Shown piece by piece: positions 1-41,277 of a stretch of DNA of 41,277 bases (position 1 is its first letter; each line of letters begins with the position of its first letter). The notes under the pieces were generated by a model, which was not told the origin of the DNA, did no database searches, and saw nothing but the letters and a program-made list of their open reading frames with translations. Position numbers and translations under genes: made by a program. Source of the stretch: Streptomyces albogriseolus (GTDB taxonomy: Bacteria; Actinomycetota; Actinomycetes; Streptomycetales; Streptomycetaceae). The DNA is taken from the NCBI GenBank assembly GCA_014650475.1, contig BMVA01000033.1:1-41277 (forward strand), given 5' to 3'.

Positions 1-906
1 GCGGAGAAGGTCGCCGGGTTCGGGATCGACACGGCGAACATGTTCGAGTTCTGGGACTGGGTCGGGGGGCGGTACTCGTACGACTCGGCGATCGGGCTGT
101 CGTTGATGATCGCGATCGGTCCGGACCGGTTCCGGGAGATGCTGGACGGGTTCCGGATCGTCGACGAGCACTTCCGCACCGCCCCGCCGGAGGCCAACGT
201 GCCGTTGCTGATGGGTCTGTTGGGGGTCTGGTACAACAACTTCCACGATGTGCAGTCGCACGCCGTGCTGCCGTACTCGCACTACCTGTCGAAGTTCACC
301 GCCTACCTCCAGCAGCTCGACATGGAGTCCAACGGCAAGTACGTCGGCCGGGACGGACGCGAGGTCGACTGGCAGACCGGTCCCGTGGTGTGGGGCACCC
401 CGGGCACCAACGGGCAGCACGCCTACTACCAGCTGATCCACCAGGGCACCAAGCTGATCCCCGCCGACTTCATCGGCTTCGCCGAGCCCGTGGAGGAGCT
501 GAGCGACCGGCTCGCCGCCCAGCACGACCTGCTGATGGCCAACTTCTTCGCCCAGACGCAGGCGCTGGCCTTCGGCAAGACCCCGGACGAGGTGCGCGCC
601 GAGGGCGTGCCCGAGGAGCTCGTCCCGCACAAGACCTTCCAGGGCAACCACCCCACCACGACGATCGTCGCCCGGGCGCTCACCCCGTCCGTGCTCGGCC
701 AGCTGGTCGCCCTCTACGAGCACAAGGTGTTCGTGCAGGGCGCGATCTGGGACATCGACTCCTTCGACCAGTGGGGCGTCGAACTCGGCAAGGTCCTCGC
801 CAAGCGCGTCGAGCCCGCCCTCACCGAGGGCGCCGACGTCCCCGGCCTCGACCCCTCGACGAAGGCCCTGGTCGCCGCCTACCGGGAGCTGCGCGGCCGG
901 AGTTGA
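1..906 (+). CDS. pgi: glucose-6-phosphate isomerase, C-terminal 301 residues (5' end outside window)
   Basis: This is the C-terminal part of phosphoglucose isomerase, which interconverts glucose-6-phosphate and fructose-6-phosphate in the cytoplasm. The reading frame is open from base 1. Both family signatures are visible: [14 protein letters not shown] near the start of the fragment, and the downstream [10 protein letters not shown] block that carries the conserved C-terminal lysine. The full enzyme is usually about 550 residues, so roughly 250 N-terminal residues lie outside the window. A strong hairpin follows the stop codon. Pgi links the pentose phosphate genes at 11.5-18.1 kb to glycolysis, but here it is on the opposite strand and separated from them by a 10-kb transport block. 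The identification is secure. Confidence 0.97.
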
Positions 907-912
907 GCACCA

Positions 913-945
913 GGGAAGCGGACGGCAGCACGCCGTCCGCTTCCC
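913..945 (+). terminator. terminator hairpin after pgi
   Basis: A perfect 14-bp inverted repeat (arms 913-926 and 932-945, arm GGGAAGCGGACGGC) with a 5-nt loop starts 6 bases after the pgi stop. Only a short T-rich run follows. It lies between convergent genes and may work in both directions. Confidence 0.8.
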
Positions 946-1003
946 GCGGTCTTTGTGCAACCCGCAGGCCCCCAACGGCCCGTGAAAGCCGTGACCCCGC
1001 CGC

Positions 1004-3286
1004 TCAGGCGACCGCGCTCAGGGTGTCCGCGAGGCGGCGGCGGGCCGCGCGGGCGGCCGGGACGGCGGCCAGGGCGGCGGCGCCCAGCACGGCGGCCGTG
1101 CCGAGCAGCACCAGCAGCGCGGGGGAGGGCAGGCGGGCGATCCCTGAGCCGATGCCGCTCGATCTTCCCTGGGCGTCGATCAGCCAGTGCGCCAGCGGCA
1201 GCCCCAGCGCGGTGGCGAGGAGCACCGCCGCCAGAGCCGTACCGGCGGTGGCGGTGACCGTGACCGCGGTGATCTGCCGGGGCGACAGGCCGACGGCCTT
1301 CAGCGCCAGCAGGTCGCGCTCGCCCTCGCGGACGGTCCCGCCGATCGCCGTCAGCAGCTCCACCAGACCGATCAGCGCCAACACCGCGACCAGCCCGAGG
1401 ACCACCGCGCGCAGCGGGGACAGTCCGTCCGCCGGGTTGGCCACGGTGTGCACGTCCAGGTGGCCGCGGCCCTCCGCCGCGAGCCGGGCCGCCACCCGAG
1501 CCGGGTCCGCGCCCGGCTCGAGACGGAGCTGGTAGAGACCGGGCCGCATCTCCGGGTCGTTGGCGCGGAGGGTGTCGAGCGAGGTGGAGATGACCCGCCC
1601 CGCGTTCTCCGGCTCGATGCTGCGGCCCACGATGTGCAGGATCTGCGGGCGGCCGCCGACGGTCATCCGCACCCAGTCGCCCACCCGGACGTGCAGCAGG
1701 TCGAGCAGTCCCTGCCCGGCCACCGCCTCGTCCGGACCGTGCGCCGGCCTGCCCTCCGCCAGCGCGAACGGGTACGGGTCCTCGTGGGTGCCGTACCCGC
1801 GCAGCGCGATCGTCGCGGTCTGGCCGGGGACCAGCGCGGCCACCTCCACGCCCGGATGGGCGGCGGCGACCTGCGGATCGCTCTCCAGCAGGTCCCGCGC
1901 CTCCCGGTCGCCCAGCGAGGCGTCGACGCGCACGCTGAGCGCCGCGGGCAGCCCGATCCGCTCGGGTGCGCTGTGGAAGCGGTCGATCGTCGTCCACGCG
2001 CTCAGCGCCACCACGATCAGCAGCAGCGGCAGCGCCAGCCTGGCCACCGCGCCCAGCGACCGCGGCCGGCGGGTGAACGCCTTGTGCCAGCCCAGCACCA
2101 GCGCCGGAGGCACCCGCGCGCCCAGCGCCCGGCGCGCCGCCCCGCTCAGCCGCCCGGCCGGCGCCGTGGCCGGACGCGGCACCGGCACCGGGGGCACCCG
2201 GCCCGCCCGCCAGGCGGCCAGCCCGGTGGTGGCGCCGATGAACAGCACCGCTGCCGCCGGCACCACGAACAGCGCGGCGGTGTGCCCGGGCAGCCCCTGC
2301 CACACGTCCACCGCGTCCCCGAGCCGTCCCGGGACCGCGCCGCCCAGCGCCTCGGTGAGCGCGGCGGCGGCCACCGCACCGAGCAGGGCGTAGCCGAGGT
2401 GCTGGATCAGGAAGACGCGCACCACCTGGCCGGGGGTGAAGCCGATCGCCTTGAGGACGGAGATGTCCCGCAGGTGCCCCCGGATCCGGGTGGTGATCGC
2501 GCCGTGCACGGCGAGCCCGGCGGCGGCCAGCGCGCCCAGCCCGAACAGGCCCAGCACCTGCCCCAGCAGCCGGTTGTCGCCCTGTGCCTCGGCGCGCGCC
2601 TGCTGCCAGGTCGCCACCTCGCCGATCGCCCCGGCGCCCAGCTCGGTCACCGCCCGCTGCACGGCGTACCCGGTGTCGCCCGGGTCAGTCAGCCGCAGCC
2701 CGATCACCTGCCCGTCCGGGTCCGGCACCGCGGACGGCAGCGCCCACACCAGCCCGGCCCGTTCGCCCGGCCGGAACCGCGGCTCGGCGCTGTCCGCGAC
2801 GCCGACCACGGTGAACCGCCGTGCGGTGCCGGGCACGGTGAGGGTGTCGCCGGGGGCGGTGAGCAGGGCGCGGGCCAGGCCGCTCTCCAGCACCACGCCG
2901 TCGGGCGTCGCCGGGTCGAGCCAGTGTCCCGAGGTGACGATCGGGCGGCCCACCTCGGGCCGGTCCCGGGTGCCGCGCACCTCGACGGAGGCCCGGCCGC
3001 CCTGCGAGGCGAGGGTGAGCGAGGAGGTGGGGTAGGGGCCGGCGACCGACCGCACCCCGTCCAGACCGGTCAGCCTGTCCGCGTCGGCGGACGCGGTGGT
3101 GTGCAGGGTGACGTGCGCGCCGTGCGCCTGGGTGAAGACCCGCTGCCAGGGGTTGGTGGCGTAGCCGAACAGGGCCGCGGCCAGCAGCAGGGACACCACG
3201 ATGCCCGCGGTGGCGAGCACCAGGAACAGCGCCTCGCCGCGGTGCGTGCGCAGATCGGAGTGCGCCCAGCGCAGAGTCGCTCGCAC
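1004..3286 (-). CDS. FtsX/MacB-type ABC transporter permease
   Basis: This 760-residue membrane protein has the layout of the MacB/FtsX permease family. One N-terminal membrane segment (about residues 18-42) is followed by a large extracytoplasmic domain. A first FtsX domain (about residues 240-370) contains the typical stretch DISVLKAIGFTPGQVVRVFL. A second extracytoplasmic domain follows, then a C-terminal FtsX domain (about 620-760) with the matching stretch DLLALKAVGLSPRQ. Both halves carry this cytoplasmic coupling motif, as in two-FtsX-domain permeases. Translation likely starts at the GTG at 3286. It lies 75 bp downstream of the ATPase gene and would form the transporter with it. Such systems usually export, or act mechanically on, envelope substrates rather than importing them. 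The substrate cannot be read from the sequence. Confidence 0.9.
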   Translation of the reverse strand: MRATLRWAHSDLRTHRGEALFLVLATAGIVVSLLLAAALFGYATNPWQRVFTQAHGAHVTLHTTASADADRLTGLDGVRSVAGPYPTSSLTLASQGGRASVEVRGTRDRPEVGRPIVTSGHWLDPATPDGVVLESGLARALLTAPGDTLTVPGTARRFTVVGVADSAEPRFRPGERAGLVWALPSAVPDPDGQVIGLRLTDPGDTGYAVQRAVTELGAGAIGEVATWQQARAEAQGDNRLLGQVLGLFGLGALAAAGLAVHGAITTRIRGHLRDISVLKAIGFTPGQVVRVFLIQHLGYALLGAVAAAALTEALGGAVPGRLGDAVDVWQGLPGHTAALFVVPAAAVLFIGATTGLAAWRAGRVPPVPVPRPATAPAGRLSGAARRALGARVPPALVLGWHKAFTRRPRSLGAVARLALPLLLIVVALSAWTTIDRFHSAPERIGLPAALSVRVDASLGDREARDLLESDPQVAAAHPGVEVAALVPGQTATIALRGYGTHEDPYPFALAEGRPAHGPDEAVAGQGLLDLLHVRVGDWVRMTVGGRPQILHIVGRSIEPENAGRVISTSLDTLRANDPEMRPGLYQLRLEPGADPARVAARLAAEGRGHLDVHTVANPADGLSPLRAVVLGLVAVLALIGLVELLTAIGGTVREGERDLLALKAVGLSPRQITAVTVTATAGTALAAVLLATALGLPLAHWLIDAQGRSSGIGSGIARLPSPALLVLLGTAAVLGAAALAAVPAARAARRRLADTLSAVA

Positions 3287-3316
3287 CGGCCTCAGCCCCT
3301 CGGGGGCCGGTCGTGG

Positions 3317-3330
3317 ACGCGTATACGCGT
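3317..3330. repeat. 14-bp perfect palindrome between ATPase and permease genes
   Basis: ACGCGTATACGCGT is a perfect palindrome without a spacer. It lies in the 75-bp gap between the exporter ATPase and permease genes. It shares the core GTATAC with the region upstream of the padR gene (4693-4698). A role as a protein-binding site is only a possibility. Confidence 0.4.
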
Positions 3331-3361
3331 GCGCGCGGCGGGTCGGTGGGTGACGCGCATG

Positions 3362-4114
3362 TCAGTCCTTGAGCTCCAGCACGCCGGACGCGCCGGCCCC
3401 GCGCGGCGGCGGGCCCGCGTCGAGGGTGGCGTCGTCGGCTATCCGGCCGTCGAAGAACGAGATCACCCGGTCCGCGGCGCTCGCCAGCCGGGCGTCGTGC
3501 GTGACCAGCAGGATCGTCTGCCCGCGCCGGTGGAAGCGGGACAGCAGCCGCATCACCTCGCGCGTGCCCCTGCTGTCCAGGCTGCCCGCGGGCTCGTCGG
3601 CCAGCAGCAGCGGAGGGTGGTTGACCAGGGCCCGGGCCAGGGCGACCCGCTGCTGCTCACCGCCGGACAGCTCGCCCGGCATGCTCCGCTCCTTGCCCTC
3701 GAGGCCCAGCTCGGCCAGCAGCTCCCGGCGCCCGGCGCGGGCCTTCTTCGGCGGGACGCCGGCGAGCAGCGCGGGCAGCTCCACGTTGTCCGCCACCGAC
3801 AGGTCGGAGACCAGGTTGAAGAACTGGAACACGATCCCGATGCGCCGCCGCCGCTCCACCGCCCAGCGCGCCTCGCTCCAGCCGTCGGCGCGCTCGCCGT
3901 CCAGCCAGATGCCGCCCTTGTCCGGCCGCTGGAGCCCGCCGAGCAGATGCAGCAGCGTCGACTTGCCCGCGCCCGAAGGGCCGGTGACCGCCACGAACTC
4001 GCCGCGGGTCACCCGCAGGTCGACGCCGCGCACGGCGTGCGCCGGGGCGCCCTCGCCGTGGTGGGTCTTGACCAGGCCTTCGGCGCGCAGCAGGGGAGCG
4101 TCGCTCTCGCTCAC
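3362..4114 (-). CDS. ABC transporter ATPase (LolD/MacB type)
   Basis: This is the ATP-hydrolysing subunit of the exporter whose permease follows. From the GTG start it has 250 residues. Walker A is GPSGAGKS (about 45-52), the Q-loop region is FQFFNLVSDLSVADN, the signature is LSGGEQQR, Walker B is LLLADEPAGSLD, and the switch histidine is in LLVTHD. The LVSDLSVADNVELP stretch and the overall length are typical of LolD/MacB/FtsE-like ATPases that pair with FtsX permeases. The GTG at 4114 was chosen because it overlaps the padR stop in a GTGA arrangement and has GAGGAG just upstream, which suggests translational coupling. A longer frame opening at 4141 would overlap padR by 31 bases. It probably forms a regulator-ATPase-permease operon. 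Confidence 0.93.
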   Translation of the reverse strand: MSESDAPLLRAEGLVKTHHGEGAPAHAVRGVDLRVTRGEFVAVTGPSGAGKSTLLHLLGGLQRPDKGGIWLDGERADGWSEARWAVERRRRIGIVFQFFNLVSDLSVADNVELPALLAGVPPKKARAGRRELLAELGLEGKERSMPGELSGGEQQRVALARALVNHPPLLLADEPAGSLDSRGTREVMRLLSRFHRRGQTILLVTHDARLASAADRVISFFDGRIADDATLDAGPPPRGAGASGVLELKD

Positions 4115-4626
4115 TGAAGCTCCTCCAGCTCTTCCTGACACCGCTCCAGCCAGTCGAGATCGGCCTGCAGGTGCAGCATCGCGCCCTCGATCAGCAGATG
4201 GGAGATGCGGTTGTCCCGGTCCTCGGCGGCGGCCAGCTTCGACAGCTGCCGCATGGTGTTCAGATACTGGCGGCGCTGGCGGTTGATCAGCGAGATCCGG
4301 TCCGCCAGCCCGGTCTGCGGGGCCAGGGCCAGCTTCATGAAGAACTCGTCCCGCACCCGCGGCTCGTCCGCCGTCTCCTCGAACCAGGCGCGCAGCGCCT
4401 CGTGCCCGGCCTCGGTGAGGTGGTAGACCTTCTTGTTCGGCCGGCTCGACTGCTCGATGGCCTCGCCCTCGATCAGCCCCGTCTTCTCGAGGCGGCCGAG
4501 GGTGACGTAGATCTGGCCGACGTTCGGCTGAGGGTACGCGGCGCCCAGCAGTTGCTCAAGGTCCTGCTTGAGCTCGTATCCGTGCGCCGGGCCACGGGCG
4601 AGCAGCGCCAGGAGGGGCAGCCGCAC
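4111..4626 (-). CDS. PadR-family transcriptional regulator
   Basis: This 171-residue protein has the PadR winged-helix fold. The opening LPLLALLARGPAHGYELK (residues 3-20) and the wing region PNVGQIYVTLGRLEKTGLI (35-52) are characteristic, followed by an alpha-helical dimerisation half. PadR proteins are usually repressors relieved by a ligand, and they often control an adjacent ABC exporter or efflux gene. Here the gene is first in an apparent operon with the exporter, so autoregulation and control of the exporter is the natural inference. The GTG at 4626 has AGGAGGAG about 8 bases upstream and starts exactly where PadR homologues start (xRLPLLALL). Upstream-open codons in the frame run antisense through the divergent gene and are not credible. 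Confidence 0.93.
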   Translation of the reverse strand: MRLPLLALLARGPAHGYELKQDLEQLLGAAYPQPNVGQIYVTLGRLEKTGLIEGEAIEQSSRPNKKVYHLTEAGHEALRAWFEETADEPRVRDEFFMKLALAPQTGLADRISLINRQRRQYLNTMRQLSKLAAAEDRDNRISHLLIEGAMLHLQADLDWLERCQEELEELQ

Positions 4627-4671
4627 TGGTGCTCTCCTCCTCGCGCTCCTGGGTAATGTGCCGCGGGACCT

Positions 4672-4700
4672 AGTATCGCCCATACCTAACGGGTATACAT
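4672..4700. promoter_or_regulatory. divergent control region with inverted repeat ATACC-N5-GGTAT
   Basis: The 126-bp gap between padR (minus) and the solute-binding protein gene (plus) is AT-richer than its surroundings. It holds the inverted repeat ATACCTAACGGGTAT (4682-4696), next to GTATAC (4693-4698). On the minus strand, GATACT (4677-4672) could serve as the -10 of padR. On the plus strand, TATACA (4694-4699) could be a -10. No good -35 was found for either. The octamer TACCTAAC inside the repeat recurs twice upstream of the alpha-glucosidase gene. Confidence 0.5.
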
Positions 4701-4752
4701 GGCCTCTGACCCCGGCAAGGGTGCCCGGGTGCCGGTGTACAGGGAGGAACCT

Positions 4753-6024
4753 ATGCGGTGGATCCATGCCGCGGGTAGGGGCCTTCTCGTCCTGATCGTC
4801 GTTCTGACCGGTTACGTCGCCTCCGGCGCGAGCGCCGGCGAGCGTCCCGGGGACGGGCGCGGACCGCTCACCCTGGCCACCGCCGGGGACCTCACCGGCT
4901 ACCTCGGCTCCGTCCTCGACGGCTGGAACCGCACCCACCCCGGCGAGGAGGTCACCCTCGTCGAGCTGCCCGACTCCGCCGACGAGACCCGCGCGCAGAT
5001 GATCACCGACCTGCGGGCCGGCGAGGGCGGCCGCTTCGACGTGCTGAACATCGACGTCAGCTGGACCTCGGAGTTCGCCGCCGCCGGCTGGATCCGCCCG
5101 CTGCCCCGCGACCGGTTCCCGCTGGACACCTTCCTGCCCCGGGTCGTCGACACCGCCACCTACGACGGCCGGCTGTACGCCGTTCCGTACGTGACCAACG
5201 CCGGGCTGCTGCTGTACCGCAAGGACGTCCTCGACGACGCCGGCGTCCCGCCCCCGCGCACCTGGGCGGAACTGGAGCGGGCCGCGAAGACCCTCGCCCC
5301 CGCACGCGGACTCGACGGTTACGCGGGCCAGTTCCTGCCCTACGAAGGGCTCACCGTGAACGCGGCCGAGGCGGTCTACTCGGCGGGCGGCGCCATCCTC
5401 GGCGACGAGGGCGAACGCGTCACCGTGGACTCCCGGGCGGCCCGCAAGGGCATCGGGTTCCTGGCCCGCGGGGTCCGCGAGGGCTGGATCCCCCGGGAGG
5501 CGCTGGCGTACAAGGAGGAGGAGTCCAAGCGGGCCTTCCAGGACGGCCGGCTGCTCTTCCTGCGCAACTGGCCCTACGCGTACGTCGCCGCCTCCGCCCC
5601 GGGCTCGAAGGTCGCGGGGAAGGTCGGCGCCGTGCCCCTGCCGGGACCGGACGGCCCCGGGACCAGTGTGCTCGGCGGGTCCAACCTGGCCGTGAGCAGC
5701 CACGCCAGGCACCCCGACTCCGCCGCCCGGCTGCTGGCGTACCTCACCGGCGAGCGGGTGCAGCGCCAGGTGCTCACCCGCGGCGCGCTGCCGCCCGTAC
5801 GGGCCGGCCTGTACGACGACCCGGAACTGGTGCGCCGCTTCCCGTACCTGCCGACCCTGCGCGAGAGCGTGCTGGCCGCCGCGCCGCGGCCCAAGAGCCC
5901 GCGCTACGACCAGGTGAGCCTGGTGGTGCAGGCGGTGGTGCACGACGCGATGAGCGGGCGGCAGACGCCCGAGGCCGCGGTGCGCCGGCTGGCGGCCGAG
6001 CTGGCCGCCGTCTCCTCCCGCTGA
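4753..6024 (+). CDS. secreted extracellular solute-binding protein, family 1
   Basis: This 423-residue protein has a Sec-type signal peptide (about residues 1-29, ending ASGASAG) and then a family 1 solute-binding fold. Recognisable parts are LTLATAGDLTGYLGSVLDGWNRTHP at the first strand and helix, FDVLNIDVSWTSEFA, and the LYAVPYVTNAGLLLYRKDVLDDAG segment typical of maltose/trehalose-type binding proteins. There is no lipobox cysteine, so unlike most actinobacterial binding proteins it is not predicted to be lipid-anchored. The ATG at 4753 was chosen for the AGGGAGGA ribosome site 4 bases upstream. An in-frame ATG at 4699 would place the signal peptide after an 18-residue extension. The gene is divergent from padR and points towards the alpha-glucosidase and permease genes. 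The ligand is probably a sugar but unproven. Confidence 0.88.
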   Translation: MRWIHAAGRGLLVLIVVLTGYVASGASAGERPGDGRGPLTLATAGDLTGYLGSVLDGWNRTHPGEEVTLVELPDSADETRAQMITDLRAGEGGRFDVLNIDVSWTSEFAAAGWIRPLPRDRFPLDTFLPRVVDTATYDGRLYAVPYVTNAGLLLYRKDVLDDAGVPPPRTWAELERAAKTLAPARGLDGYAGQFLPYEGLTVNAAEAVYSAGGAILGDEGERVTVDSRAARKGIGFLARGVREGWIPREALAYKEEESKRAFQDGRLLFLRNWPYAYVAASAPGSKVAGKVGAVPLPGPDGPGTSVLGGSNLAVSSHARHPDSAARLLAYLTGERVQRQVLTRGALPPVRAGLYDDPELVRRFPYLPTLRESVLAAAPRPKSPRYDQVSLVVQAVVHDAMSGRQTPEAAVRRLAAELAAVSSR

Positions 6025-6034
6025 CGTCTTCCTA

Positions 6035-6051
6035 GTTACATGTTAGGTAAC
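6035..6051. promoter_or_regulatory. candidate operator GTTAC-N7-GTAAC
   Basis: This 17-bp imperfect palindrome, GTTACATGTTAGGTAAC, lies 11 bases after the stop of the first binding-protein gene. It contains CATGTTAGGTA (6039-6049), which is the exact reverse complement of TACCTAACATG at 6155-6165. It is probably a distal operator for the alpha-glucosidase promoter. Confidence 0.5.
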
Positions 6052-6133
6052 GCGCGGATCTCAGTCCCGCCGGTATCGCCCCCATTCATCCCGTTCTGTG
6101 CCTCGTAACCTCCCGGTAGCTTGCGCATGTTCA

Positions 6134-6172
6134 TTGACACCCGCTGTTCACCGCTACCTAACATGCATGCAT
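6134..6172 (+). promoter_or_regulatory. candidate promoter and operator of the alpha-glucosidase gene
   Basis: A perfect -35 TTGACA (6134-6139) is followed after 19 bases by TAACAT (6159-6164), a TANNNT-type -10. The -10 lies inside TACCTAACATG (6155-6165), the inverted mate of the site at 6039-6049. It runs into the palindrome ATGCATGCAT (6163-6172). A repressor bound here would block the -10. Confidence 0.5.
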
Positions 6173-6207
6173 AACAAGCAGGACTCCTCACAGACAGGTC
6201 AATCGGG

Positions 6208-7830
6208 GTGAACAGGCACCATTGGTGGCGTGACGCGGTGATCTACCAGGTGTACGTCCGCAGCTTTCTGGACAGCACCGGGGACGGCATCGGCGATCTC
6301 GCCGGGGTCAGGGCGGGGCTGCCGTACCTGAGAAAGCTCGGCGTGGACGGGATATGGCTCAGCCCGTTCTACCCCTCGCCCCAGCACGACCACGGCTACG
6401 ACGTGGCCGACTACCGCGACGTCGACCCGGTCTACGGCGACCTCGACGAGTTCGACCGGCTGGTGACCGCGGCCCACCGCCTCGGCATCCGGGTCCTGCT
6501 CGACATCGTGCCCAACCACTGCTCCAGCGGGCACCCGTGGTTCCGCGAGGCACTGGCCGCCGCACCCGGCAGCCCCGAGCGGGCCCGCTTCCACTTCGCC
6601 GACGGCCGCGGCCCCGACGGCAGCGAGCCGCCCAACAACTGGCACGCCATGTTCGGCGGCCCCGCCTGGACCCGTGTCACCGAGGCGGACGGCCGCCCCG
6701 GCCAGTGGTACCTGCACATGTTCACGCCCGAGCAGCCCGACTGGAACTGGCGCAACCCCGAGATCGCCGCCGAGTTCGACCAGGTCCTGCGGTTCTGGCT
6801 CGACCGGGGCGTCGACGGCTTCCGCATCGACGTCGCCGCGGGACTGTTCAAGCACCCCGAGCTGCCCGACTCCCCGGACCCCGAGGCCGACGCCCGCACC
6901 CGCGACTCGGTCAACCCGCTCGCCTGGAACCAGCCCGAGGTGCACGACGTCTGGCGGCACTGGCGCGCGGTGTGCGAGGAGTACACCGCCCGCGACGGCC
7001 GCGAACGCCTCCTGGTCGGCGAGGTCTCCGTGCCCTCCGCCCGCGAGCACGCCAAGTACGTCCGCCCCGACGAGCTCCACCAGGCGTTCTTCTTCGACCT
7101 GCTCGGCGCGCCCTGGGACGCCGACGCCTTCCGCAAGGTGATCTCCGAGGCCATGCAGGACATCGCCGGCACCGGCTCGACCGTCACCTGGGTGCTCAAC
7201 AACCACGACCAGGTGCGCACGGTCACCCGCTACGGCGAACCCGCCCCCGAGGGCAGCGGACTCGGCGCCGCCCGCGCCCGCGCCGCCGCGCTGCTGATGC
7301 TGGCACTGCCCGGCGCCGCGTACATCTACCAGGGCGAGGAGCTGGGCCTGCCGGAGGTCGTCGACCTGCCCGACGACGTGCTCACCGACCCGATCTTCCG
7401 CCGCACCGGCAGCCGCGCCCGCATCCGCGACGGCTGCCGGGTGCCGCTGCCCTGGTCCGGACACGCCTCGCCGTTCGGCTTCACCTCCGGCGCCGAGAGC
7501 GCCAAGCCCTGGCTGCCTCAGCCCGAGTACTTCGCCGAGTACGCCACCCACCGCGCCCTCGCCGACACCCGCTCCTCCTGGCACCTCTACCGCGACGGCC
7601 TGCAACTGCGTTCTGCCCTGCACCAGTTGGGCGAGGGCACGCTGCGCTGGCTGGACACCCAGCCCGGCGTCCTCGCCTTCGCCCGCGGCGACGACCTCGT
7701 CTGCGCCGTCAACTTCGGCACCGCCCCCGTACCCGCCCCGGTCGCCGGCACCCCGCTGCTCGCCAGCGGCCCCTGCCGGCCCGGGGAGCTCCCCGGCTCC
7801 ACCGCCGCCTGGTGGATCGACGGCTCCTGA
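6208..7830 (+). CDS. aglA: GH13 alpha-glucosidase / oligo-1,6-glucosidase type
   Basis: This 540-residue intracellular glycoside hydrolase of family GH13 should release glucose from alpha-glucosides taken up by the neighbouring transporter. It lacks a signal peptide. All four conserved GH13 regions are present: DIVPNH (99-104), GFRIDVA with nucleophile Asp208, GEVS with acid/base Glu272, and NNHDQ with Asp334. The opening WWRDAVIYQVYVRSF and GLPYLRKLGVDGIWLSPF are typical of exo-acting alpha-glucosidases rather than endo-amylases. The GTG at 6208 is used; the ribosome site is weak (AGG, then GGGG). It has its own promoter region (6025-6207) and is followed after 42 bases by a lipoprotein binding protein and two permeases, forming a sugar-use operon. 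Maltose, isomaltose or a related sugar are all possible substrates. Confidence 0.93.
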   Translation: MNRHHWWRDAVIYQVYVRSFLDSTGDGIGDLAGVRAGLPYLRKLGVDGIWLSPFYPSPQHDHGYDVADYRDVDPVYGDLDEFDRLVTAAHRLGIRVLLDIVPNHCSSGHPWFREALAAAPGSPERARFHFADGRGPDGSEPPNNWHAMFGGPAWTRVTEADGRPGQWYLHMFTPEQPDWNWRNPEIAAEFDQVLRFWLDRGVDGFRIDVAAGLFKHPELPDSPDPEADARTRDSVNPLAWNQPEVHDVWRHWRAVCEEYTARDGRERLLVGEVSVPSAREHAKYVRPDELHQAFFFDLLGAPWDADAFRKVISEAMQDIAGTGSTVTWVLNNHDQVRTVTRYGEPAPEGSGLGAARARAAALLMLALPGAAYIYQGEELGLPEVVDLPDDVLTDPIFRRTGSRARIRDGCRVPLPWSGHASPFGFTSGAESAKPWLPQPEYFAEYATHRALADTRSSWHLYRDGLQLRSALHQLGEGTLRWLDTQPGVLAFARGDDLVCAVNFGTAPVPAPVAGTPLLASGPCRPGELPGSTAAWWIDGS

Positions 7831-7872
7831 GACAGCACGCCCGGTCACTCCTGTTTCCCCGAAGGGACATCG

Positions 7873-9204
7873 ATGATGATGCGACGACGTACCACCCTGC
7901 TCGCCGGATGCACCGCCCTCGTCCTCGCGCTCGGCGCGACCGCCTGCGGAGGCGGCGAGCCCGTCGCGGCCGGCGGCGGCGACAAGGCGCTCGGCGGCCA
8001 GACCGTCACCGTGGCCGGTGTCTGGTCCGGCAGCGAGCAGAAGAACTTCCAGAAGGTGCTCGACGCCTTCACCGAGAAGACCGGCGCCAAGACCCAGTTC
8101 GTCTCCACCGGCGACAACGTCTCCACCGTCGTCGGCAGCAAGATCGAGGGCGGCAACGCCCCCGACGTCGTGATGGTCCCGCAGGTCGGCGTGCTCAAGC
8201 AGTTCGCCGGACAGGGCTGGCTGAAGCCGCTGGACAAGAAGGTGCAGTCGGCCGTGGGCGCCAACTTCGCCGAGGTGTGGCAGAACTACGGCAGCGTCGA
8301 CGGCACCCTGTACGGCCTGTACTTCAAGGCCGCCCACAAGTCGACCGTCTGGTACAGCCCCGAGGCGCTCGAGCAGGCCGGCGTCGCCGAGCCCAAGACC
8401 TACGACGAGATGCTGAAGAACGGCCGGACCATATCCGACTCCGGGCTCGCCGCCTTCTCCGTCGCCGGCCAGGACGGCTGGACCCTCACCGACTGGTTCG
8501 AGAACGTCTACCTCTCGCAGGCCGGACCCGAGAAGTACGACGCCCTCGCCGCGCACGAGATCAAGTGGACCGACCCGACCGTGGTCGACGCGCTCACCAC
8601 CCTCGGCAAGCTGTTCAAGGACAAGCAGCTCATCGCGGGCGGCCAGAAGGGGGCCCTGAACACCGACTTCCCCGGCTCGGTGGAGAAGGTCTTCGGGCCC
8701 AAGGCCGAGGCCGCCATGGTCTACGAGGGCGACTTCGTGGCCGGCGTCGCCAAGGACCAGTTCGGCCGCACCATCGGCACCGACGCGAACTTCTTCCCGT
8801 TCCCGCCGGTCGGCGGCGGTGAGGCGCCCGTGGTGAGCGGCGGCGACGCGGCCGTCGTCCTCAAGGACGGCAAGAACAGCGAGGCCGGCATGGCGCTCGT
8901 CGAGTACCTGGCGAGCCCCGAGGCCGCGGCCGTCTGGGCCGAGGCCGGCGGCTTCCTCTCCCCGAACAAGAAGCTCGACCTGTCCTCCTACGGCGACGAC
9001 GTCACCCGCGCCACCGCCGAGTCCCTGGTCGCGGCCGGCGACTCGGTCCGCTTCGACATGTCCGACCAGGCCCCCGCGGCCTTCGGCGGCACCAAGGGCG
9101 CCGGCGAGTGGAAGATCCTCCAGGACTTCCTGCGTGACCCGTCCGACCCGAGGAAGACCGCGGCCGAGCTCGAGAAGGCCGCCGCCAAGGCCTACGGGAA
9201 CTGA
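7873..9204 (+). CDS. sugar ABC transporter substrate-binding lipoprotein
   Basis: This 443-residue family 1 solute-binding protein is the extracellular receptor of the sugar importer. It starts with Arg residues, a hydrophobic stretch and a lipobox ending at Cys25 (GATAC), so it should be lipid-anchored on the outer face of the membrane. Cys13 in LLAGC also fits a lipobox by sequence but leaves too short a hydrophobic core. The mature part contains GQTVTVAGVWSGSEQKNFQKV and the GNAPDVVMVPQVGVLKQFA segment characteristic of alpha-glucoside binding proteins. Three consecutive ATG codons at 7873, 7876 and 7879 are possible starts; GAAGGGA five bases before the first supports 7873. It lies between the alpha-glucosidase and the first permease, five bases from the latter. 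Confidence 0.93.
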   Translation: MMMRRRTTLLAGCTALVLALGATACGGGEPVAAGGGDKALGGQTVTVAGVWSGSEQKNFQKVLDAFTEKTGAKTQFVSTGDNVSTVVGSKIEGGNAPDVVMVPQVGVLKQFAGQGWLKPLDKKVQSAVGANFAEVWQNYGSVDGTLYGLYFKAAHKSTVWYSPEALEQAGVAEPKTYDEMLKNGRTISDSGLAAFSVAGQDGWTLTDWFENVYLSQAGPEKYDALAAHEIKWTDPTVVDALTTLGKLFKDKQLIAGGQKGALNTDFPGSVEKVFGPKAEAAMVYEGDFVAGVAKDQFGRTIGTDANFFPFPPVGGGEAPVVSGGDAAVVLKDGKNSEAGMALVEYLASPEAAAVWAEAGGFLSPNKKLDLSSYGDDVTRATAESLVAAGDSVRFDMSDQAPAAFGGTKGAGEWKILQDFLRDPSDPRKTAAELEKAAAKAYGN

Positions 9205-9209
9205 CGGCC

Positions 9210-10574
9210 ATGACCGCCACACTCCTGAAGGAGGCGACCCCGCCCGCCCCCGCGCGCCCCGACGGCGCGCGCGGGCGGCGCCTGCGCCGGCGTGGCCGGA
9301 TCGTCGCCCTGCTGTTCGTGCTCCCCGCGCTGCTGCTGCTCGGCGCGCTGGTCGTCTACCCGGTGCTGTTCTCCGTCGGCCGCAGCTTCTTCGACGCGTC
9401 CGGCACCGAGTTCGTCGGCGGCGAGAACTACGCCGAGATGTTCCGCGACCCGGCGACCCTCAAGGCCATCCGCAACACGGCCGTCTGGGTCGTCGTGGCC
9501 CCGACCCTGCTGACCGGGCTCGGCCTGATCCTCGCCGTGCTGGTGGAGAAGGTGCGCTGGGCCACCGCCTTCAAACTGCTGCTGTTCATGCCGATGGCGG
9601 TGTCCTTCCTCGCCGCCGGCATCATCTTCCGGCTCGCCTATGACGAGGACCCCGACAAGGGCGTCCTCAACGCGGCCGTCGTCTCCGTCCACGACGCCTT
9701 CACGGGCAGCTCCTCCTACCCGACCGCCCGCGCCCGCGACGGCGAGGGCCTGACCAAGGAGCGCGACGGCTCCTACGTCACGGCGGCGGACGTCTCACCC
9801 GGCTCCACGGCAGTGCTCGGCCTGGTCGGCGTCGCCCCCAAGGACCTGCCCGGCGAGGCCGAACCCGCCTCGAAGGCGGCGTCGGACACGGCCGCCGCGG
9901 ACGAGGTGCGCGGCGTGGTGTACCTCGACTTCACGCCCGGCGGAGGAGGGGAGCCGGGCGTGGTCGACCGCGAGGAGAGCGGACTGCCCGGCGTGACCGT
10001 CGAGGCGGTGCGCGACGGGAAGAAGGTCGCGAGCACCACCACCGCGTCCGACGGCTCCTTCCGCTTCACCGGCCTCGACGACGGCTCGTACGCGCTGAAG
10101 CTGCCCTCGGACAACTTCGCCCCGCCCTACGAGGGGATCTCCTGGCTCGGCCCGGCGCTGGTCACCCCGGCGATCATCGGGGCGTACCTGTGGATCTGGA
10201 CCGGGTTCGCGATGGTGCTGATCGGGGCCGGCCTGTCCACACTGCCCCGGGACGCCCTGGAGGCGGCGCGGATGGACGGCGCGGGCGAGTGGCAGATCTT
10301 CCGCAGGATCACCGTCCCGCTGCTCGCACCGGTCCTGACCGTGGTGTTCGTGACGCTGGTGATCAACGTGATGAAGGTCTTCGACCTCGTCTACATCATC
10401 GCGCCGGGACCCGTGCAGGAGGACGCGACCGTCCTCGCCACCCAGATGTGGCTGGTGTCCTTCGGAGGCGGCAACAACCAGGGGCTGGGCAGCGCGCTCG
10501 GCGTCCTGCTGCTGCTCCTGGTCATCCCGGCCATGGTGTTCAACGTCCGCCGCTTCAAGAGGAGTCAGCGATGA
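9210..10574 (+). CDS. MalF-type sugar ABC permease with an extracellular SdrD_B-like insert
   Basis: This is an inner-membrane permease subunit of the binding-protein-dependent sugar family (454 residues). Membrane segments are visible at about 31-55, 88-113, 120-142, 315-340, 370-395 and 428-447. The ATPase-coupling EAA loop is EAARMDGAGEWQIFRRITVP (351-370). Relatives are about 300 residues long. This one has about 160 extra residues (145-310) between the third and fourth core membrane helices, a loop that should face outside. Residues 235-300 resemble an SdrD_B/CNA-B-like beta-sandwich, with VYLDF, ESGLPGVTV and DGSFRFTGLDDGSYALKL. The frame is open throughout, so this is a real insertion and not a frameshift. 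The stop overlaps the start of the next permease gene by 4 bases. Confidence 0.92.
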   Translation: MTATLLKEATPPAPARPDGARGRRLRRRGRIVALLFVLPALLLLGALVVYPVLFSVGRSFFDASGTEFVGGENYAEMFRDPATLKAIRNTAVWVVVAPTLLTGLGLILAVLVEKVRWATAFKLLLFMPMAVSFLAAGIIFRLAYDEDPDKGVLNAAVVSVHDAFTGSSSYPTARARDGEGLTKERDGSYVTAADVSPGSTAVLGLVGVAPKDLPGEAEPASKAASDTAAADEVRGVVYLDFTPGGGGEPGVVDREESGLPGVTVEAVRDGKKVASTTTASDGSFRFTGLDDGSYALKLPSDNFAPPYEGISWLGPALVTPAIIGAYLWIWTGFAMVLIGAGLSTLPRDALEAARMDGAGEWQIFRRITVPLLAPVLTVVFVTLVINVMKVFDLVYIIAPGPVQEDATVLATQMWLVSFGGGNNQGLGSALGVLLLLLVIPAMVFNVRRFKRSQR

Positions 10575-11410
10575 ACGTGATCCGTCGCGGCCTGGGCAAC
10601 GCGGTGGTGCAGGCCTTCCTGGTGGTGATCGGGCTGGTCTGGATGACCCCGCTGGCCGGTCTGTTCCTGTCCTCGCTGCGGTCCGCGGAGGACACCGCGA
10701 AGGGCGGCTGGTGGACCGTGTTCACCAGCCCCGGGCAGCTGTCCTTCGACAACTACTCGGCGCTGCTGGAGAACTCCGGCATCACGCAGGCGTTCTGGAA
10801 CACCGTGCTGATCTCGGTGCCGACCACCGTGCTCGTCGTGGTCGTCGCCGCGCTCGCCGGATACGCCTTCGCCTGGCTGGAGTTCCCCGGGCGGGACACG
10901 GTGTTCCTGGTCGTGGTGGCGCTGCTGGTGGTGCCGGTGCAGATCGGTCTCCTGCCCGTCGCCAAACTCTTCGGCCAGCTCGGGCTGTTCGGCACCATCC
11001 CGGGTGTCGTGCTGTTCCACGTGGCGTACGGGCTGCCGTTCGCGGTGTTCCTGCTGCGGAACTACTTCGCGGAGATGCCGAAGGAGATGCTGGAGGCCGC
11101 GCGGATGGACGGCGGCAACGAGTGGCGGATCTTCACCCGGCTGGTGCTGCCGGTGGGCCGGCCGGCGATCGCCAGCCTCGCCATCTTCCAGTTCCTGTGG
11201 GTGTGGAACGACATGCTGGTGGCGCTGCTGTTCGCGGACAGTTCCTCGCAGCCGTTGACGGTGGAGCTGCAGTCGCAGATCCGGCAGTTCGGCAGCAACG
11301 TGGATGTGCTGGCGCCGGGGGCGTTCCTGTCGCTGGTGGTGCCGGTGGTGGTGTTCTTCGCGTTCCAGCGGCACTTCGTGCAGGGGGTCATGGCGGGGTC
11401 CGTGAAGTAG
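10571..11410 (+). CDS. MalG-type sugar ABC permease
   Basis: This is the second permease subunit (279 residues) and should pair with the MalF-type subunit whose stop overlaps its ATG (ATGA). It has six hydrophobic segments. Its EAA loop is EAARMDGGNEWRIFTRLVLP (about 177-196), followed by the FLWVWNDMLVALLF segment typical of MalG homologues. Length and layout are ordinary for the family. The operon ends here with a strong hairpin and has no ATPase gene. In Streptomyces a shared ATPase (MsiK) is known to energise many sugar importers of this class, so the missing subunit is probably encoded elsewhere. The two ATPases in this window are of exporter type and are unlikely partners. Confidence 0.94.
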   Translation: MNVIRRGLGNAVVQAFLVVIGLVWMTPLAGLFLSSLRSAEDTAKGGWWTVFTSPGQLSFDNYSALLENSGITQAFWNTVLISVPTTVLVVVVAALAGYAFAWLEFPGRDTVFLVVVALLVVPVQIGLLPVAKLFGQLGLFGTIPGVVLFHVAYGLPFAVFLLRNYFAEMPKEMLEAARMDGGNEWRIFTRLVLPVGRPAIASLAIFQFLWVWNDMLVALLFADSSSQPLTVELQSQIRQFGSNVDVLAPGAFLSLVVPVVVFFAFQRHFVQGVMAGSVK

Positions 11411-11452
11411 GGAAGGGGCGGAGGGGGTTGTTCGCCCCCTCCGCCCCTTCCC
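11410..11452 (+). terminator. terminator hairpin after the sugar permease operon
   Basis: A perfect 18-bp inverted repeat (11410-11427 with 11435-11452) with a 7-nt loop begins in the permease stop codon. The arms are nearly pure purine and pyrimidine. No long T-run follows, as is usual in Streptomyces. Confidence 0.85.
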
Positions 11453-11460
11453 TTCCCGTC

Positions 11461-11527
11461 CCTGGGGCTGCGCCCCAGACCCCCTGTCGGCCGTTCAGGC
11501 CTTGTCCTCAAGCGCCGGACGGGCTGG
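11461..11527. repeat. Streptomyces-type dispersed intergenic element
   Basis: The stretch opens with a 7-bp hairpin (CTGGGGC-TGC-GCCCCAG, 11462-11478), continues with GACCCCCTG, and closes with CTCAAGCGCCGGACGGGCTGG. This composition matches a short noncoding element that, from general knowledge, recurs between genes in many Streptomyces genomes. It directly abuts the pgl stop codon and fills the gap between the convergent permease and pgl genes. Confidence 0.55.
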
Positions 11528-12313
11528 TTACGCCGTCGCCGGGGGATACAGCGTCCGCGGGAGTTGAGAAGCCGCCGCCGCGTCCAGGAGCCACAGGGTG
11601 CGGGTGCGGCCGTACGCGCCCGCTGCCGGGGCCTGGATCTCGCCGGCGCCCGAGAGGGCGATGGCCGCCGCCTCCGCCTTGTCCTCGCCCGCCGCCAGGA
11701 GCCACACCTCACGGGCCGCGCGGATCGCGGGGAGGGTGAGGGTGACCCGGGTCGGCGGGGGCTTGGGGGCGCCGTGGACGCCGACCACCGTGCGCTCCGT
11801 CTCGCGGACCGCGGGCAGTTCGGGGAACAGGGACGCCACATGGGTGTCCGGGCCCACGCCCAGCATCAGGACGTCGAAGGCCGGCACCGGACCGTGGTCC
11901 TCCGGGCCCGCCGCGGCGGCCAGTTCCGCCGCGTAGGCGGCGGCCGCCGTCTCCACGTCCGAGCCGTGCGGGCCGTCCGACGCGGGCATGGCGTGCACGC
12001 GCTTCGGGTCCAGCGGCACCGCGTCCAGCAGCGCCTCGCGGGCCTGGGTGACGTTGCGGTCCGGGTCGCCCTCGGGCAGGAACCGCTCGTCGCCCCACCA
12101 CAGGTCCAGGCGCGACCAGTCGATCGCGTCCCGGGCCGGGGCGGCGGCCAGCGCGGCCAGCAGGCCGTTGCCGTTGCGGCCGCCGGTCAGCACGACCGAC
12201 GCCTCGCCCCGCGAGGACTGCGCGTCCACGATCCTGGTGATCAGCCGGGCCGCCGCGGCCTGCGCCATCAGCTCCTTGTCCCGGTGCACGACCAGCTGGG
12301 GTGCCGTACTCAC
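11528..12313 (-). CDS. pgl: 6-phosphogluconolactonase
   Basis: Pgl hydrolyses 6-phosphogluconolactone to 6-phosphogluconate, the second step of the oxidative pentose phosphate pathway. The 261-residue length is normal for the DevB/SOL family. Conserved elements are LWWGDERFLP (71-80) with the following DxNVTQAREALL segment, and the LGVGPDTHVASLFP loop (151-164), whose His158 is the catalytic position. Most homologues read GPDGH here, so Thr157 is a mild variant. The start is the GTG at 12313, which overlaps the opcA stop in a GTGA arrangement and indicates translational coupling. It is the last gene of the tkt-tal-zwf-opcA-pgl operon. Confidence 0.95.
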   Translation of the reverse strand: MSTAPQLVVHRDKELMAQAAAARLITRIVDAQSSRGEASVVLTGGRNGNGLLAALAAAPARDAIDWSRLDLWWGDERFLPEGDPDRNVTQAREALLDAVPLDPKRVHAMPASDGPHGSDVETAAAAYAAELAAAAGPEDHGPVPAFDVLMLGVGPDTHVASLFPELPAVRETERTVVGVHGAPKPPPTRVTLTLPAIRAAREVWLLAAGEDKAEAAAIALSGAGEIQAPAAGAYGRTRTLWLLDAAAASQLPRTLYPPATA

Positions 12314-13377
12314 TTCGCCGCCGCCCTCTTCACCGGTGCCTCCGCCGTCGCTTCGGCCGCGGGACCTTTCGCAGCCGACTCGACGGGAGCGGCGACGCCT
12401 TCCCGTTCCCCGGCCCGCCGTTCTCCTTTGGCCGGCGCGTCACCGCCGTCCCCCTGCTTCAGCCGCTCCACGCCGTAGCGCAGGGCCGACGCGTAGGTGT
12501 CGTCCGGGTCGAGCCGGCGCAGCTCTTCCGCGATCAGCTCCGAGGTCTCCCGGCGCTTGAGCGCCACCGCCCGCTTCGGCTGGCCCTGGATGGCCAGCGT
12601 CGCCAGCGAGCCGTCGGCGCGGTCCAGCACGATCGGGCCGCAGTCGGTGTCCATGCGGACCGCCGTGAGACCCGGCCCCGCGGAACGGGTGCGCCGGACG
12701 GGGACGTCCAGCCGGTCCGCGAGCCACATCGCCAGCAGCTCACAGCTCGGGTTGAACTCCTCGCCCTCCACCTCGACGCCCTGCACCTGGCAGGCGACCT
12801 GGTCCAGCGCGGCGGCCAGCATCGAACGCCACGGCGTGATGCGGGTCCACGACAGGTCCGTGTCGCCCGGGGTGTAGGCGTCGGCGCGGGCGGCGAGCTC
12901 CTTCACCGGCTGCTCGCACGCGTAGGTGTCGGTCACCCGGCGCTGGGCCAGCGCGCCCAGCGGGTCGTTCGCCGGGTCCAGCGGGGCGTTGACCGGCCAC
13001 CACACCACGACCGGGGCGTCGGGGAGCAGCAGCGGCAGCACCACCGACTGGGCGTGGTCGACGACCTCGCCGTACAGCCGGAGCACCACCGTCTCACCGG
13101 TGCCGGCGTCCGCGCCGACCCGCACCTCGGCGTCCAGCCGCGACTGCGTCCGGTCCCGGGGTGAGCGGGAGACCCGCTTGATGACGACCAGCGTGCGCGA
13201 GGGGTGCTCGCGGGAGGCGTCGCCGGCCGCCTTCAGGGCGTCGTAGGCGTTCTCCTCGTCCGTCACGATGACCAGGGTCAGCACCATGCCGACGGCCGGC
13301 GTGCCGATGGCCCGCCGGGCCTGCACCAGCGCCTTGTTGATCTTGCTGGCCGTGGTGTCCGTGAGGTCTGTCTTCAT
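12310..13377 (-). CDS. opcA: glucose-6-phosphate dehydrogenase assembly protein OpcA
   Basis: OpcA is an actinobacterial/cyanobacterial protein needed for assembly or activity of glucose-6-phosphate dehydrogenase. The 355-residue product has the family's VLTLVIVTDEE and HPSRTLVVI segments near the N-terminus, and LPDAPVVVWWP in the middle. About 50 C-terminal residues form an Ala/Lys/Glu-rich low-complexity tail, probably disordered. The ATG at 13377 overlaps the zwf stop (ATGA), so synthesis of OpcA and its partner Zwf should be coupled. The pgl start overlaps its own stop. Upstream codons of the same frame are antisense to nothing useful and simply run through zwf out of frame. Confidence 0.95.
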   Translation of the reverse strand: MKTDLTDTTASKINKALVQARRAIGTPAVGMVLTLVIVTDEENAYDALKAAGDASREHPSRTLVVIKRVSRSPRDRTQSRLDAEVRVGADAGTGETVVLRLYGEVVDHAQSVVLPLLLPDAPVVVWWPVNAPLDPANDPLGALAQRRVTDTYACEQPVKELAARADAYTPGDTDLSWTRITPWRSMLAAALDQVACQVQGVEVEGEEFNPSCELLAMWLADRLDVPVRRTRSAGPGLTAVRMDTDCGPIVLDRADGSLATLAIQGQPKRAVALKRRETSELIAEELRRLDPDDTYASALRYGVERLKQGDGGDAPAKGERRAGEREGVAAPVESAAKGPAAEATAEAPVKRAAAK

Positions 13378-14897
13378 GGCCGGCGCCAGCTCCGTCCGTC
13401 TCGCTCGAGCATGTCGTCCGCCTCGACGGGTCCCCAGGTGCCGGCCGGGTACTGGGCCGGCTTGCCGTGTGCGTCCCAGTACTCCTCGATCGGGTCGAGG
13501 ATCTTCCAGGACAGCTCGACCTCCTCCGTGCGCGGGAAGAGGTTGGAGTCGCCGAGCAGGACGTCGAGGATCAGCCGTTCGTAGGCCTCCGGGCTGGACT
13601 CGGTGAAGGACTCGCCGTACGCGAAGTCCATCGACACGTCCCGGATCTCCATCGACGTGCCGGGCACCTTGGAGCCGAACCGCACCGTGACGCCCTCGTC
13701 CGGCTGGACGCGGATCACGATGGCGTTCTGGCCGAGCTCCTCGGTGGCCGTCGTGTCGAAGGGGGAGTGCGGCGCCCGCTGGAAGACCACCGCGATCTCG
13801 GTCACCCGGCGGCCCAGGCGCTTGCCGGTGCGCAGATAGAAGGGGACGCCCGCCCAGCGGCGGTTGTCGATGCCCAGCTTGACCGCCGCGTAGGTGTCGG
13901 TCTTGGAGGACTTGTCGATGCCGTCCTCCTCCAGATAACCGATGACCTTCGCGCCGCCCTGCCAGCCCGCCGAGTACTGCGCGCGCACGGTGTCGCGGCC
14001 CAGGTCCTTCGGCAGCCGCACGGCGCCGAGCACCTTGGTCTTCTCCGCGGCCAGCGCGTCCGCGTCGAAGGAGGCGGGCTCCTCCATGGCGGTCAGCGCG
14101 AGCAGCTGCAGCAGGTGGTTCTGGATGACGTCCCGGGCGGCGCCGATGCCGTCGTAGTAGCCGGCCCGGCCGCCGATGCCGATGTCCTCGGCCATGGTGA
14201 TCTGCACATGGTCCACGAAGGACCGGTTCCAGATCGGTTCGAACATGGTGTTGGCGAAGCGCAGCGCCAGGATGTTCTGGACGGTCTCCTTGCCCAGGTA
14301 GTGGTCGATCCGGAAGACCTGCTCCGGGGCGAACACCTCGTGGACGAGGGCGTTCAGTTCCTCCGCCGACTTCAGGTCGTGCCCGAACGGCTTCTCGATG
14401 ACCGCGCGCCGCCAGGAGCCGCCCGTCTGGTCCGCCAGCCCGTGCTTCTTCAGCTGCTGGATGACCACGGGGAAGGAGCGCGGCGGCACCGACAGGTAGA
14501 AGGCGAAGTTGCCGCCCGTGCCCTGCGCCTTGTCCAGTTCCTCGATCGTGCCGCGCAGCCGCTCGAAGGACTCGTCGTCGTCGAAGGTGCCCTGCACGAA
14601 GCGCATGCCCTGGATGAGCTGCTGCCAGACCTCCTCGCGGAAGGGGGTCCGCGCGTGCTCCTTGACCGCGTCGTGGACCTCCTGCGCGAAGTCCTCGTCC
14701 GCCCACTCCCGGCGGGCGAAGCCCACCAGCGAGAAGCCCGGCGGCAGCAGCCCCCGGTTGGCGAGGTCGTACACGGCCGGCATCAGCTTCTTGCGCGACA
14801 GGTCACCCGTGACGCCGAAGATCACCAGGCCCGACGGCCCCGCGATACGCGGGAGCCGTCGGTCCGCGGGGTCACGCAGCGGATTGCTGCTCGACAA
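13374..14897 (-). CDS. zwf: glucose-6-phosphate 1-dehydrogenase
   Basis: Zwf oxidises glucose-6-phosphate to 6-phosphogluconolactone with NADP+ and is the entry enzyme of the pentose phosphate pathway. The 507-residue product shows the nucleotide-binding start VIFGVTGDLSRKKLMPA (25-41), the EKPFGHDL segment (169-175) and the active-site signature RIDHYLGKE (196-204). The start is taken as TTG at 14897, four bases after the tal stop. GGAGGG lies about 10 bases upstream, and no ATG or GTG between it and the conserved GPSGLVIFGVTGDL gives a better start. The stop overlaps opcA. NADPH from this step supports secondary metabolism in Streptomyces. Confidence 0.97.
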   Translation of the reverse strand: MSSSNPLRDPADRRLPRIAGPSGLVIFGVTGDLSRKKLMPAVYDLANRGLLPPGFSLVGFARREWADEDFAQEVHDAVKEHARTPFREEVWQQLIQGMRFVQGTFDDDESFERLRGTIEELDKAQGTGGNFAFYLSVPPRSFPVVIQQLKKHGLADQTGGSWRRAVIEKPFGHDLKSAEELNALVHEVFAPEQVFRIDHYLGKETVQNILALRFANTMFEPIWNRSFVDHVQITMAEDIGIGGRAGYYDGIGAARDVIQNHLLQLLALTAMEEPASFDADALAAEKTKVLGAVRLPKDLGRDTVRAQYSAGWQGGAKVIGYLEEDGIDKSSKTDTYAAVKLGIDNRRWAGVPFYLRTGKRLGRRVTEIAVVFQRAPHSPFDTTATEELGQNAIVIRVQPDEGVTVRFGSKVPGTSMEIRDVSMDFAYGESFTESSPEAYERLILDVLLGDSNLFPRTEEVELSWKILDPIEEYWDAHGKPAQYPAGTWGPVEADDMLERDGRSWRRP

Positions 14898-14901
14898 GAT
14901 C

Positions 14902-16020
14902 TCAGCCCTCCGAGGGGGCGAGGCGCTGGAGCTCCGCCTCGGTCGACTTCAGCAGGTCGTTCCAGGACGCCTCGAACTTGTCGACGCCCTCGTCCTCCAG
15001 AAGCTGCACCACCTCGTCGTAGGAGATGCCGAGCCGCTCGAGCGCGTCCAGGTCGGCGCGCGCCTGCTCGTAGGTGCCGGCGACCGTGTTGCCCCGGATG
15101 TCGCCCTGCTCCTCGGTGGCGAACAGCGTCGCCTCCGGCATGGTGTTCACCGTGTTCGGCGCCACCAGCTCGTCGACGTACATGGTCGCCTTGTACGCCT
15201 TGTCCTTCACACCGGTGGACGCCCACAGCGGACGCTGCTTGTTGGCGCCCTCGCGCTCCAGCGCGGCCCAGCGGTCGGTGGAGAAGACCTCCTCGTACGC
15301 CTGGTAGGCCAGGCGCGCGTTGGCGACGGCGGCCTTGCCGCGCAGCGCCTTGGCCTCGTCGGTGCCGAGCGCGTCGATCCGCTTGTCGATCTCGGTGTCC
15401 ACGCGGGACACGAAGAAGGACGCCACGGAGTGGATCTTCGACAGGTCCAGGCCGCGGGACTTCGCCTTCTCCAGGCCGGCCAGGAACGCGTCCATCACCT
15501 TGCGGTAGCGCTCCAGGGAGAAGATCAGCGTGACGTTGACGCTGATGCCCAGGCCGATGACCTCGGTGATGGCCGGGATGCCGGCCTCGGTCGCCGGGAT
15601 CTTGATCAGGGTGTTCGGGCGGTCCACCAGCCAGGCGAGCTGCTTGGCCTCGGCGACCGTCGCCCGGGTGTCGTGCGCCAGGCGCGGGTCCACCTCGATG
15701 GACACCCGGCCGTCCTGGCCGTCGGTGGCGTCGAAGACGGGGCGGAGGATGTCGGCGGCGTCGCGGACGTCCGCCGTGGTGATCATGCGGATGGCCTCCT
15801 CGACGGTCACCTTCCGGGCCGCGAGGTCGGTGAGCTGCGTGTCGTAGCCGTCGCCCTCGGAGATCGCCTTCTGGAAGATCGTCGGGTTGGTGGTGACGCC
15901 CACGACGTGCTGCTGGTCGATCAGCTCCGCCAGGTTGCCGGACGTGATCCGCTTGCGCGACAGGTCGTCCAGCCAGATCGCGACGCCTTCGTCGGAAAGG
16001 CGCTTCAGTGCGTCTGTCAT
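14902..16020 (-). CDS. tal: transaldolase
   Basis: Transaldolase moves a dihydroxyacetone unit between sugar phosphates in the non-oxidative pentose phosphate branch. At 372 residues it is the longer bacterial type. It contains [13 protein letters not shown] (41-53) and the Schiff-base lysine Lys140 in [14 protein letters not shown], followed by [15 protein letters not shown]. The ATG at 16020 has GGAGAT upstream. It lies 34 bases after tkt and 4 bases before zwf in the same operon. Confidence 0.97.
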
Positions 16021-16054
16021 GGAAATTCCATCTCCTACGTGTCGTGTATGAGCG

Positions 16055-18142
16055 TCAGCGCCGGGCGGCGGCGATCGATTCCCGCGCGACGGCGGCCACG
16101 TTGTCGGCGGTGAAGCCGTACTCCTGGAACAGCACCTTGCCGTCTGCGGAGGCGCCGAAGTGCTCCAGCGAGACGATGCGGCCGGCGTCGCCCACGTACT
16201 TGTGCCAGGTGAGGCCGATCCCCGCCTCGACGGCCACGCGCGCCTTCACGGACGGCGGCAGGACGCTGTCCCGGTACCCCTGGTCCTGCTCCTCGAACCA
16301 CTCCACGGACGGCATGGACACGACGCGCGTGGGCACGCCGTCGGCCTGGAGCCGCTCCCGTGCCTCGACGGCGACGTGCACCTCGGACCCGGTGGCGATC
16401 AGGATCACCTCGGGCTCGCCGCCCTCGGCCTCGAACAGCACGTAACCGCCGCGGGCCGCGTTCTCGTCGGGCTCGTACGTCGGCACACCCTGGCGGGTGA
16501 GCGCCAGACCGTGCGGCGCGCCCTTGCCGAACTCCTTGGTCCAGCGCTTGAGGATCTCGCGCCAGGCGATCGCGGTCTCGTTCGCGTCGGCCGGGCGGAC
16601 CACGTTCAGGCCCGGGATGGCGCGCAGCGACGCGAGGTGCTCGACCGGCTGGTGGGTCGGGCCGTCCTCACCGAGGCCGATGGAGTCGTGCGTCCACACG
16701 TACGTCACCGGCAGGTGCATCAGCGCCGACAGCCGGACGGCGTTGCGCATGTAGTCCGAGAACACCAGGAAGGTGCCGCCGTAGACGCGGGTGTTGCCGT
16801 GCAGCGCGATGCCGTTCATCTCCGCGGCCATGGAGTGCTCGCGGATGCCGAAGTGGATCGTGCGGCCGTACGGGTTCGCCTCCGGCAGCGGGTTGTCCGC
16901 CGGGAGGAACGACGACGTCTTGTCGATCGTGGTGTTGTTGGAGCCGGCGAGGTCGGCCGAGCCGCCCCACAGCTCCGGGATCACCGCGCCGAGCGCCTGC
17001 AGCACCTTGCCGGACGCGGCGCGGGTGGCGACGCCCTTGCCCGGCTCGAACACCGGCAGCGCGTCCTGCCAGCCCTTGGGCAGCTCGCCCGCGGCGATGC
17101 GGTCGTACTCGGCGGCGCGCTCGGGGTTGTTGTCCCGCCACTGCTGGAAGGACTTCTCCCACACGGCGCGCGCGGCCTGGCCGCGCTCCAGCGCCTTGCG
17201 GGTGTGCGCGATGACCTCGTCGGCGACCTCGAAGGTCTGCTCCGGGTCGAAGCCGAGGACCCGCTTGGTGGCCGCGACCTCGTCGTCGCCGAGCGCCGAG
17301 CCGTGCGCGGCCTCGGTGTTCTGCGCGTTCGGCGCGGGCCAGGCGATGATCGAGCGCATCGCGATGAAGGACGGCCGGTCGGTGACCTTCTTCGCCTCCT
17401 GGATCGCGTCGTAGATCGCGTTCGGGTCCAGGTCGCCGTCGGGCTTCGGGGCCACGCGCTGCACGTGCCAGCCGTACGCCTCGTACCGCTTGACCGTGTC
17501 CTCGGAGACGGCCGTCTCGGTGTCGCCCTCGATCGAGATGTGGTTGTCGTCCCACAGCAGGATCAGGTTGCCGAGCTTCTGGTGCCCGGCCAGCGAGGAC
17601 GCCTCGGCGGAGATGCCCTCCTGGAGGCAGCCGTCACCGGCGATGCAGTAGATGTAGTGGTCGAACGGGGACTCCCCGGCGGGGGCGTCCGGGTCGAACA
17701 GCCCGCGCTCGTAGCGGGCGGCCATCGCCATGCCCACCGCGTTGGCGACACCCTGGCCGAGCGGGCCGGTCGTGGTCTCCACGCCCGTGGTGTGCCCGTA
17801 CTCCGGGTGGCCCGGGGTCTTCGAGCCCCAGGTGCGGAAGGACTTCAGGTCGTCCAGCTCCAGGCCGAAGCCGGCCAGGTAGAGCTGGGTGTAGAGGGTC
17901 AGGGACGAGTGGCCGGCGGACAGCACGAAGCGGTCACGCCCGACCCAGTCGGCGTCCGCCGGGTCGTGCCGCATCACCTTCTGGAAGAGGGTGTAGGCGG
18001 CAGGCGCCAGGCTCATCGCCGTACCCGGATGGCCGTTGCCGACCTTCTGTACGGCATCGGCGGCCAGGACGCGGGCGGTGTCGACGGCCCGCTGGTCCAG
18101 CTCGGTCCACTCGAGGTCTGTGGTGGTCGGCTTTGTGCTCAC
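16055..18142 (-). CDS. tkt: transketolase
   Basis: Transketolase transfers two-carbon units between sugar phosphates with thiamine diphosphate. The 695-residue protein has the N-terminal [14 protein letters not shown] segment, the TPP-binding stretch [13 protein letters not shown] followed by [10 protein letters not shown], and the signature [20 protein letters not shown] in the pyrimidine-binding domain. The start is the GTG at 18142. It is the first gene of the minus-strand pentose phosphate operon and is divergent from ctaB, with 347 bp between them. Length and motifs are fully standard. Confidence 0.97.
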
Positions 18143-18489
18143 CCTGAGTCAGGGCTCCTCTCCACATGTCGGATGCCGGTGACTGCCCACCGGCGTGGTC
18201 GAGCCTACCCCCGTAGGACGTGCCTTTTTCCGGGTCGTTCCAGAGTGCGGGCACTCCCCGGGATCCGCTTCCTGACCGGTGAGTTTCCGCATTCGGCAGA
18301 TGAATACGGAGCCGCTCATCCGCGTGCTCAATCGAGCCTCGGGACGCACCTCGGAGAGGGGTCCGCCAACACGACCGGACCCCCGCGAATGCCGGGGTCT
18401 GGGCAACGTCTAGAGTGGCGTGGTACGCGCGAGCCTTTACCGGCACTTCACAGGGAAAGGCTCGCTGGGATGTCTCTGTAGGGGTGTGC
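18143..18489. other. tkt/ctaB divergent intergenic region
   Basis: This 347-bp stretch has no convincing gene. It should hold both promoters. On the minus strand, TAGGCT (18207-18202) is a good Streptomyces -10 for tkt, about 60 bases before the GTG, but no clear -35 lies upstream. On the plus strand, TAGAGT (18411-18416) could be the ctaB -10, again with a weak -35. The -10 calls are tentative. No operator palindrome stands out. Confidence 0.45.
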
Positions 18490-19437
18490 GTGACGGCCGT
18501 TGAATCCCGCCCGGCGGGGGTTTTGGGGACGAGTCAGAGCCCTGCGCATCGGCCGTTCCGGGCCCGTGTGACGGCATTCGTGGCTCTCACCAAGCCGCGG
18601 ATCATCGAACTGCTGCTCATCACCACCGTCCCGGTGATGTTCCTGGCGCAGCAGGGCGTGCCCGACCTGACGCTCGTGCTGCTGACCTGCGTCGGCGGCT
18701 ATCTGTCGGCCGGCGGGGCCAACGCGCTCAACATGTACATCGACCGCGACATCGACGCGCTGATGGACCGCACCTCGCAGCGCCCGCTGGTGACCGGCAT
18801 GGTCAGCCCGCGCGAGGCCCTGGTCTTCGGCATCACCCTGGCGGTCGTCTCCACGCTGCTGTTCGGCCTGACCGTCAACTGGCTGTCCGCCTGGCTGTCC
18901 CTCGGCGCGCTCCTCTTCTACGTCGTCGTCTACACGATGATCCTCAAGCGCCGCACCGCGCAGAACATCGTGTGGGGCGGCATCGCGGGCTGCATGCCGG
19001 TGCTGATCGGCTGGTCCGCCGTCACCAACTCGATGTCCTGGGCCCCGGTCGTCCTCTTCCTCGTCATCTTCTTCTGGACGCCGCCGCACTACTGGCCGCT
19101 GTCCATGAAGGTGAAGGAGGACTACGCGCGCGTGGGCGTGCCGATGCTGCCGGTCGTCGCCGGCAACAAGGCGGTCGCCCGGCAGATCGTCCTCTACAGC
19201 TGGGTGATGGTCGGCGTGTCGCTGCTGCTCACCCCGATGGGCTACACCGGCTGGTTCTACACCGCGGTCGCCGTGGCGGCCGGTGGCTGGTGGCTGTGGG
19301 AGGCGCACGCGCTGCTGAACCGCGCCAAGGCCGAGGTGACGGGCGCCAAGCTCAAGGAGATGCGCCTCTTCCACTGGTCCATCACCTACGTCTCGCTGCT
19401 CTTCGTCGCCATCGCGGTGGACCCGTTCCTGCGCTGA
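18490..19437 (+). CDS. ctaB: protoheme IX farnesyltransferase (heme O synthase)
   Basis: This UbiA-family membrane prenyltransferase adds a farnesyl group to heme B to make heme O, the precursor of heme A for cytochrome oxidase. The 315-residue protein has about nine hydrophobic segments. It carries the prenyl-diphosphate site [20 protein letters not shown] (81-100), as well as the second polar loop around [17 protein letters not shown]. The GTG at 18490 was chosen because AGGGG lies five bases upstream; GTG at 18484 is the nearest alternative. ctaA, the next enzyme of the pathway, lies 2.4 kb further on. A strong terminator follows. Confidence 0.95.
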
Positions 19438-19455
19438 GACACCTCCGGCACGCCC

Positions 19456-19495
19456 ACGGGCGGGGCACGTGGCCAAGGCCACGGACCCCGCCCGT
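19456..19495 (+). terminator. terminator hairpin after ctaB
   Basis: Outer arms ACGGGCGGGG (19456-19465) and CCCCGCCCGT (19486-19495) enclose inner arms GTGGCC (19469-19474) and GGCCAC (19477-19482), separated by a 3x3 internal loop. It begins about 18 bases after the ctaB stop. Confidence 0.75.
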
Positions 19496-19517
19496 CGCCG
19501 TTCGATCTACCCGTCGG

Positions 19518-19531
19518 TAGCATCCTGCTCA
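19518..19531 (+). promoter_or_regulatory. -10 element placing transcription start at the ATG (leaderless)
   Basis: TAGCAT (19518-19523) lies seven bases before the ATG at 19531, with no ribosome site between them. Transcription would start at or next to the start codon. No clear -35 is seen. Confidence 0.4.
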
Positions 19532-19863
19532 TGGCAGACACGCAGCAGGTGGACCCGAAGGACGGGCAGAAGGCGGCCCGGCTCGCCAAGCGGATCGGCG
19601 GCTACGCCAAGGAGCACGGCGGCGCCGAGGGGCACGTGGAGTACCTCGGACAGCGCGGCGCCCGGATCGTCCTCGTCGGCGAGGACGGCGCCTGGGGGGA
19701 CGTCCACGCGCCCTCCATGGAGATCGCCCGGCTGGCCGTGGAGAAGGCGGGCATCACCGTCCACGAGCAGTTCGACGGCGACTTCGCCGCCAAGGTGAGG
19801 ACCGGCCCGTACGAGTGGAGCCGCATGGCGGGCATCCAGGTCGGCGGCCCCTCCAACGACTGA
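19531..19863 (+). CDS. small conserved protein of unknown function
   Basis: This 110-residue soluble protein has no signal peptide or membrane segment. The N-terminal third is Lys/Gly-rich and helical (QKAARLAKRIGGYAKEHGG). The rest reads as an alternating strand/helix unit, with GARIVLVGEDGAWGDVHA and a C-terminal GPYEWSRMAGIQVGG. I do not recognise a named family and infer no function. Codon use is like its neighbours and the frame is closed by a clean stop, so it is a genuine gene. It stands alone between ctaB and the amidohydrolase-like gene and is probably leaderless. Confidence 0.8.
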   Translation: MADTQQVDPKDGQKAARLAKRIGGYAKEHGGAEGHVEYLGQRGARIVLVGEDGAWGDVHAPSMEIARLAVEKAGITVHEQFDGDFAAKVRTGPYEWSRMAGIQVGGPSND

Positions 19864-19947
19864 CCGCCCCTCGGGCAACACCTCTTCACCGGTTCACCCG
19901 TTAGGACCTGTAGGCAGCGACAGCGTCCACACGGGGAGAGCCCGGAG

Positions 19948-21054
19948 ATGATCGACCCGCCGTCCCTCGTGGACCAGTACTGCCACGGCGTACTGCGCAC
20001 GGAGCTGGGCCTCGGCACGTTCGAGGCCCAGCTGGCCCGTACCGAGGGACCGCCGGCGCCCGGCACCACCCTCTTCGACACCCAGACCGGGTTCGCGGTG
20101 CGCCGCTGGTGCCCGCCGCTGCTCGGTCTGGAACCGCACTGTCCGCCCTCCCGCTATCTCGCACGCCGCCGTGAGCTCGGCACGGTCGAGGCGGGCCGCC
20201 GGCTGCTGCGGGGCAGCGGCATCACCGCCTACCTCGTCGACACCGGCCTGCCCGGCGACCTCACCGGCCCCGACGAGCTGGCCCGCGCCGGCCAGGCCGA
20301 GGCGCACGAGATCGTCCGCCTGGAGCAGCTCGCCGAACAGGTCGCCGACACCTCCGGCACCGTCGAGTCCCTCCTCGCCAACCTCGCCGAGTCGGTGCAC
20401 GCCGCCGCCGCGCACGCGGTCGCCTTCACCTCCGTCGCCGGACTGCGTCACGGTCTCGCGCTCGCCCCCGAGCCGCCCGAGGCGGGGGAGGTGCGCGGTG
20501 CGGCCGGACGCTGGCTGGCCGCGCGCGGCGCCGGGGACCGGCTGACCGACCCGGTGCTGCTGCGCCACCTGCTGTGGATCGCCGTGGCCTCGGGACTGCC
20601 GCTCCAGCTGCACGCCGGGCTGGGCGCCCCGGGCGCGCGCGTCGACCGCACCGACCCGGTGCTGCTCACCGACTTCGTCCGGGCCACCGCCGGGCTCGGC
20701 ACCGATCTCGTGCTGCTGCACGGCTACCCGTACCACCGGCACGCGGCCCATCTGGCGGGCGTCTTCCCGCACGTCTACGCCGACTGCGGCGCCGCCCTGG
20801 TCCGCACCGGCGCCCGCGCGGCGACCGTCCTCGCGGAGGTGCTGGAGCTCGCCCCCTTCGGCAAGATCCTCTTCTCCAGCGGCGCCCGCGGCCTGCCCGA
20901 GCTGCACGTCGTCGGCGCCCACCTCTTCCGCGAGGCCCTCGCCCGGGTCCTCGGCGGCTGGGTCGCAGAGGGCGCCTGGTCCATCGAGGACGCCCGGCGC
21001 GTCGCCACGATGATCGCCTCCGGCAACGCGGCACGGGTGTACGGCCTCGACTGA
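19948..21054 (+). CDS. amidohydrolase-superfamily (Amidohydrolase_2-like) protein
   Basis: This 368-residue cytoplasmic protein resembles metal-dependent amidohydrolases of the Amidohydrolase_2 (PF04909) type. Expected barrel motifs are visible: LVDQYCHG near the N-terminus, LPLQLHAGLG (about 213-222), LVLLHGYPYHRHAAHLAGVFPHVYAD, and near the end KILFSSGARGLPELHVVGAHLF. In relatives the last block usually reads FSSD, with Asp as a metal or catalytic ligand; here that residue is Gly. Activity may therefore be altered or the protein may work without full metal chemistry. The ATG at 19948 has GGGGAGA upstream. Substrate is unknown. Confidence 0.75.
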   Translation: MIDPPSLVDQYCHGVLRTELGLGTFEAQLARTEGPPAPGTTLFDTQTGFAVRRWCPPLLGLEPHCPPSRYLARRRELGTVEAGRRLLRGSGITAYLVDTGLPGDLTGPDELARAGQAEAHEIVRLEQLAEQVADTSGTVESLLANLAESVHAAAAHAVAFTSVAGLRHGLALAPEPPEAGEVRGAAGRWLAARGAGDRLTDPVLLRHLLWIAVASGLPLQLHAGLGAPGARVDRTDPVLLTDFVRATAGLGTDLVLLHGYPYHRHAAHLAGVFPHVYADCGAALVRTGARAATVLAEVLELAPFGKILFSSGARGLPELHVVGAHLFREALARVLGGWVAEGAWSIEDARRVATMIASGNAARVYGLD

Positions 21055-21131
21055 CGCGGAAGGCGCGGGCCGGGTCCACGGCCTGCCCGGAACACGACGT
21101 CCGGGGGAGTGCCCGGGTGGAGACTGGGCGG

Positions 21132-21869
21132 ATGCAGCAGACCGACGCCCTGCTCGACCGCTTTCTCACCGGGCTCGCGCCCCTGTCCCCGGTCGCCGTG
21201 TGGGCGCACGGCTCACTGGCCGCGGGCGACTACGTCGAGGGCCGCAGCGACCTGGACCTGATCGCGGTCCTGCCGCCTCCGACCGGCCCGCGCACGGTGT
21301 GGCGGCTCGCCGTCCTGCACGCCCGGCTGCGCGCCGAACCGCTCGCGGACGGGCTCCACTGCACGTATCTCACCCCTGGGACCGCCGCGGGCGCGGAGCG
21401 GCGCCACCTCACATGGGCGCACGAGCGGCTGTTCCGGCGCACCGTCACCCCGGTCACCCGCACGGAGCTGCACACCTTCGGCCGGGTGCTGCGCGGGGCG
21501 CCGCCCGCCGACGTCCTGCCGCCGGTGCCGGACGGTGAGCTCGCCGCGTTCGTGCTGCGGGACCAGCGCGACTACTGGCGGACGTATGTGGACCGGGCGG
21601 ACCTCTGGACGCGGGACGTATGGGTCGACCTCGGGATGCTGACCCACGCGCGGGCCGCCGTCACCCTCCGGGAGGGTCGTCTGATCAGCAAGCGGGAGGC
21701 GCTGGACGCGCTGCCCGGCCTCGGCGCGCCCGAGGAGGTCGTCGAGGACATCCGCGCACGCCGCTACGGCGGACCGGTCGCGGCCGACGCGGCGTGGCCG
21801 CAGCGGCGTGCCGGGCTCGTGCGGAGTTACCTGGGGCCGGCGATCGACGCGCTGGTGGCCGGTTCCTGA
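21132..21869 (+). CDS. nucleotidyltransferase-fold protein (aminoglycoside-adenylyltransferase-like)
   Basis: This 245-residue protein has the nucleotidyltransferase superfamily signature GSLAAGDYVEGRSDLDLIAV near the N-terminus. It has the GS dipeptide and the DxD metal-binding pair that coordinate the nucleotide. The C-terminal half is helical (TELHTFGRVLRG, DYWRTYVDRADLW, LISKREALDAL), similar in arrangement to aminoglycoside nucleotidyltransferases such as AadA. Whether it modifies a drug or a cellular target cannot be told. The ATG at 21132 is favoured; an in-frame GTG (gtggagactggg) just upstream is a less likely alternative. Its 3' end overlaps the convergent ctaA gene by 43 bp. Confidence 0.75.
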   Translation: MQQTDALLDRFLTGLAPLSPVAVWAHGSLAAGDYVEGRSDLDLIAVLPPPTGPRTVWRLAVLHARLRAEPLADGLHCTYLTPGTAAGAERRHLTWAHERLFRRTVTPVTRTELHTFGRVLRGAPPADVLPPVPDGELAAFVLRDQRDYWRTYVDRADLWTRDVWVDLGMLTHARAAVTLREGRLISKREALDALPGLGAPEEVVEDIRARRYGGPVAADAAWPQRRAGLVRSYLGPAIDALVAGS

Positions 21870-22855
21870 GCCGGCACGGGCGTGGCCGCCGGGGCCGTCT
21901 CCTCCGGGCGTTCGCGGAGGGAGAGCAGGACGCGCAGCACCCAGATCCACATCACGCACGAGCCGAACATGTGCGCCCCCACCAGGACCTCGGGCAGATC
22001 GGTGAAGTACTGCACATAGCCGATCACGCCCTGCGCCAGCAGGATCAGGAACAGCTCACGGGTGCGGGCCGGCGGCCCCTCTGGGGCGTCCACGGCCTTC
22101 AGCACGAACCACAGGGCGAAGGTCAGAGTCACCACGATCCACGCCAGCACGGCGTGCAGCTTGGTGACCGCCTCCCAGTCGACCGGCATCCGCGGGACCT
22201 CGCTGGAGTCGCCCGCGTGCGGGCCCGCGCCGGTCACCACCGTGCCGACCGCGATCAGCAGCACGGACGCGGCCACCAGGAACCACACCAGCTGCACCAC
22301 GGCCTTGCCGACCAGCGGCCGCGGCTCGGCGTCGCCCTCGCGGGTGCGCTGCCACATCACCGTGGCGACCGCGATCAGCGCCGAGGACAGCAGGAAGTGC
22401 GCCGCGACCGTGTACGGGTTCAGACCGACCAGCACCACGATGCCGCCGAGCACCGCGTTGCCCATCACGATCCAGAACTGCGCCCAGCCCAGCCGGGTGA
22501 GGCTGCGCCGGAACGGCTTCTGCGAGCGCGCGGCGACGATCGCCCAGCCGACGGCGGCGCACAGCACGTAGGTCAGCAGGCGGTTGCCGAACTCGATGAC
22601 GCCGTGCAGGCCCATCTCGCTGGTGGTGGTGAGCGAGTCGTCGGTGCACTTGGGCCAGGTCGGGCAGCCCAGGCCGGAACCGGTCAGCCGGACCGCGCCG
22701 CCGGTGACCACGATGACCACCGACATGACGAGCGCGGCGAGGGCCGCGCGGCGGACGGTCCGGGGGTCCGGGGTCCAGCGGGCGGCGATGAAGGCGAGCG
22801 GGTTGCGCAGGGCCGCCTGGGCGTCGGCGCGGGTCACGTTTGGCACGCGTCCCAT
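21827..22855 (-). CDS. ctaA: heme A synthase
   Basis: CtaA oxidises the methyl group of heme O to give heme A for aa3-type cytochrome oxidase. The product (342 residues from the ATG at 22855) has about eight membrane segments. The extracellular cysteine pair of the family is in LGCPTWPKC (Cys64, Cys70), with the following LHGVIEFGNRLLT helix (His84, Glu88). Later heme-ligand histidines lie in VAAHFLLSS, TKLHAVLAW and VGAHMFGSC. Longer (ATG 22903) and shorter (GTG 22846, which would be leaderless behind TACGAT at 22859-22854) starts are possible. About 30 C-terminal residues are Ala/Pro-rich. The next minus-strand gene upstream is an ABC-2 transporter permease. Confidence 0.93.
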   Translation of the reverse strand: MGRVPNVTRADAQAALRNPLAFIAARWTPDPRTVRRAALAALVMSVVIVVTGGAVRLTGSGLGCPTWPKCTDDSLTTTSEMGLHGVIEFGNRLLTYVLCAAVGWAIVAARSQKPFRRSLTRLGWAQFWIVMGNAVLGGIVVLVGLNPYTVAAHFLLSSALIAVATVMWQRTREGDAEPRPLVGKAVVQLVWFLVAASVLLIAVGTVVTGAGPHAGDSSEVPRMPVDWEAVTKLHAVLAWIVVTLTFALWFVLKAVDAPEGPPARTRELFLILLAQGVIGYVQYFTDLPEVLVGAHMFGSCVMWIWVLRVLLSLRERPEETAPAATPVPAQEPATSASIAGPR

Positions 22856-22910
22856 CGTAGGCGTCCGCTTGTGCACGCTTTCACGAGGGTCGGTTCCGGT
22901 CATCGCACAC

Positions 22911-23681
22911 CTACTCCCAGCGGAAGAACGCGCCGGCGGCCGCGAGCCCCGCGACCGCCCAGGCGGTGAGGATCCCCAGGTCGGCCCAGGGCATTCCGGC
23001 GCCGTGCTGGAGCACGTCCCGCAGGCCCTCCGACAGCGCGGCGATGGGCAGCAGGCCCAGCACGTCCTGCGCCGCGTCGGGGAACTTGTCCAGCGGCACG
23101 ACCACCCCGCCGCCGACGAGCAGCAGCAGGAAGACCAGGTTGGCGGCGGCGAGAGTGGCCTCCGCCTTGAGCGTGCCGGCCATGAGGAGCCCGAGCCCGG
23201 AGAAGGCGGCCGTGCCCAGCGCCAGCAGGGCGACCACCGCGAGGGCGCTGCCCCGCGGGTCCCAGCCGAGCAGCAGCGCGATCACGGTCAGCAGCACCAC
23301 CTGGAGCACCTCGGTGACCAGCACCGAGAGCGTCTTGGCGGTCATCAGCCCCCAGCGCGGCAGCGGGGAGGCGGCGAGCCGCTTCAGCACGCCGTAGCGG
23401 CGTTCGAAGCCGGTCGCGATGGCCTGCCCGGTGAACGCGGTCGACATCACCGCGAGCGCGAGGACGCCGGGCGCGAGGAAGTCCACCGCCGCGCCGTCGC
23501 CGGTGTCCACCACGTCCACGGTGCTGAACAGCACCAGCAGCAGGGTGGGGATGATCACGGTGAGCAGCAGCTGCTCGCCGTTGCGCAGCAGCATCTTCGT
23601 CTCGAGCACCGCCTGCGCGGCGATCATGCGGGCCGGCGGCGCCGCCCCCGGCTGCGGAGAGTAGATCCCGGTGGCCGTCAC
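22911..23681 (-). CDS. ABC-2 type transporter permease
   Basis: This 256-residue permease of the ABC-2 family has six hydrophobic segments and the family's GFERRYGVLKRLAASPLPRWGLMTAK stretch after the second helix. It should form an exporter with the ATPase encoded upstream. The GTG at 23681 was chosen because AAGGAG lies just upstream and it overlaps the stop of a short reading frame in a GTGA arrangement. In actinobacteria such a gene pair commonly sits beside ctaA, and in Mycobacterium tuberculosis the equivalent genes lie between ctaA and sufR. The substrate is not known; a role near heme or cytochrome oxidase biogenesis is only inferred from position. Confidence 0.92.
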   Translation of the reverse strand: MTATGIYSPQPGAAPPARMIAAQAVLETKMLLRNGEQLLLTVIIPTLLLVLFSTVDVVDTGDGAAVDFLAPGVLALAVMSTAFTGQAIATGFERRYGVLKRLAASPLPRWGLMTAKTLSVLVTEVLQVVLLTVIALLLGWDPRGSALAVVALLALGTAAFSGLGLLMAGTLKAEATLAAANLVFLLLLVGGGVVVPLDKFPDAAQDVLGLLPIAALSEGLRDVLQHGAGMPWADLGILTAWAVAGLAAAGAFFRWE

Positions 23682-23710
23682 GAACGCAGCTCCTTGCCCG
23701 TCAGCTCCAG
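23678..23710. repeat. 33-bp direct repeat, copy next to the permease start
   Basis: This copy is identical to 23794-23826, 116 bp away. On the minus strand it encodes the last residues of the ATPase (LELTGKELRS-stop) and contains AAGGAG and the GTGA stop-start junction. It is the copy that provides the ribosome site and start of the permease gene. Confidence 0.95.
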
Positions 23711-23797
23711 GCTGTGCCTTCCCGGGGGCCACTGCAGCCGATTGCGGCTGCGCCGCGGGCCGGACCCCCGGCCGGTCTCGGGGTGATGCGTGATCAC
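23678..23797 (-). CDS. possible 39-codon leader reading frame created by the duplication
   Basis: The GTG at 23797 overlaps the ATPase stop (GTGA) with AAGGAG upstream. It opens a 39-residue frame (VITHHPETGRGSG... ending LELTGKELRS) that stops in another GTGA overlap with the permease start. Every signal for translation is a duplicate of the original ATPase-permease coupling site. The peptide is Arg-rich with no recognisable fold, so its role, if any, would be to carry ribosomes from the ATPase to the permease. A 7-bp hairpin (23734-23740 with 23745-23751) lies inside it. Expression is not proven. Confidence 0.35.
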   Translation of the reverse strand: MITHHPETGRGSGPRRSRNRLQWPPGRHSLELTGKELRS

Positions 23798-23826
23798 GAA
23801 CGCAGCTCCTTGCCCGTCAGCTCCAG
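23794..23826. repeat. 33-bp direct repeat, copy at the ATPase 3' end
   Basis: This is the original-looking copy of the direct repeat and contains the true end of the ATPase gene, its stop and a GTGA junction. The other copy is at 23678-23710. Confidence 0.95.
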
Positions 23827-24717
23827 AAACACGTCTTCGAGGGTGTGGCGCTCCACCGAGATGCGGTCCGGCAGGACGCCGTGCTGCGCGCACCAGGACG
23901 TCACGGTGGCGAGCAGCTGCGGGTCGACCTTGCCGGTGACCCGGTACGAGCCCGGCGTCGCCTCGGCGGCCGACGCGTCGGGGGGCAGCGCCTTCAGCAG
24001 GGAGGCCACGTCCAGTCCGGGCCGCCCGGAGAAGCGCAGGGTGTTCTCGGCGCCGCCCCGGCACAGCTCCTCGGGGGACCCCTGGGCGACGACCCGGCCG
24101 GCGTCGATGATGGCCACGTCGTCGGCGAGCTGCTCGGCCTCGTCCATGTAGTGCGTGGTGAGGACGACGGAGACGCCGTCGTCGCGCAGGTCGCGGACCA
24201 GGTCCCAGGTGGCGTGGCGGGCCTGCGGGTCGAGGCCGGCGGTCGGCTCGTCCAGGAACACCAGTTCCGGGCGGCCCACCACGGCCATCGCCAGCGCGAG
24301 CCGCTGCTGCTGTCCGCCGGACAGCCGCCGGTACGCCGTACGGCCGCAGGAGCCGAGACCCAGGCGTTCGATCAGCGCGTCCACGTCCAGCGGGCGCGCG
24401 TGCAGCTTCGCCACGTGCCGCAGCATCTCGTCGGCCCGCGCCCCCGCGTACACGCCGCCGGACTGGAGCATCACGCCGATACGGGGCCGCAGCGCCGCCG
24501 ACTCGCGGACCGGGTCGAGACCCAGGACGCGCACCGTGCCGGAGTCCGGCCGCCGGTACCCCTCGCAGATCTCGACCGTGGTCGTCTTGCCCGCTCCGTT
24601 GGGGCCGAGCACGGCGGTCACGCCCTGCCGGGCCGCCAGGTCGAGGCCGTCCACCGCGGTCTTCGTGCCGTAGCGCTTCACCAGGGCCTGCACCTGGACC
24701 ACGGGCTCACTTCGCAT
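23794..24717 (-). CDS. ABC-2 exporter ATPase
   Basis: This 307-residue ATPase is of the multidrug/ABC-2 exporter class. Walker A is GPNGAGKT (38-45), the signature is LSGGQQQRLALA, Walker B is LVFLDEPTAGLD, and the switch region is LTTHYMDEAEQLAD. A C-terminal accessory domain of about 90 residues ends in LEDVFLELTGKELRS, as in DrrA-like ATPases. The ATG at 24717 has no ribosome site. TAGACT lies eight bases upstream on the minus strand, so the gene may be leaderless. It is followed by the permease gene after a duplicated junction and is divergent from sufR. Confidence 0.94.
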   Translation of the reverse strand: MRSEPVVQVQALVKRYGTKTAVDGLDLAARQGVTAVLGPNGAGKTTTVEICEGYRRPDSGTVRVLGLDPVRESAALRPRIGVMLQSGGVYAGARADEMLRHVAKLHARPLDVDALIERLGLGSCGRTAYRRLSGGQQQRLALAMAVVGRPELVFLDEPTAGLDPQARHATWDLVRDLRDDGVSVVLTTHYMDEAEQLADDVAIIDAGRVVAQGSPEELCRGGAENTLRFSGRPGLDVASLLKALPPDASAAEATPGSYRVTGKVDPQLLATVTSWCAQHGVLPDRISVERHTLEDVFLELTGKELRS

Positions 24718-24725
24718 GGGTCATG

Positions 24726-24731
24726 AGTCTA
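24726..24731 (-). promoter_or_regulatory. -10 element of the ABC-2 ATPase gene
   Basis: TAGACT on the minus strand (24731-24726) lies eight bases before the ATG at 24717, consistent with leaderless transcription. No clear -35 was found. Confidence 0.4.
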
Positions 24732-24916
24732 GGGAGCCTCCGAGGGGTCCGGGCCCGGGGGTGCGGGAAGCCGGCCGGACGGGAAACGCGGTCTTGCGCG
24801 GACCGTCCGGAGTGTGCTGCGGAACGGCAAGTGCGCCGGTCGGAGGGGGTGCGGGCGGTGCCGACGGGGTGCTCAGGGGCGGCCCGGACCGATCGATCAG
24901 AGATCGTTTCCGCAGG

Positions 24917-24935
24917 TCAGATTAGGTTCACCTAA
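24917..24935. promoter_or_regulatory. candidate DtxR/IdeR/DmdR-type iron box
   Basis: TCAGATTAGGTTCACCTAA matches the 19-bp DtxR-family iron-box consensus TTAGGTTAGGCTAACCTAA at 15 of 19 positions. It contains a perfect TTAGGT-TC-ACCTAA palindrome. It lies about 35 bases upstream of the sufR -35, in the gap between the ABC exporter and sufR. Iron-dependent control of either gene set is inferred. Confidence 0.5.
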
Positions 24936-24970
24936 GTGATGCAGGGCACTGCGGGCCGTCCGGGCACGGC

Positions 24971-25007
24971 TTGCCGGGCTCCGACGAATTACGCAACAAT
25001 GGCGTTG
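24971..25007 (+). promoter_or_regulatory. sufR promoter with SufR operator CAAC-N6-GTTG
   Basis: TTGCCG (24971-24976), an 18-bp spacer and AACAAT (24995-25000) form a plausible promoter that would start transcription at or beside the GTG at 25007. The inverted repeat CAAC-AATGGC-GTTG (24994-25007) overlaps the -10 and the start codon. CAAC-N6-GTTG is the published SufR-type recognition sequence, first described in cyanobacteria, so autorepression of the operon is expected. Confidence 0.7.
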
Positions 25008-25720
25008 TGAAAAACGTTGGCGAGGCGTCCCACGAGGATCTGGCAACCGGTGAGCGGTCCACCCGCAACCGCGTCGCCCGCTCCATCCTGGACCACGGCC
25101 CGTCGACCGTCGCCGAACTGGCCGGGCGGCTGAAGCTCACCCAGGCGGCCGTGCGCCGCCACCTCGACGCCCTGGCCGCGGACAACGTCGTGGAGGCCCG
25201 GGACCGTCGCGTCTACGGCACGCGCTCGCGTGGACGTCCGGCCAAGGTGTTCGCCCTGACCGACTGCGGCCGGGACGCCTTCGACCAGTCCTACGACAAG
25301 CTCGCGGTGGACGCGCTGCGCTGGATCGGCGAGCGGGAGGGCGGCAGCGAGGCCATCGCCGCGTTCGCCCGGGCCCGGATCACCGCCCAGGCGGGCGCCT
25401 ACCGCAAGGCCGTCGAGGCCGTACCGCCGGAGCAGCGCACGGAGGCACTGGCCAAGGCGCTCAGCGCGGACGGGTACGCTGCGACCGCGCGCAGCGCACC
25501 GGTCGGCGAGCAGCTCTGCCAGCACCACTGCCCGGTCGCCCACGCCGCCGAACAGTTCCCACAGCTGTGCGAGGCCGAGACGGAATTTTTCGCCGAGCTT
25601 CTCGGTACGCACGTACAGCGGCTGGCGACGATCGCGCACGGCGACGGCGTCTGCACGACGTTCATCCCCAAGATTTCCCACAACGCATCTGCAAGCACGT
25701 CCGGGAGGAACCCCGCATGA
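25007..25720 (+). CDS. sufR: Fe-S cluster-sensing repressor SufR
   Basis: SufR is a winged-helix repressor that binds an Fe-S cluster and controls the SUF operon. The 237-residue protein has an N-terminal helix-turn-helix (about 19-70: [24 protein letters not shown], followed by an Arg-rich wing TRSRGRPAK). C-terminal cysteines Cys171, Cys175 and Cys188 (CQHHC-x12-C), plus Cys216, are suitable cluster ligands. The C-x3-C-x12-C spacing is what the Streptomyces SufR family shows. The GTG at 25007 is preferred over the upstream TTG at 24971, because the latter coincides with the -35. The stop overlaps sufB by ATGA, so the regulator is the first gene of the operon it controls. Confidence 0.95.
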
Positions 25721-27138
25721 CTCTCCCCACGGAGACTGCCCACCCCGAGCTGGAGGGTCTGGGCACCTACGAATACGGCTGGGCCGACCGTGACGAGGCC
25801 GGTGCGTCGGCGCGCCGCGGCCTGAACGAGGAAGTCGTCCGGGACATCTCCTCGAAGAAGGACGAGCCGGAGTGGATGACGAAGCTCCGCCTCAAGGGCC
25901 TGCGCCTGTTCGAGAAGAAGCCCATGCCGAACTGGGGCTCCGACCTCTCCGGCATCGACTTCGACAACATCAAGTACTTCGTGCGGTCGACGGAGAAGCA
26001 GGCGGAGTCCTGGGAGGACCTCCCCGAGGACATCAAGAACACCTACGACAAGCTGGGCATCCCCGAGGCCGAGAAGAAGCGCCTCGTCGCCGGTGTGGCC
26101 GCCCAGTACGAGTCGGAGGTCGTCTACCACCAGATCCGCGAGGACCTGGAGGAGCAGGGCGTCATCTTCCTCGACACCGACACCGCCCTGAAGGAGCACC
26201 CGGAGCTCTTCAAGGAGTACTTCGGCACGGTCATCCCCGCCGGTGACAACAAGTTCGCCGCGCTGAACACCGCGGTGTGGTCCGGCGGCTCCTTCATCTA
26301 CGTCCCGCCGGGCGTGCACGTCGAGATCCCGCTCCAGGCCTACTTCCGGATCAACACCGAGAACATGGGCCAGTTCGAGCGGACCCTGATCATCGTCGAC
26401 GAGGGCGCCTACGTGCACTACGTCGAGGGCTGCACCGCGCCGATCTACAAGTCGGACTCGCTGCACTCCGCGGTCGTCGAGATCATCGTCAAGAAGAACG
26501 CCCGCTGCCGCTACACGACCATCCAGAACTGGTCGAACAACGTCTACAACCTGGTCACCAAGCGCGCCGTCGCCTACGAGGGCGCCACCATGGAGTGGGT
26601 CGACGGCAACATCGGCTCCAAGGTGACGATGAAGTACCCGGCCGTCTACCTGATGGGCGAGCACGCCAAGGGCGAGACCCTGTCCATCGCCTTCGCGGGC
26701 GAGGGCCAGCACCAGGACGCCGGCGCCAAGATGGTCCACATGGCCCCCAACACCTCGTCGAACATCGTCTCCAAGTCGGTGGCGCGCGGCGGCGGCCGGA
26801 CCTCCTACCGCGGTCTCATCGAGATCGGCGAGGGCGCCCCGGGCTCCAAGTCCAACGTGCTGTGCGACGCGCTGCTGGTGGACACCATCTCCCGCTCGGA
26901 CACCTACCCCTACGTGGACGTCCGCGAGGACGACGTGTCCATGGGCCACGAGGCGACCGTCTCCAAGGTCTCCGAGGACCAGCTCTTCTACCTGATGAGC
27001 CGTGGTCTGTCCGAGGACGAGGCGATGGCGATGATCGTGCGCGGCTTCGTCGAGCCGATCGCCAAGGAACTGCCGATGGAGTACGCGCTGGAGCTCAACC
27101 GGCTGATCGAGCTGCAGATGGAAGGCGCGGTCGGCTGA
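25717..27138 (+). CDS. sufB: Fe-S cluster assembly scaffold subunit SufB
   Basis: SufB is the core scaffold of the SufBCD complex on which Fe-S clusters are built. The 473-residue length is standard and the frame is continuous, so it lacks the intein found in Mycobacterium tuberculosis SufB. Characteristic stretches are [33 protein letters not shown] (with a conserved Cys), and the C-terminal [17 protein letters not shown] shared with SufD. The ATG at 25717 overlaps the sufR stop and has GGGAGGA upstream. A hairpin follows before sufD. Confidence 0.98.
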
Positions 27139-27147
27139 CACCGGCCA

Positions 27148-27168
27148 GGGGCGGCCACCGGCCGCCCC
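27148..27168 (+). other. hairpin between sufB and sufD
   Basis: A perfect 9-bp stem (GGGGCGGCC, loop ACC, GGCCGCCCC) lies in the 79-bp gap between sufB and sufD. No T-run follows. It may be a processing or stability element, or a weak attenuator, rather than a true terminator. Confidence 0.55.
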
Positions 27169-27217
27169 GCCGTTCCGTCAAGCCCCTTACGTAAGGAAAG
27201 CGAGCACTACGACAGCC

Positions 27218-28402
27218 ATGGCTGAGGCTCAGAACATCCCGGTGGGCTCCACCACCGCCGGTTCGATCGCGGTCGCCGCGGAGTCGACCGTCGCGACCCG
27301 CATGAGCGCGCCCCCGTCCTTCGACGTGGCGGACTTCCCCGTCCCCCACGGCCGTGAGGAGGAGTGGCGGTTCACCCCGCTGGAGAGGCTGCGCGGGCTG
27401 CACGACGGCACCGCCGCCGCCACCGACGCGGGCGTCAAGGTCGCCGTCGAGGCGCCCGAGGGCGTCACCGTCGAGACCGTCGGCCGCGACGACGCCCGGC
27501 TCGGCCGCACCGGAGCCCCGGTGGACCGCGTCGCCGCCCAGGCGTACTCGGCCTTCACCCAGGCGTCGGTCGTGACCGTGCCGAAGGAGACCGTCCTCAC
27601 CGAGCCGATCCGCGTCGCGGTGCACGGCGAGGGCGGCACCGCCTACGGTCACCAGGTGATCGAGCTCGGCGCCTTCGCCGAGGCCCTCGTGGTCATCGAC
27701 CACACCGGCGACGCGGTGCTCGCCGCCAACGTCGAGTACGTCCTCGGCGACGGCGCCAAGCTCACCGTCGTGTCCGTCCAGGACTGGGACGACACGTCCG
27801 TGCACGTCGCCCAGCACAACGCCCTCGTCGGCCGCGACGCCTCCTTCAAGTCGGTCGTGGTGACCTTCGGCGGCGACGTCGTCCGCCTGCACCCGCGCGT
27901 CACCTACGCGGGCACCGGCGGCGAGGCCGAGCTGTTCGGCCTGTACTTCACGGACGCCGGCCAGCACCAGGAGCACCGCCTCCTGGTCGACCACAACGTC
28001 CCGCACTGCACGTCGAACGTCGTCTACAAGGGCGCCCTCCAGGGCGACGACGCGCACGCCGTGTGGATCGGCGACGTGCTGATCGAGGCCAAGGCCGAGG
28101 GCACCGACACCTACGAGATGAACCGCAACCTCGTCCTCACCGACGGCGCGCGGGTCGACTCCGTGCCGAACCTGGAGATCGAGACCGGCGAGATCGTCGG
28201 CGCCGGCCACGCCTCCGCGACCGGCCGCTTCGACGACGAGCAGCTCTTCTACCTGATGGCCCGCGGCATCCCCGAGAAGGACGCCCGCCGTCTGGTGGTC
28301 CGGGGCTTCTTCGCCGAGCTGGTCCAGCAGATCGGCGTGCCCGACATCGAGGAGCGCCTGATCGCCAAGATCGAGGAGGAGCTGGAGGCCGCGGTCGCAT
28401 GA
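27218..28402 (+). CDS. sufD: Fe-S cluster assembly subunit SufD
   Basis: SufD pairs with SufB in the SufBC2D complex and supports iron entry and cluster formation. The 394-residue product shows the conserved EEWRFTPLERL near residue 50, the beta-helix core, and the C-terminal DEQLFYLMARGIPEKDARRLVVRGFFAEL that parallels SufB. The ATG at 27218 lacks a close ribosome site; AAGGAAAG lies about 20 bases upstream. The stop overlaps the ATG of the ferredoxin gene. Confidence 0.96.
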   Translation: MAEAQNIPVGSTTAGSIAVAAESTVATRMSAPPSFDVADFPVPHGREEEWRFTPLERLRGLHDGTAAATDAGVKVAVEAPEGVTVETVGRDDARLGRTGAPVDRVAAQAYSAFTQASVVTVPKETVLTEPIRVAVHGEGGTAYGHQVIELGAFAEALVVIDHTGDAVLAANVEYVLGDGAKLTVVSVQDWDDTSVHVAQHNALVGRDASFKSVVVTFGGDVVRLHPRVTYAGTGGEAELFGLYFTDAGQHQEHRLLVDHNVPHCTSNVVYKGALQGDDAHAVWIGDVLIEAKAEGTDTYEMNRNLVLTDGARVDSVPNLEIETGEIVGAGHASATGRFDDEQLFYLMARGIPEKDARRLVVRGFFAELVQQIGVPDIEERLIAKIEEELEAAVA

Positions 28403-28716
28403 CCTTCGTACGCGTCTGCGGACTGAGCGAGCTGGAGGAGGACACCCCCAAGCGGGTGGAACTCGACGGCACGCCGGTCTCCGTCGTGCGCACCGAGGGA
28501 GAGGTGTTCGCGATCAACGACATCTGCTCCCACGCGAACGTGTCCCTCTCGGAGGGCGAAGTCGACGACTGCCACATCGAGTGCTGGCTGCACGGCTCGC
28601 GCTTCGACCTCCGTTCCGGCAAGCCCGACGCCCTCCCGGCGACGCGCCCCGTCCCCGTATACCCCGTAAAGATCGAAGGGGACGATGTGCTCGTCTCCCT
28701 CACCCAGGAGTCCTGA
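28399..28716 (+). CDS. Rieske-type [2Fe-2S] ferredoxin of the SUF operon
   Basis: This small 105-residue Rieske protein resembles ferredoxin subunits of non-heme oxygenases (BphF/NirD type). The cluster ligands are visible as C43-S-H45 and C62-W-L-H65, in CSHANVSLSEGEVDDCHIEC and WLHG. Its ATG at 28399 overlaps the sufD stop, and it precedes sufC by 7 bases, so it is made with the SUF machinery. It could donate electrons during cluster assembly or be a client; this is inference from position. Such a gene between sufD and sufC is common in actinobacteria. Confidence 0.93.
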   Translation: MTFVRVCGLSELEEDTPKRVELDGTPVSVVRTEGEVFAINDICSHANVSLSEGEVDDCHIECWLHGSRFDLRSGKPDALPATRPVPVYPVKIEGDDVLVSLTQES

Positions 28717-28723
28717 GGCACCC

Positions 28724-29484
<761 letters not shown>

Positions 29485-29488
<4 letters not shown>

Positions 29489-30741
29489 CACAGCTGCCGG
29501 GCCTCCTCGACACCGAGGCGATCCGCAAGGACTTCCCCATCCTGGACCGGCAGGTCCACGACGGGCGCAAGCTCGTGTACCTGGACAACGCGGCGACCAG
29601 CCAGAAGCCGCGCCAGGTGCTGGACGCCCTCGGCGAGTACTACGAGCGCTACAACGCCAACGTCCACCGCGGTGTGCATGTGCTCGCCGAGGAGGCCACG
29701 GCGCTGTACGAGGGTGCGCGCGACAAGGTCGCGGAGTTCGTCAACGCTCCCTCGCGCGACGAGGTGATCTTCACCAAGAACGCCTCCGAGTCGCTCAACC
29801 TCGTGGCCAACATGCTCGGCTGGGCCGACGAGCCCTACCGGGTGGACCACGAGACCGAGATCGTCATCACGGAGATGGAGCACCACTCCAACATCGTGCC
29901 GTGGCAGCTGCTCGCGCAGCGCACGGGCGCGAAGCTGAAGTGGTTCGGCCTCACCGACGACGGCCGGCTCGACCTGTCGAACATCGACGAGATCATCACC
30001 GAGAAGACGAAGATCGTCTCCTTCGTGCTGGTCTCCAACATCCTGGGCACGGTCAACCCGGTCGAGGCCATCGTGCGCCGCGCCCAGGAGGTCGGCGCCC
30101 TGGTGTGCGTCGACGCCTCCCAGGCCGCGCCGCACATGCCGCTGGACGTCCAGGCCCTCCAGGCCGACTTCGTGGCCTTCACCGGCCACAAGATGTGCGG
30201 CCCGACCGGCATCGGCGTCCTGTGGGGCCGCCAGGAGCTGCTGGAGGACCTGCCTCCGTTCCTCGGCGGCGGCGAGATGATCGAGACCGTGTCGATGAGC
30301 TCGTCGACGTACGCGCCCGCCCCGCACAAGTTCGAGGCGGGCACCCCGCCGATCGCCCAGGCGGTCGGGCTCGGCGCGGCGATCGACTACCTGTCGGGCA
30401 TCGGCATGGACAAGATCCTCGCGCACGAGCACGCCATCACCGAGTACGCCGTCAAGCGGCTCCTCGAGGTGCCGGACCTGCGCATCATCGGTCCGGCCAC
30501 CGCCGAGGACCGCGGCGCCGCGATCTCCTTCACCCTCGGGGACATCCACCCGCACGACGTGGGCCAGGTCCTCGACGAGCAGGGCATCGCGGTCCGGGTC
30601 GGACACCACTGCGCCCGCCCCGTCTGCCTGCGGTACGGAATTCCTGCGACCACGCGGGCGTCGTTCTATCTGTACTCCACGCCGGCGGACATCGACGCGC
30701 TGGTCGACGGTCTGGAGCACGTACGGAACTTCTTCGGATGA
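29485..30741 (+). CDS. sufS: cysteine desulfurase SufS
   Basis: SufS is a PLP enzyme that takes sulfur from cysteine and passes it as persulfide to SufU. The 418-residue protein shows the class V aminotransferase layout: LDNAATSQKP (33-42), MEHHSNIVPW (131-140), the PLP lysine Lys236 in FTGHKMCGPTG, and catalytic Cys376 in RVGHHCARP. The GTG at 29485 overlaps the sufC stop in a GTGA arrangement. Length and motifs are standard for group II desulfurases. Confidence 0.97.
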
Positions 30742-30752
30742 GGGGCTGAGGC

Positions 30753-31217
30753 GTGAAGCTGGACTCCATGTACCAGGACGTCATCCTGGACCACTACAAG
30801 AACCCGCACGGGCGGGGTCTCCGGGACGGCGACGCCGAGGTGCACCACGTCAACCCGACGTGCGGCGACGAGATCACGCTGCGCGTGAAGTACGACGGCA
30901 CGACCATCAGCGACGTCAGCTACGAGGGCCAGGGCTGTTCCATCAGCCAGGCGTCCGCGTCCGTGCTGAACGACCTGCTGGTCGGCAAGGACCTCGCCGA
31001 GGCGCAGAAGATCCAGGGGACCTTCCTGGAGCTGATGCAGTCCAAGGGGAAGATCGAGCCCGACGACGCGATGGAGGAGGTGCTGGAGGACGCGGTCGCG
31101 TTCGCCGGCGTCTCCAAGTACCCCGCGCGGGTCAAGTGCGCCCTCCTGAGCTGGATGGCGTGGAAGGACGCGACGGCCCAGGCGCTGGGCGCCGACGCCG
31201 AAAGGACTACGGCATGA
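30753..31217 (+). CDS. sufU: sulfur acceptor SufU
   Basis: SufU is a zinc-dependent sulfurtransferase that accepts persulfide sulfur from SufS. The 154-residue IscU-like protein carries the ligand set Cys37 and Asp39 (NPTCGDEI), Cys62 (GQGCSISQAS) and Cys129 (RVKCALLSW). The extra segment between Cys62 and Cys129, longer than in IscU, is typical of SufU. The start is the GTG at 30753, 11 bases after sufS, with GAG upstream. Its stop overlaps sufT. Confidence 0.96.
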   Translation: MKLDSMYQDVILDHYKNPHGRGLRDGDAEVHHVNPTCGDEITLRVKYDGTTISDVSYEGQGCSISQASASVLNDLLVGKDLAEAQKIQGTFLELMQSKGKIEPDDAMEEVLEDAVAFAGVSKYPARVKCALLSWMAWKDATAQALGADAERTTA

Positions 31218-31546
31218 GCGAGACCGTGGAGATGAAGCCGGCCTCGGAGGAGGAGCTCCGCGAGGCCCTGATGGACGTCGTCGACCCCGAGCTGGGCATC
31301 GACGTCGTCAACCTGGGCCTGATCTACGGCATCCACGTGGACGACTCCAACGTGGCGACCGTCGACATGACGCTGACCTCGGCGGCCTGCCCGCTGACCG
31401 ACGTCATCGAGGACCAGGCGAAGTCCGCCACGGACGGCCTGGTCAGCGAGCTGCGGATCAACTGGGTCTGGATGCCGCCGTGGGGCCCGGACAAGATCAC
31501 GGACGACGGCCGTGATCAGCTCCGCGCGCTGGGCTTCAACGTCTGA
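31214..31546 (+). CDS. sufT: MIP18/DUF59-family Fe-S assembly factor SufT
   Basis: This 110-residue DUF59 (MIP18-like) protein is the last gene of the SUF operon and helps mature Fe-S proteins. The family motifs DPELGIDVVNLGLIYG (24-39) and LTSAACPLTDVIEDQ (with Cys59) are present, followed by the NWVWMPPWGPDKITDDGR block seen in SufT proteins. The ATG at 31214 overlaps the sufU stop. A strong terminator follows 21 bases later. Confidence 0.95.
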   Translation: MSETVEMKPASEEELREALMDVVDPELGIDVVNLGLIYGIHVDDSNVATVDMTLTSAACPLTDVIEDQAKSATDGLVSELRINWVWMPPWGPDKITDDGRDQLRALGFNV

Positions 31547-31567
31547 GCCCGCCGCACACGGACCGAT

Positions 31568-31599
31568 GGCGACGCCCCCTCCGGGGGCGTCGCCTTTTT
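31568..31599 (+). terminator. intrinsic terminator of the SUF operon
   Basis: A perfect 12-bp stem GGCGACGCCCCC / GGGGGCGTCGCC with a 3-nt loop is followed by five T residues (31595-31599). It is the clearest rho-independent terminator in the window. Confidence 0.92.
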
Positions 31600-31621
31600 C
31601 GTGCTTCTGCCATGGCGCCGT

Positions 31622-31639
31622 TGTGTACGCTCGTACACA
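31622..31639. promoter_or_regulatory. operator palindrome overlapping the SMR start codon
   Basis: TGTGTAC-GCTC-GTACACA is a perfect 7-bp inverted repeat whose last base is the A of the ATG. TACGCT (31626-31631) inside it can serve as the -10, seven bases before the ATG, so the gene is probably leaderless and the site blocks its promoter. The TetR protein encoded immediately downstream is the likely binder. Confidence 0.65.
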
Positions 31640-31959
31640 TGGGATACCTGCTGCTGGCCGGGGCCATCGCCGCCGAGGTGTGCGCCACCACCGCCATGAA
31701 GTACAGCGACGGCTTCAGCAGGCTCTGGCCCTCCCTGCTGACGCTGCTGGGCTATGTCGTCTCCTTCGCCCTCCTCGCGCAGACCCTGCGCACCGTGGCC
31801 GTCGGCACCGCCTACGCCATCTGGGCCGGCGTGGGCACCGCCGCCATCGCGACCATCGGGATCATGTTCCTGGGCGAGGGGATGACGGTGGCCAAGGCCG
31901 TCGGCATCGGGCTGATCATCGTCGGCGTGGTCGTGCTGAACCTGGGCGGTGCGCACTGA
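31639..31959 (+). CDS. small multidrug resistance (SMR) efflux protein, EmrE/Mmr-like
   Basis: This is a proton-coupled drug exporter of four membrane helices (106 residues). The essential acidic residue Glu13 lies in the first helix (AIAAEVCATTAMK). The second helix region FSRLWPSLLTLLGYVVSFALLA and TAYAIWAGVGTAA match quaternary-ammonium exporters such as EmrE and mycobacterial Mmr, rather than the guanidinium-type SugE/Gdx branch. The ATG at 31639 was chosen over 31612 because the palindromic promoter ends there and the product then starts MGYLLLAG, as in homologues. Its stop overlaps the start of the TetR gene (TGATG), so pump and regulator are co-transcribed. Confidence 0.95.
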   Translation: MGYLLLAGAIAAEVCATTAMKYSDGFSRLWPSLLTLLGYVVSFALLAQTLRTVAVGTAYAIWAGVGTAAIATIGIMFLGEGMTVAKAVGIGLIIVGVVVLNLGGAH

Positions 31960-32525
31960 TGGCGGGGCGCCGGTACGACCCGGAGCGGCGGCAGCGGATC
32001 ATCGACGCGGCGATCCGGGTGGTGGGCCGCAGCGGCATCGCCGGTCTCAGCCACCGCAGCGTCGCCGCCGAAGCCGATGTGCCGCTCGGCTCCACCACGT
32101 ACCACTTCAGGACCCTCGACGAGCTGATGGTGGCCGCCCTGCGCCAGGCCAACGAGGGCTTCGCCAAGGTGATCGCCTCGCGCGGCGGCCTGGAGGACCC
32201 GCGGACCGACCTGGCGGCCGAGCTGGCGGCGCTGATGGGGGAGTGGCTGGGCGGCGAGCGGACGGGCGTGGAGCTGGAGTACGAGCTGTATCTGGCCGCG
32301 CTGCGGCGCCCGGCCCTGCGCCCGGTCGCCGCCGAGTGGTGCGAGGACGTCGCCGCGCCGCTGTCCCGCCGTACGGACCCGGTGACCGCGCGCGCCCTGG
32401 TCGCCCTGATGGACGGCATCTGCCTCCAGGTGCTGCTGACGGACACGCCCTACGACGAGGCCTACGCGCGGGAGGTGCTGGGGCGGCTGCTGCCCCGGAA
32501 CGGACGCGCGGGGACCGGCACCTGA
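31959..32525 (+). CDS. TetR-family regulator
   Basis: This 188-residue repressor has a clear TetR helix-turn-helix (about 10-55: RRQRIIDAAIRVVGRSGIAG, then HRSVAAEADVPLGSTTYHF and FRTLDELMVAAL). A helical ligand-binding half follows. It is translationally coupled to the SMR pump gene (TGATG) and most likely controls it through the palindrome at 31622-31639. The inducing compound cannot be predicted; quaternary amines would fit the pump. Confidence 0.94.
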   Translation: MAGRRYDPERRQRIIDAAIRVVGRSGIAGLSHRSVAAEADVPLGSTTYHFRTLDELMVAALRQANEGFAKVIASRGGLEDPRTDLAAELAALMGEWLGGERTGVELEYELYLAALRRPALRPVAAEWCEDVAAPLSRRTDPVTARALVALMDGICLQVLLTDTPYDEAYAREVLGRLLPRNGRAGTGT

Positions 32526-32534
32526 GATGCGGGC

Positions 32535-32557
32535 GGCACCGGTTCGCGTCCGGTGCC
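32535..32557 (+). terminator. hairpin after the TetR gene
   Basis: GGCACCGG (32535-32542), a 7-nt loop and CCGGTGCC (32550-32557) form a perfect stem 10 bases after the TetR stop and just ahead of the dapD -10. Confidence 0.65.
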
Positions 32558-32567
32558 ACCGGCCGGT

Positions 32568-32580
32568 TAGGTTGCCCTCA
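32568..32580 (+). promoter_or_regulatory. -10 element of dapD (leaderless)
   Basis: TAGGTT (32568-32573) lies six bases before the ATG at 32580 with no ribosome site between. The -35 position falls in the loop and right arm of the preceding hairpin and is not recognisable. Confidence 0.45.
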
Positions 32581-33569
32581 TGACCGACACGACTGCTCAG
32601 AGCACCACCGGCGCAGTGGCCGCCGGCCTCGCCACCATCGCCGCCGACGGCACCGTCCTCGACACCTGGTTCCCGGCCCCCGAGCTCGCCGCCGAGCCGG
32701 GCCCGTCCGGCACGGAGCGGCTCTCCGCCGAGCAGGCGGCGAAGCTGCTGGGCGGCGGCGCCACCGCCGCGGTCGGCCCGGACCCGCGCCGGGGCGTCGA
32801 GGTCGTCGCGGTCCGCACGGTCATCTCCTCCCTGGACGCCAAGCCGGTCGACGCGCACGACGTCTACCTGCGGCTGCACCTGCTCTCCCACCGCCTGGTG
32901 AAGCCGCACGGCCAGAACCTGGACGGCATCTTCGCCCACCTCGCCAACGTCGCCTGGACCTCGCTGGGGCCGGTCGCCGTGGACGAGCTGGAGAAGGTGC
33001 GGCTCAACGCCCGCGCGGAAGGGCTGCACCTCCAGGTGACGTCCGTGGACAAGTTCCCGCGCATGACGGACTACGTCGCCCCCAAGGGCGTGCGCATCGC
33101 CGACGCCGACCGCGTCCGCCTGGGTGCGCACCTCTCCGAGGGCACCACCGTGATGCACGAGGGCTTCGTCAACTTCAACGCCGGCACGCTCGGCACGTCG
33201 ATGGTCGAGGGCCGCATCTCGGCGGGCGTCGTCGTCGGCGACGGCTCCGACATCGGCGGCGGCGCGTCCACGATGGGCACCCTGTCGGGCGGCGGCAACG
33301 TCCGCATCTCCATCGGCGAGCGCTGCCTGGTCGGCGCGGAGGCGGGCGTGGGCATCGCCCTCGGCGACGAGTGCGTGGTCGAGGCCGGCCTCTACGTCAC
33401 CGCGGGCACCCGGGTGACGATGCCCGACGGCCAGGTCGTCAAGGCCCGCGAACTCTCCGGCGCCTCCAACATCCTCTTCCGCCGCAACTCGGAGACGGGC
33501 CGCGTGGAGGCCCGCCCGAACAACGCGGTGTGGGGCGGGCTGAACGACGTGCTGCACAGCCACAACTGA
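32580..33569 (+). CDS. dapD: 2,3,4,5-tetrahydropyridine-2,6-dicarboxylate N-succinyltransferase
   Basis: DapD adds a succinyl group from succinyl-CoA to tetrahydrodipicolinate in the pathway to meso-/LL-diaminopimelate and lysine. The 329-residue protein is the actinobacterial long form. Its C-terminal half is a left-handed beta-helix of hexapeptide repeats (about 190-290: [20 protein letters not shown], then [19 protein letters not shown] and [20 protein letters not shown]). The ATG at 32580 appears leaderless. dapA, an earlier enzyme of the same pathway, lies 1.6 kb away on the other strand. Confidence 0.95.
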
Positions 33570-33603
33570 CGCGGTCGCCCGCCGGTCGGCCGCGGCCGCC
33601 CTC

Positions 33604-33634
33604 GAGCGCCCTTCCACGGCCCGGAAGGGCGCTC
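33604..33634. terminator. terminator hairpin after dapD
   Basis: A perfect 12-bp stem, GAGCGCCCTTCC (33604-33615) with GGAAGGGCGCTC (33623-33634) and a 7-nt loop, starts 35 bases after the dapD stop. Confidence 0.8.
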
Positions 33635-33698
33635 ATCCCCGCGCACACGACAGGCCGGGACCTCGTCGCTCGTGCGGCATGTGTGTCACTCTCCGGTC

Positions 33699-34679
33699 AT
33701 GGATGATCAGGAGCTGCTCGAGGCCGTCGCCTCCTTGGTCCGGCCGGGTGGGCGCGGGTTGGTGTGCGGGCGGGTCGGGCATGGGGTGGGGCATGTGTGT
33801 CTGACCGTTTCCGTCGCGGTCGAGCTGCCCACTGTCGTCGCGCGGTTCAGCCGTCGGTACGGGCAGCTGCGGAACCTTGTCATGGGCGGTTACGCCGATC
33901 CCAGGGCGACCGAGGAGACCGGGTTGCCGCTTCTCGCGCCGTTCGGCGGGGAGTTGGCCGAGCTGCGCGGGTGGGCGTGCGGCGACCGGTGGATCGGCTG
34001 CGGTGCGGTGCGTGCCGGGGACGGCGCACAGGTGGTGGTGCTCGTGGCGGAGCGAGACGCACCGCCGTCGGAGGAACCGCCGGAGGAGATGGTCCGGGTG
34101 GTCCCACCTCGTCGTGGCACAGGCTCGGACGACGCTCGTGCGTGGGTGCGGCGAGTGCTCGATCTGACCGGGTGGGAGCCGCTCGGGCTCTCCGTCGACT
34201 GGGCGACGGTCGAGGAGGAGCTGGGGGTGCCGTTGCCGGCGGACTACAAGGAGCTCGCCGAGGCGTTCGGCGGTGGTGTCTTCAGTGAGTCCGTCTCCTT
34301 CATGGGCTGCGGGTCGTGCGTCTCGTTCGACCTGCCCGCACAGTGGCGGGCCGCGCTGTCGGCCGCCCGGAACGGCACGTACGGAAGCGTTTCCGCGGCC
34401 GGGCCGTACGACGCATACACGCCGGGCGGCAAGGGAGTCGTCACGTGGGGCTCCACCGAGTGGGCCGATCAGTACTGCTGGCTGATCGACGCCGAGCGGC
34501 CGGGCCACTGTTCCGTCCTCGCGCGGTCCCATGATCCCGGGCCCTGGTACCGGTACGACATGTCCACCGCCGAGTTCCTCCACCGCGTCCTCGCCGATGC
34601 CGACTTCCGGCCGTTCGGCATCGCGCACTACGGCCTCGGCGCGATGTTCGTGCCCGAGTCCGCGGGCCGGCCGCTCTGA
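33699..34679 (+). CDS. SUKH (SMI1/KNR4) domain protein with a distinct N-terminal domain
   Basis: This 326-residue cytoplasmic protein has a C-terminal SUKH-type domain (about 167-300), recognised by VDWATVEEELGVPLPADYKELAEAFGGG and later short conserved hydrophobic blocks ending in EFLHRVLAD. SUKH proteins include many immunity proteins against secreted or contact-dependent toxins and also regulatory proteins. The N-terminal 150 residues form a separate domain I do not recognise (GLVCGRVGHGVGHVCLTVSV, GWACGDRWIGCGAVRAGDGA), joined by a Pro/Glu-rich linker (about 120-140). No toxin gene is next to it, so the role is open. The ATG at 33699 is preferred to the ATG at 33672. Its G/C third-position bias is a little lower at the 5' end than in neighbours. 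Confidence 0.8.
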   Translation: MDDQELLEAVASLVRPGGRGLVCGRVGHGVGHVCLTVSVAVELPTVVARFSRRYGQLRNLVMGGYADPRATEETGLPLLAPFGGELAELRGWACGDRWIGCGAVRAGDGAQVVVLVAERDAPPSEEPPEEMVRVVPPRRGTGSDDARAWVRRVLDLTGWEPLGLSVDWATVEEELGVPLPADYKELAEAFGGGVFSESVSFMGCGSCVSFDLPAQWRAALSAARNGTYGSVSAAGPYDAYTPGGKGVVTWGSTEWADQYCWLIDAERPGHCSVLARSHDPGPWYRYDMSTAEFLHRVLADADFRPFGIAHYGLGAMFVPESAGRPL

Positions 34680-34686
34680 CGAAGAC

Positions 34687-34704
34687 GGGGCCGGGGCCGG
34701 GGCC
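34687..34704 (+). repeat. three tandem GGGGCC units
   Basis: GGGGCC is repeated three times, ending six bases before the putative -10 of the VOC gene. Three G4 runs are one short of a classical intrastrand quadruplex. Confidence 0.8.
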
Positions 34705-34710
34705 GTGTGA

Positions 34711-34716
34711 CACGAT
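34711..34716 (+). promoter_or_regulatory. possible -10 of the VOC-family gene
   Basis: CACGAT lies six bases before the ATG at 34723. AAGGG lies between them, so the start could be either leaderless or use this weak ribosome site. Confidence 0.3.
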
Positions 34717-34722
34717 CAAGGG

Positions 34723-35133
34723 ATGCTGCGACTCACCGATTTCATCATCGACTGTCCGGACACCATGAAGCTGGCGGGCTTCTACTCCGAGGTGACGAGG
34801 CAGCCCGTGAAGGTGGGCAGTACCGCGGACTGGGCCGGAATCCGGTTCGGAGAGATCGAGTTGGCGTTCATCCGCGTCGACGACTTCCGGGCTCCGCAGT
34901 GGCCCGACACCGAGCATCCCAAGCAGTTCCATCTCGACTTCGAGGTCGACGACATCGAGGCCGAGCAGGCGCGTGTGCTCGGGCTCGGGGCCACGCTGCG
35001 GCAGGACTTCGTCGGGCCCGAGGGGTACGGGTGGCGGATCTACACCGACCCGGTCGGCCATCCCTTCTGCCTCTGCCGCAACAAGGGCGTCGTCTGGACC
35101 GACCAGGGGCCGGTCTGGCCCGGGCGCGACTGA
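34723..35133 (+). CDS. VOC (glyoxalase/bleomycin-resistance) superfamily protein
   Basis: This 136-residue protein has two beta-alpha-beta-beta-beta modules of the vicinal oxygen chelate fold. The first runs from LTDFIIDCPDTMKLAGFYSEV to ELAFIRVDDFRAPQWP. The second contains QFHLDFEVDDIEAEQARVLGLGA and YGWRIYTDPVGHPFCLCR. His and Glu/Asp residues at the expected metal positions are partly kept. Members range from glyoxalases to antibiotic-binding proteins, and the substrate cannot be assigned. It stands alone and is convergent with dapA. Confidence 0.88.
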   Translation: MLRLTDFIIDCPDTMKLAGFYSEVTRQPVKVGSTADWAGIRFGEIELAFIRVDDFRAPQWPDTEHPKQFHLDFEVDDIEAEQARVLGLGATLRQDFVGPEGYGWRIYTDPVGHPFCLCRNKGVVWTDQGPVWPGRD

Positions 35134-35197
35134 CCTGTCGTCGTGCGTGAGATCTGCGGCGGAGCGTCGGCCGAGTGCCGCGCGCCCGTCCTACTGT

Positions 35198-36115
35198 TCA
35201 GCGGCGGGCAGGTGGGGAGCAGACCTCCGCGGTCAGGCGGTCGTAGGTCTCCCGCAGGGCGGCCGTCGTGCGGGGGTCCGCCGGGCGTAGGGGCGGGCGG
35301 ACCGGGCCCGCGGGGAGGCCCAGGGTGGGGAGCAGGGCCTTCGCCGTCACCGTGCCGGGGAGGCCGCTCGCCGTCATCGCCTCGATCAGCGGGGTCAGGC
35401 GGTGCTGGAGCCGGACGGCCTCGGCCGTGTCGCCGTGGTCGAAGGCGTCGAGGACGGAACGGACCGCGGACGGGGCCACGTTGGCCACCGTGCTGACGCA
35501 CCCGGCGCCGCCCACCGCGCGGAGCGCCAGGTTGTGCTCGTCGCAGCCCGCGTAGTACGCCAGGTCCGTGCGGGCCATCACCTTCTGCGCCGCCAGGAAG
35601 TCGTTGCTGCAGTCCTTCACCGCCACGACGCGCGGGTGCTCGGCCAGCCGCAGCAGGGTGTCCGGCTCGACGCGGACCCCGGTGCGGGCCGGGATGTCGT
35701 AGAGGACCACGGGGAGGCCCGCCGCGTCGGCGGTCTCGCGGACGTACGCCTCGATCGCGTCCTGCGGCGGGCGGCTGTAGTACGGGGCGACCAGCAGGAG
35801 GGCGTCGGCGCCCGCCTGCTCGGCCTCACGGGCCAGGGTGACGGTGTGCGCGGTGTCAGGGGTGCCGACGCCGGCGACCAGCGTGGCGCGGCTGCCGACG
35901 GCCTCCCGTACGGCCGTGATCAGGGACCGCTTCTCCGCGTCCGTCGTCGTCGGGGACTCCCCGGTCGTGCCGGACAGCACCAGGCCGTCGCAGCCCTCGG
36001 TGACCAGATGGTCGGCCAGGCGCTGCGCGCCGTCCAGGTCCGGCGCGCCGGAAGGGGTGAACGGGGTGATCATCGCGCACAGCGTGCGGCCGAGGGAGGG
36101 AGGGGTGGTCGTCAT
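35198..36115 (-). CDS. dapA: 4-hydroxy-tetrahydrodipicolinate synthase
   Basis: DapA condenses pyruvate with aspartate semialdehyde, the first committed step towards diaminopimelate and lysine. The 305-residue TIM-barrel protein has the conserved GTTGES loop (49-54), PYYSRPPQDAI, catalytic Tyr139 in VVLYDIPARTG, and the Schiff-base lysine Lys167 in VVAVKDCSND. Such family members can also be other pyruvate aldolases; the intact Thr-Thr-Tyr-Lys set supports DapA. Many Streptomyces carry more than one dapA-like gene, so this may be a paralogue. The ATG at 36115 lies six bases after a -10 and appears leaderless. Confidence 0.88.
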   Translation of the reverse strand: MTTTPPSLGRTLCAMITPFTPSGAPDLDGAQRLADHLVTEGCDGLVLSGTTGESPTTTDAEKRSLITAVREAVGSRATLVAGVGTPDTAHTVTLAREAEQAGADALLLVAPYYSRPPQDAIEAYVRETADAAGLPVVLYDIPARTGVRVEPDTLLRLAEHPRVVAVKDCSNDFLAAQKVMARTDLAYYAGCDEHNLALRAVGGAGCVSTVANVAPSAVRSVLDAFDHGDTAEAVRLQHRLTPLIEAMTASGLPGTVTAKALLPTLGLPAGPVRPPLRPADPRTTAALRETYDRLTAEVCSPPARR

Positions 36116-36121
36116 GCGAGT

Positions 36122-36150
36122 AGTGTCGGCCGCTGCACGGTGAAGGTCCA
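36122..36150 (-). promoter_or_regulatory. dapA promoter (leaderless)
   Basis: On the minus strand, TGGACC (36150-36145), a 17-bp spacer and GACACT (36127-36122) form a plausible promoter. The -10 ends six bases before the ATG at 36115, so the mRNA would start at the start codon. Confidence 0.5.
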
Positions 36151-36189
36151 CTTACAGGTTTTGATCAGTATCGGTAAGCGTTGCTTTAG

Positions 36190-36215
36190 GGATAGGGCGG
36201 AGCGGGCGGGGGTAC
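36190..36215 (+). promoter_or_regulatory. possible sigma-B-type promoter of the holin-X gene
   Basis: GGAT (36190-36193), 16 bases and GGGTAC (36210-36215) fit the reported Streptomyces sigma-B-family pattern GNNT-N14-16-GGGTAY. They lie 30 bases before the GTG at 36246. The pattern is loose, so this is tentative. Confidence 0.3.
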
Positions 36216-36245
36216 TCGGGTGACCCCACCGAGAGGAGGCGCACC

Positions 36246-36662
36246 GTGGCCGGAACCATCCAACAACGGCCCGTCCGTGACGAGCACACCGTCGGCGAGC
36301 TCGTCGGGCAGGCCACCGAACAGATCTCGCGACTCGCACGGCAGGAAGTGGCGCTCGCCAAGGAGGAACTGGCGGAGAAGGGGCGCCGGGCCGGAGTCGG
36401 CGGCGGGATGCTGGGAGCGGCGGGGGCGTTCGGTTACGCGGGGCTGCTCGCGCTGGCCGCCACGGGAATCGTCGCCCTCGACCTGGTGCTGCCGCTGTGG
36501 GCGGCGGCGCTGATCATGACGGGCGTGCTGTTCGTGATCGCCGGCGTGCTGGCGCTGGCCGGACGCGGACAGCTGCGCCGGGCCACGCCGCCCAAGCCGG
36601 AGCGGACGCTGGGCAGCGTGAAGGCCGACGTCGAGGAGATCAAGGAAAGGGCGCACCGATGA
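36246..36662 (+). CDS. phage-holin-like membrane protein (Actinobacterial Holin-X/DUF1469)
   Basis: This 138-residue protein has an amphipathic N-terminal helix (GELVGQATEQISRLARQEVALAKEEL), two membrane segments (about 52-78 and 84-105) and a charged C-terminal tail. It matches the family called Holin-X or DUF1469, which is widespread on actinobacterial chromosomes and not tied to prophages. The GTG at 36246 is preceded by GAGAGGAGG. Its stop overlaps the next gene by ATGA, so the two membrane proteins are co-produced. The function is unknown; envelope or stress roles are suggested for such pairs. Confidence 0.88.
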   Translation: MAGTIQQRPVRDEHTVGELVGQATEQISRLARQEVALAKEELAEKGRRAGVGGGMLGAAGAFGYAGLLALAATGIVALDLVLPLWAAALIMTGVLFVIAGVLALAGRGQLRRATPPKPERTLGSVKADVEEIKERAHR

Positions 36663-37018
36663 CGCACGAGGTGAAGGGCTCGGCGTCCCCGTCGGGAGCC
36701 CACGTGGACACCGGCGGTGAGGCGGCCCGCGGGGCCAAGGGCCCGGACGAGCTGCGCCGGGAGATCGAACGGACCCGGCACGAACTCGGCGACACCGTCG
36801 AGGAACTGGCCGGGAAGATGGACGTCAAGGCACGGGCCAGGGCGCGCGCCGACGAACTGAGGGACCGGGCCGGCGCGATGACGGTGCAGATGCGCAGCAG
36901 TGCCGCGCACGCCGGCGAGGTCGGCAAGCAGCACCGCACACAGCTGATGGCCGCCGCGGGCGCGCTGGTGATGCTGGCCGTGGGCACCGTGGTGATGGTG
37001 CAGCGCCGCCACCACTGA
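36659..37018 (+). CDS. DUF3618-family protein
   Basis: This 119-residue protein carries the DUF3618 signature (about 29-60): DELRREIERTRHELGDTVEE followed by LAGKMDVKARAR. A helical linker follows, then a single C-terminal membrane segment (about 98-114) ending in QRRHH. The helix is probably a cytoplasmic coiled coil attached to the membrane. Translation is coupled to the Holin-X gene by an ATGA overlap, a pairing common in Streptomyces. The function is unknown. Confidence 0.9.
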   Translation: MTHEVKGSASPSGAHVDTGGEAARGAKGPDELRREIERTRHELGDTVEELAGKMDVKARARARADELRDRAGAMTVQMRSSAAHAGEVGKQHRTQLMAAAGALVMLAVGTVVMVQRRHH

Positions 37019-37035
37019 GCGGGCGGGCCGGAGGA

Positions 37036-37077
37036 CGGCGGGGGACGGAAGCGGCTGTCCGCTTCCGTCCCCCGCCG
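37036..37077. terminator. strong terminator hairpin between DUF3618 and nuclease genes
   Basis: A perfect 19-bp stem (37036-37054 with 37059-37077) with a 4-nt CTGT loop lies between two convergent genes. It can stop transcription from both sides. Confidence 0.88.
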
Positions 37078-37095
37078 CCTGTCGCTACGGCGAGG

Positions 37096-38925
37096 TCACG
37101 GCTTGAACCGCAGGACCTGCGGGTCGTGGTCGCTGATCTGGTCGTGGAACTCCGCGTTGATGTGCACGCTGTCGTAGCTGAACGAGCACTGGCGGCGGAT
37201 CGACGGGCTGATCAGGATCTGGTCCAGCGCCTGGCTGTTGCCCTGGTACACGTACGAGTAACGCTCCGGCGCGGGCAGCGACTTGATCGCCGACCACAGG
37301 ACGCCGTCGCCCTCCATGATGCGGGTGGTGCGGGAGAACTCGAAGTCGTTGATGTCGCCGAGCGCCACGACCGCCGCGTTCTTCTGCGCCTTGAGGATCT
37401 TCGCGGTGAAGTCGTGGACCTCCTGCGCCTGGAGGTGGCGCTGCGTCTCCGAGCCGCGCACCGGCGGCTGGTACTGCGAGGTGAGGCCCTGGTCGCCGCC
37501 CTTGGAGGAGAAGTGGTTGGCGATGACGACGACCGTGCGGCCGCGGAAGACGAACTCGCCGGCCAGCGGCTTGCGGCTGTCCTCGAACGCCGCCGAGTCC
37601 GGGGCGATCCGGCCGGGGGACAGGGTCAGGGCGGCCCTGCCGCGGACCGTGACCACGTCGGTCGCCGTGGTGGCGTCGCCGCCGGGCCGGTCGGTGAAGG
37701 ACACGCGGGCCGGGTTGAACAGGAAGGCCTGGCGGATGTTGCCGCCCGGCTGACCGCCGTCCTGCTTGTCGGCCGGGTCGACGGCGCGCCAGTCGTAGCG
37801 CGGGCCGCCGGCCGCCTCGATGGCGTCGATCAGCTTCCCCAGCGTGAGGTCGGCGGCGACCGTGCCGTCGTCCGTGGCGCCGTTGTTGTCCTGGATCTCC
37901 TCCAGCGACACGATGTCGGGCGAGGAGAGGTTGTGCACGATCGCCTCGGCGTGCGCGGCGAAGGTGTCGTCCGACGGGTCGAGGTTCTCGACGTTGTAGG
38001 TGGCTATCGCGAGCTCGGAGCGGTGCTGCGCGCGGGTCGTCTCCCGCTGCGTGCCGCCGGACTCCAGCGTGCCGAGCTCGCTCGCGACCAGGGTGTAGCC
38101 GCCGTACTGGTTGTAGTCCAGCGGGCCCGTGGTGGCGCCCGTGAGGACGTCGCCGACATGGGCGTCGGGGAAGTCGGCGGCCGTGCCCAGCGACTGGATC
38201 TGCAGCCGGCCGGTGTTCTGGGCGTCGTACGAGCCGTACACCGTGCCGCCGCGCCTGTTCCGGTTCTCGTGGGGCTTCACCGTGACCCACAGCTCCGTGT
38301 ACGGGTCGGTCGCGCCGACCACACGGGCGTCGGCGACCCGGACGTTCATGCCCTCCAGCGACTCGTACAGGTCGAGGGCGTATCCGCCCGGGCGCAGCGT
38401 GAGGGCGTTGACCGAGCCGCCGGCCGCCGGGTCGCCCTGCGGCGCGTACGCGGCCGGGACCGTGCGCGCGTCGAGGGCCGCCGGGGCCGGGACCGGGTTG
38501 CCGTGCGAGACGACCGTGACGGTGGGCCGGGTGATCTCGGTGACCGACTGGTTGCCGGAGGAGGTCCCGCCGGGGACGTACTCCGTGACCGTGCCGGAGA
38601 CGGAGACCTCGTCGCCCACCGCGACACCCCGCGGGGTGGAGCTGGTGAAGACGAACACGCCCTCACTGGTGGCCGGGTCGGCGTCGGGGGCGGGGTCCTG
38701 GATCCAGAAGCCGCGGGATGAACCGTAGGTACGGATGCCGGTGACGATGCCGGTCACGTCGGTGACCTGCTTGCCGGCGAACGGCGACACACGTGTGTCG
38801 CCCTGGATGTCGTGGATGCGCATGGACTCGGCGTGCGCGGGCGTCGTGAGGACGACGGTGGACGCCGCGGAACACACGGCGGCGACGGTGAGCGCGGCGA
38901 GGCGCGCGGACGGCTTGCTCGGCAA
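37096..38925 (-). CDS. secreted endonuclease/exonuclease/phosphatase-family nuclease (ExeM/NucH-like)
   Basis: This 609-residue extracellular protein has a signal peptide (about 1-32, ending TTPAHA). An OB-like N-terminal region follows (about 35-130: IHDIQGDTRVSPFAGKQV, GFWIQDPAPDADP), then a linker domain and a C-terminal endonuclease/exonuclease/phosphatase domain (about 310-609). Catalytic blocks are IATYNVENLDP, DIVSLEEIQDN, VIANHFSSKGGD, VALGDINDFEF, LDQILIS and ISDHDPQ. It likely degrades external DNA or other phosphodiesters. The TTG at 38925 was chosen because GGAGGG lies six bases upstream and the signal peptide follows directly. The longer frame to 39018 would add 31 Pro-rich residues. 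Confidence 0.92.
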   Translation of the reverse strand: MPSKPSARLAALTVAAVCSAASTVVLTTPAHAESMRIHDIQGDTRVSPFAGKQVTDVTGIVTGIRTYGSSRGFWIQDPAPDADPATSEGVFVFTSSTPRGVAVGDEVSVSGTVTEYVPGGTSSGNQSVTEITRPTVTVVSHGNPVPAPAALDARTVPAAYAPQGDPAAGGSVNALTLRPGGYALDLYESLEGMNVRVADARVVGATDPYTELWVTVKPHENRNRRGGTVYGSYDAQNTGRLQIQSLGTAADFPDAHVGDVLTGATTGPLDYNQYGGYTLVASELGTLESGGTQRETTRAQHRSELAIATYNVENLDPSDDTFAAHAEAIVHNLSSPDIVSLEEIQDNNGATDDGTVAADLTLGKLIDAIEAAGGPRYDWRAVDPADKQDGGQPGGNIRQAFLFNPARVSFTDRPGGDATTATDVVTVRGRAALTLSPGRIAPDSAAFEDSRKPLAGEFVFRGRTVVVIANHFSSKGGDQGLTSQYQPPVRGSETQRHLQAQEVHDFTAKILKAQKNAAVVALGDINDFEFSRTTRIMEGDGVLWSAIKSLPAPERYSYVYQGNSQALDQILISPSIRRQCSFSYDSVHINAEFHDQISDHDPQVLRFKP

Positions 38926-38995
38926 CGGATTCCCTCCGGGGACCGGAACGAGGGTGGGCGGGTGCGGTGCGGGACACACCCTGTCTACGCGCGTC

Positions 38996-39025
38996 AATGT
39001 CCAGCCTGGCCAAGCCACTTGTCAA
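38996..39025 (-). promoter_or_regulatory. promoter of the secreted nuclease gene
   Basis: On the minus strand, TTGACA (39025-39020), an 18-bp spacer and GACATT (39001-38996) form a good promoter. Its start would lie about 60-65 bases before the TTG at 38925. Confidence 0.55.
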
Positions 39026-39088
39026 GGTTTCGGCCATGTACGCCGCATGAAGCCGAGAGGAAGTGGGCGGCATGGGTGGAAATCCGTC

Positions 39089-39094
39089 TAGGCT
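39089..39094 (+). promoter_or_regulatory. possible -10 of the 478-residue protein gene
   Basis: TAGGCT is a typical Streptomyces -10 and lies 40 bases before the ATG at 39134, which has AGGAG upstream. No clear -35 was found. Confidence 0.35.
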
Positions 39095-39133
39095 GAGCGG
39101 TTGAGACGTAGAGGGCACTAGGAGAAACATCCG

Positions 39134-40570
39134 ATGTCAGACAGCTCCATCCTGCCGCCGGCGCGGTTGCGCCCTGAAGCGGAGCTGGCGCGCGACGCCC
39201 TGTCCACTCCGGTGCTGTCCCGGGCCGCCCGCCTCGCCCGCTGGGCCGGCCCCGCGACCCGCGTGGACGCCGGCGGCGGACTGGTGGACGAACAGCTCCC
39301 GGACGCGGCGGCGGAGTTGGGCCTGAGCGGGGAGGACGCCGCGGCCGACGCCAGTGAGGCGTGGCGGGTCGCCGTGGACACCGGTCTCGTCGAGGTGGTG
39401 GACGAGGAGGAGGGCACCGTCCGCGCGGGAGACGAGCTGTCGCGGCTCACCGGGGGATCGCCGCAGGACGTGCTGAGCGTGTGGCTCGGCGCCCTGGAGA
39501 CCGTGCTGGGCGACGCGAGCGTGCCCGATCTGGGCGGTCTCGTCGACGCCATCGCCGGGGGCGAGGGGTCGGGGGAGCTGGACCTCGACGCGCTGGACTG
39601 GAACCCGGAGGCCGAGGCGGAGTTCCTCGACGGGGTGCTCGGCAACCTGTACCTGCTGACCGTCGGCGAGGACAAGGCCGGCGACGCGCCGGTGCCGTTG
39701 CCCGCGCTGGCCGCCTCCGTCATCGTGCCCGACGGCATGGCGGAGCCCAGCAACGACGTCCTGGAGCAGGTGTCCGACGCGATGATGCGGCTGGACGACC
39801 AGTTCCGCATGCTGGAGCCGGTCGGGCTCGTGGAGTACCAGCCGGTCGACGAGGCGCTGATGGCCGACGCCGACGAGGAGCCCGCCGCCCCGGTCGACGA
39901 CACGGACGTCGCCCGCTACGGGCTGGTACGGCTCACCCCGCTCGGGCTGTACGGGCTGCGCGCCCGGCTGCTGGAGGCGGGCTTCGAGGCGCCCGCGGTC
40001 GGCGACCTCGCGGACAAGGGCGCCGACGCGCTGCTCGACGGCACGGCCGCGTACCCGCCGGCCGCCGCCCATGCCGAGACCGAGCACTGGCTGGAGCGGC
40101 GCCGGCCGCTGGAGGCGGCGCGGGAGCTGCTGGCCGCGGCGCGTGGCTCGGACGAGGGGGCGCCGCTGCGGCGGCTGCGCTGCCAGCAGGCGCTGTCGCT
40201 GGTCGGCGGCGCCGCGGAGCCCGCGCTGCGGGAGGTGCTGGACGACGCCGAACTCGGCGGTCTGGCCCGGGTGTGGCTTGCCGAGCACGGGGCCTCGGAC
40301 GTGCCGCCGCCGTCCGAGGCGATGATCTTCTGGCTCACCGTCGACACGGTGGCCGCGCAGCTCGCCGCCGAGGGCAACTCCGAGGAGCTGCGCGCCCTGG
40401 TGGAGGGGCTGGCCCGCCAGCACAGCGGCTTCTTCGACACGGCATGGCGGGTGGACCACCCGGCCACGGCGGACGTCCTGGAGGCGATGGGACGCCTTCA
40501 CTCGGACAAGAAGATCGCGAAGGAAGCGCGGAAGGCTGCGTTCAAGGCGCGGTCGCAGCAGGGGGGTTAG
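39134..40570 (+). CDS. conserved acidic protein of unknown function
   Basis: This 478-residue, acidic, Ala/Leu-rich protein has no signal peptide or membrane segment. It appears all-helical. The stretch DVARYGLVRLTPLGLYGLRARLLEAGFEAP (around 260-290) looks like a winged-helix-type unit. The C-terminal third (LRRLRCQQALSLVGGAAEPALREVLDD onward) resembles HEAT-like helical repeats. Similar large proteins are found in Streptomyces genomes without a known role. I do not assign a function. The ATG at 39134 has AGGAG ten bases upstream. It is convergent with the TerD-family gene. Confidence 0.75.
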   Translation: MSDSSILPPARLRPEAELARDALSTPVLSRAARLARWAGPATRVDAGGGLVDEQLPDAAAELGLSGEDAAADASEAWRVAVDTGLVEVVDEEEGTVRAGDELSRLTGGSPQDVLSVWLGALETVLGDASVPDLGGLVDAIAGGEGSGELDLDALDWNPEAEAEFLDGVLGNLYLLTVGEDKAGDAPVPLPALAASVIVPDGMAEPSNDVLEQVSDAMMRLDDQFRMLEPVGLVEYQPVDEALMADADEEPAAPVDDTDVARYGLVRLTPLGLYGLRARLLEAGFEAPAVGDLADKGADALLDGTAAYPPAAAHAETEHWLERRRPLEAARELLAAARGSDEGAPLRRLRCQQALSLVGGAAEPALREVLDDAELGGLARVWLAEHGASDVPPPSEAMIFWLTVDTVAAQLAAEGNSEELRALVEGLARQHSGFFDTAWRVDHPATADVLEAMGRLHSDKKIAKEARKAAFKARSQQGG

Positions 40571-40575
40571 GCGCG

Positions 40576-40607
40576 CGGCCGGCGCCCGTCGGGACGGGCG
40601 CCGGCCG
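40576..40607. terminator. hairpin between convergent genes
   Basis: Arms CGGCCGGCGCCCGT (40576-40589) and ACGGGCGCCGGCCG (40594-40607) pair perfectly around a very short loop. It lies between the 478-residue protein gene and the TerD-family gene and can serve both. Confidence 0.75.
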
Positions 40608-40622
40608 CTGGGGAGAGGCGGG

Positions 40623-41277
40623 TCAGAGGGCCTTCGCGGCGGGCTTGATCATGCCCCGGACCGTGCGGCCCTTCACGAACTCGCCCATCGCGGTCATGTC
40701 CCACTCGCCCGAGTACTGCCGGATCAGCTTCGCCATCATCACGCCCGTCTGCGGCTCGGCGCTCGTGAGGTCGAAGCGGACCAGCTCCTCGCCGGTGGCC
40801 GCGTCCATCAGGCGGCAGTACGCCTTGGCGACCTCCGTGAACTTCTGGCCGGAGAAGGAGTTCACCGTGAAGACCAGGCCCGAGACCTCCATGGGGAGGC
40901 GGCCGAGGTCGACGGTGATGACCTCGTCGTCGCCGGCGCCCTCGCCCGTGAGGTTGTCACCGGAGTGCTGGACGGCGCCGCCGAGGATCTGCAGCTTGCC
41001 GAAGTAGCAGCTGTCGATGTGGTTGCGCTGCGGGCCGAAGGCGATGACCGACGCGTCCAGGTCGATGTCCTTGCCGCGGTAGGCGGGCTCCCAGCCGAGG
41101 CCCATCTTCACCCGGGACAGCAGCGGCCGGCCGCCCTTCATCAGGGAGACCGTCTGGTTCTTCTGGAGGCTGACCCGGCCCTTGTCCAGGTTGATCTTGC
41201 CGGTGCCGGGCGCGGCGGCGGGCGGGGCCGGGGAAGCCGCCGGGGCGGGCGGCGCCTGCGGGGCGGCGGCCGGGGGA
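40623..41277 (-). CDS. TerD-family protein, C-terminal part (5' end outside window)
   Basis: This is the C-terminal 217 residues of a protein with a TerD (tellurium resistance/stress) domain. Domain hallmarks are NLDKGRVSLQKNQTVSL, VKMGLGWEPAY, DIDLDASVIAF and the calcium-binding loop GDNLTGEGAGDDEVITVDL. The frame stays open to the window edge through an Ala/Pro-rich stretch, so the protein has at least an N-terminal linker and probably another domain beyond. It is therefore not a minimal 190-residue TerD. TerD proteins bind calcium and are linked to envelope stress and differentiation in Streptomyces. The first in-frame ATG inside the domain (41141) is not a believable start. Confidence 0.9.
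   Translation of the reverse strand, partial: PPAAAPQAPPAPAASPAPPAAAPGTGKINLDKGRVSLQKNQTVSLMKGGRPLLSRVKMGLGWEPAYRGKDIDLDASVIAFGPQRNHIDSCYFGKLQILGGAVQHSGDNLTGEGAGDDEVITVDLGRLPMEVSGLVFTVNSFSGQKFTEVAKAYCRLMDAATGEELVRFDLTSAEPQTGVMMAKLIRQYSGEWDMTAMGEFVKGRTVRGMIKPAAKAL

Follow-up and report, generated by a model that had tools for sequence, protein, structure and literature searches.

The agl genes are described as specifying an alpha-glucoside ABC transporter, with aglA of Sinorhizobium meliloti, which encodes a GH13 alpha-glucosidase, forming part of an aglEFGAK operon (PMC3518184, in the portion of that paper available). In Streptomyces coelicolor the aglFG genes (SCO2979/SCO2980) have been named in silico as an alpha-glucoside permease (PMC7581861, accessible text) and SCO2981-2983 as glycosyltransferases (PMC3937824, likewise in part). 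Contact between binding protein and permease is documented for other importers. In the available sections of PMC3150292 the P2 region of E. coli MalF comprises residues 91-271, includes beta-sheets and touches MalE through segment 240-249; a paper cited there reports, by its title, that MalE contacts both MalF P2 and MalG P1. For the pair PotC and PotD, excerpts of PMC11414716 give K127, T126 and R145 of PotC as contacts that bind the C-lobe of PotD, and describe a P3 scoop loop of PotC that enters the PotD binding site.

The name AglF is applied to the relatives discussed below on the strength of the S. meliloti operon. The pSymB operon of that organism encodes a substrate-binding-domain protein, a binding protein, two permeases, an alpha-glucosidase and a UgpC-type ATPase, and from this gene order we infer that it is aglEFGAK. 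Here we describe a related locus in a stretch of 41,277 nucleotides of Streptomyces albogriseolus DNA (the window), in which the AglF-type permease carries a large insert between its third and fourth core membrane helices.

Operon and family assignment

All genes of the operon lie on the + strand of the window, in the order GH13-E-F-G. A GH13 glycosidase, an AglA-like alpha-glucosidase (6208..7830; Pfam Alpha-amylase, E 4.4e-103), is followed by an AglE-like solute-binding lipoprotein of 443 aa (7873..9204; Pfam SBP_bac_1, E 5.8e-30; lipobox assigned by eye), by the open reading frame of the AglF-type permease of 454 aa that bears the TM3-TM4 insert (9210..10574), and by an AglG-type second permease, which has a short P1 loop and no insert (10571..11410). 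The AglG start was taken from the sequence, and its ATG overlaps the AglF stop; the Pfam scan of AglG ran from 10574. The genes for E, F and G thus stand together with a GH13 gene, the arrangement by which we recognize the AglF family, and the BPD_transp_1 core, the EAA loop, the neighboring binding protein and the second permease mark the system as a type I sugar ABC importer. We assume that a shared MsiK-type ATPase powers the Streptomyces AglEFG importer. A second SBP_bac_1 binding protein is encoded at 4690-6021 (+), just upstream of the GH13 gene, with no permease gene directly adjoining; ORFs resembling it recur in some related loci.

A preliminary description of the window had termed the permease MalF-type. 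The core of the protein places it rather with AglF: it groups with AglF-type permeases, apart from 20 sugar permeases of its own genome, and its insert-bearing clade is sister to insertless AglF-like relatives with a support of 1.0. Identity between the window and Sinorhizobium proteins amounts to 32% for E, 37-43% for two pieces of F, 46-47% for two pieces of G and 38% for the GH13 enzyme. These sequence comparisons assign the window permease to the AglF family of alpha-glucoside importers, and alpha-glucoside transport is its predicted activity.

Binding protein, AglF and AglG occur together in 38 of the 40 insert-bearing loci that were fetched; of the other two, L196 is a contig with its start within the permease, and L205 holds a degraded copy. 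A GH13 gene is found within the fetched stretch in five of the 40 (directly adjacent in L183, L202 and L203; 3-5 kb away in L177 and L180); of the 16 insertless sister stretches, 11 contain one. In the degraded copy (L205 and L254, on contig 13 of genome G161), only residues ~305-454 of AglF are recognizable; G161 also possesses two full-length copies. In six loci from outside Streptomyces (L177, L180, L185, L192, L198 and L208) the permeases have beside them an ORF belonging to the ABC ATPase cluster, unlike in the window; that of L198 is MalK/MsiK-like by eye.

The S. albogriseolus genome contains a second full-length insert-bearing copy, 56% identical to the window AglF. Inspection by eye of two loci with the widespread Streptomyces paralogue (L193 and L201) showed it flanked by FHA/ATPase-like and serine/threonine-kinase-like ORFs and, opposite these, by a glycosyltransferase-like ORF. 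This last neighbor, again recognized by eye, together with the glycosyltransferases SCO2981-2983, suggests that the S. coelicolor aglFG genes are probably of this second type (L002/L193).

Position and predicted sidedness of the insert

The entire TM3-TM4 loop, predicted to be extracytoplasmic, spans residues 145-311 of AglF (9642..10142, +), as delimited by profile alignment, paralogue comparison and topology. The preliminary description had placed some 160 extra residues between core helices 3 and 4, at 9639-10140 (residues 144-310). Its location is borne out. The BPD_transp_1 match is confined to residues 310-443 (Pfam), and in a profile alignment to solved permeases residues ~140-320 remain unmatched between core helices 3 and 4, the insert falling between residues 134 and 169 of SugA and between residues 342 and 372 of MalF. 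The same alignment places the large loop of MalF itself between core TM1 and TM2; the helix pair therefore differs from that of MalF-P2, as had been proposed. The size requires a small correction: the net excess of the loop is 140-149 residues relative to every one of 21 paralogues in the same genome (those with both halves in the search output). Compared with 16 close insertless relatives, in which the loop measures 27-29 residues (27 in most), the 168 residues of AglF represent an excess of ~141.

Six regions of AglF are hydrophobic, its N-terminus is basic (8 K/R in 29), and helices 4 and 5 are separated by the EAA loop; the TM3-TM4 loop is strongly acidic (27 D/E compared to 14 K/R). The acidity of the loop, taken with the basic N-terminus and the position of the EAA loop, predicts a topology in which the insert lies on the extracytoplasmic side, in agreement with the earlier expectation that it faces the exterior.

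Composition of the insert

The two halves of the insert differ in what can be recognized. The C-terminal part (residues 231-305; 9900..10124, +), delimited by Pfam, HMM-HMM comparison and conservation, resembles the first half of an SdrD_B/CarboxypepD_reg-like beta-sandwich. CarboxypepD_reg matches residues 251-305 with 36.8 bits (cut-off 32.3), SdrD_B (PF17210) matches residues 250-298 with 36.1 bits (cut-off 29.7), and residues 248-300 match a solved SdrD structure. In HMM-HMM comparison SdrD_B repeats gave a probability of 98.7, over template columns 4-63 of 112, and repeats of CarboxypepD_reg type one of 98.2. Both repeat sets were partly chosen for similarity to the insert (the SdrD_B repeats came from actinobacterial ORFs that had been fetched for matching the insert, and a C-part profile served to select the CarboxypepD_reg set), so these probabilities are partly circular; the Pfam scores, which are not, provide cleaner evidence. 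Across 21 diverse members CarboxypepD_reg is detected in 12 and SdrD_B in 7 (E≤0.001). The HMM-HMM matches cover just the first half to two thirds of the domain, and Pfam aligns only positions 15-64 of the 112 of SdrD_B, so that no full-length domain is present. We assign residues ~236-300 in part, on sequence similarity, to the first half of the sandwich. The SdrD_B-like domain that the preliminary description had read from the letters, and for which it had named both Pfam families as a check, is thus upheld as a half-domain scoring above both cut-offs, in the second half of the insert only.

Within the C-part lies an expanded EF-hand-like loop. D240 is present in all 61 representatives, E256 in 60 and D253 in 52, with all three in 51; by reading, they occupy the first (D240), ninth (D253) and twelfth (E256) positions of the SdrD_B EF-hand-like loop, with a glycine-rich expansion between. 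The only other proteins of the genome above the SdrD_B cut-off (L211 and L212, on contigs C31 and C6) look by eye like multi-helix MFS transporters whose C-terminal region holds three CarboxypepD_reg-type repeats, possibly cytoplasmic.

No convincing relative of the N-terminal part (residues 165-230; 9702..9899, +) was obtained by HMM-HMM comparison; the segment is defined by that comparison and by the near-constant length of the insert, and its conserved residues are G187, G198, P214 and A220. The possibility that the insert is a circularly permuted TTR-like domain, with the N-part supplying the missing strands, found no support: in Pfam, five rearranged inserts, each of three paired with one shuffled control, did no better than the controls, and HMM-HMM scores fell inside the range of 100 column shuffles.

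The insert is under purifying selection. Among up to 400 random pairs drawn from 81 Streptomyces sequences, median omega is 0.40 for the N-part, 0.32 for the C-part, 0.24 for P1 and 0.075 for the core, which means that the core changes much more slowly than the insert. The GC3 of the insert (0.95-0.96) resembles that of the core (0.98) and gives no support to recent foreign acquisition; together with the near-constant length across families, this led us to reject such an origin. In viral contigs, none of 48 pattern matches encoded a relative.

Distribution and descent

The insert is a trait of the family, shared across Streptomyces and other families of Actinomycetota, and is not a recent acquisition. 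Matches extend over it in 35 of 41 relatives. At E≤0.001 a match of some kind is present in 85 of 394 genomes of the class; 69 of these matches are to full-length permeases, and 16 are weak, partial and mostly located in long unrelated ORFs. Across the phylum, 25 of 396 genomes match at E≤1e-10, and 13 of these lie outside the class (one with an internal stop). The span corresponding to residues 145-311 measures 161-170 aa in all 167 unique homologues that reach 420 aa in length, a constancy beyond chance; two short permease rows (L162 and L196) had been removed before the count. These homologues were chosen by a BLAST score of at least 300 against two insert-bearing queries, a procedure that tends to leave insertless proteins out; insertless relatives were accordingly sought separately.

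That search used helices 4-6 against 296 genomes of the class (E≤1e-28, with scoring limited to 13 candidates per genome). It returned 64 matches with 64-100% identity, all in frames of at least 444 aa, and after a gap 16 matches with 42-48% identity plus one partial remnant. All 16 have a TM3-TM4 loop of 27-29 residues and no insert. Many AglF relatives, then, are without it. In a tree built on core sequence with the insert left out (61 representatives below 85% identity and the 20 sugar permeases of the same genome), the insert-bearing permeases form one clade (61 of 61, support 0.82), and four of the first 12 insertless relatives to be placed are its immediate sister (node support 1.0). The insert is ancestral to an AglF family found in several classes of Actinomycetota; because relatives without it occur in other Actinomycetota and in the agl-type operon of Sinorhizobium, its gain is assigned to the stem of the insert clade. 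The earlier suggestion of an independently acquired module therefore stands with respect to an origin separate from that of MalF-P2, but not as a peculiarity of this genome.

A plasmid collection contained 11 records with the insert, ten from Streptomyces and one from Nonomuraea, and none from outside Actinomycetota. Eight are labeled 'ABC transporter permease subunit', one 'sugar ABC transporter permease', and two have no listed feature; the insert would sharpen the plain first label. The preliminary description had allowed that its reading would fail if all close permeases shared the loop and a role for it were known. The loop is indeed shared, but a literature search over partly accessible papers, older agl papers excepted, returned no report of an AglF TM3-TM4 insert or of its role.

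An extra segment in AglG of Alphaproteobacteria

The P1 segment of AglG is 14 residues long in 201 loci with insert-bearing AglF (repeats of the same gene included) and 13-16 residues long in all 16 insertless actinobacterial loci. In the six alphaproteobacterial agl operons that were read the AglF loop is short (24-28 residues) and AglG P1 measures 106-114 residues in every case, owing to a conserved insert of ~92-100 residues (in L255, where AglG lies at 7373-8515, and in L272, L273, L274, L277 and L278). Neither insert is present in the Arthrobacter and Treponema records (one each). Among the loci read, the AglF and AglG inserts never occur together. The AglG insert is encoded in 18 plasmid records, all of which we take to belong to alphaproteobacterial genera. 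In S. meliloti it matches no Pfam family at E≤1 except for one weak match at its very end.

Homology between the two inserts is unproven and was set aside: HMM-HMM probabilities are 2.8 for the N-part, 13.7 for the C-part and 9.0 for the whole, with matches restricted to a short 'DGsf'-type stretch. The N-part does score higher than any of 100 column shuffles (16.4, with 15.0 for the top shuffle), over only 24 columns.

Possible functions of the insert

Position, sidedness as predicted from topology, the partial SdrD_B-like assignment, the single clade, near-constant length and purifying selection are the features established above, and the docking of AglE is our interpretation of the insert that has them. 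On balance, and by a narrow preference, we think that it is a conserved accessory extracytoplasmic domain of AglF that contacts or holds AglE, in the manner of MalF-P2 but of independent descent and in another loop. The insert would form a beta-rich domain over the translocation gate and touch the lobes of the lipid-anchored AglE; contact would raise the residence time of AglE or position it for the release of sugar, so that the insert would act on AglE as MalF-P2 acts on MalE. Residues 126-145 of PotC presumably lie in the loop equivalent to the 3-4 loop of AglF, and these contacts, together with those of MalF-P2, imply that a domain rooted in that loop would stand beside docked AglE.

Two kinds of data bear on such contact. 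Across 48 loci the partial distance correlation between insert and AglE, given core and AglG, is weak at 0.17 (P 0.04), a value matched by the core helices (0.15-0.17). In addition, AglE positions conserved in insert-bearing systems and not elsewhere (37 compared to 24 sequences) cluster, mainly at 205-225 and, with a looser set, also at 404-417. The clustering has P 0.0015 relative to random positions (16 positions) but only P 0.048 relative to conserved columns, for a stricter set of 13 that leaves 411 and 417 alone in the second patch. These clusters may instead reflect sugar specificity. The rapid evolution of the insert relative to the core, the partial match to SdrD_B and the absence of the insert from many AglF relatives also count against docking.

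It is also conceivable that the insert packs on AglG, or on the TM5-6 outer loop of AglF, as a structural brace that stabilizes the gate or scoop loop with no contact to AglE. In keeping with this, N-part distances covary with those of AglG given core and AglE (partial distance correlation 0.37, P 0.002, 48 loci), and by our own topology two of six AglG and three of 12 AglF lineage-specific positions fall in TM5-6 outer loops. The same AglG statistic is, however, larger for helices 4-6 (0.48), so the covariation is not specific to the N-part, and we judge a brace to be rather unlikely. CarboxypepD_reg and SdrD_B folds are found in surface adhesins and resemble carbohydrate-binding folds. The insert might on these grounds be a glycan-contact module, holding the permease to the cell wall or capturing alpha-glucan near the gate. 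C-part relatives in several fetched ORFs are, by eye, tandem repeats of surface-protein type, and the GH13 gene of the operon, which has counterparts in 11 of the 16 insertless sister loci, points to alpha-glucan chemistry. But when the insert is read by eye, no pair of conserved surface aromatics of the kind usual in sugar binding stands out, and the MFS-like appearance of the genome's other two SdrD_B-scoring proteins indicates that the domain alone does not imply an adhesin; we consider a glycan-contact role rather unlikely. Very improbable, in our opinion, is a sensory or regulatory ear, such as a calcium-dependent switch acting through the expanded EF-hand-like loop: the conservation of D240, E256 and D253, which occur in combination in 51 of the 61 representatives, would fit, but glycines replace the middle ligands.

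Returning to the docking of AglE, the AglG segment of Alphaproteobacteria permits a broader and more tentative proposal. Possibly, though we would not put it above the alternative, AglEFG systems gained AglE-contact domains at least twice, in AglF TM3-4 in Actinomycetota and in AglG P1 in Alphaproteobacteria, either being sufficient and the two never occurring together. If true, and with MalF-P2 as a third case, sugar importers would repeatedly have evolved outer clamps that hold an otherwise diffusing binding protein. Why some binding-protein-dependent importers have an extra outer domain, when most have none, is usually argued from E. coli MalF-P2 alone. An insert on F, on G, or on neither within one importer family is a natural comparison set, with which the purpose of such domains becomes testable in common laboratory strains.

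Comparison with known systems

The paralogue that probably corresponds to S. coelicolor aglFG is 56% identical to the window AglF and has no GH13 gene in its fetched stretch; the accessible text of PMC7581861 mentions no insert in aglFG. Among solved permeases those of mycobacterial LpqY-SugABC score best by sequence, yet SugA has no insert, unlike the window AglF. SdrD_B and CarboxypepD_reg repeats are similar in sequence to residues 236-300, but AglF is without a recognizable second half and contains a single copy, situated inside the loop of a membrane protein. The P2 region of E. coli MalF is likewise a large extracytoplasmic part of the F-type permease of a sugar importer. That region includes beta-sheets and contacts the binding protein according to the portion of PMC3150292 available; it lies in the core TM1-TM2 loop, whereas the AglF insert lies in the TM3-TM4 loop, and there is no sequence match between them. 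The AglEFGAK system of S. meliloti is like the window system in operon content and permease core, but its AglF is without the TM3-4 insert, and its AglG has ~92 extra P1 residues where the window AglG has none.
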